A stretch of DNA of 64,000 nt from Tropicibacter sp. Alg240-R139 (lineage in GTDB: Bacteria > Pseudomonadota > Alphaproteobacteria > Rhodobacterales > Rhodobacteraceae), in NCBI RefSeq assembly GCF_900537075.1, contig NZ_UNRA01000002.1, forward strand, positions 669,249 to 733,248, in the 5' to 3' direction. Position 1 is the first letter of the stretch. Every line of letters begins with the position of its first letter. This document shows, one piece after another, positions 1 through 64,000 of this stretch. Both the position numbers and the translations under genes were made by a program. Under the pieces are notes generated by a model, which worked only from the letters and a program-made list of their open reading frames with translations, ran no database searches and was not told the origin of the DNA.

Positions 1-415
1 GAACCTCGAAGAACACAAATAGGTTAAAGGCATCACCAGTTAGGAAGGCGCCACAAACACCCATCAACTGAAACTGAAGCAGCGCGTGGAAATGGCGTCC
101 CCGGTTGTCCCAGCCCGAGCCAATGGAATAGAGCACCACCGCCATCGCCAGCATCGCCGTCAGCAGTACCATCAGGGCAGACAGTCGATCCAGCACCATG
201 ACAATGCCAAAAGGCGCGGGCCAATCACCCAACTCATAGACGTAAACTTGCCCATTCAACGTCATGCCGAGCAGCGCAAGGGCGATACCCAGCAAAGCCA
301 CAGTGCCCGCAACCGAAAAGATCCGCTGCAAGCTCAGGTGGTGACGCAGGACCATGATGATAAACGGTGCCAGAACCGCTGGCAGCACGATCGGGGCGAC
401 AATCAGGTGGTTCAT
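1..415 (-). CDS. mrpD: Na+/H+ antiporter subunit D, N-terminal part
   Basis: Partial gene: only the first 138 codons are present and the rest lies left of the window. The product is a hydrophobic membrane subunit of the multisubunit Mrp cation/proton antiporter, related to the proton-pumping subunits of NADH dehydrogenase. The translation starts MNHLIVAPIVLPAVLAP and continues through at least three membrane segments to a FVFFEV motif typical of the NuoL/M/N-like family. The ATG overlaps the mrpC stop by 4 bases (ATGA), which suggests translational coupling. The order A-B-C-D matches Mrp operons. Confidence 0.93.
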   Translation of the reverse strand, partial: MNHLIVAPIVLPAVLAPFIIMVLRHHLSLQRIFSVAGTVALLGIALALLGMTLNGQVYVYELGDWPAPFGIVMVLDRLSALMVLLTAMLAMAVVLYSIGSGWDNRGRHFHALLQFQLMGVCGAFLTGDAFNLFVFFEV

Positions 416-756
416 ACGTCGTCCCCCGTATTCTCGGACATGTCGATGCGGTCATCCTGCGATGACAAATAGGCACTGAGCGCAATCATCACGACAACGG
501 CTGTCATCCCGAACGAGATCACGATGGCCGTCAGAACCAAAGCCTGCGGCAGCGGATCGGAATAGGGCACGTCGGCGTATTTGTTCAACACTGGTGGTGC
601 GTTCAGCGCCAGCCGTCCGGTCGCGAACAGAAAGACGTTCACCGCATAAGACAGCAGCGAAATGCCAACGATCACCGGGAAAGTGCGCCGTCGCAGTATC
701 AAATACACGCCAGCAGCGGTCAGCATGCCTACGGCGGTGGCCAGAAGGATTTCCAT
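412..756 (-). CDS. mrpC: Na+/H+ antiporter subunit C (NuoK-like)
   Basis: 114-aa membrane protein of the Mrp antiporter complex in the inner membrane. It has three predicted membrane segments and the NuoK-like pattern GVYLILRRRTFPVIVGISLLS near residues 12-32; this matches the usual length of MrpC (about 110-120 aa). The start chosen is the ATG at 756, one base downstream of the mrpA stop codon; a longer reading would run into mrpA. It is the middle gene of the mrpAB-C-D operon. Confidence 0.95.
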   Translation of the reverse strand: MEILLATAVGMLTAAGVYLILRRRTFPVIVGISLLSYAVNVFLFATGRLALNAPPVLNKYADVPYSDPLPQALVLTAIVISFGMTAVVVMIALSAYLSSQDDRIDMSENTGDDV

Positions 757-757
757 C

Positions 758-3622
758 TCAGACCTCCTTCTTTTCGTCGATTTCGTCGTCGTCGCGCGCG
801 GGGTTGATGTCCATCGCGTGTTCTGATGCAATCCCGGGCTGCCAGGCAAAGCGCGACAGGCTTTCCAAGGCCAGCATCACCGCGCCCACAACGGCCAGGA
901 ACACGCCCAGGTCAAAGCCCATGGCTGTGGCCCATTCGAACTCTTCCAATGGTGGCCAGTGGATGTAGCCGAATGCGCTGGTCAGGAAGGGTTTGCCGTT
1001 CAGCCAGGCTCCCATTCCGGTGATGGCTGCGATCAACACGCCCGAGCCGATTATGCCGTGATAGAATACTTTCTGCCGCTCGGCCGCCCAACTGAACCCG
1101 CTGGCCATGTACTGCATGATAAAGGCAATCGCCGCGATCAGGCCGGCGATAAAGCCGCCTCCGGGCAGGTTGTGTCCGCGGAAGAAGATATAGGCCGCAA
1201 CCATCAGCGCAATTGGCATCATCACGCGTGTGACCACCACCATCATCAGCGGATGCGCGTCGCCCGATTGCGGCATGTCCGGTTTGCGGTTGAGCAGATG
1301 TGCCCGCACACGGGTGCCGAGCACGGCCTCGGTCAGGGCATAGATCACCAGTGCCGCGATCCCCAAAACGATGATTTCACCAAATGTATCAAAGCCCCGG
1401 AAGTCCACCAGGATCACGTTGACAACATTGGTGCCGCCGCCACCTTTGTACGAATTTGCCAGGTGGAACTCGGAAATCGACGGAAAGGCAAAGTCACGCA
1501 TCATCAGCGCGTAGATCAGCCCGCCGACACCCAAACCGGAAATGCCTGCGATAATGACATCGCGGAACCGTCGTTCGTTCGTCGTCTCCCAAGGAGTTTC
1601 CTTGGGCATAAAGTTCAGCGCCAGCAACAGCAAGATGATCGTCACCACCTCGACCGAGATCTGGGTCAGCGCCAGGTCTGGCGCGGACAGGTAGTTGAAC
1701 CCGATTGAAATGATCAGACCCACGACACCCACCAAGACCAGCGAGACAAAGCGGTTGTGGTGGAACACCACCAGACAGATCGTGGCACCCATCAGACAGA
1801 TCCAGCCGATGATTGGCATGATCCCGGGTTCGATCCCGATGCGTGTCGGGACAGAATCCGTGCCCGTGTAATAGGCATAGCCCGCCAGCGAGACGACAAA
1901 GACGACAAAGATCGCCGAATACCGCGCCATTGACCGATTGTGCAGCCCTTCGGTGATTTTGCGGCTCAGCGCTGTCATGCCCCCGATGATGGCGTCAAAA
2001 ATGACTTTTGCCTCGGGTCTGGGGATGGCGTTCCAGATCTGCTCAAACCGACCGTGCACCGACAGCAGGACGATGGCCCCAACGGTCGCCACGATGGACA
2101 TATAGAGCGCTGGAGTGAACCCGTGCCAGATCTTGAGCGAATAATATGGCAGCTCTCCACCACCGATGACAGCCCCGGATGCAACCGCAACCAACGGACC
2201 AACGATGGCCTTTGAGAACAGGCCAATCAGAATGACTAGCGTCACCAGAATGGCTGGCGCCAGCCACATTCCAACACCTGGATCATGCGGTTTGGCCGGA
2301 TAATCGTCGCGCTTGGGCCCAAGGAACACATGAGCGATGAAGCGGAAGGAATAGGTCGCCGAAAACAGCGCAGCGATCAGGACAACGCCGGGCACCAGGT
2401 AGGGCGAGTTGAGCCATGTGGTATGTACGGCTTCTTCCAGCATCATCTCTTTCGACAAGAAGCCGTTTAGCGGTGGAATACCCGCCATCGACAGTGCCGC
2501 CACAGTGGCGATGACGAAGGTTACCGGCATCAGGTGGCGCAACCCACCCAAGCGTTTGATATCCCGCGTGTGTGTTTCGTGATCGATGATGCCGGCAGAC
2601 ATAAAGAGCGCGGCCTTGAACGTGGCATGGTTGATGATGTGGAATACAGCAACCACCGCTGCGATCTTGGTGCCAAAACCCAAGAGCATGGTAATCAGGC
2701 CCAGGTGAGAGACCGTCGAAAAGGCCAACAGCGCCTTGAGGTCATCCTTAAAGAGCGCAATCACTGCACCGAGGACCATGGTGATAAGACCAGTTGTGGC
2801 GACAATATAGAACCACGCATCAGTGCCCGCCAAGACCGGCCACATCCGAGCCATCAGGAACAGACCGGCCTTAACCATCGTGGCCGAGTGTAGATAAGCT
2901 GAAACCGGCGTAGGTGCGGCCATCGCGTGGGGCAGCCAGAAGTGGAACGGGAACTGCGCCGACTTGGTGAATGCGCCGAGCAGGATCAAGATCAGTGCAG
3001 GCATGTAGTAGGGCGAAGCCTGAATCAATTCCTTGTTTTGCAGGATCACGGTCAGATCATAGCTGCTCACGACGTTGCCCAAAATCAGCATCCCCGCAAT
3101 CATCGCTAGCCCACCCGAGCCGGTGACCGCCAGCGCCATCCGTGCGCCCTGGCGCCCGGCGGGCAGATGTTTCCAATATCCGATCAGCAGGAAAGAGCTT
3201 AGTGAGGTGAGTTCCCAGAAAATAAGCAAAAGTAGTATGTTGTCGGAAAGAACGATCCCCACCATCGCGCCCTGGAAGAGCAGCAGATAAGTGTAGAACT
3301 GCCCCATCGGGTCCTCGCGCGACAGGTAGAACCGGGCATAGAGAATGATCAGCAGACCAATCCCCAGGATCAGCCCTGCAAATAGGAACCCCAATCCATC
3401 CAGATAAAAGTTGGCGTTCAGCCCCAATCCGGGCAACCAGTCAAAGCGCGCTGTGACGACCTCGCCGCGAAAAACGGCAGGGGCGTTCACCAGCAATCCC
3501 AGAAGCGCCAGAAACGTTGTGGCCCCGGCAGACGCGGATGAGGCATTGCGCCCAGCGCGGATTAGCAGGGCGGGAAACACTGCCCCGAGGAAAGGCAAGG
3601 CTGCTATCAGGAATAGGGACAC
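758..3622 (-). CDS. mrpA: Mrp antiporter subunit A fused to subunit B
   Basis: 954-aa polytopic membrane protein. The N-terminal two thirds is the NuoL-like MrpA channel; PFHFWLPHAMAAPTPVSAYLHSATMVKAG is recognisable but is given only as a landmark near residues 220-250. The C-terminal part is an MrpB (DUF4040/MnhB) domain with MPIALMVAAYIFFRGHNLPG near residue 820. Such A-B fusions are known in alphaproteobacteria (PhaAB of rhizobia). The GTG at 3622 was chosen because a good ribosome site (GGAGG, 7 bases away) precedes it and the more upstream reading adds 56 non-hydrophobic residues. The complex exports Na+ or K+ in exchange for protons. Confidence 0.93.
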   Translation of the reverse strand: MSLFLIAALPFLGAVFPALLIRAGRNASSASAGATTFLALLGLLVNAPAVFRGEVVTARFDWLPGLGLNANFYLDGLGFLFAGLILGIGLLIILYARFYLSREDPMGQFYTYLLLFQGAMVGIVLSDNILLLLIFWELTSLSSFLLIGYWKHLPAGRQGARMALAVTGSGGLAMIAGMLILGNVVSSYDLTVILQNKELIQASPYYMPALILILLGAFTKSAQFPFHFWLPHAMAAPTPVSAYLHSATMVKAGLFLMARMWPVLAGTDAWFYIVATTGLITMVLGAVIALFKDDLKALLAFSTVSHLGLITMLLGFGTKIAAVVAVFHIINHATFKAALFMSAGIIDHETHTRDIKRLGGLRHLMPVTFVIATVAALSMAGIPPLNGFLSKEMMLEEAVHTTWLNSPYLVPGVVLIAALFSATYSFRFIAHVFLGPKRDDYPAKPHDPGVGMWLAPAILVTLVILIGLFSKAIVGPLVAVASGAVIGGGELPYYSLKIWHGFTPALYMSIVATVGAIVLLSVHGRFEQIWNAIPRPEAKVIFDAIIGGMTALSRKITEGLHNRSMARYSAIFVVFVVSLAGYAYYTGTDSVPTRIGIEPGIMPIIGWICLMGATICLVVFHHNRFVSLVLVGVVGLIISIGFNYLSAPDLALTQISVEVVTIILLLLALNFMPKETPWETTNERRFRDVIIAGISGLGVGGLIYALMMRDFAFPSISEFHLANSYKGGGGTNVVNVILVDFRGFDTFGEIIVLGIAALVIYALTEAVLGTRVRAHLLNRKPDMPQSGDAHPLMMVVVTRVMMPIALMVAAYIFFRGHNLPGGGFIAGLIAAIAFIMQYMASGFSWAAERQKVFYHGIIGSGVLIAAITGMGAWLNGKPFLTSAFGYIHWPPLEEFEWATAMGFDLGVFLAVVGAVMLALESLSRFAWQPGIASEHAMDINPARDDDEIDEKKEV

Positions 3623-3847
3623 AAGCAATCCTCCGCTATTTGCCGGGTTGAGACGTAAACCTGTATTTTGAGTAAGGATATTTCGCGGCCTGTCCAGACC
3701 TTGAAATATTTGGTTTTTTGGTCCGACACCGATTCTGGGTGAATTTAGGGGGTTCTGACGGGAACTTGAGTGGATTTTCCGCCGGTTCACGTCCTAGATA
3801 AGTCCAGATGACCCGATCGCCCTAGAAAGAGGCTCAAGCGCGCTATC
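3623..3847. other. divergent intergenic region, mrpA / rhodanese
   Basis: 225 bases between divergently transcribed genes, so promoters in both directions are expected here. I see no clear consensus boxes beyond the mrpA ribosome site at its left edge and a weak AT-rich patch near 3705-3720. Confidence 0.4.
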
Positions 3848-4321
3848 ATGACGCGGCAACCAAATTTCTCAACCCGTCGGCTGATGCTTTTGGGGGGCAT
3901 GGCAACCTTGGCTGCGGGCGGTGTGTACTGGTGGCGTGCGACGCCTCCCCACTATGGCGGTGCCAAACTGACGGTGGTGCAAGCACATGAAGCAGCGGCC
4001 AATGGTGATGTTGTGTTGGTGGACATTCGGACACCGCGTGAGTGGTTGGATACTGGCGTAGCGACTGGAGCCTATCCGATCGACATGCGTCGTGATGATT
4101 TCCTGACCATCTTGTCTCAAGTGGCTGGAACCGACAAATCCCGTCCTATCGCGGTGATTTGCGCCCGTGGCGTGCGTTCAGCCCGCCTGAGCCGGGCTCT
4201 GACCGAAGCGGGTTACTCCAATATTGTCGACGTGCCCGAGGGGATGTTGGGCTCGGCCGCGGGGCCGGGATGGCTTAAATCAGGCCTGCCTGTCACACAA
4301 ATTGAAGGAGGGTCGGGATGA
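3848..4321 (+). CDS. exported rhodanese-domain protein
   Basis: 157 aa. An N-terminal STRRLMLLGG stretch followed by a hydrophobic segment (residues 8-28) looks like a Tat or Sec signal/anchor, so the domain probably acts in the periplasm. Residues 41-150 form one rhodanese fold with the active-site loop CARGVR, catalytic Cys about 105, implying sulfur transfer. The physiological acceptor cannot be told. The stop overlaps the start of the following esterase (ATGA), so the two are co-translated. Confidence 0.88.
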   Translation: MTRQPNFSTRRLMLLGGMATLAAGGVYWWRATPPHYGGAKLTVVQAHEAAANGDVVLVDIRTPREWLDTGVATGAYPIDMRRDDFLTILSQVAGTDKSRPIAVICARGVRSARLSRALTEAGYSNIVDVPEGMLGSAAGPGWLKSGLPVTQIEGGSG

Positions 4322-5139
4322 TCCGGCGCTTTTTGTTCGGCCTCGGCCTGATCGTTGCAGGGCAGGGCGCGCAAGCGGCTTGTGGCGGTGCCGAAAATGC
4401 CTGCAAGATTGATGGCGGGAGCTATCACATCGAAGTGCCACGTGCGGACAATCCGCCACTGGTGGTGTTTTTGCACGGTTATGGTGGTAATGGCGCGGCC
4501 ACGATGCGCAACCGGTCAATGGTGGATGGTCTGTTGGCGCGCGGCTATGCGGTTATGGCCCCCAACGGCTCGCAACGGATCGGGTCGAACAGGGGGCTGA
4601 GCTGGAATTTTTATCCCGGCTGGGAAGGGCGAGATGAGATCGCATTTTTACAAACTGCGGTATCGGACGCAGCAGATCGTTTTGGTGCGGATCGAGGCCG
4701 GGTGATACTGGGCGGGTTTTCCGCTGGTGGGTTCATGGTGAATTACCTGGCCTGCGCCGCGCCAAACACGTTCTCGGCCTATGTGCCGGTGTCCGGTGGA
4801 TTTTGGCGCCCACATCCGACCGAATGCAAGGGCCCGGTCCGGATGCTCCATACCCACGGGTGGTCTGACAACGTGGTTCCGCTTGAAGGGCGCATGTTTG
4901 GCGGCGGGCGTTTTGTACAGGGCGATATATTTGCGGGGCTCGAGATTTGGCGCGAGGCCAATGGCTGCGTCGATCACAAACCCGCGGGCTTCGATGGCGA
5001 TGGCGAATTCATGCACCGCCGATGGAACTGCGGGCCAGACAGCGCGCTGGAGTTTGTGCTGTTCCCGGGCGGACACCAGGTGCCTAAACGATGGGTCGAT
5101 TTGATCGTGGATTGGTACGAGGGGTTGCCGAGCAGCTAA
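4318..5139 (+). CDS. secreted alpha/beta-hydrolase (polyhydroxybutyrate depolymerase/LpqC-type esterase)
   Basis: 273 aa with a cleavable signal peptide (residues 1-20, cleavage near AQA/AC). An alpha/beta-hydrolase core follows: oxyanion motif HGYGG near 53-57, nucleophile elbow GGFSAGG with Ser about 135, an Asp in HGWSDNVVP (about 184) and a late His in GGHQVP (about 256). The arrangement resembles feruloyl esterase/PHB depolymerase-like enzymes (COG3509). The natural ester substrate is unknown. It shares an operon with the rhodanese, overlapping by 4 bases. Confidence 0.87.
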   Translation: MIRRFLFGLGLIVAGQGAQAACGGAENACKIDGGSYHIEVPRADNPPLVVFLHGYGGNGAATMRNRSMVDGLLARGYAVMAPNGSQRIGSNRGLSWNFYPGWEGRDEIAFLQTAVSDAADRFGADRGRVILGGFSAGGFMVNYLACAAPNTFSAYVPVSGGFWRPHPTECKGPVRMLHTHGWSDNVVPLEGRMFGGGRFVQGDIFAGLEIWREANGCVDHKPAGFDGDGEFMHRRWNCGPDSALEFVLFPGGHQVPKRWVDLIVDWYEGLPSS

Positions 5140-5160
5140 GGCAGACCCTGTTCTTGTTCG

Positions 5161-5412
5161 AGGAGCTCCCGCGCCCGAGCAGACCTGACTTCGTCAGCCC
5201 TGCTAACGGTCTTGGGCGTAGTGCCGCGCTGGGCGCGGCGCGGTCCATCCCATGTGGCGCAGTTGCGCGAAAAACGTCAGCGTGTCGATATCGGGGGGCC
5301 GCAATGTTCCATAGGGCGCAAGCAAGCGCCAACCGCCGAGCGCAGCGAGGCCCGGCCCAACTGGAGGCGATGCCCCATTAGGGGCATCAACGACGGGCGG
5401 GAGCACTCCGGG
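5161..5412. repeat. dispersed structured intergenic element, copy A (long form)
   Basis: The convergent gap between the esterase and mdoH carries a sequence related to 17033-17175. Shared blocks are GGAGCTCCCGC at the left, a small hairpin with a TTC loop (5185-5197), CCCGGCCCAAC, a second hairpin (5369-5388) and GACGGGCGGGAG at the right. The two hairpin stems differ from the other copy by paired changes that keep base pairing. Copy A is about 110 bases longer in the middle. It could be a structured RNA or a REP-like DNA element; orientation is not certain. Confidence 0.7.
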
Positions 5413-5442
5413 TATGGAGAGCCGGTGCCAATCTGGGCACGA

Positions 5443-7323
5443 TCACTCGGCGGGAGTAACAGAGGATTTGCCGTCCAGCAGGGATTTCAGTTCTGTCCGG
5501 TAATGCCGCGCCGCCTGTGCAATCGCGGGTTCACGGTAATCCTCGCGCAGGCCCAGCAAATTGCGAGCGGTCTTGGCCGTTACGCCGCTTAATGCCGAAA
5601 GGGGGATCGCCAAAGCAAGGCTCAGCGCGATGGGTGCGAGCCAAATCGACACCAACCCCGAGATAATCCCAGCCGTTAGCACCAGACCACTGACCGTTTC
5701 CAGGGCGTGACACTTGCCCAACGTTCTGAGACCATAGGTGCCACCGTCGCGTGCCTGGGGCGACCAACCCTTTTGCAATCCCAGCATCGTGCGGAACACC
5801 GCGATCATCTGTTGCACCATCAGAATTGGCGCATAGATCACCGACAGGATCACCTCGGACAGGAACGATAGCGTGAACCGCCATCCACCGCCGAACTCGG
5901 AGTAGCGCGCACCAGTCAGCGGCAGTGCTGCAGCGCCCATCAGTTTAGGCACCAGCAACATGGCATACATGAGCACGATGATCAGCACATGATGCCCCTC
6001 GGTCATCTCGGGCCACTGGGGAAACAATGGATTGTCGGGGCGGAAATAATGCAGAACGCTCGCATCCTCTCCTCGACCGATCAGCGCCCACATCACCAAA
6101 AGCGCAAACCAGATCGGTGACATCAGATATCCGATCGCACCGTGGAACAGGTGAAAGCGCGAAATCGACCGGAACCCGCGCGCGTTCAGAAGGTTCAAGT
6201 GTTGTAGGTTACCCTGACACCAGCGCCGGTCGCGCAATACATGGTCGATCAATGTAGGCGGTGTTTCTTCATACGAGCCGCGAATGCGGGGCAGGAAACG
6301 CACCGACCACCCGGCGCGGCGCAGCAGCCCGGCCTCGACAAAGTCGTGGCTCATGATCAGCTGTTTCTTGCCGCGCAGATTGCGCAGACGTGGAAGACCC
6401 GCGCAATTGGCAAAAGCAGCGGTGCGGATGATCGCGTTGTGGCCCCAATAGTTGCCTTCCTGCCCACACCAGCGTGCGACGCCCTCGGCAAGCGCGGCCC
6501 CGTAAACGCCATTGGCAAACTGCTGCATTCGGGCAAAGACGGATTGTGCTCCGGTGAGCTGCGGAAAGCTCTGGATTAGGCCGGCGCCGGGATCGCGGGC
6601 CAGTGCGTTTGTCAGCCTGGCAATGGCGCGCCCCGTCATCAAGCTGTCCGCATCCAGCACCAGCATCGCCTGATAAGCCCCACCCCAACGGCTGACCCAA
6701 TCGGCGACATTGCCCACTTTGCGGTCGGTGTTCTGCGGGCGGCGGCGATAGTAAAGCTCTGTTCCCGGCATCAACGAAGCACGCAGGGCCTCGACGCTTG
6801 CCTGTTCCTGTGCGGCAATGGCATCGTCGCGCGTGTCAGACAGGATGAACATTGCATAGCGGTGCACCCCGCCGCGCGCGCGCAACTCCTCCAGCATCGA
6901 GCGGGCGTTGCCCAGCACAAACCAGGGCACCTCGTTATACACCGGCATCACCAGCGCAACATTCAGCGATTCAGGCTTTGAGGGGCGGGCGCTCGGCGCT
7001 TGGCGAGACAACGATACCAACCCGATCGAAACGGTGGAAACGGTGAAAGCGATCCAGAAGAAATTGAACGAAATCAGCGCCAGCAACGTACCCTCGATCA
7101 CGCTGATCCCTTCATCCGAGAACCAGTCCTGCATGAGCCATAGCAGCCCAAGAGTGGCCACAAGAGCTGGAGCAAATGCCAGGAAACGCCATCCTCCAAC
7201 ACCGACGGCCTGGCGAGTTTCGGGGGCGTCGGCGTCGCGAAATGCCGCACCAAAATCCTGCTCAGGCATGGCCAGCGGCGCCTCGGGCGGCACAATATGT
7301 AGATCGTGATTCAAGCGGTCCAC
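5443..7323 (-). CDS. mdoH: glucans biosynthesis glucosyltransferase H
   Basis: 626-aa inner-membrane family 2 glycosyltransferase that polymerises the beta-1,2-glucan backbone of osmoregulated periplasmic glucans from UDP-glucose. Two N-terminal membrane segments are followed by a cytosolic GT2 domain with LVLDADSLMTG, a QXXRW-type motif seen as DRRWCQGN, then several C-terminal membrane segments. The start is a GTG at 7323 overlapping the mdoG stop by 13 bases; the ATG at 7269 is an alternative. Length is shorter than the E. coli protein (about 850 aa), as in other alphaproteobacteria. It is the last gene of opgC-mdoG-mdoH. Confidence 0.93.
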   Translation of the reverse strand: MDRLNHDLHIVPPEAPLAMPEQDFGAAFRDADAPETRQAVGVGGWRFLAFAPALVATLGLLWLMQDWFSDEGISVIEGTLLALISFNFFWIAFTVSTVSIGLVSLSRQAPSARPSKPESLNVALVMPVYNEVPWFVLGNARSMLEELRARGGVHRYAMFILSDTRDDAIAAQEQASVEALRASLMPGTELYYRRRPQNTDRKVGNVADWVSRWGGAYQAMLVLDADSLMTGRAIARLTNALARDPGAGLIQSFPQLTGAQSVFARMQQFANGVYGAALAEGVARWCGQEGNYWGHNAIIRTAAFANCAGLPRLRNLRGKKQLIMSHDFVEAGLLRRAGWSVRFLPRIRGSYEETPPTLIDHVLRDRRWCQGNLQHLNLLNARGFRSISRFHLFHGAIGYLMSPIWFALLVMWALIGRGEDASVLHYFRPDNPLFPQWPEMTEGHHVLIIVLMYAMLLVPKLMGAAALPLTGARYSEFGGGWRFTLSFLSEVILSVIYAPILMVQQMIAVFRTMLGLQKGWSPQARDGGTYGLRTLGKCHALETVSGLVLTAGIISGLVSIWLAPIALSLALAIPLSALSGVTAKTARNLLGLREDYREPAIAQAARHYRTELKSLLDGKSSVTPAE

Positions 7324-8813
7324 CGATAAAGCCAGACCTCGGAAGCCGCCGCACCGTCCTTGCGCAACTGGGCGCGCAGTTCGACGTGATCGCGCTCGCC
7401 GGGATCAAACGAAAACGCCAGTCTTGCACCGCCGGTGTCTGGGTTGCGTTGCAGCACGCCCTTGGAGGTCTCGACGTGGCCCGATTGAGTAAAGATGTCG
7501 ATGGCGTCCAGATCATCAAACAGCTCTGACGCTTCAAAATCAATCACGGCCACCCGTCCATCGGCAAAGTGGCGTTTGCCCATGGCTGTGTTGATGACTG
7601 CGGGCAGAGGGGTGCGATAAGGATGCTCGCCCCAGATCAGCCGATAAGCGATGTCGATCTGCTGACCTGTCACGTAAGGCTCGGCCGGACGCCAATAGGC
7701 AACGATGTTGTCATAGATTTCCTGATCGGCCGGGATTTCGACCAGACGCACCGTGCCTTTCCCCCAATCGCCCTTGGGCTCGACCCACAGGCCCGGACGG
7801 CGGTGATAATGCGCCTCAAGATCGGCAAAATTCGCGAAAGCGCGGGACCGCTGCATCAGGCCAAAACCGCGCGGGTTTGTGTCGACAAACGACGACACTT
7901 GCAAATGCTTGGGGTTGGCAAGGGGTCGCCACAGAACCTCCCCGGCACCGTTGTGGATCATCAGCCCGTCGCTGTCGTGCACGGCGGGGCGAAAGTCGTC
8001 GAACCGAGTGGGGTTGGTCTCGTCAAACAGGAACATCGACGTCAGCGGGCCAAGGCCCACATGATCCATCTCTTCGCGGGCAAACAGCGTCGCCTCGACC
8101 TCCATCACGCAATCTTCGCCGGGTGTTATGTCGAACCGATAAGCCCCAGTGACACTGGGGCTGTCCAACAGGGCATGAACGACCATGTTGCGCTGACCCA
8201 TTTTGGGACGCTCCAGCCAGAAGCGGACGAAATCGGGGAATTCCTCACCTTCTGAATCACCGGTTTTAAGTGCCAGACCGCGGGCCGAGAGGCCATAAGC
8301 CTCGCCCAGACCGATAGCCCGGAAATAGCTGGCACCCTGGAACACGCAGAACTCATCGGTTTTGCCCGGACGGTGCAGCTCGGTGCGCAGGCGCAGGCCG
8401 GAAAAGCCGAGTGTGTCAGCGTCCACGGGAAGCTCAGGCACCTTGCCGGATTTCTTGAACATGTCCAGGTCAAAGGGCACCGGGGTCGACAGGCCATTCT
8501 CGACCGAGAAGACCTTGACCGCCTGGGGAAAGTACAGACCGGGCGTGAAGAAATCGACGTTATAGGGCGTGTCGGTCCCGTACCACAGCGCTTTGTCCAG
8601 CCGGAAACGGATTTCACGGTACTGCTCATAGCTCAGGTTTTGCCAAGCCTCGGGCACCTTTTCGCGCGGCGCATACGGACGGCTGGCCAGATCTCGGGCC
8701 TCGGCCACCACGGCTTCGCGGTCAAAGGGCACGCCTGCACCCGTGGCTCCCACGGCAGGGGCCAGAGCAAGCGCTGAGGCAGAGGCGAGGAAGTGACGAC
8801 GGGTGAGCTTCAT
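7311..8813 (-). CDS. mdoG: periplasmic glucan biosynthesis protein G
   Basis: 500 aa. The N-terminus KLTRRHFLASASALALAP is a twin-arginine-type signal peptide, so the protein is exported folded to the periplasm. The mature part is the MdoG/OpgG beta-sandwich family needed for glucan backbone release and branching. The ATG at 8813 overlaps the opgC stop as ATGA and has GGAAGG 8 bases upstream; an in-frame ATG 15 bases earlier sits on that ribosome site and is less likely. Confidence 0.94.
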   Translation of the reverse strand: MKLTRRHFLASASALALAPAVGATGAGVPFDREAVVAEARDLASRPYAPREKVPEAWQNLSYEQYREIRFRLDKALWYGTDTPYNVDFFTPGLYFPQAVKVFSVENGLSTPVPFDLDMFKKSGKVPELPVDADTLGFSGLRLRTELHRPGKTDEFCVFQGASYFRAIGLGEAYGLSARGLALKTGDSEGEEFPDFVRFWLERPKMGQRNMVVHALLDSPSVTGAYRFDITPGEDCVMEVEATLFAREEMDHVGLGPLTSMFLFDETNPTRFDDFRPAVHDSDGLMIHNGAGEVLWRPLANPKHLQVSSFVDTNPRGFGLMQRSRAFANFADLEAHYHRRPGLWVEPKGDWGKGTVRLVEIPADQEIYDNIVAYWRPAEPYVTGQQIDIAYRLIWGEHPYRTPLPAVINTAMGKRHFADGRVAVIDFEASELFDDLDAIDIFTQSGHVETSKGVLQRNPDTGGARLAFSFDPGERDHVELRAQLRKDGAAASEVWLYRWTA

Positions 8814-10033
8814 TTTTTGGCCTTCCATGGGTGCGATTTGAACCAGCCCGCCAGATAGGCAACGCCGATGATCATGGCAAAGCCAAGTAGGTTGGCAAAG
8901 AGAACGGGGAAGAATTCGCGCCCGGTTTGATCCAGCAAGACACCCAGAATGCGCGCCGCCGCCATCGAGAAGACAAAGACCGCGAGCGATTGCTGGCCGA
9001 CCTTGGTGATCAGGGTCAGGACCACTTGCCAGGCCTGTGCTAGTGCTCCTGTACCAGTGGCGATCAGGCGCGCGCCCTTGTCGCCCGCGACGACCCAGCC
9101 CAGATAGGCCAGCGCCAAAAAGTGCATGTAACGAAACAGGCCAAACTCGGTCTTATCGCGGAATTCCTTTGTCAGGGGCCAGACTTTGCGGATCTGATCG
9201 GCGATGTCGCTGTTCCAGGCGTCGACCCACAGAAAAACTTTCCACGAGCCGAAAGGTGCGGACAGCACCAAGAACAGGGCGCAGACCCAGATCAGTGTCT
9301 TGGACACAGGCGGGGCAGGAATCCAACCGCGCATGAATGCGAAACCGGTAAAGAACAAGAGTTGCCAGCCGAAGGGGTTAAAAAACCATTCGCGTGCAGA
9401 CCAGGGCTCGGCCGGAAGCGCCAGTACGCCGGTTTGCGCCACAGTCCACAGCGCGACCGAGGTCAAGGCCGCGGCCCAGAATCCCAGCTTCTGTTGCAAG
9501 CCCACAAAGACGGGCATCAGCGCCAGTACAACCAGATACATCGGCAGGATGTCAAAGTAGTTGGGCACATAAGTCAGCGTGAAGATGCCCACCATCTGCG
9601 CCGCGGGATCTTTGAAGAAATGCTGTAAGTTCAGCGAGTTGATGTATGATTTCTCAAAAATCCCCGACTGATCCAGCGCCGCCATCGACATCGCGACAAA
9701 GAAGAACAGCCCGATATGCGCCCAATAGACCTGCCAGATGCGGAACGCTACACGGGCAGTGCCCATCCACCAACCCTTGCGCACGAAGGCTCCGCCAAAG
9801 GCGATGGCCGAAGCCATGCCCGAGCAGAACACAAAAATTTCGGTCGCGTCTGAAAAACCGAAGCGTGCCGGAATCCAGCGCGCCCAAGGGTCACCTGGGA
9901 TATGCGCGATGAGGATGATGAACATCGCAATGCCGCGATAGAAATCCAGTCGTGGATCGCGCACGCGCACGGCGGGGGCTGCCGCAGACGCGGCAACAGG
10001 GGCAAAATCAGTTGAGGGCGAAACGGTCGCCAT
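8810..10033 (-). CDS. opgC: OpgC-family glucan succinyltransferase/acyltransferase
   Basis: 407-aa polytopic membrane protein with about ten hydrophobic segments. The motif RDPRLDFYRGIAMF (about residues 25-38) and the following LIAHIPG are hallmarks of OpgC, which substitutes periplasmic glucans with succinyl or other acyl groups. It is the first glucan gene of this operon: opgC, then mdoG (ATGA overlap), then mdoH. The upstream TPR gene ends only 24 bases before it and may belong to the same transcript. Confidence 0.9.
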   Translation of the reverse strand: MATVSPSTDFAPVAASAAAPAVRVRDPRLDFYRGIAMFIILIAHIPGDPWARWIPARFGFSDATEIFVFCSGMASAIAFGGAFVRKGWWMGTARVAFRIWQVYWAHIGLFFFVAMSMAALDQSGIFEKSYINSLNLQHFFKDPAAQMVGIFTLTYVPNYFDILPMYLVVLALMPVFVGLQQKLGFWAAALTSVALWTVAQTGVLALPAEPWSAREWFFNPFGWQLLFFTGFAFMRGWIPAPPVSKTLIWVCALFLVLSAPFGSWKVFLWVDAWNSDIADQIRKVWPLTKEFRDKTEFGLFRYMHFLALAYLGWVVAGDKGARLIATGTGALAQAWQVVLTLITKVGQQSLAVFVFSMAAARILGVLLDQTGREFFPVLFANLLGFAMIIGVAYLAGWFKSHPWKAKK

Positions 10034-10057
10034 ATCGGGTACTGTCCTATTCCTTGA

Positions 10058-11428
10058 TTATTCTGCGGGGACGCTTTGCGCATTCTCGCTGCCGCGTCCA
10101 GCCGCAATCAGCTCGCGACGGGCCAGAGCGTAGTTGTCTTCGCCTCCGGCTCGCTGTGCCGTGCGGTCATCCAGAATGCTTTCGACAGCATCCAGACGCC
10201 CGGCGCGCAGACCTGCATCTATGGTCAGGCGTTCAAACACGTCACGTTGGGCATGGCTGCCGCCTGCCAATTGCATTGAGCCGCGTGCATTGGCGAGGTG
10301 ATCAAAGGCCAATCCGTATTCGCCATCACCAAAGGCATGCAAGCCAAGCGCTGCGTCCATGCCCGGTTGCGCCATGCGCCGGGTGGTGTCGCATTTGTTT
10401 TCCTTGGCGTCCCGAGCGATCCGACTCAACATCGCGGTGGCCGCGTCCTCGCGTTTGTCGCCGGTCAGGGCCAACATGTAGTGCAGATCAGCAAAGATCA
10501 GACAGCCGTCTTCGGTGCGCGCGGCGCTGAAATCTGCCAACTCCTCCCACCGGTTGCCGACGTTGATGCCCTCAAGCTCCAGTCGTGACAGCAGCGAGGT
10601 GGCATTCGATATGTCGCGGTAATCGTCGGTCTTGTCGGCGCGGATTTCAGCGTCATACAGCGCCATCACCTCATCAATCTGGCCCAGGTCCAGATGCATC
10701 AATGCTTTGTGCCACCAGACGTGGTACCGAAAGTTGTTGCAGTGGGTAAAGGCGTTCTCGCGCCCCGCCAACCATTCCAGACCCTGTGCCGCGTTGCCTG
10801 TCATGTCGTGGACATGGGCCACAGCATGCAGGCCCCAGGCATCGTCGGACACCATCCAAAGCGCCTGGCGACCTGCTATCTCGGCCTTTTCATAGGCGCC
10901 GGTTTCTTCCAGTGCAAAGGCATGGCAGCCCAGCAAATAGCCACGGCCCGCGTGATCGGGGGCATAGGCAGGCATGACGCGCTCGATCGAACGACGCATC
11001 CCTTCTGCGTCGCCCAGCACGAATCGGGCCGCATGGCTGAGTTTCATGGCCAGTGAATCTTCAGGGTGAGAGCGCAGCACCTCTTCGAACTTTTGAACTG
11101 CGCCGGTCGGGCTGCCAGCCAGCCAGACTTGCAATGCTTCGACAAACAACTGCTCGCGCGCCGTTACTGGGCGGGCGTGCATCGCGGCCTGGGCGTCCTT
11201 CAGGGCTTGTTCGGCCACCGAATACAACTCGCGCCGACCCAACAAGATGGTGAAGATCCCCTTGACCGCGTGACCCAGGGCAAAGTCAGGCTCGGCGCCC
11301 AACACAGCGGCCAGATGTTGCGGCGTAACGGCGGCATGCGCCATGAACCCCAGCAAAACGCCATTCCAGGCCTCGACGCTGTCGTCCCGGGTCAGGCTGT
11401 TCATCTGTCCGAAAATGTCTTGTTTCAT
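10058..11428 (-). CDS. tetratricopeptide (TTC38-like) protein
   Basis: 456-aa soluble protein without a signal peptide, made of helical repeats; it resembles the TTC38 family of TPR proteins. Landmarks are GYLLGCHAFALEETGAYEKAE and AVAHVHDMTGNAAQG in the middle. The ATG at 11428 is preferred over a TTG 12 bases upstream, because AAGGA lies about 12 bases from the ATG and directly abuts the TTG. Function is unknown. The same strand and the 24-base gap to opgC hint at co-transcription. Confidence 0.82.
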   Translation of the reverse strand: MKQDIFGQMNSLTRDDSVEAWNGVLLGFMAHAAVTPQHLAAVLGAEPDFALGHAVKGIFTILLGRRELYSVAEQALKDAQAAMHARPVTAREQLFVEALQVWLAGSPTGAVQKFEEVLRSHPEDSLAMKLSHAARFVLGDAEGMRRSIERVMPAYAPDHAGRGYLLGCHAFALEETGAYEKAEIAGRQALWMVSDDAWGLHAVAHVHDMTGNAAQGLEWLAGRENAFTHCNNFRYHVWWHKALMHLDLGQIDEVMALYDAEIRADKTDDYRDISNATSLLSRLELEGINVGNRWEELADFSAARTEDGCLIFADLHYMLALTGDKREDAATAMLSRIARDAKENKCDTTRRMAQPGMDAALGLHAFGDGEYGLAFDHLANARGSMQLAGGSHAQRDVFERLTIDAGLRAGRLDAVESILDDRTAQRAGGEDNYALARRELIAAGRGSENAQSVPAE

Positions 11429-11607
11429 GCCAAGGTCCAATCCTTTGTGAGTGCTGGCTTCTTATGCCTTAGCAAACTGTATGGGAGGCCAGTAACAGTA
11501 TCGACGCCGCTCGCGAATTGGTGAAAACCCGTGTGCACAAAAACTGGGAATTCTCGCCGATTCAGGCAGTTGTTTCAGCGAAAGCCCGCGCAAACCGAAA
11601 ATGTGTT

Positions 11608-12792
11608 TCAGTCTTCATAGGGGGATTTGCTGGAAAGAACTGTTTCGGTATCGGCCCCGAAGGTGGGCGGAGCATGGCGATATGTTACAGGTGTGAGGCT
11701 AAAGTTTAGCGGATTGCCGATCAGATGTACCGGGCCGGGTGCGGCCTGCATGTCGATTTGCATTTCACGCGCGGCCACTTGGTCGCTGTCAAACACCTGA
11801 TCCAGTGTCTGTACAGGGCCTACTGGCACCTTGAGCGCCTCGAGACCGCGAATCACTGTTTTGGTGTCGTGGTTTAGCAGGGTCGGACGCAAAATGGCGT
11901 TGAGTGCATCGCGATGTTCCAGACGCGCGGGGTTGGTGGCAAAACGGGCGTCAACGGGCAACTCTCCCAATCCAAAAAACCCGCAGAAACGCGTGAACTG
12001 GCTGTCGTTGCCTACAGCCAAGATCACATGACCATCCGAAGCTTCGTAAACGTCATATGGCACGATATTGGGGTGCCCATTGCCACGTCGCTGGGGCACC
12101 TGACCGCTGTGCAAATAGTTCACACCTTCGTTGATCAGCCAGGACACCTGTGCATCTACCAGAGCGATGTCTATCTGTTGGCCTTCTCCGGTGCGTTCGG
12201 CATGGCGCAGGGCGGCCAAAATGCCAACAGTGGCGTACATTCCGCACATCACATCGGCGATTCCTACGCCGACCTTCATGGGCGCGCCGCTGGGGTCGCC
12301 AGTTAGTGACATGATCCCACCATAGCCTTGTGCCATCAGGTCATATCCCGGTTTGCTGGCGTTTGGTCCGGTCTGCCCGTAGCCCGAGATCGAGCAATAG
12401 ACGAGACCGGGCAAGTCTTTGGAGAGGCTCGCATAATCTAATCCGTACTTGGCCAGCCCGCCGGGCTTGAAGTTTTCGATCAGTATGTCAGCTTCGGCTG
12501 CAAGACGACGAATGATGTCCTGGCCGCGGGGCATGGTGATGTCCACCGCAACCGACTTTTTGTTGCGGTTGGCGGACATGTAGTAGGCGCTCAGGTCGCT
12601 GGGGTTGCCATTGGCGTCGGCCACGTAAGGAGGACCCCATTGCCGGGTATCATCGCCCCCGGTGACAGGGTTCTCGATCTTCAGGACGCATGCGCCCATA
12701 TCGCCCAGCAGCTGCGTACAGGTGGGACCGGCCAGAATGCGGCTGAGGTCCAGAACCTTGACACCGGCAAGTGCGCCCTCAGATACGGCCAT
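11608..12792 (-). CDS. CaiB/BaiF family CoA-transferase
   Basis: 394-aa class III CoA-transferase. Family features seen are LDLSRILAGPTCTQLLGDMGA at the N-terminus with the catalytic Asp expected in the ENP..GDDTR region, NRNKKSVAVD near 80, and GYGQTGPNASKPGYD near 145. These enzymes move CoA between a carboxylic acid and an acyl-CoA; the substrate cannot be told. The ATG at 12792 has a strong site (GGGAGG, 6 bases). It overlaps the end of the upstream ThDP enzyme gene by 14 bases, so the two are probably co-expressed. Confidence 0.9.
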   Translation of the reverse strand: MAVSEGALAGVKVLDLSRILAGPTCTQLLGDMGACVLKIENPVTGGDDTRQWGPPYVADANGNPSDLSAYYMSANRNKKSVAVDITMPRGQDIIRRLAAEADILIENFKPGGLAKYGLDYASLSKDLPGLVYCSISGYGQTGPNASKPGYDLMAQGYGGIMSLTGDPSGAPMKVGVGIADVMCGMYATVGILAALRHAERTGEGQQIDIALVDAQVSWLINEGVNYLHSGQVPQRRGNGHPNIVPYDVYEASDGHVILAVGNDSQFTRFCGFFGLGELPVDARFATNPARLEHRDALNAILRPTLLNHDTKTVIRGLEALKVPVGPVQTLDQVFDSDQVAAREMQIDMQAAPGPVHLIGNPLNFSLTPVTYRHAPPTFGADTETVLSSKSPYED

Positions 12793-14398
12793 CGTATCCC
12801 TCCCGCTCAATTTCGGCTGCGATCACGGTGAAGGTGTCGGCCTGCATCGCCTGTTCCAGAGCAGCACGCAGTTCAGCCCGATTGCGGACGGTGTGACCTG
12901 CGCCCCCGAACGCGCGCCCCATGGCGGCGAAGTCGTGGTGACGGAAATCGACACCCCGGTTGGTCATCTGCCGCTGCCGCTGTTTCAACTCGATCAACGC
13001 GAGGCTTGCATCGACAAAGACAACAAAGATTGCGTTGGTTTCCAGCTCAGCTGCGGTTGCCAACTCTCCGGCGACCATCAACAGGCCTGCGTCGCCTGAG
13101 AAACTGACGACGGGTCGATCAGGTTGCGAAAGCTTGCGCCCGATAGCCATCGGAACGGCGCAACCCATGGTGCAAAGCGCCGAACTTTGAATCAGACCGC
13201 GTGGCTCTGTGCAGTCCCACATCTGGCTCAGCAGGATGCGATGCGCGCCGCTGTCGGCAGTGGCCAATGTCTCGGGCGGCATGACAGCGCGGGTCTCGGC
13301 GATCACACCGGCAGGCCCCCAGTCGTCATCATGCGGGAAGGCATCTGCCAACGCAGCTTTGGTCGCTTGCGGCTCGTCACTAGACCAGACCACGCGGGCA
13401 GCATTGCCTTTGGCCAGCACCTCGAGCGTTTCACCCACATGGGCGACGAAGTTCAGGCTGGCCTGGTGCATGTAGTGATCGTTGGGCACTGTGGCGATGT
13501 CGATTACGCGCGTCTGGCCCGGATCCCAAACCTCGCGCCAGCCCGGACGCATTTCGATAGGGTCATAGCCTAGGCACAGAATCAGATCAGCCTGATCAAC
13601 CAACGGCAACAGGTGCTTGTCCGCCAGTGGCGACAGGCCCGCACCACCCAGGCACAAAGGGTGATCTTCGGGCAAGATACCCTTGGCCTTGTAGGTGGTC
13701 ACAAACGGGATCTGGTAGTGCTCCAGGAACGCCCGCAGCACACAGGCAGAGGTTTCGGCCAGCAGGTCCAGCCCCACGATGGCAATTGGCCGCGTACTTT
13801 GCGCAAGCCATTCCCGCGCCTGCGCCAGTTTCGCGCCTTGGGGCACGACCGGGGCAGCCGGGACCAAACGGCGCAGGGGCCCGTCAGTTATGCGGGTATC
13901 TGCGACGGAAATCGGAACGTCGATGTGAACTGGGCCAGGACGGGGCCGCATCGCCAGCGACACGGCTTTGTCCGCGACAATGTCGGCACCCTTAGCCGTC
14001 AAACGAAAGCTGCCCTTGGTGATGGGGCGAAACACTTCCTGATGGTCCATCACCTGATGGGTGTAGGTCAGTGCCTCATCCTCATCTACGCAGCCTGACA
14101 GCACGATCATCGGCACCCGGTCCTGCAGCGCGTTGGCCACCACGTTGATCCCGTTCATTACCCCTGGCCCAAGTGTTCCGACCAAAATGGCAGGAGCACC
14201 GTCGCTGTGGTGGACACCCTCGGCCATGAAGCCGGCAGCGTTTTCGTGCTTGGCCAGATGAAAGGCGACCCCCGTGTGTTCCAGTGCATCCACCAGCGTC
14301 AGAACCTCACCCCCCGGCATTCCAAACGCGTGGCGGCATCCGGCTTCGTAGAGGCGACGCGCGAGCAGATCGGCGGCACGAGGGGATGGGTCAGACAT
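12779..14398 (-). CDS. thiamine-diphosphate-dependent enzyme, acetolactate synthase-like
   Basis: 539 aa with the three-domain plan of ThDP decarboxylases/synthases. FGMPGGEVLTLVDALEH near residue 30 and the catalytic Glu in AKHENAAGFMAEG (about 55) are in the N-domain. The ThDP/metal motif near 440 reads SGDAGLLM and ends in VDASLALIE, not the usual GDG...NN. It is not a standard IlvB. Pairing with a CoA-transferase recalls oxalate-type (Frc/Oxc) gene pairs, but I see no specific oxalyl-CoA decarboxylase signature. The ATG at 14398 has GGAG 8 bases upstream. Confidence 0.85.
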   Translation of the reverse strand: MSDPSPRAADLLARRLYEAGCRHAFGMPGGEVLTLVDALEHTGVAFHLAKHENAAGFMAEGVHHSDGAPAILVGTLGPGVMNGINVVANALQDRVPMIVLSGCVDEDEALTYTHQVMDHQEVFRPITKGSFRLTAKGADIVADKAVSLAMRPRPGPVHIDVPISVADTRITDGPLRRLVPAAPVVPQGAKLAQAREWLAQSTRPIAIVGLDLLAETSACVLRAFLEHYQIPFVTTYKAKGILPEDHPLCLGGAGLSPLADKHLLPLVDQADLILCLGYDPIEMRPGWREVWDPGQTRVIDIATVPNDHYMHQASLNFVAHVGETLEVLAKGNAARVVWSSDEPQATKAALADAFPHDDDWGPAGVIAETRAVMPPETLATADSGAHRILLSQMWDCTEPRGLIQSSALCTMGCAVPMAIGRKLSQPDRPVVSFSGDAGLLMVAGELATAAELETNAIFVVFVDASLALIELKQRQRQMTNRGVDFRHHDFAAMGRAFGGAGHTVRNRAELRAALEQAMQADTFTVIAAEIEREGYDGRI

Positions 14399-14467
14399 GA
14401 AGGTCACTCCGAAATGTTTCAGGGTGCGAGATTGCGGAGAGTGCAGACGGACGCAAGCCCGATCACG

Positions 14468-14944
14468 TCAGTGTGACTCTTTTGTGGCCGCCTGAGTGAT
14501 TGCCAGAAACCTGGCATCCAATTCTTGGGCAATCGCAGCCAATGCTTCGCCACCTTCGTCGCTGTACGAGGCCATGACATGAGACGGTAACTTGTAAGAT
14601 AACGTCGCAGTGCCATCTGCGTTTTCCGTCACATAAAGGCGGATCGGCGCTTCGATCAGTGCTGCGGTCGAGGTTTCCAGTACCCGTACTGCAAAGTCAT
14701 TGTTGAAGACACCAATCACCCGGTTGCCGGGGATGGTGATGCCCCGATTGGCGGCCGCTTTGGTGGGGCTTGCCTGCGTGACCACGATCAACCCATTGGA
14801 TTTCACGGCGGACTTCACCGATTTGATCAGCGTCTCGAAGGTCTGCGTCGTGGGGTGAACGGCCCATCCATCACGGGGTTGCAGGTCGCCAGCCCAAGTT
14901 GGCAGGGCAAGTAGAATACTGAAAACCACAGCAAACCGAAACAT
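14468..14944 (-). CDS. exported DUF302 domain protein
   Basis: 158 aa with a clear signal peptide (MFRFAVVFSILLALPTWA, cleavage near residue 18), so it is periplasmic. The remainder is a DUF302-like domain: FETLIKSVKSAVKSNGLIVV, then VIGVFNNDFAVRVLE and EAPIRLYV. The family is of unknown function; some members bind small ligands. The ATG at 14944 is preceded by GAGGAG at 5 bases, which rules out the longer upstream reading. It lies between two ThDP enzyme genes of opposite direction. Confidence 0.85.
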   Translation of the reverse strand: MFRFAVVFSILLALPTWAGDLQPRDGWAVHPTTQTFETLIKSVKSAVKSNGLIVVTQASPTKAAANRGITIPGNRVIGVFNNDFAVRVLETSTAALIEAPIRLYVTENADGTATLSYKLPSHVMASYSDEGGEALAAIAQELDARFLAITQAATKESH

Positions 14945-15062
14945 AACTTCTCCTCTTTGTACCGACATCTTTGTGCCATCAAACATGGCGTCAGTGTGGT
15001 CACGATTGCGTGGCCCAAATTGTCGTCCTAAGGTCACCGTGAACATCAGCGGAGAGGCAAAG

Positions 15063-16613
15063 ATGGCGGACATGAATGGGGCGGAAAGCCTGGTACGCAC
15101 GCTCTTGGACGGCGGGGTCGAGGTCTGTTTTACCAATCCAGGCACATCCGAGATGCATTTTGTGGCCGCCCTTGACCATATTCCTGGGATGCGGTCGGTC
15201 CTGACCCTGTTCGAAGGCGTCGCGACTGGCGCTGCGGATGGGTATTATCGGATGGCGCGCAAACCGGCCTCGACCCTGCTGCATCTTGGCCCCGGGCTGG
15301 CAAATGGCATCTCCAACCTGCACAACGCCAAGAAGGCCGGATCGGGTGTGGTCAACATCGTTGGTGAACACGCGGCCTCTCATCTGGAATTGGACGCACC
15401 GCTGACAGCCGATATCGAAGGGTTGGCCCGGCCAGTGTCTCACTGGGTTCACAGTGCCAAATCAGCTGCGGATGTGGGGGCTGATGCCGCGCGGTCAGTG
15501 CAGGCTGCAAGCAGCGCTCCGGGACAGGTCGCGACGTTGATCCTGCCGTCTGACACGGCTTGGACACCTGGCGGGCGAGTGGCTGTTCCGTTGGCCGCTC
15601 CGGCCAGAGTGACACCTGCTGATAGAGACATCACGGCTGCAGCTGCTGCGCTGGACGGACCCGAGAGCCTGTTGCTGTTAGGCGGCGAAGCTCTGACGGC
15701 CGAAGCTCTGGAATTGGCCGGAAAGGTTTCGGTACAGACCGGTTGTGCGCTGTTGTCGGAATGGTCCAACGCGCGGATGGAGCGCGGGGCAGGTCGGGTG
15801 CCAGTTGCCCGTGTGCCCTATCCGATTGATCTGGCGGTCGAGGTTCTGGCGCCGTTCAAGCGCATTGTGGTGGTTGGCGCGAGAGCTCCTATCGGGTTCT
15901 TTGCCTATCCTGGGAAACCTGCGGTGCTCACCCGAGACGGTGCGGAAATCATAGAATTAGCTGATTGGGGCGCGGATTTGCGTGGCACGTTGGAGGGGAT
16001 ATGCGCGGCAGCGGGGGCTGAGGGGGCTGTGCCGGAATTGGCGACGCGCAACCCTACGACAGTTGTGACCGGACCACTGGAGCCTGACAGTATTGCGCAA
16101 GTTTTGGGGCAGAAGATTCCTGAGGGGGCCATTGTCGTAGATGAATCCATCACAACAGGGCGCGCCTTTCATCCCTTGACCAAAGGGTCTGCCCCCCACA
16201 CATGGCTGAACAATTGCGGCGGCTCGATTGGGTATTCGCTGTCGTGTGCCATCGGGGCGGCGATTGCCTGTCCGAACCGCAAGGTATTGACGCTGACCGG
16301 GGACGGGTCTGCGCTTTACATGCCACAGGCGCTCTGGACTATGGCGCGTGAGGCATTGGACATCACTGCGGTGATCTGGGCCAACCACTCCTATAAGATC
16401 CTGCGTGGGGAACTGACCAATGTGGGCGTGCAAAATCCAGGACCACGGGCGATCGACATGCTGTCGCTGGACCGTCCCCGGATCGATTGGATCGCACAGG
16501 CACGCGCGATGGGGGTAGATGGCGTGCGGGTCGAAAGCGCCGAGGAGTTTTCGGATGCGCTGGAGGATGCTTTTGCCACACCGGGACCGCGTTTGATTGA
16601 GGTATCGATGTGA
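15063..16613 (+). CDS. thiamine-diphosphate-dependent enzyme, acetolactate synthase/benzoylformate decarboxylase-like
   Basis: 516 aa. The N-domain has TNPGTSEMHFVAALD (about 27-41) and catalytic Glu in LFEGVATGAADGYYRM (about 55). The C-domain has the classical ThDP-Mg motif GDGSALYMPQALW...WANHSYKI near 420-455. This subgroup is often labelled acetolactate synthase large subunit, but the true substrate is open. The ATG at 15063 follows GGAGAGGCAAAG; an earlier in-frame ATG (14973) lacks a site. The stop overlaps the next gene (GATGTGAGC). Confidence 0.87.
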   Translation: MADMNGAESLVRTLLDGGVEVCFTNPGTSEMHFVAALDHIPGMRSVLTLFEGVATGAADGYYRMARKPASTLLHLGPGLANGISNLHNAKKAGSGVVNIVGEHAASHLELDAPLTADIEGLARPVSHWVHSAKSAADVGADAARSVQAASSAPGQVATLILPSDTAWTPGGRVAVPLAAPARVTPADRDITAAAAALDGPESLLLLGGEALTAEALELAGKVSVQTGCALLSEWSNARMERGAGRVPVARVPYPIDLAVEVLAPFKRIVVVGARAPIGFFAYPGKPAVLTRDGAEIIELADWGADLRGTLEGICAAAGAEGAVPELATRNPTTVVTGPLEPDSIAQVLGQKIPEGAIVVDESITTGRAFHPLTKGSAPHTWLNNCGGSIGYSLSCAIGAAIACPNRKVLTLTGDGSALYMPQALWTMAREALDITAVIWANHSYKILRGELTNVGVQNPGPRAIDMLSLDRPRIDWIAQARAMGVDGVRVESAEEFSDALEDAFATPGPRLIEVSM

Positions 16614-16972
16614 GCAAGGCAGCCGCTGCACACCGAATGACCCTGCGGCTGTGTATAACATGCAGCGGAGACCGTGATCGCGCGGCTGAGCGCGGGGCGA
16701 TTGCGCAGGCGCTGCAAGAGGCCGGATTGCAGGATCGGGTGGTCTTATCGGATCACGAGTGTTTCAGTGCCTGCGCGCAACCGGTGACGATCAGCCTGCA
16801 GGGCGAGGGGATGGCCAGCTATGTCTTCGCTGGGCTGTCACTGGTCGAGGATGCGGGTGACGTTGCCGCCACGTGCCAGACCTACCTGAACTGCCGAGGT
16901 GGCTGGATCGAAGACGCCCGGTCCTGCGGACGACTGCGCCTGTGTCTGCGAGCACGGATACCGGCGATCTAA
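16610..16972 (+). CDS. DUF1636 metal-binding (ferredoxin-like) protein
   Basis: 120 aa, GTG start overlapping the stop of the ThDP enzyme. CITCSGDRD near residue 16 and ECFSACAQPV near 51 give a C-x2-C...C-x3-C pattern of the thioredoxin-like [2Fe-2S] fold of DUF1636. A paralogue lies at 32419-32793 in the cobalamin operon and keeps an additional Cys (CDQGC) missing here. In this copy the context is a ThDP enzyme and not B12 genes. Function is unknown; a redox or metal-delivery role is an inference. Confidence 0.82.
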   Translation: MSKAAAAHRMTLRLCITCSGDRDRAAERGAIAQALQEAGLQDRVVLSDHECFSACAQPVTISLQGEGMASYVFAGLSLVEDAGDVAATCQTYLNCRGGWIEDARSCGRLRLCLRARIPAI

Positions 16973-17032
16973 CGGCTACGGAAATGCCACTGCGCTTGGG
17001 CGATCCGGTCGCTGGCCATCGAATTCAAGAAA

Positions 17033-17175
17033 CAGGAGCTCCCGCACCCGAGCGATCCCGACTTCGTCGGCACCGCTAGCGGCTTTGGGCCGGGCACTGC
17101 GCGCAGCGCAGTGCCCGGCCCAACGGGAGGAGATGTTTCATCAGAAACATCGACGACGGGCGGGAGTGCCCCGGC
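17033..17175. repeat. dispersed structured intergenic element, copy B (short form)
   Basis: A compact element between convergent genes. Outer arms CTCCCGC (17039-17045) and GCGGGAG (17160-17166) pair. Inside are a hairpin CCGAC-TTC-GTCGG (17058-17070), a perfect 14-bp stem with a 7-base loop (17087-17100 with 17108-17121), and an 8-bp stem with a 4-base loop (17132-17139 with 17144-17151). Comparison with copy A at 5161-5412 shows paired substitutions in two stems. No T-run follows on either strand, so it is not a plain intrinsic terminator. Confidence 0.75.
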
Positions 17176-17200
17176 CACAAAGTCGGCAATTGTCGAAGAG

Positions 17201-17695
17201 TTATTCGACGTGGATGACAGTTGTCGCCTCGACTGGCACTGTCTCTACCATCAGCGGGCTGTGGCTGTTGGCATTCAAGGAAACCTTGATCTCGACCTCA
17301 CCTTTGGGCAGGTTCGTCAAGTGGTACCAGTTGCTATAGAGACGCCCCAGTTTGTCGCCATTGGCGTAAACATGGGCATGACCTTCACCCGGCAGATCTG
17401 CGCGCGATGCATTCTCGGGCGAAAAGATGAAATTCACGGGGGTGACTTTCAGGTTCCAGCCGGACATCGGATCTTTGAAGGCTTCGATGCTGACCGACGG
17501 TGCGTCGCTGCCTGCGGCAAAGTTGAGGGGGGGCGAATGATCATGAGCCATGGCTTCGGCTGTACCCTTACCATGATGTGCAGGATCGCCGTGATCATGG
17601 CCGTCAAAGGTGACGCCGTTACTTGCGGCAATGACAAAACCTGCGCCGCCACCAAACACAAGTCCGATGGCAAAAAGAGCAAGGGATCGGGACAT
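17201..17695 (-). CDS. exported histidine-rich protein of unknown function
   Basis: 164 aa. An N-terminal signal or anchor (SLALFAIGLVFGGGAGFVIAA) is followed by a His/Asp-rich stretch with DGHDHGDPAHH and AHDH (residues 32-55), which looks metal-binding, then a beta-rich domain. It follows cbtB-cbtA on the same strand but is separated from them by an intrinsic terminator. A role in periplasmic cobalt or other metal handling is an inference from the His run and position only; I do not recognise the family. Confidence 0.75.
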   Translation of the reverse strand: MSRSLALFAIGLVFGGGAGFVIAASNGVTFDGHDHGDPAHHGKGTAEAMAHDHSPPLNFAAGSDAPSVSIEAFKDPMSGWNLKVTPVNFIFSPENASRADLPGEGHAHVYANGDKLGRLYSNWYHLTNLPKGEVEIKVSLNANSHSPLMVETVPVEATTVIHVE

Positions 17696-17718
17696 ATTCT
17701 ATCCTTAGAAAGACAAAG

Positions 17719-17748
17719 AAAAACCCCACCGAGAAATTCTCGGCAGGG
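17719..17748 (-). terminator. intrinsic terminator after cbtA
   Basis: On the minus strand an 11-bp stem (CCCTGCCGAGA with TCTCGGTGGGG, two G-T pairs, ATT loop) runs directly into TTTTTC. It lies 17 bases after the cbtA stop and before the His-rich gene, so it should end or attenuate the cbtBA transcript. Confidence 0.85.
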
Positions 17749-17764
17749 TCGTTTGACGCGTAGA

Positions 17765-18463
17765 TCAGGCCGTCGCGTCGGCGCGGGCGCTTTCAGATTG
17801 CCAAAAATATCCGGCAAAGGAACCCAGCAAGGCCCAAGCGGCCATACCGACACCAAAGGCGCGGGCGGCGAACAGTGCACCAATCTCAGTCGGGACCGGA
17901 CCACTGAAAGTCGCCGGTTCGGGTGCGCCGATCAGATGCGGTGCCATTAGCAGCATCGCAGCAACCACATAGCTGACGATGTTGCCACCAAAGGCGATCA
18001 GCCACATGGCAATGCCAGCCGCCGCCACGGTCGCGGTCCACCAGATCTGGCGCGCGCCCACGTCGGCCGCAGCCACGCCGGGCACCTCAGGTGCCAGCGA
18101 CAGGCCCGGTGCAAAGTGGAATGCAACAAAACCCGCCAGACCCCACAGCAACCCGGTGCGGGCGTTGATCTCGTGCCCTTGGCCTTGGGCCACCGACATC
18201 AGAGCCACCATAACCAGCGCATAGCCTGTGTAGGTCAGCATGGTGAAGATGATGCTCAGGATATCCCGCATCGGCTCGGCGAACATGCCTGGCAGATCGG
18301 GATGTGCGCTGACGGCTTCTGCGCCGAAATGCACCAAATCACCGCCCTCATAGAGTTCGGCGTGCAGCAACACGGGTTGCACAAATACCAACTGCAGCAG
18401 GGCTGTAATCAACCCGGCTGCAGCGCCAGCGAACAACGCGCTGGTCAGAATACGACTGATCAT
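17765..18463 (-). CDS. cbtA: CbtA cobalt transporter subunit
   Basis: 232-aa membrane protein with five to six hydrophobic segments. ALFAGAAAGLITALLQLVFVQP at the N-terminus, GLAGFVAFHFAPGLSLAPEVPG in the middle and WWTATVAAAGIAMWLIAF later are typical of CbtA, the membrane component of a B12-regulated cobalt uptake system. The ATG at 18463 lies 5 bases beyond the cbtB stop; an upstream in-frame ATG would run through cbtB. It is controlled with cbtB by the riboswitch at 18688-18875. Confidence 0.93.
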   Translation of the reverse strand: MISRILTSALFAGAAAGLITALLQLVFVQPVLLHAELYEGGDLVHFGAEAVSAHPDLPGMFAEPMRDILSIIFTMLTYTGYALVMVALMSVAQGQGHEINARTGLLWGLAGFVAFHFAPGLSLAPEVPGVAAADVGARQIWWTATVAAAGIAMWLIAFGGNIVSYVVAAMLLMAPHLIGAPEPATFSGPVPTEIGALFAARAFGVGMAAWALLGSFAGYFWQSESARADATA

Positions 18464-18467
18464 GGTC

Positions 18468-18638
18468 TTAGTGGCAGGGGAAGCCGGTCGCGTGGCGCAC
18501 ATCGTGGGCCGCATCGTGCAGGCCCGACGCCTGAACGTGACCGGTCACGGTGATGATCCCCAGGCCCAGTACCACTGCAAAAATAGCGGGCAGGATGCTT
18601 GAACCGACGGCGGATGCCTTGAGCGTTTTGGTCGTCAT
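18468..18638 (-). CDS. cbtB: CbtB cobalt transporter small subunit
   Basis: 56-aa single-span membrane protein starting MTTKTLKASAVGSS. One hydrophobic helix (about 14-33) is followed by the signature HDAAHDVRHATGFPCH at the C-terminus, a conserved His/Cys tail of CbtB that is expected to bind cobalt. The start codon has a strong site (AGGAGG, 8 bases). It sits immediately downstream of a cobalamin riboswitch and upstream of cbtA, the usual arrangement. Confidence 0.94.
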   Translation of the reverse strand: MTTKTLKASAVGSSILPAIFAVVLGLGIITVTGHVQASGLHDAAHDVRHATGFPCH

Positions 18639-18687
18639 ATGTTGTCCTCCTTAGCCGTCGCACCCGACGGCAGGTATTACAGTTTCA

Positions 18688-18875
18688 CGCTTGGCAGGTC
18701 TCCTGGCTCGCGGGTCGGTGCCTGTGTCCGCCTTCCCCAAGGGGCAATCCCCAAGAGTGGCTGTCTGAACAAAGGCTCACCGCTTACAGTCGCGGGGGCG
18801 GCTCTGGCCTTGATCGCTTGCGCAATCGCACCAAATTCCCTCTTAGCATCCGGATTGCTCCGGCAGGACCAAGTC
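18688..18875 (-). promoter_or_regulatory. cobalamin riboswitch upstream of cbtBA
   Basis: Read on the minus strand it contains the conserved pieces GAGGGAATTTGGTGCGA, CCGCGACTGTAAGCGGTGAG, GGGGAAGGC and, at the end, GCCAGGAGACCTGCC. A short closing stem is formed by CTTGG (18869-18873) and CCAAG (18690-18694). The aptamer lies about 50 bases before cbtB and begins only about 40 bases after the cobF stop on the same strand. Binding of adenosylcobalamin is expected to repress cbtBA. Confidence 0.93.
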
Positions 18876-18916
18876 CCTTCATGTAACCGTGAATCGGGTG
18901 GTGGCGCAATTATGAT

Positions 18917-19675
18917 TTACGACACTTCTGCGCCGTTTCGGCGCTTTTGCAGCAAATAAATGTCCATGATCCAGCCATGCTCAGAGCGCGCGTTGGCGCG
19001 AGTGTCCAAAATCTCCGTCGCGACCTCCTGTAAGGAGCCAGATACGAGAATCTGTTCCTTCATGCCGACGTAGGCACCCCACCAAATGTGATAATCGCTC
19101 ATCTCAAGGCACTGGAAAGAACACTCGCCGTCCAGCATCACAGCCACTTTGTCCACGCCCTTGGGCCATCCCTCGTCGCGAATGCGGCGTCCAGTTGTGA
19201 CCACATATGGCGCGCCGATGTCGTTTATCGGGATCGCATGGGCCGCCGTCAGGGCCTGCAGGGCGGTGATACCGGGGAGCACGCGGATCGCCGGGTATGG
19301 GTTCAGTCGTGACGCGATTCTGAGAGAGCTGTCATAGAGCGACGGATCACCCCAGACCAACAATGCCACCTGCCTGGCTTGCGGGTGCGCCGAAATCGCC
19401 TCCTGCCAACGCAGGGCGATGGCGTCGTGCCAGTCGTCGACACCACGCAAATAGCCATCTTCAGTGCGGCGCTTGGGGATGTCGAAATAGGCGATTTCGG
19501 GGGGTGTATCAGTCACCTGTGCGATGATCTGTTCGCGCAGCCCGGCCAGATCTGCTTTGTTCTCACCCTTGCGTGGGATCAGGATCAGATCGGCTTCGCG
19601 GATCGCTTGAGCGCCTTGAAACGTCAGGTGATCGGGGTTGCCGGTGCCGATACCGATCAGGTTCAGCTCATACAT
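18917..19675 (-). CDS. cobF: precorrin-6A synthase (deacetylating)
   Basis: 252-aa S-adenosylmethionine methyltransferase of the aerobic cobalamin pathway; it methylates C1 of precorrin-5 with loss of acetyl. The N-terminal LIGIGTGNPDHLTFQGAQAI is the tetrapyrrole methylase motif, and LVWGDPSLYDSSLRI and VLPGITALQAL follow the family pattern. The ATG at 19675 overlaps the cobA stop by 8 bases. It is the last gene of the long cob cluster. Confidence 0.93.
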   Translation of the reverse strand: MYELNLIGIGTGNPDHLTFQGAQAIREADLILIPRKGENKADLAGLREQIIAQVTDTPPEIAYFDIPKRRTEDGYLRGVDDWHDAIALRWQEAISAHPQARQVALLVWGDPSLYDSSLRIASRLNPYPAIRVLPGITALQALTAAHAIPINDIGAPYVVTTGRRIRDEGWPKGVDKVAVMLDGECSFQCLEMSDYHIWWGAYVGMKEQILVSGSLQEVATEILDTRANARSEHGWIMDIYLLQKRRNGAEVS

Positions 19676-20396
19676 CGTCCAACTCCGCCAGCGGGCCATA
19701 CAAGATGAGCGCAGGTGCCGTTCCGATCTCGGTGCTCAGGCGTTCGGCCAGCTCTCCCATGGTTGTGCGGTGCAGGGCCTGTTCAGGTGTTGAAACCGCT
19801 TCGGCCAAAAGGGCAGGAGTGTCCAGTGGCAACCCATGTTCGTGCAGCGCCGTGACCAACAGCGGAAAAGTTCGCTTGCCCATGAACACAACAGTCGTCG
19901 CTTGATCGTCGGCCAGCGCGGGCAGGTTCAGGTCATCGGGCAGCTTGCCGCTGACATCATGACCCGTGACGAATTGCACGCGGCGGGCTGTCAGGCGGCG
20001 GGTCAGCGGGATACCGGCGGCGGCGGCGGCGGCCACGGCAGAAGGGATGCCTGGGATGATTTCGTATTTGATTCCAGTTTCGCGCAGCGCGACCAGCTCT
20101 TCTTCAAGCCGCCCGAACATGCCGCCATCACCGGATTTCAGACGCACCACATGGGCGCCGGTTTGGGCATAATCCACCAGTAGGCGGCTCACGTGGTCCT
20201 GTTTGGGTGACGGGCGCCCCGCGCGTTTGCCAACGCCCACAAGGTCGGCATCCTCACGCGCATGGCTCAGGATCGGTCCGCTGCTCAGGTCGTCAAACAG
20301 AACCGCATCGGCCTTGCCCATCCGATCCACGGCTTTGAGCGTCAACAGCTCAGGGTCGCCGGGGCCAGAGCCGATGAAAGAGACAAACCCGCTCAT
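19668..20396 (-). CDS. cobA: uroporphyrinogen-III C-methyltransferase
   Basis: 242-aa SUMT that converts uroporphyrinogen III to precorrin-2, feeding both cobalamin and siroheme. Family motifs: FIGSGPGDPELLTLKAV (7-23), RLKSGDGGMFGR near 95, PGIPSAVAAAAAAGIPLTRR near 120 and FMGKR near 173. There is no CysG oxidase/chelatase extension. Start overlaps the cobB stop (ATGA). Neighbours are all pathway enzymes. Confidence 0.95.
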   Translation of the reverse strand: MSGFVSFIGSGPGDPELLTLKAVDRMGKADAVLFDDLSSGPILSHAREDADLVGVGKRAGRPSPKQDHVSRLLVDYAQTGAHVVRLKSGDGGMFGRLEEELVALRETGIKYEIIPGIPSAVAAAAAAGIPLTRRLTARRVQFVTGHDVSGKLPDDLNLPALADDQATTVVFMGKRTFPLLVTALHEHGLPLDTPALLAEAVSTPEQALHRTTMGELAERLSTEIGTAPALILYGPLAELDDV

Positions 20397-21721
20397 TTCG
20401 CGCCCTCAGCGATCAAGTGAAAGAAGGTGCCGGTGACATGACCCCGAACAGAGCCCGTCTGAGGCCCTTCGGCCCCTTCTGCGTCGAACACGCGCGCCAG
20501 TGGTGCGTCGGGCTGCTCCAGGATCGAGGAATAGTGAAACTCATGCCCGCGCAGCTCGGTACCGGTGGCAAAGCCGGGCATCGGCGCAACCAACTGCGCC
20601 TTGCGATAGCCCAGATTGAACTTGCGCTTTTCGTAGGATGTCACCAGGCCAAGCAAACCGGCCATCTGATGGCGCGTGCCCTCCTTGTCGACCAAGGCCT
20701 CTCCCAAGGCCATGTACCCACCGCATTCCCCGTGCACCGGCTTGCTTTCGGCGTGTTTGCGCAGGCCTGCGCGGAAGGTCTCTGCCGCGGCCAAAGTGCC
20801 CGCGTGCAATTCGGGATACCCCCCCGGTAGCCAGACCAGATCAGCGTCCGGGGCAGGGGCTTCATCAGCCAATGGCGAGAACGGCAGGATCTCGGCCCCG
20901 GCCTCGCGCCAGCCTTTCAGCAGATGCGGATAGGTAAAGGAAAACGCAGCATCTCGGGCCAGGGCAATCCGTTGCGCCGGGGGGCGCGGTAGTGCGGCCG
21001 ACGATGGTCTATTCGGGCTTGAGGAAGCCGCCGCCCGAATAGCATCAAGATCCACATGTTCGCGCAAGAATGCGGCATATCCGGTGATCGCGGCCTCAAG
21101 GTCCGGATGCTCGACCGCCTGAATCAGACCCAGATGGCGCTCAGGCAGGGCCAGGTCTCCGCGCCGGGGCAGAACACCAAGAACCGGCAGGCCGGCACGT
21201 TCCATACCCAGACGGGTCAGCCGCTCGTGGCGGGGACTGGCGCAGCGGTTCAGGATCACGCCCGCAAAGGGTAGGTCGGGGTTGTACATGCGAAAGCCCA
21301 AGGCGGTGGCCGCTGCCGACTGCGCCTGGCCGCCGACATCCAGCACCAGCACCACGGGCCATCCCATGCGCAGGGCGGTTTCCGCGCTGGTGCCGTGGCC
21401 CACAGCGCCGGGTTTGGCAACACCGTCAAACAGGCCCATTGACCCTTCGGCAACTACAATGTCCGCACCTTGGGCCTGCATCGCGATAGCGCCCAGCAGA
21501 TCCTCTCCCATCGCCCAGCTGTCCATGTTGAACGACGGGCGCTTGGCGGCGGCCAAGTGAAAGGCCGGGTCGATGTAGTCCGGTCCGCTTTTGAACGGCT
21601 GCACCGCCAGACCATCTTCGGTCAAGGCCCGCAAAAGGCCCAACATTACAGTGGTTTTTCCGGTTCCCGATGAGGGTGCGGAAATCAGAACGCCGGGCGG
21701 GTTTGTATGTATATCAGTCAT
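20393..21721 (-). CDS. cobB: cobyrinate a,c-diamide synthase (hydrogenobyrinic acid a,c-diamide synthase)
   Basis: 442-aa glutamine-dependent amidotransferase. A P-loop-like [17 protein letters not shown] (about 14-30) lies at the N-terminus and a type 1 glutaminase domain in the C-terminal half, with the nucleophile Cys in [11 protein letters not shown] near 325. In the aerobic pathway it amidates hydrogenobyrinic acid at a and c. The ATG at 21721 has GGAG 8 bases upstream; the ATG at 21727 is too close to that site. Confidence 0.94.
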
Positions 21722-22508
21722 CTCCATGACTCCAGTTCGACCAAGGGCTATCGGCAGTTTGCGGGCGATAGCGACGGTCGTAGTCGGTGGAATAGAGACA
21801 GCTTTCGTCGAACCCTTCGCCCCTCAGAACCAGCCCCACCAGGATCAGGGCGGTGCGCGAAATCTTTTCGTCCAGCGCATCTTTTAACGTCTCTAGCGTT
21901 GCGCGGATGATCTGCTCGTCCGGCCAGCTGGCGCGATAGACCACGGCTACGGGGCAATCTGCACCATAGTGCGGGGTCAGATCGGCAATCACCTTGTCCA
22001 GATTGCCGATCGACAGGTGGATCGCCAGTGTTGCGCCCGTCCGAGCAAAGTTTTCAAGGCTTTCCCCCTCGGGCATCGAAGAGGCACGCCCCGGTGTACG
22101 GGTCAGCACCACGGATTGTCCCAATCCGGGCAATGTCAGTTCGGTGCCCAAAGCGGCAGCGGCGGCGGCAAAGGACGGCACGCCGGGGGTCACGCTCACC
22201 GGGATACCTTCGGCTTTCAGGCGGCGGATCTGCTCGCCCATGGCGGACCAGACCGACAGGTCACCGGAATGAAGTCTTGCTACATCTTGGCCAGCATCAT
22301 GAGCGGATTTTATCTTGGCCACGATTGTATCAAGGTCCATAGCCGCCGTGTTGATCACCTTGGCGTCGTCGGGGCAGTGGCTCAGGATTTCTTCGGGCAC
22401 CAGCGATCCGGCATACAAGCACACAGGGCATGATGCGATGATGTCACGGCCCCGCAGGGTCAGCAGGTCGGCAGCGCCCGGTCCGGCGCCAATGAAATGA
22501 ACGGTCAT
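21714..22508 (-). CDS. cobM: precorrin-4 C11-methyltransferase
   Basis: 264 aa. [18 protein letters not shown] at the N-terminus, [20 protein letters not shown] near 80, [21 protein letters not shown] near 105 and [11 protein letters not shown] are strongly CobM/CbiF-like. It methylates C11 of precorrin-4. The start overlaps the cobE stop by 4 bases (ATGA) and the stop overlaps cobB, consistent with one tightly packed operon. Confidence 0.95.
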
Positions 22509-22873
22509 GAGGGTACTCCAATTGCGACCGCGCAGGTGGCCAGGCGGTCGGTCGAGATGTGTCGGGGTGCCAGCAGTCGCGCCCCAGATCCGGCGGCGGC
22601 CAAAGCGGCGGCCTCAGCCACGCTGCCAGTGCCATAGGTGGCGCGGCTACGCGGCGAGCAAGTAAGGGTGCGCTGGCCTGCCAGATCATCAGCAGGCAGC
22701 AGGTGCAAAGGCAGGTCGATTGACTTTACGAATTCGGTCAGGGCCGGGTGCCCGTCCTTGTCAGCCACGGTTGCGACCGCGGTCACGTCATGTCCAGCGC
22801 TGGCCAAATCATAGGCGGCGCGCAGGCTAAGGGCTGTGGCTTGCGAAGAAAATCCAAGACCGGCGACGATCAT
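22505..22873 (-). CDS. cobE: cobalamin biosynthesis protein CobE (CbiG C-terminal-like)
   Basis: 122-aa protein starting [17 protein letters not shown]. It matches the stand-alone CbiG C-terminal/CobE domain, with [15 protein letters not shown] in the middle and [14 protein letters not shown] near 83. Its exact role in the aerobic pathway is not settled. The ATG at 22873 overlaps the cobL stop as ATGA; longer readings run into cobL. Confidence 0.92.
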
Positions 22874-24081
22874 AGTGTCACACTCCACTGCACCACCGGA
22901 TATGTCGATTTCCAGCCTCGGCGCGGTCCCAGTGGGGCCGATTGCGCCAGTTCGATCCGCAGCAGGCCGCCGCCCAGTTTTTCGTGCCATTGGGCGAGTA
23001 CAGCCTCGCTTTCCAACGTCACGGCGTTGGCAACAAGGCGTGTGCCCGTGGCGAGGTTTTCATTTAACCACACGAGCAATCCGTCACTCAACCCGCCGCC
23101 GATGAACACCACGTCCGGTGCATCGAGACCTTCTAATACGGTCGGAGCTTTGCCATGAATCACATGTAGCCGGTCCTGCCCCAAGTCGTCGGCGTTGCGC
23201 CGAATGCGCTCGGCCCGGTCGGCGCGGGGCTCGATTGTAGTAGCGGTCAGGCTGGGATGGCTAATTAGCCATTCGATCCCGATGGAGCCAGTGCCGCCGC
23301 CGATGTCCCACAGGTGTTCGCCGTGCTGTGGTGCCAGGGCCGACAGCGTCAGGGCACGCACAGGGCGTTTGGTGATCTGCCCGTCGGTCTCAAAGATCGC
23401 ATCGGGTTTGCCGCTGGCCTTGGGGATGGTCAGGCCACTGCCCGCCACATCAATTCCGACGCAGACCGGGTGCTGGATGTCATCGAACCGCAACTCGGAT
23501 GCCTTGCTGGAAAGAAGGTGCTGACGGGGTCCACCAAGGGCCTCCATCACTTCGACAAGGCTCTCGCCAAATCCCAAAGCCGTCAGCCAATCCGCCAGCG
23601 CTAGCACTGCATCCCCATCGCGCAGGAGCACGATGGCGCGCAGACCAGGGGCCAGATGCGGGCGCAACCGGGTCAGCGGCGCGGCGTGCAGGCCGATCGT
23701 CAGGGTCTGTTCCAACGGCCAGGCCAGTTCTGCGGCCGCCAATGAAAATGTCGATGGGCCGGGGCGGGCGGTCCATTCGCCCGGAGCGATGTTGCGTGCG
23801 ATGACCGAGCCTGCGCCGAACCAGAACGGATCGCCCGAGGCCAGAACCACCACTTGCCGACCGCGCAAGTCCAAAAGCTTGGCGAACCCATCCGCGTAAG
23901 GCACGGGCCATTCGATGCGGTCCTGGTGCCCTTCGGGGACCAGCGACAAATGCCGGGGCGGGGCCATGATGACTTCGGCCTTGTCCAGCACTTGACGGGT
24001 TGCGGGCGACAGGCCATCCAGTCCATCTTCGCCCAACCCGATGACGGTGAGCCACGGTTTTTCGAACGGAATGTCAGACAT
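22870..24081 (-). CDS. cobL: precorrin-6Y C5,15-methyltransferase (decarboxylating)
   Basis: 403-aa fusion of the two methylase activities: an N-terminal CbiE-like domain (TVIGLGEDGLDGLSP, LASGDPFWFGAGS, PGPSTFSLAAAELAWP) and a C-terminal CbiT-like Rossmann domain (LWDIGGGTGSIGIEWL near 250, VFIGGGLSDG near 325). It methylates C5 and C15 and decarboxylates C12 acetate. The ATG at 24081 forms a CATG with the divergent cobK start, so the 5' ends of the two coding regions overlap by 2 bases. Confidence 0.94.
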   Translation of the reverse strand: MSDIPFEKPWLTVIGLGEDGLDGLSPATRQVLDKAEVIMAPPRHLSLVPEGHQDRIEWPVPYADGFAKLLDLRGRQVVVLASGDPFWFGAGSVIARNIAPGEWTARPGPSTFSLAAAELAWPLEQTLTIGLHAAPLTRLRPHLAPGLRAIVLLRDGDAVLALADWLTALGFGESLVEVMEALGGPRQHLLSSKASELRFDDIQHPVCVGIDVAGSGLTIPKASGKPDAIFETDGQITKRPVRALTLSALAPQHGEHLWDIGGGTGSIGIEWLISHPSLTATTIEPRADRAERIRRNADDLGQDRLHVIHGKAPTVLEGLDAPDVVFIGGGLSDGLLVWLNENLATGTRLVANAVTLESEAVLAQWHEKLGGGLLRIELAQSAPLGPRRGWKSTYPVVQWSVTL

Positions 24082-24817
24082 GTCCAACCTCCTTATTCTT
24101 GGCGGCACGACCGAGGCCAACGCTTTGGCCAAAGCTGTTGCAGAACAGGGGCTTAACGCGATCTATTCTTACGCGGGACGCGTCGGCAACCCGCGCCCGC
24201 AGCCGCTGCCGACCCGAGTCGGTGGCTTTGGCGGGGTCGAGGGGCTGGCGCGTTACATTCGCGATCATGGCGTGACTCATGTGATCGATGCCACGCACCC
24301 CTTTGCTGCGCAGATGAGCGGGAATGCGGCACACGCCTGCAGTCAAACGGGCACGCCTTTTGCAGCTCTGACCCGCCCGGACTGGGTGGAAGGGGACGCT
24401 GACGATTGGACCCGTGTCGCGGGTATCGAAAGTGCTGTCGAGGCTTTGAACGGTCCAGCCCAGCGCGTGTTCCTGGCGGTCGGGCGCATGCATCTGGAGG
24501 AGTTCGCGGCCCAACCCCAGCACCACTACCTGCTGCGTCTGGTGGATCAGCCGGACGGGGTGCCGATGCCCAATGCAGCAGTGGAGGTTTCGCGCGGGCC
24601 TTTCACCGTCGCAGGCGACATCGAACTGATGCGCCGTCATGGCACCGAACTGATCGTGTCCAAAAACGCTGGCGGCAGTGGTGCGCGCGCCAAGCTGGAT
24701 GCGGCGCGCCAACTGGGGCTGCCGGTGCTGATGATCGACCGGCCCACAGTTCCCGAAAGAACCGAAATGGCAACGACCGCGCAGGTTTTGGACTGGCTGG
24801 CGCATACCGGGTTCTAG
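24080..24817 (+). CDS. cobK: precorrin-6A reductase
   Basis: 245-aa NADPH-dependent reductase of the macrocycle: LLILGGTTEANALAKAV at the N-terminus, VIDATHPFAAQMSGNAA near 75 and LIVSKNAGGSGARAKLDAA near 195 are CobK/CbiJ landmarks. It is the only plus-strand gene inside the cob cluster. Its start overlaps the cobL start (an alternative ATG is at 24071) and its stop overlaps the cobJ stop by 4 bases. Any promoter must lie inside cobL. Confidence 0.94.
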   Translation: MSNLLILGGTTEANALAKAVAEQGLNAIYSYAGRVGNPRPQPLPTRVGGFGGVEGLARYIRDHGVTHVIDATHPFAAQMSGNAAHACSQTGTPFAALTRPDWVEGDADDWTRVAGIESAVEALNGPAQRVFLAVGRMHLEEFAAQPQHHYLLRLVDQPDGVPMPNAAVEVSRGPFTVAGDIELMRRHGTELIVSKNAGGSGARAKLDAARQLGLPVLMIDRPTVPERTEMATTAQVLDWLAHTGF

Positions 24818-25575
24818 GCCCCGTCTTTGGCAATAAAGCGCGGGGTATAGACGATCGGCGCGCCGTCACGCTCGATGGTGCGGGTTTGCGACGAGCCCAC
24901 GATTACCATTGTCTGCATGTCCGCCATCTCGGGCGTGGCGTCACCCAATGTGGACACCCGGATCGCTTCATCCGCGCGGGATACCGCGCGGGCAAAAATG
25001 ATCAGTCGTTCGGGTTCACATTCCTCGCGCAGGATCTCTAGCGTGCGCTCGAACTTGCCGGGCCGGGATTTGGCGCGGGGGTTGTAGAACGCCATGGCGA
25101 AGTCAGCCTGAGCAGCAAGGCGCAGGCGGTTTTCGATGACCTCCCACGGTTTGAGGTTGTCGCTGAGGTTGATGGTGCAGAAATCATGCCCCAGCGGCGC
25201 ACCAACACGGGCCGCCGCTGCCAGCATCGCGGTGATGCCGGGCAGCACTTGAACGTCCAGATTGCGCCAGTCGGCGGGGCCGTTGTCGACAGCCTCATAA
25301 ACGGCCGAGGCCATTGCAAAGACGCCGGGATCGCCGGATGAAACAACGACCACACGCTTGCCGTCGCTTGCCATTTCAAGCGCGTGTTGCGAACGGTCGA
25401 TCTCGACCCGGTTGTCGCTGGGATGCAAGGTCAGGCCCGGGCGTTCAGCCACGCGCGCCACGTAGGGGATGTAGCCCACGATGTCGGTGGCCTCGGCCAG
25501 GGCTGCGGTGACTTCGGGTGTCACCAAAGCCTCGTTTCCAGGGCCAAGGCCCGCGATTTTGACCCAGCCGGTCAT
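24814..25575 (-). CDS. cobJ: precorrin-3B C17-methyltransferase
   Basis: 253-aa methylase that contracts the ring while methylating C17. Motifs: IAGLGPGNEALVTPEV, VVVSSGDPGVFAMASAV near 82, VLPGITAMLAAAARVGAPLGHDF near 117 and AFYNPRAKSRP near 165. The ATG at 25575 overlaps the cobI stop (ATGA). On the other side the gene abuts convergent cobK, so read-through toward cobL crosses cobK antisense. Confidence 0.95.
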   Translation of the reverse strand: MTGWVKIAGLGPGNEALVTPEVTAALAEATDIVGYIPYVARVAERPGLTLHPSDNRVEIDRSQHALEMASDGKRVVVVSSGDPGVFAMASAVYEAVDNGPADWRNLDVQVLPGITAMLAAAARVGAPLGHDFCTINLSDNLKPWEVIENRLRLAAQADFAMAFYNPRAKSRPGKFERTLEILREECEPERLIIFARAVSRADEAIRVSTLGDATPEMADMQTMVIVGSSQTRTIERDGAPIVYTPRFIAKDGA

Positions 25576-26300
25576 GGTCTGCGGCCCTGTCCGTGCACGA
25601 TGATGATCGAGAAATAGGGCGTCAACCCCTCGCAATTCTCGCTCAATTTGCAAACGCGTTGATTGGGCATCTGTGCGTATTCGACGATCCAGGCGCGGTC
25701 ATAAAGGCCGGATGCCTTCAGCGCGCGGGTCACCTTGCCGATGTTGCGCCCGATCTTCATCACCACCAGCGCGTCGGTGTCCGACATGCGGCGGGTCAGT
25801 TCATCCTCGGACAGGGTGCCGACCAGTACAGTCAGTACATCGTCGCCCCATGTGATCGGGTCACCCGTCGCGGTCCAAGCACCGGACATGCCGGTGATGG
25901 CGGGCACGACCTCGACTGGGGCTCTGTCGCGCAGGCGGGAATAGAGGTGCATGAACGAGCCGTAGAAGAACGGGTCGCCTTCACACAGGACAACTACGTC
26001 TTCGCCCTGTTCTGACAGTTCCTTGAGGCGCTTGGTGCAGTCCTCGTAGAAGCTTGCCAGCATCTCATTATACCGCGGGTCCATCAGCGGGATTTCGGTC
26101 GTAACCGGGTATTCCATCGGAAACTCGATCACGCTCTCGGGCAGCAGACTATTCACGATGCCGCGTGCCTGACCCGATTTGCCAGCCTTACGGAAATAGG
26201 CCACATGGCGCGCATTGCGCAGCAAACGGTCCGAGCGGACGCTCATCAAGTCCGGGTTGCCGGGGCCCAGGCCCAGGCCATATATCGTGCCCTTATTCAT
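25572..26300 (-). CDS. cobI: precorrin-2 C20-methyltransferase
   Basis: 242-aa tetrapyrrole methylase: YGLGLGPGNPDLMSVRSDRL at the N-terminus, CEGDPFFYGSFMHLYSRL near 92 and VVPAITGMSGAWTATG near 118. It adds the C20 methyl to precorrin-2. The ATG at 26300 overlaps the cobH stop by 4 bases; the upstream extension is cobH in another frame. It belongs to the cobG-H-I-J block. Confidence 0.95.
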   Translation of the reverse strand: MNKGTIYGLGLGPGNPDLMSVRSDRLLRNARHVAYFRKAGKSGQARGIVNSLLPESVIEFPMEYPVTTEIPLMDPRYNEMLASFYEDCTKRLKELSEQGEDVVVLCEGDPFFYGSFMHLYSRLRDRAPVEVVPAITGMSGAWTATGDPITWGDDVLTVLVGTLSEDELTRRMSDTDALVVMKIGRNIGKVTRALKASGLYDRAWIVEYAQMPNQRVCKLSENCEGLTPYFSIIIVHGQGRRP

Positions 26301-26926
26301 TCCGCGCGGCTCGCGATGGCATTGATGGCGGCCACGGTGATGGCGCTGCCGCCCAGACGTCCTTTGACGATGACCGAAGGGACAGGCTGTGCCTCCCACA
26401 GGGCGTCCTTGGATTCAACCGCGCCGACAAAACCTACGGGGCAGCCGATGATAGCAGCGGGACGGGGGCAGTCGGGATCCTCTAACATGTTGAGCAGGTG
26501 GAACAGAGCGGTCGGCGCGTTGCCGATAGCCACGACCGAACCTTCAAGCTTGTCGCGCCACAGCTCCAGTGCTGCTGCGGAGCGGGTGTTGCTCATCCTT
26601 TCTGCCAGCGGGCGCACGCGCTCGTCATGCAGGGTACAGATCACCTCGTTGTCGGCGGGCAGGCGGAACCGGGTCACGCCTTCTGAGACCATGCGTGCAT
26701 CGCAAAAGATCGGTGCGCCGTTTTCCATCGCGGTACGCGCCGCAGGGACAAAACCGGGCGAGAAGTGAACGAATTCTTCCAGACCAACCATGCCGGCGGC
26801 GTGGATCATGCGCACGGCGACCTGCTCTTCGTCGGCGTTAAAACGGGCCAGATCGGCCTCGGCCCGGATCGTCGCAAACGACTGCTTGTAGATGGCCGCG
26901 CCGTTGGTTTCATATTCATAAGGCAT
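26297..26926 (-). CDS. cobH: precorrin-8X methylmutase
   Basis: 209 aa. Landmarks are a conserved His in RMIHAAGM, FSPGFVPAARTAMENGAPIFCDARMV near 55-80, IGNAPTALFHLL near 130 and GCPVGFVGAVESKDAL near 160. The enzyme moves the C11 methyl to C12, giving hydrogenobyrinic acid. The start codon shares one base with the cobG stop. Confidence 0.96.
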   Translation of the reverse strand: MPYEYETNGAAIYKQSFATIRAEADLARFNADEEQVAVRMIHAAGMVGLEEFVHFSPGFVPAARTAMENGAPIFCDARMVSEGVTRFRLPADNEVICTLHDERVRPLAERMSNTRSAAALELWRDKLEGSVVAIGNAPTALFHLLNMLEDPDCPRPAAIIGCPVGFVGAVESKDALWEAQPVPSVIVKGRLGGSAITVAAINAIASRAE

Positions 26927-28053
26927 CAGGTCAGATCCATGCTCATCAGTGTTTCGGGTGTCAGCCCGCGCTGACAGGGCACATCCCCCGCGCGGCCGTG
27001 TTTTACAAGATCAAATCGCCCGTCGCAGCCGGTCAACGTGACATCAGCAGGCAATTGGCGGGCGCAGCCCTTGGCACAGCCCGAGACGTGCAGGCTGCCG
27101 GCGACCCGAGTTGCCAAGGCGCAAGCAACGCCGCGGGTTTCGACTTCGGCCTGTGGGCAAAAGGGGGCTCCGGGGCAGGCGTCTGTGGTCAGAAGCGGGT
27201 CGTTAGCAGCGAAGACAAAGGCGTCCGTGTGAACGGGCGTCCCATCTTCCAAGATGAACAATCGCCAAGGGGTGACGCGCAGAGCGGTTGCATTGGACGT
27301 TGCGATCGCGTCGCGCAGCGGTTGAACAGGCAAGGCACCAAAAGGCGCGCCAAAGGCAGTACCCACCGGGGTGCTACCCGGTTGCAGGTTTTCACCCGAT
27401 GAAGTCGGGGCGGTGCCTTGCCAGATGTCCGGCACAGACGTTTCACGTATCAGTGTTGCCATGCGGCGCAACTCGGTCGTGTGAGTTTGCGCAAACCAAT
27501 TGGCCAGTTCGATCAGGCGGTCGATCGCTTGGGCCTCTGTTACCTGGCGTCCCGTGGCGGCACCATCTGCGCGCAGGATCAAACCCTCTGACGCGAGTTC
27601 CAGCCGGATGTCGGCTGAATTCTGCGTCAGAACCGGCGCGTTTCCTGTATCAACAGCAAAGCCGAACTTGGCGGGCAATTCGGGGAGGTCCCCAAGCCGT
27701 TGGGTCAGCTCTTGCGTCAATCGGGCGGTCAAATCACCGTCTTGGTAGAGAGGAGAGATCAGGATGTTGCGCTTGCGCTCGATCCCAGGTTCGGCATCCA
27801 GCAGATTAAGCGCGGCCAGATCATCCAGCATCCGTTGGTGGTCGCCTTCATCCACACCGCGTACCTGCAGGTTGGCGCGGTTGGTCAGGTCGATGGTGCC
27901 GTTGCCGTAACGCTCGGCAACGTCGCACAGGCCCATGGCTTGCACTGCTGTCAGTCGCGCCATGCGGGGCCGCACGCGCACCACCAACCCGTCACCCGAC
28001 ATCATTGGCCGATGGGCGCTTGGACACCAGCCTCGGACCAGAGGGTCTGTCAC
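26926..28053 (-). CDS. cobG: precorrin-3B synthase
   Basis: 375-aa sulfite-reductase-like Fe-S oxygenase that makes precorrin-3B. The Fe-S ligand pattern is visible at the C-terminal side as APFCPQAEVETRGVACAL followed by SGCAKGCARQ. The N-terminus has the ferredoxin-like half-domain. The GTG at 28053 is chosen because it overlaps the cobN stop (GTGA) and has GGAGGGG upstream; longer readings lie inside cobN. Confidence 0.92.
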   Translation of the reverse strand: MTDPLVRGWCPSAHRPMMSGDGLVVRVRPRMARLTAVQAMGLCDVAERYGNGTIDLTNRANLQVRGVDEGDHQRMLDDLAALNLLDAEPGIERKRNILISPLYQDGDLTARLTQELTQRLGDLPELPAKFGFAVDTGNAPVLTQNSADIRLELASEGLILRADGAATGRQVTEAQAIDRLIELANWFAQTHTTELRRMATLIRETSVPDIWQGTAPTSSGENLQPGSTPVGTAFGAPFGALPVQPLRDAIATSNATALRVTPWRLFILEDGTPVHTDAFVFAANDPLLTTDACPGAPFCPQAEVETRGVACALATRVAGSLHVSGCAKGCARQLPADVTLTGCDGRFDLVKHGRAGDVPCQRGLTPETLMSMDLT

Positions 28054-31000
28054 AGCAGCCCCTCCATCTCGGCCCGCAGCGAGTTGCGACGGGTATCCCA
28101 CAATCCGGCCTCGTAAAGCGCGCGGAACTTGTCGAGCATCGCTTGATGCGCCTGCGGATTGGCCTGTCGCAGGAAGGAATCGACGTCGGGGTTGCCCAGT
28201 GTGGCGTCATGGTAGAGGTCAAAAAGATGCGGCGCGACGGTGCCCGACAGATGCGCAAAGCTGGCCATGTGATCGAGCGTCGCTGCAATTTCGGCAGCGC
28301 CCCGGAAACCATGCCGTTTCATCCCGGCGATCCAGCCAGGGTTGGCAGCGCGGGCGTGGACGACGCGGCTGATTTCTTCGGGCAAGGTGCGGGCGCGTGG
28401 GTGTTCCGGGTTGGTGTTGTCCAGATGGTAGAGCTGCGCGGTGCCGCCGGTCACTTTCTTGGCGGCGGCAAAACCTGCCTCGTGCGTGGCATAATCATTG
28501 GCCAGTAACAGGTCGGTTTCGGTCAGGTCCTGCAGGTGAACAAAACTGTCGGCCTTGGCGACGCGGTCGGTGATACCGTCGAGGTCTTGGGCGATATGCT
28601 CGCCCTCCAGTGCGAAGGAACTGGCGTTGAGCCAGGCGTTTCCAGCGGCCTCGCGCGCCTCATCGGTGTAGGTCTCGCTGTGCTCGCCCATGCCCAGGCC
28701 ATAGCTGCCAGGGGCGGGTCCAAAGACGCGCGCGGCAGGTTCCTGCCCGGCGTATGGGTTCCAATCGGGCGCCTCGTCTCGGGTGCAGAGCGCGCGTATA
28801 GCCTGCCCGTAAAGTGCTGACAGAGTTGGGAAAACATCGCGGAAAAGGCCCGAGACGCGCAATGTAACGTCCAACCGAGGGCGGTCCAGATCGGTAATCG
28901 GCAGTACTTCGATCCCTGATACCCGCTCGCTGCCCGCGTCCCAGATGGGTTTCACGCCCAGCAGATGCAGGGCCATGGCGAACTCCTCACCGGCCGTGCG
29001 CATGGTGGCAGAACCCCAGAGGTCGACGATCAAGCCGCGAGGGTAGTCACCTTCCTCTTGCAGATGCCTACGCACCAATTCTTCCGCAAGGTTCACACCT
29101 TGAGCATATGCCGCGCGGGTGGGCACTGAACGCGGGTCGGTGGTGTAAAGGTTGCGGCCTGTGGGCAGCACATCCGTCCGACCTCGATAGGGCGACCCAG
29201 AGGGGCCGGATTCGATCCGCTTGCCTGCGAGCGCGTCCAGCAGCCCCTGCCGTTCCGCATGGGCCGAAGCAGTGGGGTCGAAATTGCCGGTCACGCCTGG
29301 CACGCGGCCATAGATGTGCAGCCCGTCGCCGAACTGGCTCTCCTTGATGTCACAGACGAACCGGTCGATGCGGGTGATCGCCTCAGCTGAGTTGGTGGCA
29401 CGATCCAGGCCCAGATCGTTTTCCAGCCCTATGGCCTGCGCCTCATCCCGGATGTCAGATTGCAACCGATCGCGGCGTTTCGGGTCCAGCCCGTCAGCGT
29501 TTGAGAATTCATCGAGTAATGCTTCGAGCCGTACCATCCGGTCCGGCGTGCCGCTTTCGCGCATCGCGGGTGGGATGTGGCCCAGAGTAACGGCACCGAT
29601 GCGGCGCTTGGCCTGTGCAGCTTCGCCCGGGTCGTTGACGATAAAGGGATAGATGACGGGCAAGTTACCCACCAGCGCCTCGGGCCAGCAATCGTTTGAC
29701 AGGGCCACGGATTTGCCGGGAAGCCACTCCAGCGTGCCATGCGCGCCGATGTGGATCAGGGCGTCGGCGTTTAACGCGTGGCGCAGCCAAAGGTAGAAGG
29801 CGACGTAAGAGTGACGCGGGGTGCGGCCAAGGTCGTGGTAGTCATCGTCGCGCACCTCTGGAGTGCCACGTTCCGGTTGCAACGCTATAATCGCCTTGCC
29901 GCGTTTGAGGGCTGTGAAATGGAATGCATCTTGTGAAAATGTCGCATCACTTTCTGGATCACCCCATGCGTCTTGCAAATTTTGGCGTAACTCGGGCGAA
30001 ACCGTGGCGAGAGCTTGACGGTACTCTTTGACCGGCCACGAAATCGTCGCATTTTGCAAATCTACGGCAATGGGCGTCTCAATTGCGGTGGCGTAGCCTT
30101 GGGATTGCAGGTCCGACAATATGCCCTCAGCCGAAGCCAAAGCGTCCAGACCCACCGCATGGGCCATCTGCCAGCCTTTGCCGGGGTAGGTCGAGAGCAC
30201 CATGACCGGCACCTGCTCGGCTTTGGGTTTGGCAGTCAGGTTAAGCCAACCGCTGACCCGGTCAACGACCGCCTCAATCCGATCCGGGTCGGGGCGGTGG
30301 GTGAAGCGGGAGTATTCGAGATCGGGGTCTTTCTTGCCCGGTTCCTTGAAGGACACAACGCCGGTGTTGATGCGCCCATCGACCTCGGGCAGCACCACAT
30401 GCATGGCGAGGTCGGCAGGCGAGAGGCCTCGCTCGGCCTCGGCCCAGGCCTTGCGGCGCGAGGTCGACAGAGCGACCTGAAATACCGGTACGTCTGCGGC
30501 ATCGAGCGGGGAGGTGCCCGAGGCTCCGCGACCTGAGAAAGACGTCGCGTTAATGATCGCAGAAGGGGACAGTGTTTGCATCTGTTCACGCAGCCGGTCC
30601 GCTGCTCTTGGTGCTTTCAGCGACGGCGCAAACAGTCCGACAGCATCATAGCCACGTTTGCGCAGCGATGTGATCAGGGCTGCGACGGGAGCCGTGTCTG
30701 CTGCGGTCAGATAAGCCCGGTAAAAGGTGACCAGAACGCGGGGTTTGTCACCGTCAAACGCGACCTCAGGCGCGATCACACCGCTATCCGGGCACCACGC
30801 CCCGAATTCAGGTAGGGATTTGGAACCCATCACGGGACCTGCATAGAGCCCGGTTGCCAGCGCCATTTGTGCCAGTGCCGCTTGGGCAGCTACTTCGCCG
30901 CCGGTGTCACACAGATGCGCCAGACGCCGCAGGGTCGAGACGGGCAGGGTGGAATAGTCATCCAGCCGCGTGTCTTCGCGCCCGTCTGCCGGCAAGACCG

Positions 31001-31343
31001 CGAGCGCCAGCCCTTTGGCCTGCGCTAAGGCGAGCACCTGTTGCAGACCATAGGCCCAATACGGCACGCCGCCGATCAGGCGGATCAGGATGCCCTTGGC
31101 CCCTTCAAGGGTCTGCTCCACGTAGGTGTCGACAGACAGGGGATGCTTCAGCGCCGCGAGATTCGCCAACCGCAGGGATGGCATGCGTCCTTCGGGACCG
31201 CTACCGCGATGCCAACCCGCCGCAAAAGCGCCCAGGTCACTGTCCGAGAACGACAGCACAACCAGTTCCCCGGGCGTCTGACCCAGATCCATCGGTGTAT
31301 CGGCCTCATCCAGACCGTGGCTTTCGCGAAAGACGACATGCAT
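28050..31343 (-). CDS. cobN: cobaltochelatase subunit CobN
   Basis: 1097-aa large subunit of the ATP-dependent aerobic cobaltochelatase, homologous to magnesium chelatase BchH. A conserved HIGAHGTLEWLPGK lies in the middle, and ESQFGDGLHIYGR and RGLIVDLWGSATMRTAGE lie further on. CobS and CobT are not in this window and should be elsewhere. The start codon is 15 bases after the cobW stop on the same strand. Confidence 0.96.
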   Translation of the reverse strand: MHVVFRESHGLDEADTPMDLGQTPGELVVLSFSDSDLGAFAAGWHRGSGPEGRMPSLRLANLAALKHPLSVDTYVEQTLEGAKGILIRLIGGVPYWAYGLQQVLALAQAKGLALAVLPADGREDTRLDDYSTLPVSTLRRLAHLCDTGGEVAAQAALAQMALATGLYAGPVMGSKSLPEFGAWCPDSGVIAPEVAFDGDKPRVLVTFYRAYLTAADTAPVAALITSLRKRGYDAVGLFAPSLKAPRAADRLREQMQTLSPSAIINATSFSGRGASGTSPLDAADVPVFQVALSTSRRKAWAEAERGLSPADLAMHVVLPEVDGRINTGVVSFKEPGKKDPDLEYSRFTHRPDPDRIEAVVDRVSGWLNLTAKPKAEQVPVMVLSTYPGKGWQMAHAVGLDALASAEGILSDLQSQGYATAIETPIAVDLQNATISWPVKEYRQALATVSPELRQNLQDAWGDPESDATFSQDAFHFTALKRGKAIIALQPERGTPEVRDDDYHDLGRTPRHSYVAFYLWLRHALNADALIHIGAHGTLEWLPGKSVALSNDCWPEALVGNLPVIYPFIVNDPGEAAQAKRRIGAVTLGHIPPAMRESGTPDRMVRLEALLDEFSNADGLDPKRRDRLQSDIRDEAQAIGLENDLGLDRATNSAEAITRIDRFVCDIKESQFGDGLHIYGRVPGVTGNFDPTASAHAERQGLLDALAGKRIESGPSGSPYRGRTDVLPTGRNLYTTDPRSVPTRAAYAQGVNLAEELVRRHLQEEGDYPRGLIVDLWGSATMRTAGEEFAMALHLLGVKPIWDAGSERVSGIEVLPITDLDRPRLDVTLRVSGLFRDVFPTLSALYGQAIRALCTRDEAPDWNPYAGQEPAARVFGPAPGSYGLGMGEHSETYTDEAREAAGNAWLNASSFALEGEHIAQDLDGITDRVAKADSFVHLQDLTETDLLLANDYATHEAGFAAAKKVTGGTAQLYHLDNTNPEHPRARTLPEEISRVVHARAANPGWIAGMKRHGFRGAAEIAATLDHMASFAHLSGTVAPHLFDLYHDATLGNPDVDSFLRQANPQAHQAMLDKFRALYEAGLWDTRRNSLRAEMEGLL

Positions 31344-31358
31344 TGGCGGTCTTGGTCC

Positions 31359-32414
31359 TTATTCTGCCGGTTCGGTCTGACCGGCGAGGATGTCGCGGAT
31401 GCGCGCCTCTTGGATGTCGTCATGCTCAGCAATGACAACGACGCGGCCCAGACGGTTCTCTTCCGCCTTCCAGGGGCGGTCGAACTGGTGACGCACGCGG
31501 GCACCCACGGCCTGCACCAGCAGACGCATCGGTTTGCCCACAACTGCAGCGTAACCTTTGACACGCAGAATGTTCAGCTCATTGGCGAGACGCTCGATCC
31601 GGTCCACTAGCTCTTGCGGGTCGGTCAGTTCGGGCAGTTCAACCACGATGCTTTCAAAGTCGTCATGCTCGTGATCGTGGTGGCCATCGTGATGGCTGGG
31701 GCGGGCTTCCATGTCATCCTCTGCGGCTGCTTCCAGACCCAGAACAACGCGAACGTCCACGGCGCCTTCGGCCACCTCAACCACCGGCAGCGGGCGCGGG
31801 GCCTCGGCTGCGATGATCTCTTTGGCCTTGGCGATGCCGGCAGCGCCTGCCAGATCCGGCTTGGTCAGCAGAATGATGTCCGCGCAAGAGATCTGATCTT
31901 CGAACACTTCGGACAGGGGCGTTTCGTGGTCGATACTGTCGTCGGCCAGGCGCTGGGCGTCTACGGCTTCGACGTTCGGTGCAAAGCGACCAGCGGCGAC
32001 AGCTTCGGCATCGGCCAGCGCGATCACGCCGTCGACGGTGATTTTCGAACGAATATCGGGCCAGTCAAATGCTTTCAGAAGCGGCTTTGGCAGCGCCAGA
32101 CCAGAGGTTTCGATCAGAATATGCTCGGGGCGCGGTTCCAGCGCCATCAGCGCCTCGATGGTCGGGATGAAGTCATCGGCCACGGTGCAGCAGATGCAGC
32201 CGTTGGCCAGCTCCATGATGTTCTCGGCGGGGCAATCGGGGATCGCGCAGGACTTCAGGATTTCACCATCCACGCCCACATCGCCAAACTCGTTGACAAT
32301 AACAGCCAGACGCTTGCCCTGCGGGTTCTGCATCAGGTGGCGCACTAGCGTAGTTTTACCTGAACCAAGGAAGCCGGTGATGACAGTGACGGGAAGTTTT
32401 TCAAGGGTCGACAT
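31359..32414 (-). CDS. cobW: CobW metallochaperone GTPase
   Basis: 351-aa COG0523 GTPase: Walker A GFLGSGKTT near residue 14, metal motif NGCICC near 73, LLTKPD near 182 and an internal His-rich loop (HHDGHHDHEHDD, about 239-250). It is thought to deliver cobalt for the CobN chelatase. The ATG at 32414 follows the DUF1636 stop by 4 bases. It is distinct from the ZigA-like paralogue at 47165. Confidence 0.95.
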   Translation of the reverse strand: MSTLEKLPVTVITGFLGSGKTTLVRHLMQNPQGKRLAVIVNEFGDVGVDGEILKSCAIPDCPAENIMELANGCICCTVADDFIPTIEALMALEPRPEHILIETSGLALPKPLLKAFDWPDIRSKITVDGVIALADAEAVAAGRFAPNVEAVDAQRLADDSIDHETPLSEVFEDQISCADIILLTKPDLAGAAGIAKAKEIIAAEAPRPLPVVEVAEGAVDVRVVLGLEAAAEDDMEARPSHHDGHHDHEHDDFESIVVELPELTDPQELVDRIERLANELNILRVKGYAAVVGKPMRLLVQAVGARVRHQFDRPWKAEENRLGRVVVIAEHDDIQEARIRDILAGQTEPAE

Positions 32415-32418
32415 GGGG

Positions 32419-32793
32419 TCAGGCTCCGATCGGGGGAATGCGCGCGGCGCAGTTTTTGCGGAAATGGACGGGACGCTCGCGCCAGGGGACAATCCCGTCA
32501 GCGGTGGCGTGGTATTTGGTGGCGCCTTCGACGATCACGTCGACGTCGTCGGCCTCGTTCAGGTTTTCATAGACAAAGGTCCAGCGCGACGGTCCGCCGC
32601 GCAACACGACCGAGCAACCCTGATCGCAATTGGACAGGCATTCGACGGCCTTCAACTGGACGCCTTCGGGTAGCTCTGCCTCTTCTAGCGCCTTGTGCAA
32701 CAAGGTGCCGGGTCGCTGCGCGTCATCTTCGATGGGCAGGCCACGTCGGCATGTTGTGCAGACCAGCAGCTCAACTGGTGCAAAATCACTCAT
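32419..32793 (-). CDS. DUF1636 [2Fe-2S] ferredoxin-like protein of the cob operon
   Basis: 124 aa. CTTCRRG near residue 11 and ECLSNCDQGC near 51-60 give C-x2-C and C-x3-C-x3-C patterns of a thioredoxin-like Fe-S fold; the C-terminus FRKNCAARIPP matches the paralogue at 16610. It is the first gene behind the cobalamin riboswitch. A role in electron supply to the pathway (for example CobG or cobalt reduction) is an inference. Start: second of two ATGs (the other at 32802), as the G-run ribosome site abuts the first. Confidence 0.88.
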   Translation of the reverse strand: MSDFAPVELLVCTTCRRGLPIEDDAQRPGTLLHKALEEAELPEGVQLKAVECLSNCDQGCSVVLRGGPSRWTFVYENLNEADDVDVIVEGATKYHATADGIVPWRERPVHFRKNCAARIPPIGA

Positions 32794-32802
32794 CTCTCTC
32801 AT

Positions 32803-32879
32803 CCCCCCTTGGGTTTTGGGGGACGGGGTATGCGCGGGCCATGGTCAGACACATGGGCCGTCACCGGAACACCCCGTCC
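32803..32879 (-). promoter_or_regulatory. possible riboswitch expression platform
   Basis: On the minus strand, GGACGGGGT (32879-32871) can pair with ACCCCGTCC (32829-32821). Next to it CCCCC-AAAACCCAA-GGGGG can form a hairpin that buries the G-rich ribosome site of the DUF1636 gene. The two stems lie between aptamer and start codon, consistent with translational control; the switching itself is inferred. Confidence 0.5.
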
Positions 32880-32893
32880 GGTCTGGTCTTCGG

Positions 32894-33081
32894 GCGTTGG
32901 CAGGTCTCCCGGCTTGCGGATGTCAGATGGTGGGCCATCTGTCGGGCGTCCCGCCTTCCCGGCCTGATTGGCCAGTGGCTTGGGCACCCTCTCCGGTCAC
33001 GGTCGCGGGGGCGGCTGTGTTTGATCGGGCTGAACCCGAATGACACATTCCCTTTTCATCTGTTTGCACAGACACCAACGC
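32894..33081 (-). promoter_or_regulatory. cobalamin riboswitch upstream of DUF1636-cobW-cobN operon
   Basis: Minus-strand reading shows AAAAGGGAATGTG, GCCGCCCCCGCGACCGTGA, GCCACTGGCC, GGGAAGGCGGGA and GCCGGGAGACCTGCC, all cobalamin-aptamer pieces in the right order. The closing stem is GCGTTGG (33081-33075) with CCAACGC (32900-32894). It precedes the whole minus-strand cob cluster by about 100 bases. Confidence 0.94.
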
Positions 33082-33166
33082 AAGCGACATGGGGCATGCA
33101 GGCAGGCCTTGTCAAGCTTGCGGCAGGTGTCTGATCAGTATGTCAGAGAAAAGCGACCGGATGCGG

Positions 33167-34051
33167 TCAGCCAGCGGCATGCAAGTCCGTTCGGTCGCGT
33201 AGCCAGGCCATGAACAACTGGGCCGAGGTCGTCTGCGTTGCCGGTTCGTCTGAGTGAATCAGGTAATGCGATTGCGCAAACGGAATCGCAGGACCCGCGA
33301 TTTGCAACGGAGCCCCTTGGGCGATGGCATTGCAGGCAAAGCGGCTGAGGATCGTAGCAAATCCCGCGCCACCCATGACCAGTTGCAGGGCGGCGACGGT
33401 GGTGTCCACGGAATGGCGGGGTGGTTCTTGGGCCGGGGGAAGGCCCTGCGCCTCGAAATATCGGGCCCAGTTGTCCTCGTACCCAAGGATGTGGATCAGG
33501 GGGCCGGATTGAAGCGCGTCAAGGTTGGGTTTTGGGGCATCGACGCGGCAGACGGGGACAATTGTTTCATCACACAGCTTCTCGGCTCTTAGGCCGGGCC
33601 AATCACCGTAACCAAGGCGGATTTCCACATCGACGTCATCCACTTTGGTGCTGTCGGCCCAGATGTTGGACACCAGACGCACGGGAATATCAGGGTAAAG
33701 GTCGCCAAACGCGGGCAATTCTGCAGCGAGCCAGTAAGTAGCGGTCGAAATAGCGGAGCGAATGGTCAGGGTCTGGCGACGGTCTCCGCCAAACAGCGCA
33801 TTTGTGCTGAGCGAGATGTCCGAAAGCGCCCTGCGCACGGTTAGCGCATAGGATTGACCCAGTTCCGTCAGCTCCAACCGACGCGCAGCACGGGTGAATA
33901 GCTTTACACCCAGATCGCCTTCGAGCGAGCGGATGTGCAGCGAAACAGCGGTTTGAGTGAGCCCCAGCTCTCGCCCCGTTTCGGTGAAATTTAGGTGCCG
34001 TGCTGCGGCCTCGAAAGAACGCAACCAGATCGGGTTGGGAAGGCGGTTCAT
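33167..34051 (-). CDS. LysR-family transcriptional regulator (GcvA-like)
   Basis: 294 aa. The winged HTH at residues 4-63 contains WLRSFEAAARHLNFTETGRELGLTQTAVSLHI, described here as a landmark only. The substrate-binding domain follows from about 90. It is divergent from a beta-hydroxyacid dehydrogenase gene 123 bases away, the usual arrangement for a LysR regulator and its target. The inducer is unknown. Confidence 0.92.
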   Translation of the reverse strand: MNRLPNPIWLRSFEAAARHLNFTETGRELGLTQTAVSLHIRSLEGDLGVKLFTRAARRLELTELGQSYALTVRRALSDISLSTNALFGGDRRQTLTIRSAISTATYWLAAELPAFGDLYPDIPVRLVSNIWADSTKVDDVDVEIRLGYGDWPGLRAEKLCDETIVPVCRVDAPKPNLDALQSGPLIHILGYEDNWARYFEAQGLPPAQEPPRHSVDTTVAALQLVMGGAGFATILSRFACNAIAQGAPLQIAGPAIPFAQSHYLIHSDEPATQTTSAQLFMAWLRDRTDLHAAG

Positions 34052-34141
34052 TTATCACCAAAAAAATTTGCACATTTGTTGTATTATTATTCGTTTCTCT
34101 TGGCACATGTCACGCGGAATACTCTGCCTCAGAATCGTATA

Positions 34142-34159
34142 CGCGGGCATGCCGCCCGC
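34142..34159. repeat. short inverted repeat in the LysR/dehydrogenase promoter region
   Basis: GCGGGC-ATGCC-GCCCGC lies 16 bases before the dehydrogenase start. It could fold in the leader RNA or be an operator; nothing decides between these. Confidence 0.35.
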
Positions 34160-34174
34160 CTTGGAGGATACATC

Positions 34175-35140
34175 ATGAAAGTTGGCTTCATCGGTCTTGG
34201 CAATGTGGGCGGCAAGCTCTCGGGCTCGCTTTTGCGCAATGGCATCGACCTGACGGTGCATGACCTGAATTCGGCGCTGGTCGATGATTTTGTTGCGCGC
34301 GGTGCTGCACGGGGTGAAAGCCCGGCGCAACTGATGCGCGATTGCGATGCGGTGATCACCTGCCTGCCATCGCCCTCCGCCTCCGATGCGGTGATGCAAG
34401 AGATGTTGCCGGAAGTGAGCGAAGGCAAAATCTGGATGGAGATGTCGACCACGGACGAGGCCGAAGCCAAGCGCCTAGGGGTCATGGTGATCGAACGCGG
34501 CGGGGCGGCAGTGGATTGCCCGGTGTCCGGCGGGTGTCACCGCGCCGATACCGGCAACATTTCGATCTTTGCGGGCTGTGATCGCGAGACGTTCGAACGT
34601 ATTCTGCCATTCCTGACCACGATGGGTCGTCGCGTTCTGCACACGGGCGAGTTGGGCTCGGCCTCGATCCTGAAGGTTGTCACCAACTATCTGGCGACCG
34701 CGAACCTAGTCACTTGCTGCGAGGCGCTGGTGACGGCCAAGGCGGCCGGCATGGATTTGAACACGACTTATGAAGCGATGAAAATCAGCTCGGGCACGTC
34801 GTTTGTGCATGAAACCGAAAGCCAGGTGATTCTGAACGGGTCACGCGACATTTCCTTCACCATGGATCTGGTGAAAAAGGACGCGGGCCTGTTCCACGAG
34901 GTTGCCAAGCGCAATAACGTGCCATTGGAAGTCGCGCCGATGTTGGTCGACATCTTTGATGACGGCATTGCACGTTTTGGCGAGCGCGAGCTGTCGCCCA
35001 ACATCATCAAGCGGTTGGAACAGGCCACCGGCCTGGATATTCTGGCCCCCGGCTTCCCGCCAGAGATGACGGATGATGAGCCGGAAGAAGCCGGCTATGA
35101 GGTGATCCCTCAAGGCAAGGGACAGCAAGCAGCAGAGTAA
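34175..35140 (+). CDS. beta-hydroxyacid dehydrogenase (3-hydroxyisobutyrate dehydrogenase family)
   Basis: 321 aa. NAD(P)-binding GFIGLGNVGG at 4-13, substrate loop DCPVSGG (114-120, usually DAPVSGG) and the catalytic Lys in GSASILKVVTNYL (about 167). The family includes 3-hydroxyisobutyrate, tartronate semialdehyde and L-threonate dehydrogenases; the actual substrate is not evident. The ATG at 34175 follows GGAGG at 8 bases. Likely regulated by the divergent LysR protein. Confidence 0.92.
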   Translation: MKVGFIGLGNVGGKLSGSLLRNGIDLTVHDLNSALVDDFVARGAARGESPAQLMRDCDAVITCLPSPSASDAVMQEMLPEVSEGKIWMEMSTTDEAEAKRLGVMVIERGGAAVDCPVSGGCHRADTGNISIFAGCDRETFERILPFLTTMGRRVLHTGELGSASILKVVTNYLATANLVTCCEALVTAKAAGMDLNTTYEAMKISSGTSFVHETESQVILNGSRDISFTMDLVKKDAGLFHEVAKRNNVPLEVAPMLVDIFDDGIARFGERELSPNIIKRLEQATGLDILAPGFPPEMTDDEPEEAGYEVIPQGKGQQAAE

Positions 35141-35180
35141 CCCCGCTTAATCCAGCACAGCAATTGCGTTTTCGAACTGA

Positions 35181-35208
35181 GAGTGCCGAACCTGAGTGTT
35201 CGGCACTC
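35181..35208. terminator. hairpin between convergent genes
   Basis: A perfect 11-bp stem GAGTGCCGAAC / GTTCGGCACTC with a CTGAGT loop lies between the dehydrogenase (plus) and the VOC gene (minus). No T-run follows on either strand, so termination would be Rho-assisted or bidirectional; call is tentative. Confidence 0.5.
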
Positions 35209-35210
35209 TG

Positions 35211-35627
35211 CTATCCGTCTCGACCTGGTTCGTCCGGATTGCTTGAAAACAAGGCGATCTTGTTGCCTTGGGGATCGCGTAGGTAGCTTACGAAAAACTG
35301 GGGGCCATAGGCGTCGCGAAATCCCGGCTGCCCCTCATCATGGCCCCCTGCCGCGAGGGCTGCGGCGTGCAGATCACGAACCTGACGTTGGTTTTGGGCC
35401 TCAAAAGCCACCATCACCCCGTTCCCGGTTGAGGCTGGCCCGCCGTCATAGGGAGTTTTGACGTAGAAATCTGGCGAAACCGGGCGTTGGCCGAGTGCGA
35501 CCGGCAGGGCGTAGCTCAGGTCGCCGTGATACCACTCCAGCTCATACCCAAGGGCCGGCAGAAAGGCAGAGTAGAAGCGCTCAGCGCGAGGCATGTCGTT
35601 GGCGCCAATGGTCACGTATGCAATCAT
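35211..35627 (-). CDS. VOC-family (glyoxalase-like) protein
   Basis: 138 aa with the paired beta-alpha-beta-beta-beta plan of vicinal-oxygen-chelate proteins: YVTIGANDMPRAERFYSAFL at the N-terminus, GYELEWYHG near 32, DAYGPQFFVSYLRDPQGNKI near the end. The final metal-ligand Glu typical of glyoxalase I is not obvious, so a catalytic assignment is not justified. Monocistronic in appearance. Confidence 0.85.
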   Translation of the reverse strand: MIAYVTIGANDMPRAERFYSAFLPALGYELEWYHGDLSYALPVALGQRPVSPDFYVKTPYDGGPASTGNGVMVAFEAQNQRQVRDLHAAALAAGGHDEGQPGFRDAYGPQFFVSYLRDPQGNKIALFSSNPDEPGRDG

Positions 35628-35833
35628 TCTCTTCGGTTTCCTTTGAGATGTTACGCGATTCTACCGCATTTTATTGAAACCACACACCAAGAGGAGTACT
35701 GGAAGCGTCGCGGGTTATTGCTGGATGCGTCATCGCTAACCATTGATAAATACTGACAAAGCAATAGCCTCCTCTCAGTTTCAATCAAGACCAAGTGTTC
35801 ATCCCGGTGTTTTGTTCCAGATAGGGTGTCTGA

Positions 35834-37246
35834 ATGTTAGACGGATTTTCGGCCGAGACGCTGGCGCGGTTTCAATTCGCCTTTACCGTGTCCTTTCACA
35901 TCATCTTTCCAGCGTTTTCGATTGGGTTGGCGAGCTTTCTGGCCGTGCTCAACGGCCAATGGCTGCGGACACGAGATCAAGTCTATCTGACGCTCTTCAA
36001 CTACTGGAAAAAGATTTTTGCAGTGGCCTTTGGCATGGGCGTCGTCTCGGGCATCGTCATGTCATACCAATTCGGCACCAATTGGGCGGTGTTTTCCGAA
36101 AGAGCAGGGCCGGTGATCGGGCCGCTGATGGCCTATGAGGTACTGACCGCATTTTTCCTGGAAGCGGGGTTCCTGGGCATCATGCTCTTTGGCCGTGACA
36201 AAGTGGGCGAAGGGCTGCACATGATGGCTACGGCTCTGGTCGCGGTCGGGACGCTGACTTCGGCCACGTGGATTTTGAGCGTCAACAGCTGGATGCAGAC
36301 ACCGGCGGGGTACGAGATTAATGAGTTGGGACAGTTTGTTCCGGCTGATTGGTGGGCCATCGTTTTCAATCCCTCTTTCACGCACAGGCTGGTGCATATG
36401 GTTCTGGCCGCGTATCTGACCACGGCGTTTGTCGTGGCAGGCGTCGCTGGCTGGCAGTTGCTTCGGGGGCGGGCGACCGACGGCACGCGCAAGATGTTTT
36501 CCATGGCGATGTGGATGGCTGCCATTGTCACACCGATCCAAATTTTTGCAGGCGACTCGCACGGGTTGAACACACTGGAACATCAACCCGTAAAGGTCAT
36601 GGCCATGGAGGGGCATTTCGAAAGCCACCCCGACGGCGCGCCGCTGATCCTGTTCGGGTTTCCAAACCAAAAGGAAAAGCGCGTCGATTACGCGATCGAA
36701 ATCCCCAAATTGTCGTCTTTGATCCTGAAACACGACCTGAACGCGCCGCTTGATGGGTTGGACACGGTGCCTGATGACGAAGAACCACCTGTTGCGATCG
36801 TGTTCTGGTCGTTCCGTGTCATGGTGGGGATCGGTTTTGCAATGTTGGGTGTGGGCCTCTGGAGCCTGCTGCAAAGGGCGCGCGGGCGGCTCTATACGTC
36901 CAAATGGCTGCATCGTGTCACAGTTGTGATGGGGCCGACGGGATTCGTGGCTGTTTTGGCGGGGTGGATCACGACCGAAGTTGGGCGGCAGCCCTACACG
37001 GTTTACGGGTTGTTGCGCACATCCGACTCGCTATCCCCTGTTGCGGCGCCGGCTGTGGCGACGTCTCTGATCATGTTCATCGTTGTCTACTTTTTTGTCT
37101 TTGGGGCGGGTACATTTTACATACTTAGATTGATGAACAAGGCGCCAGGAGAGGGCTCGGATGACCAAACTCTTGCGGGGCCGTTGCGCACGGCTGGTAT
37201 CGTGCCACCCAAACAGTTCGACGCATCAAAAACGCCGGGCGAATAA
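35834..37246 (+). CDS. cydA: cytochrome bd-type ubiquinol oxidase subunit I (CioA-like)
   Basis: 470-aa membrane subunit of a bd-type quinol oxidase. VSFHIIFPAFSIGLASFL carries the high-spin haem ligand His (about 22), FTHRLVHMVLAAYL the second (about 190), and GRQPYTVYGLLRTSD near 395 is the conserved segment. The Q-loop is short, as in cyanide-insensitive CioA. It reduces oxygen to water with ubiquinol without proton pumping. cydB follows after 11 bases with a GGAGG-type site. Confidence 0.94.
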   Translation: MLDGFSAETLARFQFAFTVSFHIIFPAFSIGLASFLAVLNGQWLRTRDQVYLTLFNYWKKIFAVAFGMGVVSGIVMSYQFGTNWAVFSERAGPVIGPLMAYEVLTAFFLEAGFLGIMLFGRDKVGEGLHMMATALVAVGTLTSATWILSVNSWMQTPAGYEINELGQFVPADWWAIVFNPSFTHRLVHMVLAAYLTTAFVVAGVAGWQLLRGRATDGTRKMFSMAMWMAAIVTPIQIFAGDSHGLNTLEHQPVKVMAMEGHFESHPDGAPLILFGFPNQKEKRVDYAIEIPKLSSLILKHDLNAPLDGLDTVPDDEEPPVAIVFWSFRVMVGIGFAMLGVGLWSLLQRARGRLYTSKWLHRVTVVMGPTGFVAVLAGWITTEVGRQPYTVYGLLRTSDSLSPVAAPAVATSLIMFIVVYFFVFGAGTFYILRLMNKAPGEGSDDQTLAGPLRTAGIVPPKQFDASKTPGE

Positions 37247-37257
37247 GGAGGTAGGAT

Positions 37258-38259
37258 ATGCTGGATCTTCCAACAATATGGGCGGGGATCATCGCCTTTG
37301 CCGTGCTGACCTATGTAGTGCTGGACGGCTTTGATCTGGGCATCGGCATCCTGTTTCCCTTTGCCAAAGCCAAAAAGGATCGCGACGTGATGATGAACTC
37401 TGTCGCGCCTGTCTGGGACGGGAATGAAACCTGGTTGGTGATGGGTGGCGGCGGGCTGTTTGCGGTGTTCCCTGTCGCCTATGCCATCGTCATGCCCGCG
37501 CTTTACATGCCGATCATCGTCATGCTTCTGGCATTGGTGTTTAGAGGTGTGGCCTTTGAATACCGCTGGCGCACAGAGCGGTGGCGAGGCGTTTGGGACG
37601 CGGCCTTTATTGGTGGTTCAACCGTGGCTGCTTTTTGTCAGGGGGTGGCGCTTGGCGCACTGGTGCAGGGGATAGAGGTCGTTGACCGGGCATATGCGGG
37701 CGGATGGTGGGACTGGCTATCGCCGTTCTCGATCGTGACTGGCTTCGCATTGGTCGTCGGTTACGCGCTGTTGGGAGCAACCTGGTTGGTCATGAAGACC
37801 GAAGGAGAACTGCAGCACACAATGCGAGCACGTGCCTTACCGCTGGGGGGCATAACTTTTGCCCTAATCGGTGCGGTCAGCCTGTGGACCCCGTTCCACG
37901 ATGAAGTCTATTTTCAGCGCTGGCTGACGTTCCCGGCAATCCTATATTCCGGCATTGTGCCTGTGCTGTTGGCATTTGCGGGATATGTGCTGTATCGGGG
38001 GCTGAAGTCCGGGCACGACTATGTCCCGTTTTTGGCCAGCCAATCGGTTTTTGTTATCAGCTTCATAGGAATTGGGATCAGCTTTTATCCGACAATGGTG
38101 CCGCCTTCGGTTACCATTCAACAAGCCGCCGCCCCGGACGAAAGCCTGGCCTTTGCGCTGGTGGGGACAGTCATTCTGGTGCCGATGATTTTGGTTTATA
38201 CGGCCTATGCTTATTGGGTGTTCCGCGGCAAGATCGACCCTGATGCAGGCTATCACTAA
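37258..38259 (+). CDS. cydB: cytochrome bd-type ubiquinol oxidase subunit II (CioB-like)
   Basis: 333-aa polytopic partner of CydA. The N-terminus has VLDGFDLGIGILFPF, then WDGNETWLVMGGGGLFAVFP near 55, both diagnostic of CydB; PTMVPPSVTIQQAAAPDESL lies near 280. The stop overlaps the start of a 36-aa accessory protein (TAATG). Confidence 0.95.
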   Translation: MLDLPTIWAGIIAFAVLTYVVLDGFDLGIGILFPFAKAKKDRDVMMNSVAPVWDGNETWLVMGGGGLFAVFPVAYAIVMPALYMPIIVMLLALVFRGVAFEYRWRTERWRGVWDAAFIGGSTVAAFCQGVALGALVQGIEVVDRAYAGGWWDWLSPFSIVTGFALVVGYALLGATWLVMKTEGELQHTMRARALPLGGITFALIGAVSLWTPFHDEVYFQRWLTFPAILYSGIVPVLLAFAGYVLYRGLKSGHDYVPFLASQSVFVISFIGIGISFYPTMVPPSVTIQQAAAPDESLAFALVGTVILVPMILVYTAYAYWVFRGKIDPDAGYH

Positions 38260-38369
38260 TGGTGCGCCAGAGGTGGAGACGTCTAGTATGGTTTGTGCTG
38301 ATCTGGGGGGCATCCGTGTTGAGCATGATGGCAATTGCCGGAGCGATCCGCCTTTTGATCGTCAACTAA
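38259..38369 (+). CDS. DUF2474 small bd-oxidase-associated membrane protein
   Basis: 36 aa: a basic start (MVRQRWRRL) and one hydrophobic helix WFVLIWGASVLSMMAIAGAI ending in RLLIVN. This matches the DUF2474 family encoded right after CioAB-type cydB genes, analogous in place to CydX. Its ATG shares one base with the cydB stop, which implies translational coupling. Assembly or stability of the oxidase is the likely role. Confidence 0.9.
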   Translation: MVRQRWRRLVWFVLIWGASVLSMMAIAGAIRLLIVN

Positions 38370-38618
38370 GCACCTCTCCGGCACGAAGCTTTGCCAGTGT
38401 CGGCGCCAATCTGTAACGAGGTAAACACCGGACTCATCCTTTGCGTGCTCAGGACTGTTTTTGCACTGCCAAATCGTCCCGCTGTCGTTCGAAACAAGAA
38501 GGGACACGACACGGCGATGCATTCATTACGGTGGAGGCTTCAGGTTTGTCTCCGGAACCTGATTTTGCCTCTTGCGGTCAATCCCGGATTGGTGTTAATC
38601 GCCCCAAACAGCAAGAGT
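38370..38618. other. intergenic region between cydB operon and tRNA-Thr
   Basis: 249 bases with no gene I can support. It should contain the end of the cyd transcript and the tRNA promoter, but no clear terminator or promoter boxes are seen. Confidence 0.4.
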
Positions 38619-38694
38619 GCCCCTATAGCTCAGCTGGTAGAGCAACTGATTTGTAATCAGTAGGTCCGCGGTTCGAGTCCGTGTGGGGGCACCA
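38619..38694 (+). tRNA. tRNA-Thr (anticodon TGT)
   Basis: Cloverleaf: acceptor GCCCCTA with TGGGGGC, D-arm AGCTCAGCTGGTAGAGC, anticodon loop TTTGTAA (anticodon TGT at 38652-38654), T-arm CGGTTCGAGTCCG, and an encoded CCA at 38692-38694. An integrase gene begins 139 bases downstream, so the 3' end is the likely attachment site. Confidence 0.97.
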
Positions 38695-38832
38695 TTAAAA
38701 CGCTTAGTTTTCAAACACATCAAGTCAGTTATATATAGTTAAATCAGGTGCTTGCCCGATTTGTGGTTGGGTTTGATTGGTGTTGGAACGTAACGTGAAC
38801 CTTGTAAAAAATCGTCATTACAAGGAAAGCAA

Positions 38833-40065
38833 ATGCCCCATATTAAGTTCACAGATTCGACCCTCAAGACATTGGTCGTCGATAAGACAACATGGTTCAC
38901 CGATCCATCAAGCAAAGGCTTGCGCCTGTGCGTGACACTGGGCGGCACCAAAACTTGGTACGTCAACAAGTGGGACCCAACATCGCAAAAAACACGGTCG
39001 GTTAAGTTGGCCCAATGGGCGAACAAAGGTCCGCATTGCAGATGGGCCAAGGAACAAGTGGGCAAGATCGCTCATGATATTTCGACAGGCAATGTACGCA
39101 CGCGTGAGGAAAAAGAAGTTTCACAGGTCGCATTGGGTATTCCGACATTCCGCGATGCTTTGGAACAATACATCGAACACCGCACGACAGCGCGGCAGTC
39201 AGGTCGAGCGCGCATGATGGAGGGCACGGCATACGAATATCGTGGCTCGTTCAATAAGCATCTTGCGCGTTGGGCAGACGTCCATGTTGACGAACTGCCG
39301 GTACTCGAGATCAACCAATATCTTAACGCGATGCAGATCGACACGCCGAACGCGGCACATTTAGCGGCATCAGTGGCCGGGGCCACTGTTCGGTTCATCA
39401 ACAGGCTATGCGCTCTTGCATTGCCGATTCCATCACTGCTCGACGGAACACGGATGAAGTCGCGCGTCCAGACCGGCAAGCTCGACATGTCGGTGCCTTG
39501 GGCGGATCGGAAAGCAGAAATTGACGCGATCAAGAATTAGCATATCAGGCTGGCGTGGATGATCACTTGGTACACGGGCTTTCGTGGTCGCGGACTGCGG
39601 GCGCTGACGTGGGACCGCGTTGATCTTGAGCAAGGCGCAGTCACGTTCAATAGGTTGAAACGGCAGGAAGTCGAGCGGGAGATTGTGATTGCCGACGATG
39701 TCGTCAGGCTGTTTAAACGCCTCAACGAGATCAAGGTCGATGATTGCGACTGGGTGTTTCCGAGCAGACGGGCCCTTTCGGGTGTATGCGGTCACTTAGA
39801 CGTGTTGGACCGATTGCCAACGACGGCAGCGGACGACCTGCGACACCTGTGGATGTCAACGGCAAGAGAGGTTGCACCGCGACATGTTCATAGGTGGTTG
39901 GCGCAGCAGACTATGACGGACAACGATCTACGTATGCTCGGCCATTACGGTGCGCCGACACATGATGAACAATTGCGGTCAGCCAATTCCATTGCCGCCG
40001 CGATCATTGCCCAATTCGGGATAACACCTTCTTCCGTTATTGAATTGAAACGGAAGCACGCTTAA
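38833..40065 (+). pseudogene. tyrosine-type phage integrase, interrupted
   Basis: An ATG with AAGGA upstream opens a 235-codon reading frame with the DUF4102-like N-terminus seen in tRNA-targeting integrases. It stops at TAG 38538+1000 (38...40 of line: 39538-39540) and continues in the same frame from 39541 to 40065. The second part has the first catalytic Arg in TGFRGRGLRALTWD. Its box II reads ADDLRHLW, lacking the usual His, and MLGHYGAPTHDEQL lacks a Tyr at the nucleophile position. Nonsense mutation plus lost catalytic residues argue for decay; read-through is unlikely to help. Confidence 0.85.
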
Positions 40066-40195
40066 ATGTCGACGACATATGCCGCTGTGTGCGGGGATAA
40101 TGACCTGACTGTGCACGGTAGGCCGAACGCGCAAACGGGCATTCGCTCAGGAGCAGGAGGCGCGCCGGTCATTGGTTTCATCTAAGGAAAAGCCA

Positions 40196-40423
40196 ATGAC
40201 TATTGAAGAACTAAGCGAGCGAATTGCCGCTTTGCACGACGACCTTATCCGGTCAAACCCACCTCAAGTAATGACATGCGAACAAGCCGCACAGTTTCTT
40301 TCTGTCACCACGGACACAATGTTTCGGTGGCGCAAGGATGGTGTCGGCCCGTCATATTTTCAGCCAAATTCGCGGCTAATCAAGTACTTATTGAAGGACC
40401 TCGTGTCGTGGTTGGAGGAGTAA
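40196..40423 (+). CDS. excisionase-like helix-turn-helix protein
   Basis: 75 aa. After a helical N-terminus, MTCEQAAQFLSVTTDTMFRWRKDG is a MerR/AlpA-type (HTH_17) DNA-binding motif, followed by LIKYLLKDLVSWLEE. Small proteins like this often act as excisionases or plasmid regulators. The ATG at 40196 has AAGGA 7 bases upstream; an in-frame TTG lies at 40172. It follows the integrase remnant by 130 bases. Confidence 0.75.
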   Translation: MTIEELSERIAALHDDLIRSNPPQVMTCEQAAQFLSVTTDTMFRWRKDGVGPSYFQPNSRLIKYLLKDLVSWLEE

Positions 40424-40754
40424 ATCCTCTGCTGCGCATATCGGCGCTGGACAACGTCGACCGCCAGCAGATGGAGCTCCAGCTCTTGGCCTCACTGTTT
40501 CTGCAAGCTGATAACAATCGTGTCCAAGGGCTGCTTGACGGCGGCATTGACCTTTTCGTGGCGGCAGGGTTTTTGCGTTCGAGCGAAAGCGGCCGACCTT
40601 GGGCGAGATCTACTGCATCACAGCATCAGGCGGTGACAAGCAAAAGGAATATCGCCGCCGCGCCGACGAGGTGGTCAACCCGGCCGCCAAGCTGATCTTC
40701 ATGCGCATGAGGCAACCAACAGAGCGCAAGTGGAAATGGTAGAAAGAAAACGGA
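40424..40754. other. stretch without a supported gene; possible coding remnant
   Basis: 331 bases. A plus-strand frame from about 40556 to 40742 reads PFRGGRVFAFERKRPTLGE and further to ERKWKW and a stop, without a start codon, and resembles the tail of a lost gene. I cannot assign it. It lies at the edge of the damaged VirB locus and fits a deletion scar. Confidence 0.35.
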
Positions 40755-41105
40755 TCATCGAATTGCCTCCAGATCAAATTGCATGAAGTCTTGTTCGCCC
40801 GCCTGAGCGGCCGCCATGGCCAGTTCTGCGGCGCTAAGCGGGCGGGTATGGGCGGCCTTGAGCCGTGTGCGGATCGCGATCAGGCGGGCGAGTTCGGCCC
40901 GCTCATAGGTGTTAAGCGACATGGCCGCGTGAATGTCATCTGTCTCGCCAATGCGGGTAATGATGTCCTGCACGCGCAGCGCGGCCGCTTGCACCGAGAC
41001 CAAGGAGTAGGCCAGATCGGCAATGATGATCGCCGGCCAGCTCTGGACCCACGGAAACAACAACAAAAACCCGAAGAGCCAAACCATGGCATACATGATC
41101 GGCAA
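40755..41105 (-). pseudogene. VirB3-like fragment joined to an unrelated C-terminus
   Basis: The first part reads RLFLGLIRPPKLIGLPIMY and then a hydrophobic segment, a good VirB3 N-terminus, but the in-frame sequence upstream of 41105 has no ATG/GTG/TTG; the expected start position (41162-41160) is ATA. After about residue 35 the sequence departs from VirB3 into a helical part (IGETDDIHAAMSLNTYERAE) unlike that family; it could be the tail of a VirB5-like protein. No VirB4 follows. The simplest reading is an internal deletion fusing two genes. Confidence 0.6.
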
Positions 41106-41178
41106 GCCGATGAGCTTTGGCGGCCGGATCAGGCCCAGGAAGAGGCGGGTTTGCGTTGCTATGCCGGATCTACGCGCC

Positions 41179-41460
41179 TCAGATGGCGGTCACGATGGTT
41201 GGTGCAGCAGCGATGCCTGCAATGGCAACCAGCACCCAGAGGGCTTGGCGGAAATCCAGAATGCCAAAGAGCCAAGAGAGGAACACACCGATCAGGGCCA
41301 AGGTGCCCATGACTATACCCAGGGGACCGGTGATCGTATCGACGATGCCCTGCAAAAGGTTCTGCACCGGCGAAAGGTCAATGCTCTGCGCAAAGGCCGG
41401 GTTGGCAATCATCAAGCTGGCCAGAGCCAGCGACAGGATCGTGCGGAATTGAATGTGCAT
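41179..41460 (-). CDS. virB2: VirB2/TrbC-family pilin subunit
   Basis: 93 aa. Signal peptide LSLALASLMIANPAFAQ (cleavage near residue 25), then two hydrophobic helices (LGIVMGTLALIGVFLSWLFG and ALWVLVAIAGIAAAP) typical of conjugative pilin VirB2/TrbC. It would form the pilus of a type IV secretion system. Its start overlaps the VirB1-like stop by one base. Other secretion genes are truncated or missing, so the system is unlikely to be functional. Confidence 0.88.
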   Translation of the reverse strand: MHIQFRTILSLALASLMIANPAFAQSIDLSPVQNLLQGIVDTITGPLGIVMGTLALIGVFLSWLFGILDFRQALWVLVAIAGIAAAPTIVTAI

Positions 41461-42200
41461 CAGGAGGCTCCAGTCAGTCGATCACGCACGGCCATGACGC
41501 GGAGCACGTGATTTTGGGTTTCTCGGTAGGGAGGGATGCCGCCATAACGGGCGACCGCGTCGGGTCCGGCGTTATAGGCAGCGAGCGCGAGTTCGGGCGT
41601 GCCGAATTGTGCAAGCATCATCAGAAGGTAACGGGCGGAGCCATCCAGATTGGCCTGCCAGTCATGCGGATCCACACCAAGCTGCGCGGCCGTAGCTGGC
41701 ATCAGCTGTCCGAGGCCGATAGCACCTGCGGAGCTGCGCGCATTCGGGCGATAGGCGCTTTCAATCTCAATATTGGCTTGGAAGAGCACCTGCCACTCCG
41801 TCACGGACAGGCCAGCGCGGCGTAGTGCGGGGTGTCCGCCATAGCGATGCGCGGTGCTTTTAAGGGCTGTGAGGATCTCGGGGTGGGGAACCGCGCGGGT
41901 GGGTGCAGGAGGCGGATCTTCAGGCTGAGGCGCTGCGAACACGATCAGCTCTGGTGGGTTTGCTCCAATCCCGTCGACGTAGCTCTGCGCGAAACCTGAT
42001 TGCGGTGCTTTGGTCTCGAGCTGGCCATCGGCCCGCATGGAAAGCACGAAGCCTTCAGAATGGGCGGGTGCTGCAAGGAATGCTGCAAGGACAGCAAGTG
42101 GCTTAGCCCGCGTCGTCCAAATTGTGAGAGGCGATCTTGCCTTCGAGCATCGGGATCGAGACGACCGAAACTCCAAGTCCTGCAAGGAAGCTGGATAAGC
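41460..42200 (-). CDS. virB1: VirB1-like lytic transglycosylase
   Basis: About 247 aa with uncertain start. A signal-peptide-like AKPLAVLAAFLAAPAHS lies about 35 residues in. The SLT domain covers the C-terminal half with catalytic Glu in NIEIESAYRPNA, then GAIGLGQLMPATAAQLG and LALAAYNAGPDAVARYGG. It would cut peptidoglycan locally for secretion-system assembly. The ATG at 42200 is the nearest standard start, but it lies inside the preceding gene; a rare start nearer the signal peptide (about 42115) is possible. Confidence 0.8.
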   Translation of the reverse strand, partial: AYPASLQDLEFRSSRSRCSKARSPLTIWTTRAKPLAVLAAFLAAPAHSEGFVLSMRADGQLETKAPQSGFAQSYVDGIGANPPELIVFAAPQPEDPPPAPTRAVPHPEILTALKSTAHRYGGHPALRRAGLSVTEWQVLFQANIEIESAYRPNARSSAGAIGLGQLMPATAAQLGVDPHDWQANLDGSARYLLMMLAQFGTPELALAAYNAGPDAVARYGGIPPYRETQNHVLRVMAVRDRLTGAS

Positions 42201-42429
42201 CATTGATAGTCTTGAATTCTCGGGCGGCCATATTGTTGCGCGCGGTAACCAGCAGGCGGCGCGTCTCGCCGTCTGGCGAAACGCAATGCACGGTCCAAAC
42301 TCCGGACCACTGAGCACCTGTACGTGTGGGCGTAACCCGGCACACAACATCCGCCGAATGACCCTCGGCAAGCAGCGTGCGCAACCCGTCTTCACTGACA
42401 ACATTAGGGGCGTCTTGCATCAAATTCAT
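42103..42429 (-). CDS. hypothetical protein of the VirB locus
   Basis: 108 aa starting MNLMQDAPNVVSEDGL. It contains VWTVHCVSPDGETRRLLVTARNN and a Gly/Leu-rich C-terminal part (GLSSFLAGLGVS). I do not recognise the family. It is the first minus-strand gene of the virB block and overlaps the 5' end of virB1. ATG at 42429 has AAGG 9 bases before it; ATG 42456 is an alternative. A palindromic promoter region lies upstream. Confidence 0.65.
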   Translation of the reverse strand: MNLMQDAPNVVSEDGLRTLLAEGHSADVVCRVTPTRTGAQWSGVWTVHCVSPDGETRRLLVTARNNMAAREFKTINGLSSFLAGLGVSVVSIPMLEGKIASHNLDDAG

Positions 42430-42490
42430 AGGATCGAGCCTTGCAGAATTGTGCATTGGCCCGGCAGTCTCTCATGGACTACCGAGCCGA

Positions 42491-42538
42491 TGCAATATTA
42501 TAATGTTGCAATCAATAGGTTCAATTTGAGTTATTGAT
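42491..42538. promoter_or_regulatory. palindrome plus AGTTATTGAT module, divergent promoter of the VirB remnant
   Basis: TGCAATATTATAATGTTGCA (42491-42510) is a 20-base palindrome with one mismatched pair. It is followed by AATCAATAGG and AGTTATTGAT (42529-42538); ATCAATA and TATTGAT form a second inverted repeat. The same arrangement occurs at 57284-57330. It is AT-rich against the surrounding GC-rich DNA and lies between divergent genes, so an operator/promoter role is likely. Confidence 0.6.
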
Positions 42539-42592
42539 CCTATTATGCGTTGAAACGAATTTACTGCAACGGAGTGGCTGAGCCAAGATAAT

Positions 42593-42880
42593 ATGGCGCT
42601 TTTGAAACAAACGTGGGCGGTTATGGTCCTTCTAAGCTGGGGATCTGCTTCGGCCGCGGGCAGTTGCCTGCCGCCTGTGCAGCCCTGGATGCCGACTAAT
42701 GCGGATGACGTGCAGGAATATGCTGACCTGTTGAGGCGCGATGCGGAGACGTATTTTGCCGATGTCGAGCGGTACTTCCGTTGTCTAGATCAGCAGCGGC
42801 GTGAGGTCTTCGAGCAGGCGCGCGAGATCAGCGAAGAGTACGCGCGCGTTTTGGAGCTTGTGGACAGCGTGAGGAAATAA
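42593..42880 (+). CDS. small exported protein next to virB genes
   Basis: 95 aa with a signal peptide (VMVLLSWGSASAAG, cleavage near residue 22). The mature part has a Cys-Pro start (CLPP), one more Cys (FRCLDQQ) and a charged amphipathic helix (RREVFEQAREISEEYARVLEL). No known family recognised. It is divergent from the virB block and shares the AT-rich promoter module at 42491-42538. Confidence 0.65.
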   Translation: MALLKQTWAVMVLLSWGSASAAGSCLPPVQPWMPTNADDVQEYADLLRRDAETYFADVERYFRCLDQQRREVFEQAREISEEYARVLELVDSVRK

Positions 42881-43026
42881 CGCCCGTCCTCACGTGGAGA
42901 AAGCTGCCGTTCAATAAGGCGGCGGCGAAGGTCGCCAGTGCGGACAAAGCAGTCTTTCGCTGCAAGTGCGCTTCCCTCTTGCGGCCAGTCTAGTGGAAGT
43001 TCTTTGGGATGAGACGGTACAACGCC

Positions 43027-44658
43027 TTATCTAAGGATAGCTTTGGCCGTCGCCAAGTTTGTCCATGGATCGTGCTGGCCAAAGTACATCGCAGGAGGTT
43101 CTATCGAGGCGTTCACCAGCCCTTTGATCGCCAAGATCGCCCCGAGGACGCTGTACTCGGTGGTGAACACGATCCCGTCGGGGATCTCCACAAACTGCCC
43201 CAGCAATGCGAAGTTCTGAGACCCTTCGGGAATGACAGGTGGCCGGTCCCCTTCTGCACGAGGCAAAAACTGAGAAATGCCATAGGGCAAGCGACAGGGC
43301 ACGCAGTACGAGGTGTCAAGGAGTTCTGCTTTTTCGTCCCCGTCCAGGTCGCCCCAGAGATGACCAAGGATCTCCTCCAGAATCTCGCGCCCTGTACACT
43401 CATACATTGGCTTTTTCACGAATTGCCCTTCGTTGTCCTCGCCGAGGGCTGAAACCCAGATCACGCAGGTGTCAGCGGCCTGTCCAGGATAAAAGGGTTG
43501 CCGATAGGTGTGCAGATGCAAGATCCAAGGTGAGTGCGTAAGGGGCAATGGGCTTTGCCGTCCCATCAACCGCTCTACGAGCCACTGGAACTTTCGCTCA
43601 AAAAGGCTGCCGCGGAAGGTCACAGTGCAATGCATCATCCTGGAGAGCGATACATCCCGCAGGAAGCGCTCAGGGCGGCCCAAGTCAGATTGCTTTGCCA
43701 CCAATTTCTGCCAGAGCAAGTACGCTCCGCCTGGCTTCTCCGGGGGCGACATCGAGACGGGTTGGTCGTGGGACCCATAGGCGTGGTTGGATACGATTGA
43801 ACCAATCGTCAAGAATGCCCTATCGTGCGGCTGAACCTCGATCGGGTCCATGACCTCACCGTCCGAGCTCTCCAAATGCAAGCGCTCAATCCAGCGCTGT
43901 GTACCGTCAACTTTGAAGTCCGCGTCCGTAACGCGGCAGTTATAGTGGATTTGAACGCCTTTCTCGGTCAACAAACGCAACGCCGGCAAGATGAAGGAAT
44001 GGTAATTGGTGTAGCGGGTACGCTCTAGCGAGGTCATCTTCTCCATATCGGACATCCGATGGAAGAACAGACGCATATAGCGCCGCATCTCGACCGCCGA
44101 GTGCCATGGCTGAAATGCGAAAAGGGCGCGCCACATGTACCAGTAGTTGCTGCGGAAAAATGCGTCACTGAAATAGTCGGTAATTTTGGCATCATAGGGA
44201 ATCGACGACTCGGGTGTCGCCATCAAGCGCGCCATCTGAACTGTCTCAATTGGGCCGAGGCCGAGGTCGTGGCCACTGTCCTTTTCGCCATCTGCATGCA
44301 GCAGGCGGACGACGGTATCGACCTGGCATTCTTCATGGTTGCGCTCATGATCGTCGAGGCAAGAACCATGTTCGTCATAGGGGATCAACGACCAGAGCTC
44401 TTTGGTGCAGCAGTAGACCTTGTCTTCGTACATCCGGCTGCCGCGCATGAAATAGACAGGCTTGCCGTCGACCATTTTCATTGAGGCATCCATCGAGCCG
44501 CCCACCAGATCTCGCTCCGGGTTTTGTTCGAAAATATGGATGTTCGCTGGATCAAAACCGGCTTTCTGTACAAGATAGACTGCGGCCGATATAGATCCGA
44601 GGCCCAGACCATTAAGATATACCTTGGCATTCTTGCTGCTATCTTGCGTTTGGCTCAT
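43027..44658 (-). CDS. ohyA: oleate hydratase (MCRA family)
   Basis: 543-aa FAD-dependent hydratase that adds water to the cis-9 double bond of oleic or palmitoleic acid to give 10-hydroxy fatty acids. The nucleotide-binding motif reads GLGLGSISAAVYL near residue 17. GGSMDAS near 52, RGSRMYEDKVYCCTKELW near 74 and FLPRAEGDRPPVIPEGSQNFALLGQFVE near 460 are hallmarks of the family. Length is slightly below the usual 570-600. The ATG at 44658 has GAGGAG 6 bases upstream. It stands alone between secretion-locus remnants and an IS, which suggests acquisition with the mobile region. Confidence 0.94.
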   Translation of the reverse strand: MSQTQDSSKNAKVYLNGLGLGSISAAVYLVQKAGFDPANIHIFEQNPERDLVGGSMDASMKMVDGKPVYFMRGSRMYEDKVYCCTKELWSLIPYDEHGSCLDDHERNHEECQVDTVVRLLHADGEKDSGHDLGLGPIETVQMARLMATPESSIPYDAKITDYFSDAFFRSNYWYMWRALFAFQPWHSAVEMRRYMRLFFHRMSDMEKMTSLERTRYTNYHSFILPALRLLTEKGVQIHYNCRVTDADFKVDGTQRWIERLHLESSDGEVMDPIEVQPHDRAFLTIGSIVSNHAYGSHDQPVSMSPPEKPGGAYLLWQKLVAKQSDLGRPERFLRDVSLSRMMHCTVTFRGSLFERKFQWLVERLMGRQSPLPLTHSPWILHLHTYRQPFYPGQAADTCVIWVSALGEDNEGQFVKKPMYECTGREILEEILGHLWGDLDGDEKAELLDTSYCVPCRLPYGISQFLPRAEGDRPPVIPEGSQNFALLGQFVEIPDGIVFTTEYSVLGAILAIKGLVNASIEPPAMYFGQHDPWTNLATAKAILR

Positions 44659-44865
44659 TCTACTCTCCTCGAATGTACAATAGAGTAAGGCCGTCAAAGC
44701 TGTTGGCAAGGTCGGGTTTTGTTCAGCCAACCGTTAACCCCCAGTTTATCTGATTGTTGTCGCGCTGAAGGCTTATTTGTCTCCACATTCCATACCGTTG
44801 GCTCTAGAGCGATCTTGCCGCACGAGCGAAGGGCGCGAATTTGATCTGACCGTTCGGGGCTGATT

Positions 44866-46384
44866 TTGTTGAAAAACTGATACTTGATCGAGGCATGATC
44901 TGCTGATTCAATTCTCTTATTGATTGGGAGGATTGGCGATGATGGGACCCAAGCAGGAAGCGCAGGCGGCACTGTTTTACGAGTTCTCGCTGGAAGACCA
45001 CGTGCCACGAGATCACTTGTTGCGGTCGATTGATCGGTTTGTCGATCTGAGCAGCATCCGATCGCATCTGGCCGATTTCTACAGCCATACTGGCCGCCCT
45101 TTGATTGATCCTGAGCTGATGATCCGGATGTTGTTGCTTGGCTATTGCATGGGCATCCGGTCCGAGCGGCGGCTTTGCGAAGAGGTCCATCTGAACCTAG
45201 CATACAGATGGTTTTGTCGCCTTGATCTGACCGACCGCATTCCAGATCATTCTACCTTCTCGAAGAACCGTCACGGCCGTTTCCGTGAAAGTGGCCTGTT
45301 CCGGCATCTGTTCGAGACGGTTTCGCAGCGCTGCATGGATGAAGGGCTGGTCGGTGGTCACAGCTTTGGTGTCGATGCCAGTCTGATCCCGGCCAATGCG
45401 AACCAGACGCGTGGGGTTGATAGCAAAGAAGGATTGCCATCGAATCTGACGTCGCGCGCAGTAGATGAATATATTGAGACACTCGATCACGTTGCTTTCG
45501 GGGCAGCGACAAAGGTAATCCCCAAATACATCTCGCCGGTCGATCCCGCTGCTCGTTGGACAGGAGCAGATGGAGGTGCCGCATACTTTGCTTATTCTAC
45601 CAACTACTTGGTGGATTTGGACAATGCGGTCATTGTGGATGTCGAACCGACAACCCCGATCCGGCCCGCTGAAGCGCGGGCCGCAAGGGACATGATTGAC
45701 CGGGTGCAGGATCGGTTTGGGATCAAACCCGATAAGCTTGTGGGTGATACAGGCTATGGATCAGCCGAGATGTTGGGCTGGCTGGTGGAGGACCGTCAAA
45801 TCGAACCCCACATTCCGGTCTGGGACAAATCCAAACGAACCGACGGAACATTCTCACGTGAGGATTTTGCATATGATCCAGCGACCGATAGCTACTCTTG
45901 CCCAGGAGGCCAATCGCTTCAGACGTACCGAAGGAAGTTCTCAAAGCCGCGTGTTGCGAACGGCGGAAAAGACGGGTTCATCAAATACCGCGCATCCAAA
46001 CTGGATTGCGACGCATGCCCCTTGAAGCCAATGTGCTGCCCAACCCAACCGGCGCGAAATTTGCTCCGCTCGGTTCATGAAGCTGCACGCGATGTCGCCC
46101 GCGATATCCGCAAGACAGACGCCTACATTACCTCGTTCATCCAGCGACGAAAGGTCGAGATGCTATTTGCGCACCTAAAACGATACATCGGCCTGCGGAT
46201 GATGCGGCTTCGCGGACCCAAAGGTGCAACAGAACAGTTCCAACTCGCAGCAACAGCCCAAAACCTCCGCAAACTGGCTAAATTGCTGCCAACACCAGCG
46301 CCTGCGTGAAGGGAAACGCGGCTGGCCTGTTTCTTGATCAACATCAAGCCCGCCAAAACACCGACTTCTTCAACAGTATCCGGA
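44866..46384 (+). mobile_element. IS1182-family insertion sequence
   Basis: One transposase gene flanked by imperfect inverted ends: TTGTTGAAAAACTGA (44866-44880) at the left, and at the right 46361-46380, whose complement reads ACTGTTGAAGAAGTCGG. Exact tips and target duplication were not resolved. It separates oleate hydratase from the Rrf2 regulator gene. Confidence 0.75.
44939..46309 (+). CDS. IS1182-family transposase
   Basis: 456-aa DDE transposase. The N-terminal DUF772 region has GRPLIDPELMIRMLLLGYCMGIRSERRL. Catalytic residues are expected at GVDASL (first Asp, near 150), VGDTGYGS (second Asp, near 273) and a late Glu in RRKVEMLFAHLKRYIGLR (near 410). A Cys cluster (CDACPLKPMCC) precedes the last block. 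The frame is intact, so the element may be active. The start at 44939 follows GGGAGG. Confidence 0.93.
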   Translation: MMGPKQEAQAALFYEFSLEDHVPRDHLLRSIDRFVDLSSIRSHLADFYSHTGRPLIDPELMIRMLLLGYCMGIRSERRLCEEVHLNLAYRWFCRLDLTDRIPDHSTFSKNRHGRFRESGLFRHLFETVSQRCMDEGLVGGHSFGVDASLIPANANQTRGVDSKEGLPSNLTSRAVDEYIETLDHVAFGAATKVIPKYISPVDPAARWTGADGGAAYFAYSTNYLVDLDNAVIVDVEPTTPIRPAEARAARDMIDRVQDRFGIKPDKLVGDTGYGSAEMLGWLVEDRQIEPHIPVWDKSKRTDGTFSREDFAYDPATDSYSCPGGQSLQTYRRKFSKPRVANGGKDGFIKYRASKLDCDACPLKPMCCPTQPARNLLRSVHEAARDVARDIRKTDAYITSFIQRRKVEMLFAHLKRYIGLRMMRLRGPKGATEQFQLAATAQNLRKLAKLLPTPAPA

Positions 46385-46630
46385 CAAAGCCACGGTTGGC
46401 GTTTCCGATTGGAATGGCCGCTCACCGCATTTGCAAATGGCTGTGGAAAGCAGTTCGACGGAAGAGCTGGCAAACGCTTCGCTTATGACACTGCAAGGCA
46501 GCGAGTTAGATATCAGAGCTTTTAGACAGAGCAAATCTGCCCAAGGGCGATCACCTTATAATTGCCTCGCGACAAACTGCAGAACCCGAGCCCCCAATGT
46601 TGTCGGTTTTGTTGAATCGGTATCGCGGGC
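46385..46630. other. region right of the IS without a gene
   Basis: About 245 bases (321 from the transposase stop) between the IS end and the Rrf2 gene. No gene, hairpin or repeat that I can support is visible. Confidence 0.4.
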
Positions 46631-47059
46631 TCAGCTGTCGCAATAGCTGCAAGACTTGGGATGAACATCCGTGATCGACGTTTCGCGCAGGCGTTTCACA
46701 AGACTCTCTTCAATCTCTTCAAGGACTTCCGCCACGCGCATTTGAAGGCCCGTTTCGACACTACAGTGCGACGGTTCGAGATCTGTATCGTTCCCTGAAA
46801 CCAAACGTTCGTCTAATGCCAGATAAACGTCAGCAAGTGTGATGCTTCTTGCTGGTTTTGCCAACCGCCAACCACCCGCATGTCCCTTTTCCGACGACAA
46901 GAGACCTGCTTCCCTGAGCTTCCCAAGCACACGGCGCACGACGACAGGATTCGTTCCGGCATGAACGGCAATATCTGCAGATGTTCGCACGCGGTCAGGG
47001 TCACCCGCCATGTGGCTGAGTGTGTGCAGGGCGAGAGATAGGCGACTGTTCCGCTTCAT
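46631..47059 (-). CDS. Rrf2-family transcriptional regulator
   Basis: 142 aa. The winged HTH has RTSADIAVHAGTNPVVVRRVLGKL (about 25-48) and the wing SSEKGHAGGWRLAKPA, both typical of Rrf2 proteins. The usual closely spaced Cys triad near residues 90-105 is absent. Instead there is His98-Cys99 and a C-terminal Cys137-x2-Cys140, which could hold a metal. It is divergent from the ZigA-like gene, 105 bases away, and is the obvious candidate regulator of the metal locus. Confidence 0.9.
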   Translation of the reverse strand: MKRNSRLSLALHTLSHMAGDPDRVRTSADIAVHAGTNPVVVRRVLGKLREAGLLSSEKGHAGGWRLAKPARSITLADVYLALDERLVSGNDTDLEPSHCSVETGLQMRVAEVLEEIEESLVKRLRETSITDVHPKSCSYCDS

Positions 47060-47098
47060 GCGCAGTGTTCCTCCGGAATTCCATCACACGTAACAATA

Positions 47099-47123
47099 GC
47101 AGTTGCATTTATCTAGTAACTGC
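47099..47123. promoter_or_regulatory. inverted repeat in the Rrf2/zigA intergenic region
   Basis: GCAGTT (47099-47104) and AACTGC (47118-47123) face each other over 13 bases, midway between the divergent starts. It is a candidate operator for the Rrf2 protein. It does not look like the known alphaproteobacterial Zur palindrome. Confidence 0.45.
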
Positions 47124-47164
47124 GTAAGTTGCGTGATCGTTGTTGCACGCTTTGGAGAGCACAT

Positions 47165-48379
47165 ATGCCAGATACTCGGCTTCCAGTCACCGTCCTGTCC
47201 GGATTTCTGGGCGCGGGCAAAACCACCCTGCTGAACCGCGTGCTCAACAATCGCGAAGGGCGACGGGTCGCCGTTATCGTCAACGACATGTCCGAGGTGA
47301 ACATCGACGCAGACCTCGTGCGTGCGGACACCGAACTCAGCCGTACGGATGAGACTCTGGTCGAGATGTCTAACGGTTGCATCTGCTGCACGTTGCGCGA
47401 CGACCTTCTGGATGAGGTACGCCGATTGGCAGCCGAAGGGCGGTTTGACTATCTGCTGATCGAGAGCACAGGGATTTCCGAACCTCTGCCTGTCGCCGCA
47501 ACGTTCGATTTTCGCGACGAATTTGGCAACAGCCTGTCTGATGTCGCCCGGCTCGACACGATGGTGACTGTCGTTGATGCGGTGAACCTGCTCAGGGACT
47601 TTTCCAGCCACGATTTCCTGCGCGAACGGGGCGAAGTCATGGGCGATGAGGACGAGCGAACGCTGGTGCATCTGCTGACCGATCAGATGGAATTTTCCGA
47701 TGTTGTGATCCTGAACAAGGTCGCCGATGCGTCCGAGGCACAGGTTGACGCTGCCCGCAAGATCATCCGCAGCCTGAACGCGGATGCCGAGATCATCGAA
47801 ACCAATCACTCGGAGGTCGCTGCAGAGAAAATTCTCGATACCGGCCTCTTCGACTTCGACAAGGCGCATGAACACCCGATGTGGGCCAAAGAGCTTTATG
47901 GGTTTGCAGATCACGTTCCGGAGACCGAAGAATACGGTGTAACCTCTTATGTCTATCGCGCACGCCAGCCTTTCATCCCCGAGAAAATCCTGGCGGTTCT
48001 GAACGGTGAAATGCCCGGCGTGATCCGCGCCAAAGGGCATTTCTGGATTGCCACGCGCCCCGAATGGGTCGCGGAGTTCTCACTGGCTGGATCTCTATCG
48101 AGCGTTCAGCCAATCGGCACGTGGTGGGCGAATGTGCCCAAAGAACGTTGGCCCGAACACGTAGCAGCGTCAGACTATATCAAGGAGCATTGGCAAGAAC
48201 CATGGGGCGACAGGCGGCAAGAGCTTGTTTTCATTGGGTCTGATATCGATTGGGCTGCCCTGAAAGCCAAACTCGACGCCTGCCTAGTTCCCTCTGTGTT
48301 GGCCGCCGGGCCCGATGCCCTGCCGCTCGACATGCCCGACCCGTTCCCGGGCTGGCGGCGTGCCGAGGAAGCCGCATGA
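47165..48379 (+). CDS. zigA: ZigA-like COG0523 GTPase, putative zinc metallochaperone
   Basis: 404 aa. Walker [10 protein letters not shown] near residue 14, [12 protein letters not shown] near 40 and the metal motif NGCICC near 75 define COG0523; [13 protein letters not shown] is the guanine-specificity region. The C-terminal CobW_C domain holds [13 protein letters not shown] near 300. This branch is linked to zinc starvation in other bacteria, distinct from CobW at 31359. Its stop overlaps the DUF1826 start (ATGA). A metal-transfer role to client enzymes is inferred. Confidence 0.9.
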
Positions 48380-49011
48380 ACATCGCAGCCCCGGTTTTCG
48401 CCGACCAACCGGCAGGTGTGCGGGTTGTCAGCGACGCAAGAGGCTTGGACAGTTTTCGTGATCCTTCCTGTGCCGCGGCGATCTGGGGGCGAGAAGTGCC
48501 GTCGAACGTTGCCTTGTGGCTTGACGCGCTTGATGCCAAGGCTTTGCCGGACGGACGCGTCGTGTTGCATGTCCAGGCCATCAGAGACACTGTTCTACAC
48601 CTTTGTGATATCGCCGGGACGCCAGATGGGCCACATCGCGAATGGCTGATCGACGACATCGCCGATCTGGCCCAACGCTTTGCAAGCCTGATGAACGCGG
48701 ACTATGTGCGATTGCGGCTGCAGGCCGTGACCACAAACGCCTGCCGTAAATTCCATCTTGATGCGATCACCGGCCGACTCGTCTGCACCTATCGGGGGAC
48801 CGGAACGCAATACGGAACTTCGGTGCGCAGAGAGGACCCTGTGCACATCCATACAGCGCCAACATGCGCGCCCATTCTTTTGCGCGGCTCGCTTTGGCCG
48901 CCCGAACCAGATGCGGGGTTGCTGCATCGCTCGCCCCCGATCGATGGGACTGGCGAGACGCGTCTTTTACTCGTGCTGGACCCGATTTTTGATCTGGACG
49001 AGGCCGAGTGA
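48376..49011 (+). CDS. DUF1826 protein
   Basis: 211-aa soluble protein. The C-terminal part contains [21 protein letters not shown] (about 121-141) and [19 protein letters not shown], with several His and Cys residues that could bind metal. DUF1826 genes are commonly found beside ZigA-type GTPases in zinc-responsive loci. Function is unknown. It overlaps genes on both sides by 4 bases, giving a tightly coupled operon. Confidence 0.88.
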
Positions 49012-49280
49012 ACCGCAATCTCGGACAAAGCAGCCTGCGTCGCAAAAGGCGGTCCGGTGATCCTATGGAGGACTATGACGGCTTGCCTGCACCCGTCCGC
49101 AAGTGGGTCGCTGAGGCGGCCTTGCCATGGTCGGTTACCTCGGTTCGCCGCATTTGGTCCAAATCGCGGGCCAAGGGATTGTCTGCGGAAGAAACGCTTC
49201 AATCGCTTGCCCATGCCGAAGCGCGCACATTGGCGCGTGATCGACAATCCACTGTCTTCAAACTCAACTCCATCACCTGA
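49008..49280 (+). CDS. small basic protein (DUF6525-like)
   Basis: 90 aa from a GTG that overlaps the DUF1826 stop. The core MEDYDGLPAPVRKWVAEA followed by LPWSVTSVRRIW and a helical tail is conserved in form with small roseobacter proteins labelled DUF6525. No motif reveals a function. Its operon position between DUF1826 and the transporter suggests a role in the same metal response. Confidence 0.75.
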   Translation: MNRNLGQSSLRRKRRSGDPMEDYDGLPAPVRKWVAEAALPWSVTSVRRIWSKSRAKGLSAEETLQSLAHAEARTLARDRQSTVFKLNSIT

Positions 49281-49291
49281 AGGAAATGTAT

Positions 49292-50815
49292 ATGTCGTTT
49301 ATTACTCGACTTACCTGTGCCGCCGCGCTCGCACTTGGTACAGCTTTGCCCATCGCCGCCCAAGAGGGCAGCCTCACCATTTCGGTTGGCTTCGGTCCAT
49401 CTGCCGAAGTGCCCGACCCGCGTGCCAGCTACAACGGCTGGATGTCGAACCAGACCGGCGTGACCGAAACGCTGATGGGGATAGACTATGACATGAACCT
49501 CTATCCCCGTCTGGCAGCCGGAATTGAGCAGTCATCGCCGACAACCTGGCGGGTGACCCTGCGCGAAGGGGTGACGTTCCACGACGGCGCGCCGGTGACG
49601 GCGCAGGCGGTCATTGATTCGATTGCAGCGATCTCGGACGAAGGACATCCAGGCCACAACGCACGCGTTGCAAAGCTGCTTGATCTTGCGGGCATGCCCA
49701 CTGACGGCGACAACGTCGTCATCTTCGAGACAAACGCGCCCAACGCAGCCTTCCCATGGACGCTGTCCGAACCTGCGATTGCGATACTCGGCGCATCATC
49801 CGACGCGTTCCCGATCAACGCCACCGGACCTTTTGTGTTCAAGGAAGCTGTTCCAGAGCAGCTTTACCGTGCAGAAGCCAACCCGGACTATCGGCTTGGC
49901 ACGCCCGGCCTGAGTGAGGTGCGCGTCGTGGTCGCCGCGAACCCGGCCACCGCCGCGCTGGCCTTTGAGGCCGGAGAAGTTGATCTGGTCATCAATTACC
50001 CCGAAACCGACTTCAACCGCATAAAGGACACGGGAGCGCAGGGCTTCTCCGCACCGACGGCTCGGCTCTATTTCTACACCGTCAACGCGGCAAGCGGGCC
50101 GATGTCCAACCCGTTGATCCGTCAGGCCGTGTCCTATGCGATTGACCGTCAGAGCGTTGTCGATGCAGCGCTGTCCGGCGTCGGGGGCGTGCCCGCCGGA
50201 ACGGTCTATCCCGACGGCAAAGGTTGGGCGGCTGACATACCGGCCCCCTATGACCCCGCCAAGGCAGAAGCGCTCTTGACCGAGGCCGGAGCGGTCAAGG
50301 AAGGTGGTGCCTGGATGCTGGACGGCGCACCGCTGGAAATTGACATTGTCACCTATTCCTCGCGCGCTGCGCTGCCCCCGACGGCAGAGCTGACCCAGGC
50401 CTTCCTGGCCGCGATCGGCGTCAAGGCGAACATCACGGTGGGCGAATGGAGTGCCAGCAATGATGCGATCAAGGCAGGCGAGGCTGACCTGTTCCTGCAA
50501 GCCTGGGTGACAACGCCGCAGGGTGATCCGGGCGGTGTTCTGGAGACGTTGCTGAAATCCGACGGAGGCTCCAACTCCGGTGGCTATGCAAATGCGCGAC
50601 TGGATGACTTGCTGGCCCAAGGCCGCCTGACCTTTGAACACGCCGAGCGCAAGGCGATCTATGACGAGGTTCAGGAAATCATCGTCTCCGAGGCCGCATT
50701 GATCCCCATCTTCCACGTCAGCCAGACAAATGTCGGCGTGCCCGGTCTGACCGGCTATCAAGTGCATCCAACCGAGACCTATTGGATCACGCACGAGACG
50801 AAGGTGGTGAAATGA
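49292..50815 (+). CDS. ABC transporter substrate-binding protein (peptide/nickel/metallophore type)
   Basis: 507 aa, SBP_bac_5 family. Signal peptide LTCAAALALGTALPIAAQ, then TETLMGIDYDMNLYPRLA near 55, VTLREGVTFHDGAPVTAQAV near 87 and NPLIRQAVSYAIDRQSVV near 270. These are the standard blocks of NikA/DppA/CntA-like binding proteins. It captures a ligand in the periplasm for the permeases at 52211 and 53142. Neighbouring zinc-linked genes suggest a chelated metal as ligand, not a peptide. Confidence 0.9.
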   Translation: MSFITRLTCAAALALGTALPIAAQEGSLTISVGFGPSAEVPDPRASYNGWMSNQTGVTETLMGIDYDMNLYPRLAAGIEQSSPTTWRVTLREGVTFHDGAPVTAQAVIDSIAAISDEGHPGHNARVAKLLDLAGMPTDGDNVVIFETNAPNAAFPWTLSEPAIAILGASSDAFPINATGPFVFKEAVPEQLYRAEANPDYRLGTPGLSEVRVVVAANPATAALAFEAGEVDLVINYPETDFNRIKDTGAQGFSAPTARLYFYTVNAASGPMSNPLIRQAVSYAIDRQSVVDAALSGVGGVPAGTVYPDGKGWAADIPAPYDPAKAEALLTEAGAVKEGGAWMLDGAPLEIDIVTYSSRAALPPTAELTQAFLAAIGVKANITVGEWSASNDAIKAGEADLFLQAWVTTPQGDPGGVLETLLKSDGGSNSGGYANARLDDLLAQGRLTFEHAERKAIYDEVQEIIVSEAALIPIFHVSQTNVGVPGLTGYQVHPTETYWITHETKVVK

Positions 50816-51495
50816 CATTATCCGTATCCGGCCTGAGCGCAGTGCGCTCGGGCCGGACCATCCTCCACCCTACGTCGCTGGAAATACCCTTGCAGATCCG
50901 CATCGGCCTCGTGGGGTCATCCGGGTCCGGGAAATCAACATTGGGGCACGCGCTGATCGACGATCTGCGTGCACAGGGTCACACCGTGGCCCATGTGCCG
51001 CAAAGCCCGGACGAAGCGCTCGATCCGCTGCGGTCTATGGCGTTTCACTGGCGCGAAGCGGAAACAGCCCTTGGCCTGCCACCGGGAAGCGCGGATCAGG
51101 CCGGGCTTTTCGGCGCGCTGAAGATCGAAGGCGGTGATCTGAGCAAACGCCCGTGGGGCTGGAGCCGCGGTATGCAGCAGCGGTTTGTCATAGCCATGGC
51201 GCTGATCGGCAATCCTGATCTGATTGTGTTAGACGAGCCCACATCCGCGCTCGACCCGGTCGTGGCGGCGGCCACCATGGAACTGCTCAGCGCCTTTCTG
51301 ACAGGTAAGGACACGGCGATGATCCTGATCACCCATGACCTTGGCCTTGCCGCGCGACGCGTCGAAAGGCTGATGGTGATGGACGCTGGGCGTCTGGTCG
51401 AAACAGGACGCACCGAAGACATTCTGGAACGCCCGAAAACAAGAGCAGCCAATGCGCTTTCAACGCATCGAAACTGGATGGTGTTGCCGTGTTAA
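50812..51495 (+). CDS. ABC transporter ATP-binding protein (NikD/DppD-like)
   Basis: 227 aa. Walker A GSSGSGKSTLG near 36-46, signature region seen as RPWGWSRGMQQRFVIAMAL (a degenerate LSGGQ), Walker B LIVLDEPTSALDP near 140 and the switch His in ITHD. The short form lacks the C-terminal oligopeptide extension and its Fe-S Cys. ATG overlaps the binding-protein stop (ATGA). Confidence 0.9.
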   Translation: MTLSVSGLSAVRSGRTILHPTSLEIPLQIRIGLVGSSGSGKSTLGHALIDDLRAQGHTVAHVPQSPDEALDPLRSMAFHWREAETALGLPPGSADQAGLFGALKIEGGDLSKRPWGWSRGMQQRFVIAMALIGNPDLIVLDEPTSALDPVVAAATMELLSAFLTGKDTAMILITHDLGLAARRVERLMVMDAGRLVETGRTEDILERPKTRAANALSTHRNWMVLPC

Positions 51496-52214
51496 AGGTG
51501 ACTGACCTAGCCGTTAAACGAGGATCGCGGGTCACGCTGGAGAGCATTACATTGTCCCTTCCAGCCGGTGAAACACTTGCGGTTGTTGGCGAAAGCGGGG
51601 CAGGCAAATCCACGTTGATCGCCGCAATCCTGGGCCTGCTAAAGCCCGCAGAGGGCGAGATCACGTGGAACGGCAAACCTGCGCGTGCCGCCCGCCCGGC
51701 GTTGGTCATGCAAGAGCCGCGCGCGGCATTCAATCCGGCGTTGAACCTGCGACGGTCGGTGATGGAGCCGATTGTCGCGCAGGGGGTTGCACTAGCGGCA
51801 GGTCGGTTAGAGCGGCTTTGTGCAGGGCTGGAAATGCCGCTGGACCTGTTGGACCGACGCCCGGATCAGGTTTCAATCGGGCAAGCGCAACGGGCTGGTA
51901 TTCTGCGCGCCTTAATCGCCGCGCCCCCGCTTGTGCTGTTTGACGAACCCCTCTCGGCGCTTGACGCGGTGACGCAGAAACACACCGCGCGCTTGATTTC
52001 GGAGTTGCAGGCCGAGGAAGGCTTTGCCGCGCTGATTGTCACCCATGACCTTGGCTATGCGGTTGCGCATGGCGATCAGATCATGGTGCTAAAGGCCGGG
52101 CGTGTCGAAGAGACCGCTGACGCTAACACCTTTGCCTTGACCCCTCAATCGCCCTATTGCCGCACATTGCGGGATGCCGCGATCTCTCTTGGTGCGCTTG
52201 AGGCCGCGGCATGA
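51489..52214 (+). CDS. ABC transporter ATP-binding protein (NikE/DppF-like)
   Basis: 241 aa from a GTG start overlapping the previous gene by 7 bases. Walker A GESGAGKSTL near 36-45, MQEPRAAFNPALNLR (Q-loop) near 75, signature VSIGQAQRAGILRAL near 125, Walker B LVLFDEPLSALD near 148 and IVTHD. It pairs with the ATPase at 50812 as a heterodimer, as in nickel/peptide importers. Confidence 0.9.
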   Translation: MLKVTDLAVKRGSRVTLESITLSLPAGETLAVVGESGAGKSTLIAAILGLLKPAEGEITWNGKPARAARPALVMQEPRAAFNPALNLRRSVMEPIVAQGVALAAGRLERLCAGLEMPLDLLDRRPDQVSIGQAQRAGILRALIAAPPLVLFDEPLSALDAVTQKHTARLISELQAEEGFAALIVTHDLGYAVAHGDQIMVLKAGRVEETADANTFALTPQSPYCRTLRDAAISLGALEAAA

Positions 52215-53149
52215 TCAAAGCCATTGGCGCCCTTTTGCTGCGTGCCGCGGTCGTGCTGTTGGGCACCGCAATCCTGACCTTTGCACTGCTCTGGAATGCG
52301 CCCGGGGACCCGGCGCAGACCATTGCCATGGCCCGTTTCGATGCGCTTTTGACCGATGACGTGATCGATCAGATTCGCGACGAGGTCGGGTTGAACACGA
52401 ACTTCTGGCACGCCTTCCGGGCATGGCTTGGTCCGTTGCTGAGGTTCGATTTCGGGTACTCGGCAGTAACGGGACGTCCGGTCTGGCCCGACCTTTGGAC
52501 GGCGATGACCTATACCTTTCCGCTGGCTTTGGCCGGGTTGGCGAGTGGTCTGGCGCTCTCGCTGCCGCTTGCCATACTCGCCACCAAGCGTCCCGGTGGG
52601 CTTTTGGATCGAACGTCGGTTGCGATCGCATCGCTGGGTGCCGCGATCCCGGCCTATTGGCTTGGGCTTCTCCTGATCCTGTTGCTCGCCGTTCAACTGG
52701 GCTGGCTGCCCGCCATGGGCGCGCGCACGCCCGCCCACGCAATCCTGCCCGCCGTCACGCTGGGTCTCGGAGTTGCAGCCTCGCTGACCCGGATCATCCG
52801 GTCCGGCATTCTTGAGGCACGCGGACAGCCTTTCCTGCCCGCGATCCGGCGGCGCGGCGTCGACGGCAGAGCCGTTGCTCGCGATCACATCGCCCCCCAT
52901 GCCGCGATTCCCGTTGTCACGGTCTTTGGCCTTGAACTGGCCTTCCTGCTCGAAGGGGCGGTGCTGATCGAGGTCATTTTTGGCCGTCCGGGCCTTGGCA
53001 CTTTTCTAGTCCAGGCAATCCTGTCGCGCGATTTCCCGCATGTGCAGGCCGTCGTCGTATTGACCGCTCTTGTCTTTGTGGTGGTCAACTTGGCTATCGA
53101 CATCATCTACCGCGCAATCGATCCCCGGATTGGAACCGAGGATGCGTAG
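52211..53149 (+). CDS. ABC transporter permease (NikB/DppB-like)
   Basis: 312-aa membrane protein with about six spans. It has the N-terminal ATILTFALLWNAPGDPA block and the C-terminal EAA-loop (HIAPHAAIPVVTVFGLELAFLLEGAVLIEVIFGRPG, landmark near 225-265). It forms the membrane channel with the permease at 53142. Start overlaps the ATPase stop as ATGA. Confidence 0.9.
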   Translation: MIKAIGALLLRAAVVLLGTAILTFALLWNAPGDPAQTIAMARFDALLTDDVIDQIRDEVGLNTNFWHAFRAWLGPLLRFDFGYSAVTGRPVWPDLWTAMTYTFPLALAGLASGLALSLPLAILATKRPGGLLDRTSVAIASLGAAIPAYWLGLLLILLLAVQLGWLPAMGARTPAHAILPAVTLGLGVAASLTRIIRSGILEARGQPFLPAIRRRGVDGRAVARDHIAPHAAIPVVTVFGLELAFLLEGAVLIEVIFGRPGLGTFLVQAILSRDFPHVQAVVVLTALVFVVVNLAIDIIYRAIDPRIGTEDA

Positions 53150-53936
53150 TGTCCTGTTTGTCGTCATCGGTCTTGTGGCTCTTGCGGTTCTGGGTCCGCT
53201 TCTGGCCCCTTATGATCCAACGGCGATCGATATTCCGAACCGTCTCTCTGCCCCAAGTGCCAGGTTCCCGCTGGGTACGGATGCGCTTGGGCGGGATATC
53301 CTGTCGCGCTTGCTTTATGGGGCGCGGTGGTCGCTGGGGCTGGCGTTCCTGATCTCGGTTCTGAGCCTGCTCATCGGGACGTCAATCGGCCTGATTGCAG
53401 CACTGGGCGGCAAGTCCGCCGATTGGTTGCTGATGCGCGCAACCGATACCTTTTTGGCCTTTCCTGAACTGGTGGCCGCCGTCGTCATCGCCGGGCTTAT
53501 GGGCGCAGGCACCTGGAGCCTGATCTTTGCTCTCAGTGTCACAGGCTGGATGCGCTATGCCCGTGTGGCCCGCGGCATCGGTCTGTCCGTTCAAAATCAG
53601 GGATATGTGGTACAGGCCCGATTGGCCGGCATGCCCGGCTGGTCCATCGCCCGCTGGCATTTTCTGCCGTCGCTGATTCCATCGCTCACCGTTGTCTGGA
53701 CGGGTATGTTTGCTCGCGCGATCCTCGGCATTTCGGCGCTTGGGTTTCTGGGTTTTGGCGTCCAGCCCCCGAACCCCGAATGGGGTGCGATGCTGCTGGA
53801 TGCGCGCGTGCACATGCGCTCGACCCCGCTGCAGATGATCTGGCCAGGCATGGCGGTTGTCACCTGCGTTCTCACCATCAACCTTGCCGGTGACGCCCTG
53901 CGCGATGCCCTGGCCAAGCAAAGCAGCCATGAATGA
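53142..53936 (+). CDS. ABC transporter permease (NikC/DppC-like)
   Basis: 264 aa. LGPLLAPYDPTAIDIPNRL near 18 and PLGTDALGRDILSRLLYGAR near 44 are signature segments of the DppC/NikC group. The EAA-like loop ARLAGMPGWSIARWHFLPSLIP lies near 160, and FLGFGVQPPNPEWGAML near 205. The ATG at 53142 overlaps the preceding stop by 8 bases. Confidence 0.91.
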   Translation: MRSVLFVVIGLVALAVLGPLLAPYDPTAIDIPNRLSAPSARFPLGTDALGRDILSRLLYGARWSLGLAFLISVLSLLIGTSIGLIAALGGKSADWLLMRATDTFLAFPELVAAVVIAGLMGAGTWSLIFALSVTGWMRYARVARGIGLSVQNQGYVVQARLAGMPGWSIARWHFLPSLIPSLTVVWTGMFARAILGISALGFLGFGVQPPNPEWGAMLLDARVHMRSTPLQMIWPGMAVVTCVLTINLAGDALRDALAKQSSHE

Positions 53937-54826
53937 GCCATCCTGACCGTCCCACCCTCGGGATCAGCCTGCGGATATTCGGAGGCCTGATGTCGGCGGG
54001 CATGTTCGTCTGCGTCAAGGCGGCAGGGCCGGAAGTGCCACTGGGGGAAATCGTCTTTTTCCGGTCCTTCTTTGCCGTGATTCCATTGATCCTGTTCCTT
54101 TGGTCCCGCGGAGAATTTCCCCAAGGGCTGGCCACCAAAAGACCCTTGCAGCACCTAATTAGGTCCGGTTTCGGGGCCATTTCCCTTTTCACGTCATTTG
54201 CGGCGCTGACCTATCTTACCCTTGCCGAAGCGCTGCTGATCGCGCAGCTCTCGCCCATGCTGATGGCAGTTGGTGCAGTGGTCCTGCTGTCGGAGCGCAT
54301 CACAATCTGGCGCATTGCGGGTGTTCTCGTCGGCTTTGGCGGTGTGGTTGTTCTGGTCTGGCCTGAAATCGGCGACAACTCGACCGATAGCGCCCGGCTA
54401 TGGGGGATCGGTCTGGCCTTGGTTTCTGCCGTCCTGTCAGCCGTGGCCCTCCTCATGGTGCGCAGCCTGAACAGAACCGAGAGCCCCGGTGCGATCGCCA
54501 TGTATTTCGTCATCGCTTCGATGATAGGCGCCTTATGCACACTGCCATGGGGCTGGATTGTGCCGGACCTGCCTACAACCGGATTACTGATCGGGGCCGG
54601 ACTGTTCGGCGGTTTCAGCCATATCGCCCTGACACTGTCCTTTCGCTTTGCAGAAGCCTCGCGTTTGGCGCCGTTTGAATACGTGGCGCTGCTTTGGCCG
54701 CTTCTGGCGGATTTGTTCATTTTCCGCCTCAGCCTGTCCACCAGCTTCCTCATTGCAGCGCCCCTCATTCTGGCAGGAGCAGCCATTGCCGCGGCGGAAA
54801 TAGGCAAGCGAAAACAGGGCACATAG
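53933..54826 (+). CDS. EamA/DMT-family transporter
   Basis: 297-aa protein with ten predicted membrane spans in two EamA repeats. Landmarks are FFRSFFAVIPLILFLW, TYLTLAEALLIAQLSPM and RFAEASRLAPFEYVALLWPLLADL. It is the last gene of the zigA-ABC operon (ATGA overlap with the permease). DMT proteins of this type can export metabolites; in known opine-metallophore loci an EamA protein (CntI) exports the metallophore, which suggests but does not prove such a role here. Confidence 0.88.
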   Translation: MSHPDRPTLGISLRIFGGLMSAGMFVCVKAAGPEVPLGEIVFFRSFFAVIPLILFLWSRGEFPQGLATKRPLQHLIRSGFGAISLFTSFAALTYLTLAEALLIAQLSPMLMAVGAVVLLSERITIWRIAGVLVGFGGVVVLVWPEIGDNSTDSARLWGIGLALVSAVLSAVALLMVRSLNRTESPGAIAMYFVIASMIGALCTLPWGWIVPDLPTTGLLIGAGLFGGFSHIALTLSFRFAEASRLAPFEYVALLWPLLADLFIFRLSLSTSFLIAAPLILAGAAIAAAEIGKRKQGT

Positions 54827-54987
54827 CCCTTGGTCCCAGGCCAGTTGAGACCGCGGGAGCCGTGGGATGTCCCCGTCGGGCTCGGCTCGTCGCGTTTCAT
54901 ATCGGCTGGTGGCAGGCTGCCGTTATCTGCACAAAGCGTCGCCTGCGTCGCACTGTGCATGGTGCCTTGCGGCATGACGCTCAGCCG

Positions 54988-56442
54988 TTAGCCGCCCGCC
55001 TTCTGGTGTTCAGCCGCGTTGAACGTCACGTCGTTACTGGTCGGCAACGGGATCGGCTGCGCGGACAAGGTGACGCTGAATAGCAAGGCGCCGATGGCGA
55101 ACACGCAGGAAGCGCCTGCCAGACGCACTCCTGACTCAAACTGCGCGCGTCGTACGGGCCCGGTCGCAAACCGGCGCTCTGCCCAGCCCCGCCCCCACAG
55201 CGCGGCAATGCCGATCGCTGACATGGCCGCCGCCATGCCCGCCGAGATCGCAACCACCATCAGCACAGCAGGCCAAACCAAATCGTTGGCCAGCCCGAAC
55301 AACATCACCAGCAAAGCGCCCGTACAGGGCACGATGCCGACCGAGGCTGCGATCCAGCCGCTGCCCTTGGGGTTGCTGCTCGCTGCGCAGGCCGCACAGC
55401 CGCTGTGGTCGTGGCCGGCGTGATGGCGGTGATCGTGATGGTTATGATCGTGGTCGTGGTCGCCATGCGCAGGCACTGCCCTGGCGCGCGTCGTCTGGCG
55501 GGCCAGGATCGACGCGATGGCCTGCCAAAGCATAACACCGCCAATGGCCATCACCAGAGCGTAGCTCGCCAGGCGAATGGCGCGAAAATCAGAAGGCGCG
55601 GACCCCGTCGTCGAGCGCACCGCGAAATCAAGCAAGAGAACGATAACCACCGCCGAAAGAACGTGGAAGATCGCGATGCGCACGCCCATGGTCAAACCGC
55701 GCCGAAGGTTGCCGCCTGTCCCTACGAAATAGGAAATCACGACGGATTTGCCGTGCCCCGGCCCTAGGGTGTGAAGCGCGCCGTAACCAAAGCACAGCAG
55801 CAACGCCATCAGCATCGCCTTTATCGATCCGCCCTTGTCAATGGCCAGCATGCTGTCGGTGAAAAGCTCGTTGACCCATATCTGGATCCGGGTCGCCACG
55901 GGAATGCCATTGGCCGAGCTGGCAATGATCTCTTCCGGCAATCCAAGTGTCTTGGCTTCGGTCAGAGCGTAGCTCGCCGAGACTACCCTCGCACCGTCGA
56001 CAAGATAGATTGGGTGGTCGGCTGGCTCGTGCCGCAGAATTCCGGAAATTCGAACCGGTTCAAAGTGCTTGGTGAATTGCAGCCCATCCGGATAGGACAC
56101 GTGAATGATCTGGTTCGGCGGAGGAGCGGGTGTGTGGACACACGCCCCGACCCATGGCACCAGCAGAAACTCGGTGACAAGGCCGCTTTCTCCCAAAACT
56201 GGAAGGGCGTAGCCATCGATGACAATGTCGCGGTCCAGAAGGTCCGACGCGAGTGCGGGTGGTTGGGACGCTCCTCGCCCTTGCGCCAAGGGGCCGCCAG
56301 ACAAGGCTTCTGCGTCGATAACCTCTGAAGGTGCAAGCGCATCCCAGGTCACCAACTGCGGTTCCGAAGCGCTGGCAGCAGATACGAACACCGCCACGGC
56401 GAGCAGGTGAAGAAAGGTTTTTTGCAAGCGCCATAGCCGCAT
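54988..56442 (-). CDS. fusion of DUF3299 domain and NicO-type nickel/cobalt (metal) transporter
   Basis: 484 aa. A signal peptide (LLAVAVFVSAASA) precedes a periplasmic DUF3299 domain (LVTWDALAPSEVID to SYPDGLQFTKHFEP, about 30-150). The second half is NicO/RcnA-like: GYGALHTLGPGHGKSVVISYFVG near 215, a His-rich loop (HGDHDHDHNHHDHRHHAGHDHSG lies near 325-347) and GIVPCTGALLVMLFGLA near 370. His-rich NicO proteins usually move Ni, Co or Zn across the inner membrane. It is convergent with the ABC operon. The fusion is unusual; the frame is intact throughout. Confidence 0.86.
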   Translation of the reverse strand: MRLWRLQKTFLHLLAVAVFVSAASASEPQLVTWDALAPSEVIDAEALSGGPLAQGRGASQPPALASDLLDRDIVIDGYALPVLGESGLVTEFLLVPWVGACVHTPAPPPNQIIHVSYPDGLQFTKHFEPVRISGILRHEPADHPIYLVDGARVVSASYALTEAKTLGLPEEIIASSANGIPVATRIQIWVNELFTDSMLAIDKGGSIKAMLMALLLCFGYGALHTLGPGHGKSVVISYFVGTGGNLRRGLTMGVRIAIFHVLSAVVIVLLLDFAVRSTTGSAPSDFRAIRLASYALVMAIGGVMLWQAIASILARQTTRARAVPAHGDHDHDHNHHDHRHHAGHDHSGCAACAASSNPKGSGWIAASVGIVPCTGALLVMLFGLANDLVWPAVLMVVAISAGMAAAMSAIGIAALWGRGWAERRFATGPVRRAQFESGVRLAGASCVFAIGALLFSVTLSAQPIPLPTSNDVTFNAAEHQKAGG

Positions 56443-56756
56443 CGGGAACTCCTGTACCCATCTTCAGTAAGGGGCGCTGCCTTGTCTGCAGGACCGTGGC
56501 GCTTGGTTTGTAGACACCGACCTCCCGTAATTGGAGCGCATCAGCTTTGCCAAGATCCTCAAACACCCCGCCAAACCTTAGGAACTGACCATCATGCAAC
56601 ATCATCTGTTGCGTTAGTCAAGGATTTTAATGTTAAGTGAGTTGGACTTTGGATTGGCAGATTGACCGAGACGATACTCAGGGTTACGTCCGCAAGGGCC
56701 GAAAGCGGATTTCCTGTCGGCTAGAGACATCGGTAACTCTGGGCTCTTTGCGGCCG
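56443..56756. other. upstream region of the DUF3299-NicO gene
   Basis: 314 bases. On the minus strand TTGACT (about 56621-56616) could be a -35 box. It is followed by CGCAAC-AGATGAT-GTTGCA (56613-56595), a 5-6-bp inverted repeat in the -10/-35 area that may be an operator. No gene is supported in this stretch. Confidence 0.4.
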
Positions 56757-56957
56757 TTAGCTGCGGTTTGCGCCAATGTCCGTTTCAGCGGGATGATCTG
56801 AGCAGTTTGATGTTTCGGGATGACCATCATCGTAAAGCGCCGCCTGCGTCTCACCATTGTCCCAATGATACAGCAAGCCAATTTCTTCGCCTGTCTCAAT
56901 ACATTTAATGCGGCCGATGGCTTCGGCCGTTGTGCAAACACTCTCAAATTCGGGCAA
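56757..56957 (-). CDS. hypothetical 66-aa protein paired with XRE regulator
   Basis: 66 aa, acidic, starting MPEFESVCTTAEAIGR and containing GLLYHWDNGETQAALYDDG. No family recognised. Its ATG lies 2 bases after the XRE gene stop on the same strand, so they form a two-gene operon. Such pairs occur on mobile elements; no toxin motif is visible. Confidence 0.6.
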   Translation of the reverse strand: MPEFESVCTTAEAIGRIKCIETGEEIGLLYHWDNGETQAALYDDGHPETSNCSDHPAETDIGANRS

Positions 56958-56959
56958 AA

Positions 56960-57172
56960 CTAGCCCCTCTCGTTAAACAATTCCTTTGGATCGATGCTGA
57001 GAGCATCCGCGACCCGTTCCAGAACATCGATTGATGCTGAATTCTTGGCGAGTTCGATCTCGCTGATATAGCTGCGATCGACTTCCGAAGCTAAGGCTAA
57101 TTGTTCTTGGCTCAATCCTCTGGAATTTCTTAGATTCCGTACATTTAGCCCTACTCGTTCCCGCAATTTCAT
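56960..57172 (-). CDS. XRE-family helix-turn-helix regulator
   Basis: 70 aa, essentially one HTH_3 domain: VRNLRNSRGLSQEQLALASEV (helices 1-2), then DRSYISEIELAKNSASIDVL and an ending DPKELFNERG. The size resembles phage repressors and restriction controller proteins. A perfect palindrome lies 37 bases upstream and is a likely autoregulatory site. Confidence 0.9.
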   Translation of the reverse strand: MKLRERVGLNVRNLRNSRGLSQEQLALASEVDRSYISEIELAKNSASIDVLERVADALSIDPKELFNERG

Positions 57173-57208
57173 GGCCTGTATTCGGCCAGATCACAAGAAC
57201 TGCTCTAC

Positions 57209-57220
57209 GGAATATATTCC
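57209..57220. promoter_or_regulatory. palindrome upstream of the XRE gene
   Basis: GGAATATATTCC, a perfect 12-base palindrome, lies 37-48 bases before the XRE start codon. It is a plausible binding site of the XRE protein itself. Confidence 0.45.
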
Positions 57221-57283
57221 ACAGAACGCGCGCGAGCATCACAAATGATGTTCTCGTATATGGTGTGAAGGGCGATGTTGGAG

Positions 57284-57330
57284 TTACATTATCAATAATA
57301 CAATAATGTAATCAAAAGGCAGTTATTGAT
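57284..57330. promoter_or_regulatory. palindrome plus AGTTATTGAT module before the TrbM-like gene
   Basis: TTACATTAT (57284-57292) and ATAATGTAA (57303-57311) form a perfect 9-bp inverted repeat. Then come AATCAAAAGG and AGTTATTGAT (57321-57330), which runs into the start codon. The same blocks occur at 42491-42538 before virB-linked genes, so a common regulator is likely. Confidence 0.6.
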
Positions 57331-58050
57331 ATGTGGTGCAGATTTATCAGGAATTGGTTCTTTGGGGTCGCAATGTCTCTGCTTTCCAGTGTGGCTCCTC
57401 AGGCAGCGAAAGCCTATCAAGTCGATTGCGCCATTCTGCTTTGCCTGGCTGGTGGGTGGCCCGCGTCAGCAGAATGCGCTCATGCCCGTGCCGTGTTCAT
57501 CCGTCGGATCACGCCTTGGCCGATTGAGCCACCCCTGCAAATCTGGCGTTGTCCGATGGGTGTTGCGGAGCGCGCGCCTATGCAAAGCACGGCCCCGACA
57601 ACTTGGGAGGCCAGCAACCAAATCGGCCAGACACTTGGTCACGTCATTCTGGCACAGGTGGTGGAAAGTGGCGCAGACATCGACATCAGTGGCCTAGAAT
57701 TCGATTTCGTGCGCTCGATCCGCGTCTGGGATGTTCGGCACTACAGCCATCGCGAACGTGGTCGCGACGATGATTGTTCTGAGAGTTACAACATGCGCCT
57801 CGGGACCTACGGCACGCAGGGCGAATTCGGCTGGCAACGCACGACACGGGGTCCAAATTCTGACAGGACCCCCGCCAACCAGACCAGATTTATGGCCGTC
57901 GACAACAGCGATGCAGCCCATGAATGGCCGCCCGGACGCGTTACTACCCATTTGTTCATTGCCAGCAGACAGCCCGAAGCGGACATTGTTCGCCGCCACA
58001 AAGAACGACAGGAGGACGATGAGGGCTTCAAGATCAGCGTGCTTTCTTGA
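57331..58050 (+). CDS. TrbM/KikA-like exported protein
   Basis: 239 aa. Signal peptide FFGVAMSLLSSVAPQAAKA (cleavage near 28), then a Cys-rich block: DCAILLCLAGGWPASAEC and PWPIEPPLQIWRCP (29-75), the pattern of TrbM/KikA proteins of conjugative plasmids. The later part is polar and unassigned. It has no conjugation genes next to it and shares a promoter module with the VirB remnant 15 kb away, suggesting common origin. A second in-frame ATG lies at 57373. Confidence 0.75.
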   Translation: MWCRFIRNWFFGVAMSLLSSVAPQAAKAYQVDCAILLCLAGGWPASAECAHARAVFIRRITPWPIEPPLQIWRCPMGVAERAPMQSTAPTTWEASNQIGQTLGHVILAQVVESGADIDISGLEFDFVRSIRVWDVRHYSHRERGRDDDCSESYNMRLGTYGTQGEFGWQRTTRGPNSDRTPANQTRFMAVDNSDAAHEWPPGRVTTHLFIASRQPEADIVRRHKERQEDDEGFKISVLS

Positions 58051-58213
58051 TCTTTATCTTGTCAAGCTTCGCTCTACTCTTGGTCGATTCCTCAGAGCGT
58101 GTGAGAGCTTTGGCTATGGCCTTCAAGCCCATCCCCTTTGACACTAGTAAGTGCAGTTTTTGAATTTCCTCTTGCGTCCAAGCTTGACGGTGGCGCTCAA
58201 AACGTTCTGCCAT
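58034..58213 (-). CDS. small 59-aa basic HTH-like protein
   Basis: Starts MAERFERHRQAWTQEEIQKL and continues LLVSKGMGLKAIAKALTRSEES, which looks like a small helix-turn-helix (SANT or sigma-like) protein, with a Lys-rich end. Similar short proteins are frequent in Rhodobacterales, usually unnamed. It overlaps the 3' end of the convergent TrbM-like gene by 17 bases. Confidence 0.7.
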   Translation of the reverse strand: MAERFERHRQAWTQEEIQKLHLLVSKGMGLKAIAKALTRSEESTKSRAKLDKIKIKKAR

Positions 58214-58439
58214 GGCTTTCGTCTACCTTATCAATGTGCCTGATCTGTCATACAGCATGGTCGTCGTGTTGACACCAGCTCAAGGGCAGCCACGAGTATT
58301 TTCACGAAGCAATGATGATGCCACATGCGACGAATGAAGGCACCCAGCCCGAAGCGGAAATGGCCGATCTGCACGCCGGGCGGATTCCAGTCATTCGCTG
58401 CAAGTTAAACAATTGGCGGCTTTCGGTTTGGAGTACCAG

Positions 58440-58802
58440 TTAAACCAGCGCCAAGATTAGTTCTTTACTGCTCCACAAAATGATAGCTGAGAGCGTACCA
58501 GTTACCATTGCAGGCACACCATGCTTCCAAGTATCGAAGATCAAATGGCACCCGATGGCCCCAATCGAAGTGCCCAAAAGTGCCATTGCCCCAAGCAGTG
58601 AGAAGAGCGTCCCCGAAAACCAGATTGCGAGTGCTCCGAACAGCTCAACCATGCCCACCAATCGCATAATGCTTCGGTTCAGGCCGTAGCTTTTGAACAT
58701 CTCGAGCTGGACGTGGAATATCTTGTCGTGCCAGCCGAATATCTTGATCGAACTTGCAAACAGAAAGAAAGCGGTCAGTAAAACCTTGATGATCTCAATC
58801 AT
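58440..58802 (-). CDS. DoxX-like small membrane protein
   Basis: 120 aa with four hydrophobic segments: IIKVLLTAFFLFASSIKIFG, MRLVGMVELFGALAIWF, LLGAMALLGTSIGAIGCHLIF and a last one near the C-terminus. This is the DoxX/DUF4345-like plan. No catalytic residues can be named. It ends the AraC-DoxX pair: the AraC-type gene is 13 bases upstream on the same strand. Confidence 0.78.
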   Translation of the reverse strand: MIEIIKVLLTAFFLFASSIKIFGWHDKIFHVQLEMFKSYGLNRSIMRLVGMVELFGALAIWFSGTLFSLLGAMALLGTSIGAIGCHLIFDTWKHGVPAMVTGTLSAIILWSSKELILALV

Positions 58803-58815
58803 TGTGATTGTTCCC

Positions 58816-59853
58816 TTAACTAGCCGATTGCCGGTAGGCTCGGGGAGATAGCCCAGTACGTTTTCGGAACGCCCTGCTGAACGCTGTCGCGTCTGAATAG
58901 CCTAGACTTAGCGCAATGCTCTGGATTGAAGCGTTGGAGTTGGCCAATGAGCCCTTAGCGGCCTCCATTTTCAAGTCCGTAAGAATTTCGACAATGGTCG
59001 TATCAAATTTGGCCAATCTTCGTGCCAGAGCAGATTTTGAAAACCCGCACAGCTCTGCCGCTGTTTCCACGCTCAGGTTACTCTCGCTAATGTGCTTTTC
59101 TAGTATTGCACGAATGGCTTCCACAAACCCCTTCGGGGCGAGCATATCCAGCTGCGGGCCGACTAAATCATCCGTGTCTTCGGGCGCTAAGACCCCATTC
59201 AGCGGAATCGTTAACCATGCAGCAGGAAACCGAATGGAAAAGCCCCGGTCATTGCTCTTGATCGCCCGGATGCCGTGAAACTCTTGCGGTAGAACAGCCG
59301 GATCGCACATCCTGACCAACACCGAAGCCGGATCCCAGCGGAAATCAAGCGCTTCATGCAAGAATGTGATCCAAATTCCAATCATGAAGCCGTCGATGTG
59401 GGCCGGTGACACGGTTGGTACAAACTTACGTTTGGCGCTAAAATATGCCGTGGTGTCTTCGACGAACAAGCTCTGAGAGATGGAGTTCGTCTCGCTGGCA
59501 ACAGTTTGGGTGAAGCGAGAGATAAACCCACCAATTGTCGTGGCCTCCTCAAGGGCGGCGCCGAACGGAAGGAAGTCTGCAAGGTTGATGTTGCGACCAA
59601 CGGACGTGCAGAAACACTGATCATTGCGTAGTTCAGCCGCCGCTGCGTACACCCGATAGACAATATCATTTCGGATGTAGGACGTCGGATCTTTAATGGA
59701 CACGACGGAAAGATCAAAGGCCGCTAGAAAAACGTCAATGTCTTCGCTGCGTGACTTCAACGCCTGAACCACAGGAGCCAATACAGTGGCCCGAACCATC
59801 GGTATGTCACTCCGATCATGATTTGCAGCCACAAGAACACCCTCACTTGTCAC
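58816..59853 (-). CDS. AraC-family transcriptional regulator
   Basis: 345 aa. An N-terminal Arabinose_bd-type ligand domain (ARRIVAL not visible; landmarks SVGRNINLADFLPFGAALEEA near 85) is followed by a C-terminal AraC HTH pair: LSVETAAELCGFSKSALARRLAKF and SIQSIALSLGYSDATAFSRAFRKRTGLSP. It is divergent from the amidohydrolase gene (180 bases), its likely target together with the DoxX gene. Start may instead be the ATG at 59799. Confidence 0.9.
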   Translation of the reverse strand: MTSEGVLVAANHDRSDIPMVRATVLAPVVQALKSRSEDIDVFLAAFDLSVVSIKDPTSYIRNDIVYRVYAAAAELRNDQCFCTSVGRNINLADFLPFGAALEEATTIGGFISRFTQTVASETNSISQSLFVEDTTAYFSAKRKFVPTVSPAHIDGFMIGIWITFLHEALDFRWDPASVLVRMCDPAVLPQEFHGIRAIKSNDRGFSIRFPAAWLTIPLNGVLAPEDTDDLVGPQLDMLAPKGFVEAIRAILEKHISESNLSVETAAELCGFSKSALARRLAKFDTTIVEILTDLKMEAAKGSLANSNASIQSIALSLGYSDATAFSRAFRKRTGLSPRAYRQSAS

Positions 59854-60032
59854 GCGTTGAAGAGTATAGACGGATCGTCAGGAAAATGGAGAGGGCACCC
59901 GCAATAACCTGACATTTTGCAACGACAATCGTAATGAGTCGCCTCGAACTGTCAGGTAAGTCATTTAAGTATCGGGCATTCTGCCTAGAAAAGAGATCCA
60001 AATTTTGTTCTCGGTCATCTCAGGGGAAGCCA

Positions 60033-61454
60033 ATGAAAGTTCTGTCGAAATACAAGACTGAGGTTGCGGCGTTAGCTGCGGCAATAACCTTTTCTGCCAA
60101 CTTTGCATTCGCTCAGGACACACCAGCGCAGACGTTGTTCACCAATGTGAATATTTTCGATGGGATGAATGAAGCTCTAATGGAGAACGCCAGCGTTCTG
60201 GTCGAAGGTAACTTGATCAAGTCCGTGTCAACGGATGCCATTGATGCACCGGATGCCACGGTCATAGACGGTGGTGGTCGCACATTGATGCCGGGGCTTA
60301 TTGAGAGTCACGTGCATCTGAACATGCAACATATGGTGGGTGGCTACGACACATTTGAGGACCGTGACTGGCAAGAAGTCGGGGCAATGGCGGCATTTAC
60401 GGCGCAAAGCATTTTGATGGATGGCTTCACAACCGTGCGGGACGTCGGTGCTTTGCAGGTTGGGATTCGCCGTGCAATTGACGGCGGTTTCGCAATTGGC
60501 CCTCGGATTTACCACGCTGGCGCCGTGATCAGCCAGACTTCCGGACATGGTGACTGGAGACTGAAGGGTCAAAACACGCTCGAAAGCCGAAACACCGGAA
60601 AAGTCGCGCAGCTTGGTCTGGCATATGTCGTTGATGGGCACGATGCATCGCTGAGTGCCGCCCGACAGAACCTCGCGAACGGGGCTGTGTTGAACAAGAT
60701 GATGATGAGCGGCGGTGTCTTCTCGTCGAAGGACGGCTTACATACGATACAGGCCACCGACGAGGAAGTGACAGCCGTGGTCCGAGCTTCGAATGATTGG
60801 GGCACCTACGCAACGGCGCATGTGAACAACCCACCCGATATTCAACGCGGTTTGCGCCTCGGCCTGGGAGAGATCATGCACGGGCAGTTTCTGGATGAGG
60901 AAACAGCCGCAATGATGGTCGAAGCAGGCGTGTTTTACAATCCGCAGCTCTCGGTTTCTTCTCTCGAAGCAATCGAGCGCACGTTTGGGCCTGAGCCGTC
61001 AGTGAACAAAGCAAAATCATTGTTGGTTGCCAAGGGAATGGCACGGATTCCAGATATTCTTTTGAAATTTCCCAAGCTTTTGGAAAAGACCACCTTTGGC
61101 GTAGATACCGTCACAGTTACGCCAGCGAATGCGATCCGCAACCGCGATCACGAAATTTGGTTTTGGGCCGACAAGTTTGGTACTTTGCAGACGCTGAAAT
61201 CCATGACCTCCATCGGCGGCGATCTCGCCGCTCTCACGGGTGGCCAGAACCCATATCCTGCCGGGTCCCTCGGTGTCATTAAAGAAGGCGCATATGCCGA
61301 CATCTTGTTGATCGATGGCAACCCGCTGGACGACATAACCTTGATTGGTGGCAGCAAAGAACTGTTCGATGCACCAGACCGCAAACCCGGAGAGATCCCG
61401 GCGATGGATCTGATCATGAAAAACGGTGTGATATACAAGAACACGCTGGATTAA
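60033..61454 (+). CDS. exported metal-dependent amidohydrolase
   Basis: 473 aa. Signal peptide VAALAAAITFSANFAFAQ. The amidohydrolase TIM barrel shows HVH (His93, His95), a probable bridging Lys222 in NKMMMSGG, His263 in TAHVNNP, His283 in IMHGQFLDEE and Asp358 in FGVDT. This is the binuclear set of the imidazolonepropionase/Xaa-Pro dipeptidase-like group. The substrate is unknown. The start has GGGGAAGC upstream; a more upstream ATG (59934) would remove the N-terminal signal peptide. Confidence 0.9.
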   Translation: MKVLSKYKTEVAALAAAITFSANFAFAQDTPAQTLFTNVNIFDGMNEALMENASVLVEGNLIKSVSTDAIDAPDATVIDGGGRTLMPGLIESHVHLNMQHMVGGYDTFEDRDWQEVGAMAAFTAQSILMDGFTTVRDVGALQVGIRRAIDGGFAIGPRIYHAGAVISQTSGHGDWRLKGQNTLESRNTGKVAQLGLAYVVDGHDASLSAARQNLANGAVLNKMMMSGGVFSSKDGLHTIQATDEEVTAVVRASNDWGTYATAHVNNPPDIQRGLRLGLGEIMHGQFLDEETAAMMVEAGVFYNPQLSVSSLEAIERTFGPEPSVNKAKSLLVAKGMARIPDILLKFPKLLEKTTFGVDTVTVTPANAIRNRDHEIWFWADKFGTLQTLKSMTSIGGDLAALTGGQNPYPAGSLGVIKEGAYADILLIDGNPLDDITLIGGSKELFDAPDRKPGEIPAMDLIMKNGVIYKNTLD

Positions 61455-61912
61455 TGGTTAAGGTGTTGGGCCAGCCGTCCGGCATCTGTATAGGCTTAGA
61501 ACAGCAGCCGCGTCTTTTAATTCATAATGATGCGGCAGCTTTAGGAACCAACCAGCCATTCGCCGCAAGAGTCTTGATGGTTCCGTATGGCCGTTCGCCA
61601 GACTTTGCAAAGTCCGCTATCTGCGCTTAACTGCCGTTGCGATTTGATCGCTGGCGGCAATCCGATGGATTCGACTCGGCCGAGTTCAACGTCCGATGGC
61701 AAGCCTGTCACTTACGACGGGTGAGGAACGAATTTCTGTGGATGCACAGCGCCGAAGTTGTCAGGAATCGGGAACGGCAAAAATTTCCGTCCAGAACCTA
61801 GTGCACAAAAATCCAGAAGCTAGCGCGCCGCTACAGAAACGTGAAAGTTTCAACACTTGTTTCAAAAATGGCAGTGAAGGAGAGAAGGGATGACGCAAGT
61901 CATTGATTTTAT
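61455..61912. other. intergenic region without a supported gene
   Basis: 458 bases between the amidohydrolase and tRNA-Cys. Short open frames here have no ribosome sites or recognisable motifs. No strong terminator or repeat seen. Confidence 0.45.
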
Positions 61913-61986
61913 TGGAGGCGAGTACCGGAATCGAACCGGTGTACACGGATTTGCAATCCGCTGCGTCACCACTCCGCCAACTCGCC
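61913..61986 (-). tRNA. tRNA-Cys (anticodon GCA)
   Basis: On the minus strand: acceptor GGCGAGT with ACTCGCC, anticodon loop TTGCAAA (anticodon GCA), T-arm CCGGTTCGATTCCGG, discriminator T and encoded CCA (61915-61913). Confidence 0.97.
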
Positions 61987-62212
61987 GTTCCGTTGTGGTT
62001 TGGGCGTCTTAGGTGATTCCTGAGATGGGTGCAATAGGTTAGCTAGGCCAGATCGTCGGGTCTTGATTTCAGTGGTGGCCTTGGAGATCAATCCAGTTGC
62101 CAGAGCTATTAAGGGAGAGTGTGGCGCATTTGCTCAAATGCGTGGCTGGGCGTTGCCGGTCGGGCAGGGATGTGGCACAAGCGCTGGCAACAGTTCGATA
62201 CAAGAGCATGCT

Positions 62213-62866
62213 ATGACAGATTTTGCCGCCCGCCGACGCGTGATGGTCGACACTCAGGTTCGGCCTTCGGATGTAACCAAGTTTCCGATCATTGACGCAA
62301 TGTTGGCCGTACCCCGAGAGAATTTCGTGCCAGATGCACAACGCGAAGCAGCCTATGCTGAAGACTTGATTGATCTGGGAGCCGGGCGCAGCCTTTTGGA
62401 GCCGCGGACGCTCGCCAAGATGTTGGACGGTCTGAACATCAGCAATGATGAGCTGGTCTTGGATGTTGCTGCGACCTATGGGTACTCGACCGCCGTGGCC
62501 GCACGTATGGCCGAGCTTGTGGTTGCTGTGGAAGAAGATGAATTTCTGGCTGCTGAAGCGCAAACACTTCTTATGGAGGCAGGTGCCGACAACGCCGTGG
62601 TTCATACTGGTCCTTTGGTTGATGGTGCTGCAGACCACGGTCCCTATGATGTGATTTTGATTCAGGGTGGTATCGAAGAGGTGCCTCAGGCGCTCATGGA
62701 TCAACTCAAAGATGGTGGTCGCATTGGCTGTATCTTTATGGAAGGCGATCTGGGCACTGTGCGTATCGGCCATAAGTCCGGTGGTCGGGTAACTTGGCGG
62801 TTCGCATTTAATGCCACCGCGCCCATATTGCCCGGGTTTGAGGCAGCGCGGGTTTTCCAGCTGTGA
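62213..62866 (+). CDS. protein-L-isoaspartate O-methyltransferase family protein
   Basis: 217 aa. RRVMVDTQVRPSDVTKFPIIDAML at the N-terminus, VPRENFVP near 33, and the SAM-binding motif LVLDVAATYGYSTAVAARM near 83 (the usual GxGxG is reduced to AATYGYS). Members of this PCMT-like group repair damaged proteins or have other methyl-transfer roles. It lies just before a TolC-family gene, an arrangement common in Rhodobacterales. ATG at 62213 chosen for the conserved N-terminus. Confidence 0.88.
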   Translation: MTDFAARRRVMVDTQVRPSDVTKFPIIDAMLAVPRENFVPDAQREAAYAEDLIDLGAGRSLLEPRTLAKMLDGLNISNDELVLDVAATYGYSTAVAARMAELVVAVEEDEFLAAEAQTLLMEAGADNAVVHTGPLVDGAADHGPYDVILIQGGIEEVPQALMDQLKDGGRIGCIFMEGDLGTVRIGHKSGGRVTWRFAFNATAPILPGFEAARVFQL

Positions 62867-62959
62867 TTTTTCGCCGTTTCCGCAGGGTGCGACCTTGCCT
62901 GTCGGCGGAATAAAGAGCAATCTGATTTGAATATTTGTAATGCGATGGAGAAGCAAGCG

Positions 62960-64000
62960 ATGCGCAGAGCAGTGGCACGTAGACTTGCAAAGGTCGCGGT
63001 ACTGTCGGCCGGGGTTGTCCTGGCGGGGATGCTGCCGAAACAAGGGCAGGCTGACAATCTGGCGGATGCACTGATCGGTGCCTACAACACCAGCGGCCTT
63101 CTGGAACAAAACCGTGCGCTTCTTCGCGCCGCGGACGAGGATGTGGCGATTGCTGTATCGGCATTGCGTCCGATCATTGATTTTTCCGTTCGTGTGCAGC
63201 GGGCGTTGGTCAACAATGAAACGAGCAGTTTGGTTACCCAAACTCGCACGTCGACGTTCTTCAGCGGGCTTGAGTTCACGCAGCTGCTTTATGATGGCGG
63301 CGCAAGCATTCTTGCTAAGCAAGCAGCACAGGAAACCGTTCTGGCGACCCGTCAAACGTTGCTAGAGGTTGAGCAGTCGATCCTCTTGCGTGCAGTCGCG
63401 GCTTATATGGACGTCCTTCTACAGGAAGAAAACGTTGTCCTGCGTCAAAACAACGTGCGTGTTCTGGGCGAAGAACTGCGTGCTTCGCAGGATCGGTTTG
63501 AAGTTGGCGAAGTGACCCGAACCGATGTTGCATTGTCTGAATCGCGCGTCGCAGGAGCACGAGCCAACTTGGCAGATGCCCGAGGCGCCTTGACCACCGC
63601 CAAGGCAGAATATGTGAACGCGGTAGGTCGCGATCCTGGCCGGACAGCTGGACAGCCGCGTTTGCCGAAACATCCTGCGTCGATCAACGACGCGGTGGCG
63701 ATTGCCGTACGCAATCACCCCAGTATCCTGTCGGTCCAGCATCAGGTGAAAGCAGCTAATTTGACAGTGGATCGCCAGCGGGCGGCTCTTGGGCCGAACG
63801 CCAGCATCCGTGCTGACGTCGGGATTACCAACACATTCGGCAATTCAAATTATAATAACACAGCCAGCGCCGGGTTGGTTTTCCGGCAGCCGATCTATGC
63901 TGGTGGTCGTTTGGCGGCTAACGTACGCCGCGCCATGGCGACCCGCGATTCAGTCAAGGCCACCCTGCTAAATACGCAAAAGGATGTTATCCAAGCGGTA
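62960..64000 (+). CDS. tolC: TolC-family outer membrane channel protein, N-terminal part
   Basis: Partial: 347 codons, open to the window edge. Signal peptide VAVLSAGVVLAGMLPKQGQA. Two coiled-coil OEP segments follow, with VLGEELRASQDRFEVGEVTRTDVALSESRV near 170-195 and NPSILSVQ-like repeats later (seen as NHPSILSVQHQVKAANLTVDRQRA). It forms the outer-membrane tunnel for type I secretion or efflux. The ATG at 62960 follows GGAG; an in-frame ATG is at 62945. Confidence 0.9.
   Translation, partial: MRRAVARRLAKVAVLSAGVVLAGMLPKQGQADNLADALIGAYNTSGLLEQNRALLRAADEDVAIAVSALRPIIDFSVRVQRALVNNETSSLVTQTRTSTFFSGLEFTQLLYDGGASILAKQAAQETVLATRQTLLEVEQSILLRAVAAYMDVLLQEENVVLRQNNVRVLGEELRASQDRFEVGEVTRTDVALSESRVAGARANLADARGALTTAKAEYVNAVGRDPGRTAGQPRLPKHPASINDAVAIAVRNHPSILSVQHQVKAANLTVDRQRAALGPNASIRADVGITNTFGNSNYNNTASAGLVFRQPIYAGGRLAANVRRAMATRDSVKATLLNTQKDVIQAV

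Follow-up and report, generated by a model that had tools for sequence, protein, structure and literature searches.

In Tropicibacter sp. Alg240-R139, a dedicated single-cysteine Rrf2 system appears to stand in for Zur, the standard repressor of zinc-starvation operons, at an operon headed by a ZigA-type metallochaperone gene, and its sister branch appears linked to enzymes acting on zinc-stripping dithiols. The regulator gene lies on the minus strand at positions 46631-47059 of the window, that is the whole stretch of 64,000 nucleotides that was analysed. Its product is the likely regulator of the divergent zinc operon, because both the operators and the divergent arrangement are conserved, and this regulator-operator-target part of the explanation is held with high confidence. 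The locus is thus a candidate for a non-Fe-S Rrf2 protein that reads zinc.

The plus strand of the gene interval is interrupted by stops and the minus strand carries an open frame of 142 amino acids. The translated protein belongs to the Rrf2 family according to Pfam (PF02082, E-value 2.2e-29; 102.7 bits, with the cut-off at 30), and its score of 70.9 bits with the NCBIfam rrf2_super model is slightly below the cut-off of 73.3. The NCBIfam equivalog models for IscR, NsrR, RirA, CymR, HypR and the SUF regulator all scored far below their cut-offs, with 44.1 bits against 180 for HypR (NF041852), which sets the protein apart from HypR. No FUR-domain match was found in it with Pfam, and it is accordingly not a member of the Fur family to which Zur belongs. 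Of the chains with a solved structure, B. cereus BC1842 (1ylf) and B. subtilis YwnA (1xd7) are closest to the protein in sequence. An AlphaFold2 model of one chain (mean pLDDT 81.9) matches the winged-helix Rrf2 folds of 1ylf, RsrR, YwnA, CymR and IscR. In this one-chain model, Cys99 is placed directly before helix 100-124 and the C-terminal tail contains a short helix at 138-141, both in stretches of low confidence (mean pLDDT 57 for residues 91-100 and 69 for residues 131-140).

Several claims of the initial annotation are borne out by these data. An Rrf2-fold regulator is indeed encoded at this position, as indicated by the Pfam match and by the fold of the model. The usual Fe-S cysteine triad around residues 90-105 is absent, and would be impossible since this stretch contains one cysteine only; the Fe-S class of IscR, NsrR, RirA and RsrR has its cysteine ligands around residues 90-110. 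His98-Cys99 and Cys137-x2-Cys140 are both present in the translation, and cysteines occur solely at positions 99, 137 and 140. Beyond the residues listed at that time, the protein also contains His12, His16, His33, His60 and His133. Immediately downstream of the gene, a transposase of an IS element (DUF772/DDE) was found at 44924-46309, two more near-full copies of which (95% identity) and several fragments are present elsewhere in the genome. It adjoins a gene for an MCRA family protein at 43027-44655 (Pfam E-value 7.9e-142).

On its other side, the Rrf2 gene is separated by a gap of 105 bp from the divergent operon, which confirms the earlier claim of a zinc-linked neighbour. All genes of this operon are on the plus strand. 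The first one (47165-48379) encodes a ZigA-type COG0523 zinc metallochaperone GTPase with Pfam cobW and CobW_C domains, scoring 589.1 bits with the NCBIfam ZigA model, just below the cut-off of 600. It is followed by genes for a DUF1826 protein (48376-49011, Pfam 2.7e-54) and a DUF6525 protein (49008-49280, Pfam 6.4e-30) and then by a peptide/nickel-type ABC importer. The latter comprises a family 5 solute-binding protein (49286-50815, Pfam SBP_bac_5 5.6e-74), two ATPases with Pfam ABC_tran domains within 50812-52214 (50812-51495, with a start chosen by the analyst, and 51489-52214) and two NikB/NikC-like permeases with Pfam BPD_transp_1 domains within 52211-53936 (52211-53149, and 53142-53936, with a start again chosen by the analyst). 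An EamA-type transporter gene (53933-54826, Pfam EamA 1.6e-18) is probably the last one of the operon. Across the 80 loci fetched, ZigA, DUF6525/DUF1826 or the binding protein was encoded divergently within 7 kb in all except one (79/80; the exception is L076). Near the operon, an AraC regulator and an amidohydrolase are encoded at 58816-61454; on an Alisedimentitalea plasmid (12676-15724 of locus L227), both are neighbours of the Rrf2 gene, and the two genes possibly travel together.

The gap between the two divergent genes contains two operators of sequence GTAAC-N7-GTTGC that are conserved in the promoter set. They are located at 47087-47109 (score 25.6) and 47113-47135 (score 26.5), 26 bp from each other. 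Among 83 upstream regions, all different, two GYAAC-N7-GTTRC palindromes were observed in 72, always 26 bp apart, a single one in 10 and none in the remaining one (L085). In 16600 mononucleotide shuffles, two sites were never found and one site was found three times. This palindrome fits the GTAA-N9-TTAC operator of the SifR/YwnA branch, which supports membership of that branch; according to PMC9218516, SifR and HypR have TGTAA-N9-TTACA operators, with the same half-site geometry. In the whole genome, 14 GYAAC-N7-GTTRC sites were counted against 45 for the reversed pattern. When the 64 kb window was scanned with a weight matrix derived from the promoters, three sites reached a score of at least 10, at 47087, 47113 and 56593, and all three are among the 14, the third as a pattern match at 56596. 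The third one, GCAAC-N7-GTTGC at 56593-56615 (score 24.9), is located about 150 bp upstream of the start of a metal-transporter-like DUF3299-NicO fusion gene (54988-56442, minus strand, Pfam DUF3299 and NicO), which is a candidate second target. The fusion protein carries a His-rich loop, and no homologue was found at an E-value of 1e-20 in the other loci compared. A scan for the sigma-70 consensus gave no promoter by its rule.

In 24 whole genomes that contain the regulator, a stricter operator pattern yielded 135 matches against 117 for its reversed counterpart, and single sites found by pattern only therefore mean little. Twenty chosen places were fetched and scored for operators, and the genes were examined at ten of them; the other ten are L163, L164, L166, L170-L173 and L177-L179, of which L170, L171, L172 and L177 score at least 15. 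Tandem operators 26 bp apart and away from the regulator gene precede ZigA (L161), DUF6525 (L160) and the zinc chaperone AztD (L174, with E-values of 2.4e-124 to 6ck1 and 2.8e-90 to AztD 6cmk). Two further sites were found at Rrf2 genes of the sister branch (L165 and L176). At L162, L167, L168, L169 and L175 there was no obvious zinc gene downstream of the site and these were left out. The site at L175 (2487-2509, score 23.6) falls inside a DUF1007 gene (Pfam 7.7e-35), a family that is also found in the zinc island of Paracoccus sp. MA described below.

The genome already contains a separate FUR-family gene (Pfam 30.4 bits) that neighbours an ABC ATPase gene and znuA (Pfam 8.1e-60), and the shared promoter there contains a Zur box matching at 13 of 14 positions. 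At the ZigA genes compared, the two kinds of site did not occur together. Among 86 distinct ZigA starts, 56 were preceded by the Rrf2 operator, 17 by a clear Zur box, 2 by a weak one, 11 by neither and none by both, with thresholds chosen by the analyst (operator score at least 15; Zur box at least 12/14, and 11 for a weak one) and in a non-random set, as most of the 56 operator-bearing loci were fetched by means of the Rrf2 protein. None of the 83 upstream regions of Rrf2 genes contained a Zur box, the best matches to two Zur boxes being 10/14 and 11/15. Among the 11 promoters with neither site, three (L074, L083 and L075) have an oxidase gene inserted between the operator and ZigA, and another one (L078) has an operator just under the threshold.

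In congeners of the strain, ZigA is 83-85% identical and is preceded by a Zur box (L183, L185 and L186). The ZigA of the window is 90.6-93.8% identical to five Rrf2-linked copies found elsewhere (L227, L010, L060, L013 and L018), one of them plasmid-borne. These closer copies, together with the multi-copy IS element next door, point to a horizontal gain of the Rrf2-controlled version of ZigA. Another genome (G038) has both kinds of ZigA gene, one with the Rrf2 operator and one with the Zur box. In Paracoccus denitrificans, the portion of PMC5387054 available describes an operon made of a COG0523 gene, two hypothetical genes and a cluster C ABC transporter that has Zur motifs and is increased more than 8-fold in low zinc. 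By comparison with Paracoccus sp. MA, where both genes follow zigA, these two hypothetical proteins would correspond to DUF1826 and DUF6525. Such a clean swap of a Zur box for an Rrf2 operator at the same operon in close relatives constitutes a testable case of regulator replacement.

Conservation of the putative sensing residues was assessed in homologues from a scan of species genomes that gave 119 relatives, the best 80 of which were kept; two other close ones from related genomes and more at a later stage were added. Homologues were considered zinc-linked when ZigA, DUF1826, DUF6525 or a binding-protein match lay within 3.5 kb, and identical proteins were counted once. Of 84 homologues first classed as zinc-linked by their neighbours, one (L214) was moved to the oxidase-linked set by the tree, leaving 83. 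The tree relies on few columns and has some long branches; its interpretation was confined to the starred forks.

Cys99, whose codon is at 46763-46765 on the minus strand, is present in all 83 zinc-linked and in all 54 distinct oxidase-linked homologues. In a phmmer alignment to 1xd7, it falls on the conserved single cysteine of YwnA, a loop cysteine, and its equivalence to Cys102 of SifR was reached through this YwnA alignment. With a single cysteine at this position in 83 of 83 proteins, the zinc-linked group belongs to the "monothiolate" Rrf2 branch as defined in the accessible part of PMC9218516. His12, His16, His33 and His60 are also found in 83/83 zinc-linked proteins and Glu102 in 82/83. 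The combination of His12, His16, Cys99 and Glu102 is present in 82 of 83 zinc-linked proteins, in 50 of 54 distinct oxidase-linked ones and in 8 of 25 others, these eight belonging to the same two branches without being linked to either kind of gene. Invariance alone is weak evidence since 53 of the 142 positions differ in no more than one of the 83 zinc-linked proteins, and residues that are common to both groups (His12, His16, Cys99 and mostly Glu102) are not markers of zinc sensing as such.

The other residues highlighted in the initial annotation fared differently. It had been considered that homologues lacking these cysteines would speak against the proposal, and in this respect Cys99 stands as invariant whereas Cys137 and Cys140 do not, being present in only 15 of 83 zinc-linked homologues and lacking in 68. 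Moreover, position 98 is a histidine in only 6 of 84 homologues. A ligand set made of His98, Cys99, Cys137 and Cys140 is therefore not supported, and such a family-wide metal site was rejected on conservation. All 15 proteins with the CxxC (CSYC) tail belong to one clade of 17 (support 99/93), of which L010 and L085 are the two tail-less members. L010 is tail-less yet keeps both operators and the ZigA-DUF1826-DUF6525 genes; L085 lacks the operators as well as any adjacent zinc gene. Judged by such genomic signs (operators and operon), most zinc-linked members seem to do without the tail, and the idea that the tail cysteines are a needed part does not hold since tail-less zinc-linked homologues retain both signs. 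Of note, a Tateyamaria genome (G102) has two Rrf2-ZigA copies (L010 and L019), one of which is this tail-clade member without tail.

Where it is present, selection acts on the tail. In the His-Pro-x-Ser-Cys-Ser-Tyr-Cys stretch (codons 133-140, 46640-46663, minus strand), His133, Cys137, Ser138, Tyr139 and Cys140 are invariant in 15/15 tail bearers, each with synonymous codon changes, while residues 141 and 142 vary. Hence His133 seems a likelier fourth ligand than His98 among the candidates. A swap of ligands between the tail cysteines and His103/His106 was also considered. His103 or His106 is present in 59 of 84 homologues, the tail in 15, both in one (L017) and neither in 11, one of the latter being L214, later classed as oxidase-linked. 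This idea was not relied on because 10 of the 83 zinc-linked proteins show neither feature and only one clade has the tail.

The nearest paralogues of the zinc-linked regulators in the tree are 16 oxidase-linked proteins grouped on one side of a branch with support 99/95. In this sister branch, the Rrf2 genes adjoin a gene for an NAD(P)/FAD oxidoreductase. Among solved structures, its best relatives are 3fbs, DepH and 4ntd (thioredoxin reductase-like), followed at lower scores by GliT; the oxidase of L165, for instance, matches DepH with an E-value of 1.8e-86. In a phylum-wide search of 398 genomes, 29 had a gene for a DepH-type oxidase at an E-value of 1e-70 or better, and 28 of these 29 genes adjoin an Rrf2 gene matching the profile of the sister branch. 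An operator score of at least 15 was obtained at 20 of the 29 oxidase loci and at 1 of 580 shuffled loci. In the same way, within one genus, an Rrf2 gene was present beside 11 of the 11 oxidase genes found there and an operator at 9 of 11, locus L242 being counted in both sets. Plasmids carry the oxidase-Rrf2 pair as well, for example S. meliloti pSymB and plasmids of Roseovarius pelagicus, Paracoccus aminophilus and Klebsiella quasipneumoniae. A SAM-dependent methyltransferase is encoded after the dithiol oxidase at L230 (4341-5027, annotated) and L176 (3478-4092, read by eye), an arrangement reminiscent of thiol methylation in dithiol detoxification.

The oxidase and zinc genes also meet directly. 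In the roseobacter loci L074 and L083, the zinc operon has a gene for a DepH-type oxidase in first place, between Rrf2 and ZigA (E-value 3.4e-58 to DepH for the L074 copy), and L075 has a diverged copy without the CPYC motif. Paracoccus sp. MA has a related oxidase inside a zinc island with AztA, COG0523 genes and ZigA. Perfect Paracoccus-type Zur boxes precede the FUR-type gene and zigA in this island; there is none directly before the gene pair of the oxidase itself and no Rrf2 gene in the 17 kb fetched around it. In the Tropicibacter genome, no DepH-type oxidase was found at an E-value of 1e-70 or better among the 6 of 31 first-look candidates that were scored. In the sections of PMC11317636 available, DnoP of P. 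aeruginosa is reported to be induced by zinc starvation, its expression rising with the chelator TPEN and falling with zinc. The same sections place DnoP in the DepH group, which is given here as the statement of its authors and not from an alignment. They name no regulator of dnoP, which may or may not be controlled by an Rrf2 protein.

The proposed mechanism builds on supported points, namely the family of the protein, its operators, the target operon, the exchange of the Zur box for another site and the presence of Cys99 in all members. In this scheme, a dimeric Rrf2 repressor from the SifR/YwnA branch would sit on both operators of the 105 bp intergenic gap and thereby shut off the zinc-starvation operon on one side as well as its own gene on the other. 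Upon zinc scarcity, the repressor would release DNA so that the ZigA chaperone and the importer are made and, through the third operator, the NicO-type transporter as well. This task would be that of Zur for the same operon in relatives. Zinc itself would act as co-repressor at a site formed around Cys99 and possibly lying across the dimer; His12/His16 and Glu102 are candidate partners throughout the family, and the tail clade would add His133/Cys137/Cys140 as a further arm. Repression as the mode of action is suggested by family precedent, and the dimer and every ligand assignment are putative. That zinc is the signal is suggested by the target genes, by the change of site at the ZigA promoters and by the way in which a DnoP gene possibly under Rrf2 control responds to TPEN; the adjacency of oxidase and Rrf2 genes (28/29 and 11/11), taken together with the zinc response of DnoP, counts in favour of it. 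Direct metal sensing through the Cys99-built site, with His12, His16 and Glu102 as candidates, is possible. Against this, the genome already has a Zur, with which another zinc sensor would overlap in part. Taken as a whole, a dimeric single-cysteine Rrf2 repressor of a zinc-starvation operon, relieved by zinc scarcity and using zinc as co-repressor at the Cys99 site, is given an even chance of being right.

The main alternative takes SifR as its precedent: Cys99 would be a thiol switch that is modified by electrophiles, disulfides or zinc-chelating dithiols, whereupon the repressor would leave DNA. Examples of such dithiols would be gliotoxin, dithiolopyrrolones or, in the sea, a compound like tropodithietic acid; the zinc operon would then be induced since such molecules strip intracellular zinc, and Cys137/Cys140 could be a resolving dithiol in the tail clade. 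This alternative is given a lower probability than the zinc model. In its favour, Cys99 aligns with the YwnA cysteine, the counterpart of the quinone-reactive Cys102 of SifR, a studied relative that senses quinones rather than a metal, which counts against metal sensing. The frequent pairing of DepH-type oxidase genes with Rrf2 genes of the sister branch (28/29), the oxidase between Rrf2 and ZigA in L074 and L083 and the related oxidase in the Zur-box-bearing island of Paracoccus sp. MA (with no box before its own gene pair) also argue for it. Nevertheless, DnoP responds to TPEN, which is free of thiols, and zinc reverses this response, according to the parts of PMC11317636 at hand. In addition, the lack of an oxidase at 1e-70 in the genome itself (6 of 31 first-look candidates scored) and the absence of the CxxC tail from 68 of 83 zinc-linked homologues count against a thiol switch.

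Two other explanations are unlikely. The binding protein and permeases resemble Nik/Opp systems and the third operator precedes a NicO-domain gene, as would be expected if the regulator sensed nickel, cobalt, iron or a metal-chelate imported by the peptide/nickel-type transporter; ZigA, AztD and the counterpart operon with Zur motifs all point instead to zinc. Equally improbable is the essential sensing site made of Cys99, Cys137 and Cys140 with His98 put forward in the initial annotation. Cys99, His133, Cys137 and Cys140 are invariant in the 15 tail bearers, next to variable residues 141-142, but the tail is missing from 68 of 83 zinc-linked proteins, His98 is not conserved and the tail-less L010 keeps both its operators and ZigA-DUF1826-DUF6525.

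A broader view can be put forward tentatively, at clearly less than even chances. A branch of single-cysteine Rrf2 proteins across the Pseudomonadota, usually beside DepH/DnoP oxidases, would be a second, Zur-independent class of sensors for zinc starvation or for zinc-stripping antibiotics; a roseobacter offshoot would have taken control of the ZigA operon away from Zur, and a clade within this offshoot would have gained a His-x3-Cys-x2-Cys arm. The link to dithiol oxidases suggests a tie between defence against zinc-stripping disulfide antibiotics and zinc supply, and provides a candidate type of regulator for DnoP-type enzymes.

Among the titles of the literature matches listed, none reported an Rrf2 protein linked to zinc genes or to a dithiol oxidase, and Rrf2 is not mentioned in the available part of a paper on thiolutin activation (PMC12288471). 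In S. aureus, the portion of PMC5480029 available reports that genes for COG0523 and pyridine nucleotide disulfide oxidoreductase proteins are raised both by sulfide and by "CP treatment", within a response to sulfide-induced zinc limitation, and separately that a SaiR-related Rrf2 gene falls with sulfide.

RsrR, IscR and NsrR share the fold of the regulator described here (for RsrR, Z 14.1 over 138 aligned residues, rmsd 4.7) and its His12 aligns with His12 of RsrR, but it lacks the cysteine triad and has one cysteine in the cluster loop. RsrR has two cysteine ligands to its cluster and other Fe-S Rrf2 regulators have three. The His12 position of RsrR is presumably a cluster ligand, and the title of its structure paper names Cys, Glu and His ligands.

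SifR of S. pneumoniae and YwnA are also close. They resemble the window protein in the single conserved cysteine that opens the last long helix, in the lack of an Fe-S triad, in the GTAA-N9-TTAC operator half-sites and in the fold, which is that of YwnA. In SifR, it is quinones that are sensed by Cys102, whose reaction abolishes DNA binding (PMC9218516, in the part available). The targets differ, however: SifR controls catechol-iron uptake genes whereas the window regulator faces zinc-starvation genes. It also differs by its tandem operators 26 bp apart, by HxxxH in helix 1 and by Glu102, YwnA having neither His16 nor Glu102, and the CSYC tail is restricted to its own clade. In relatives, this operon is under the control of Zur, as is a similar one in P. 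denitrificans, but Zur is an unrelated protein with an unrelated operator, and a separate zur-type gene is found beside znuA in this genome. Finally, the Rrf2 proteins neighbouring oxidases share the operator, HxxxH, Cys99 and Glu102 (50/54) with the window regulator, which, in a genome without such an oxidase at 1e-70, serves the zinc operon.
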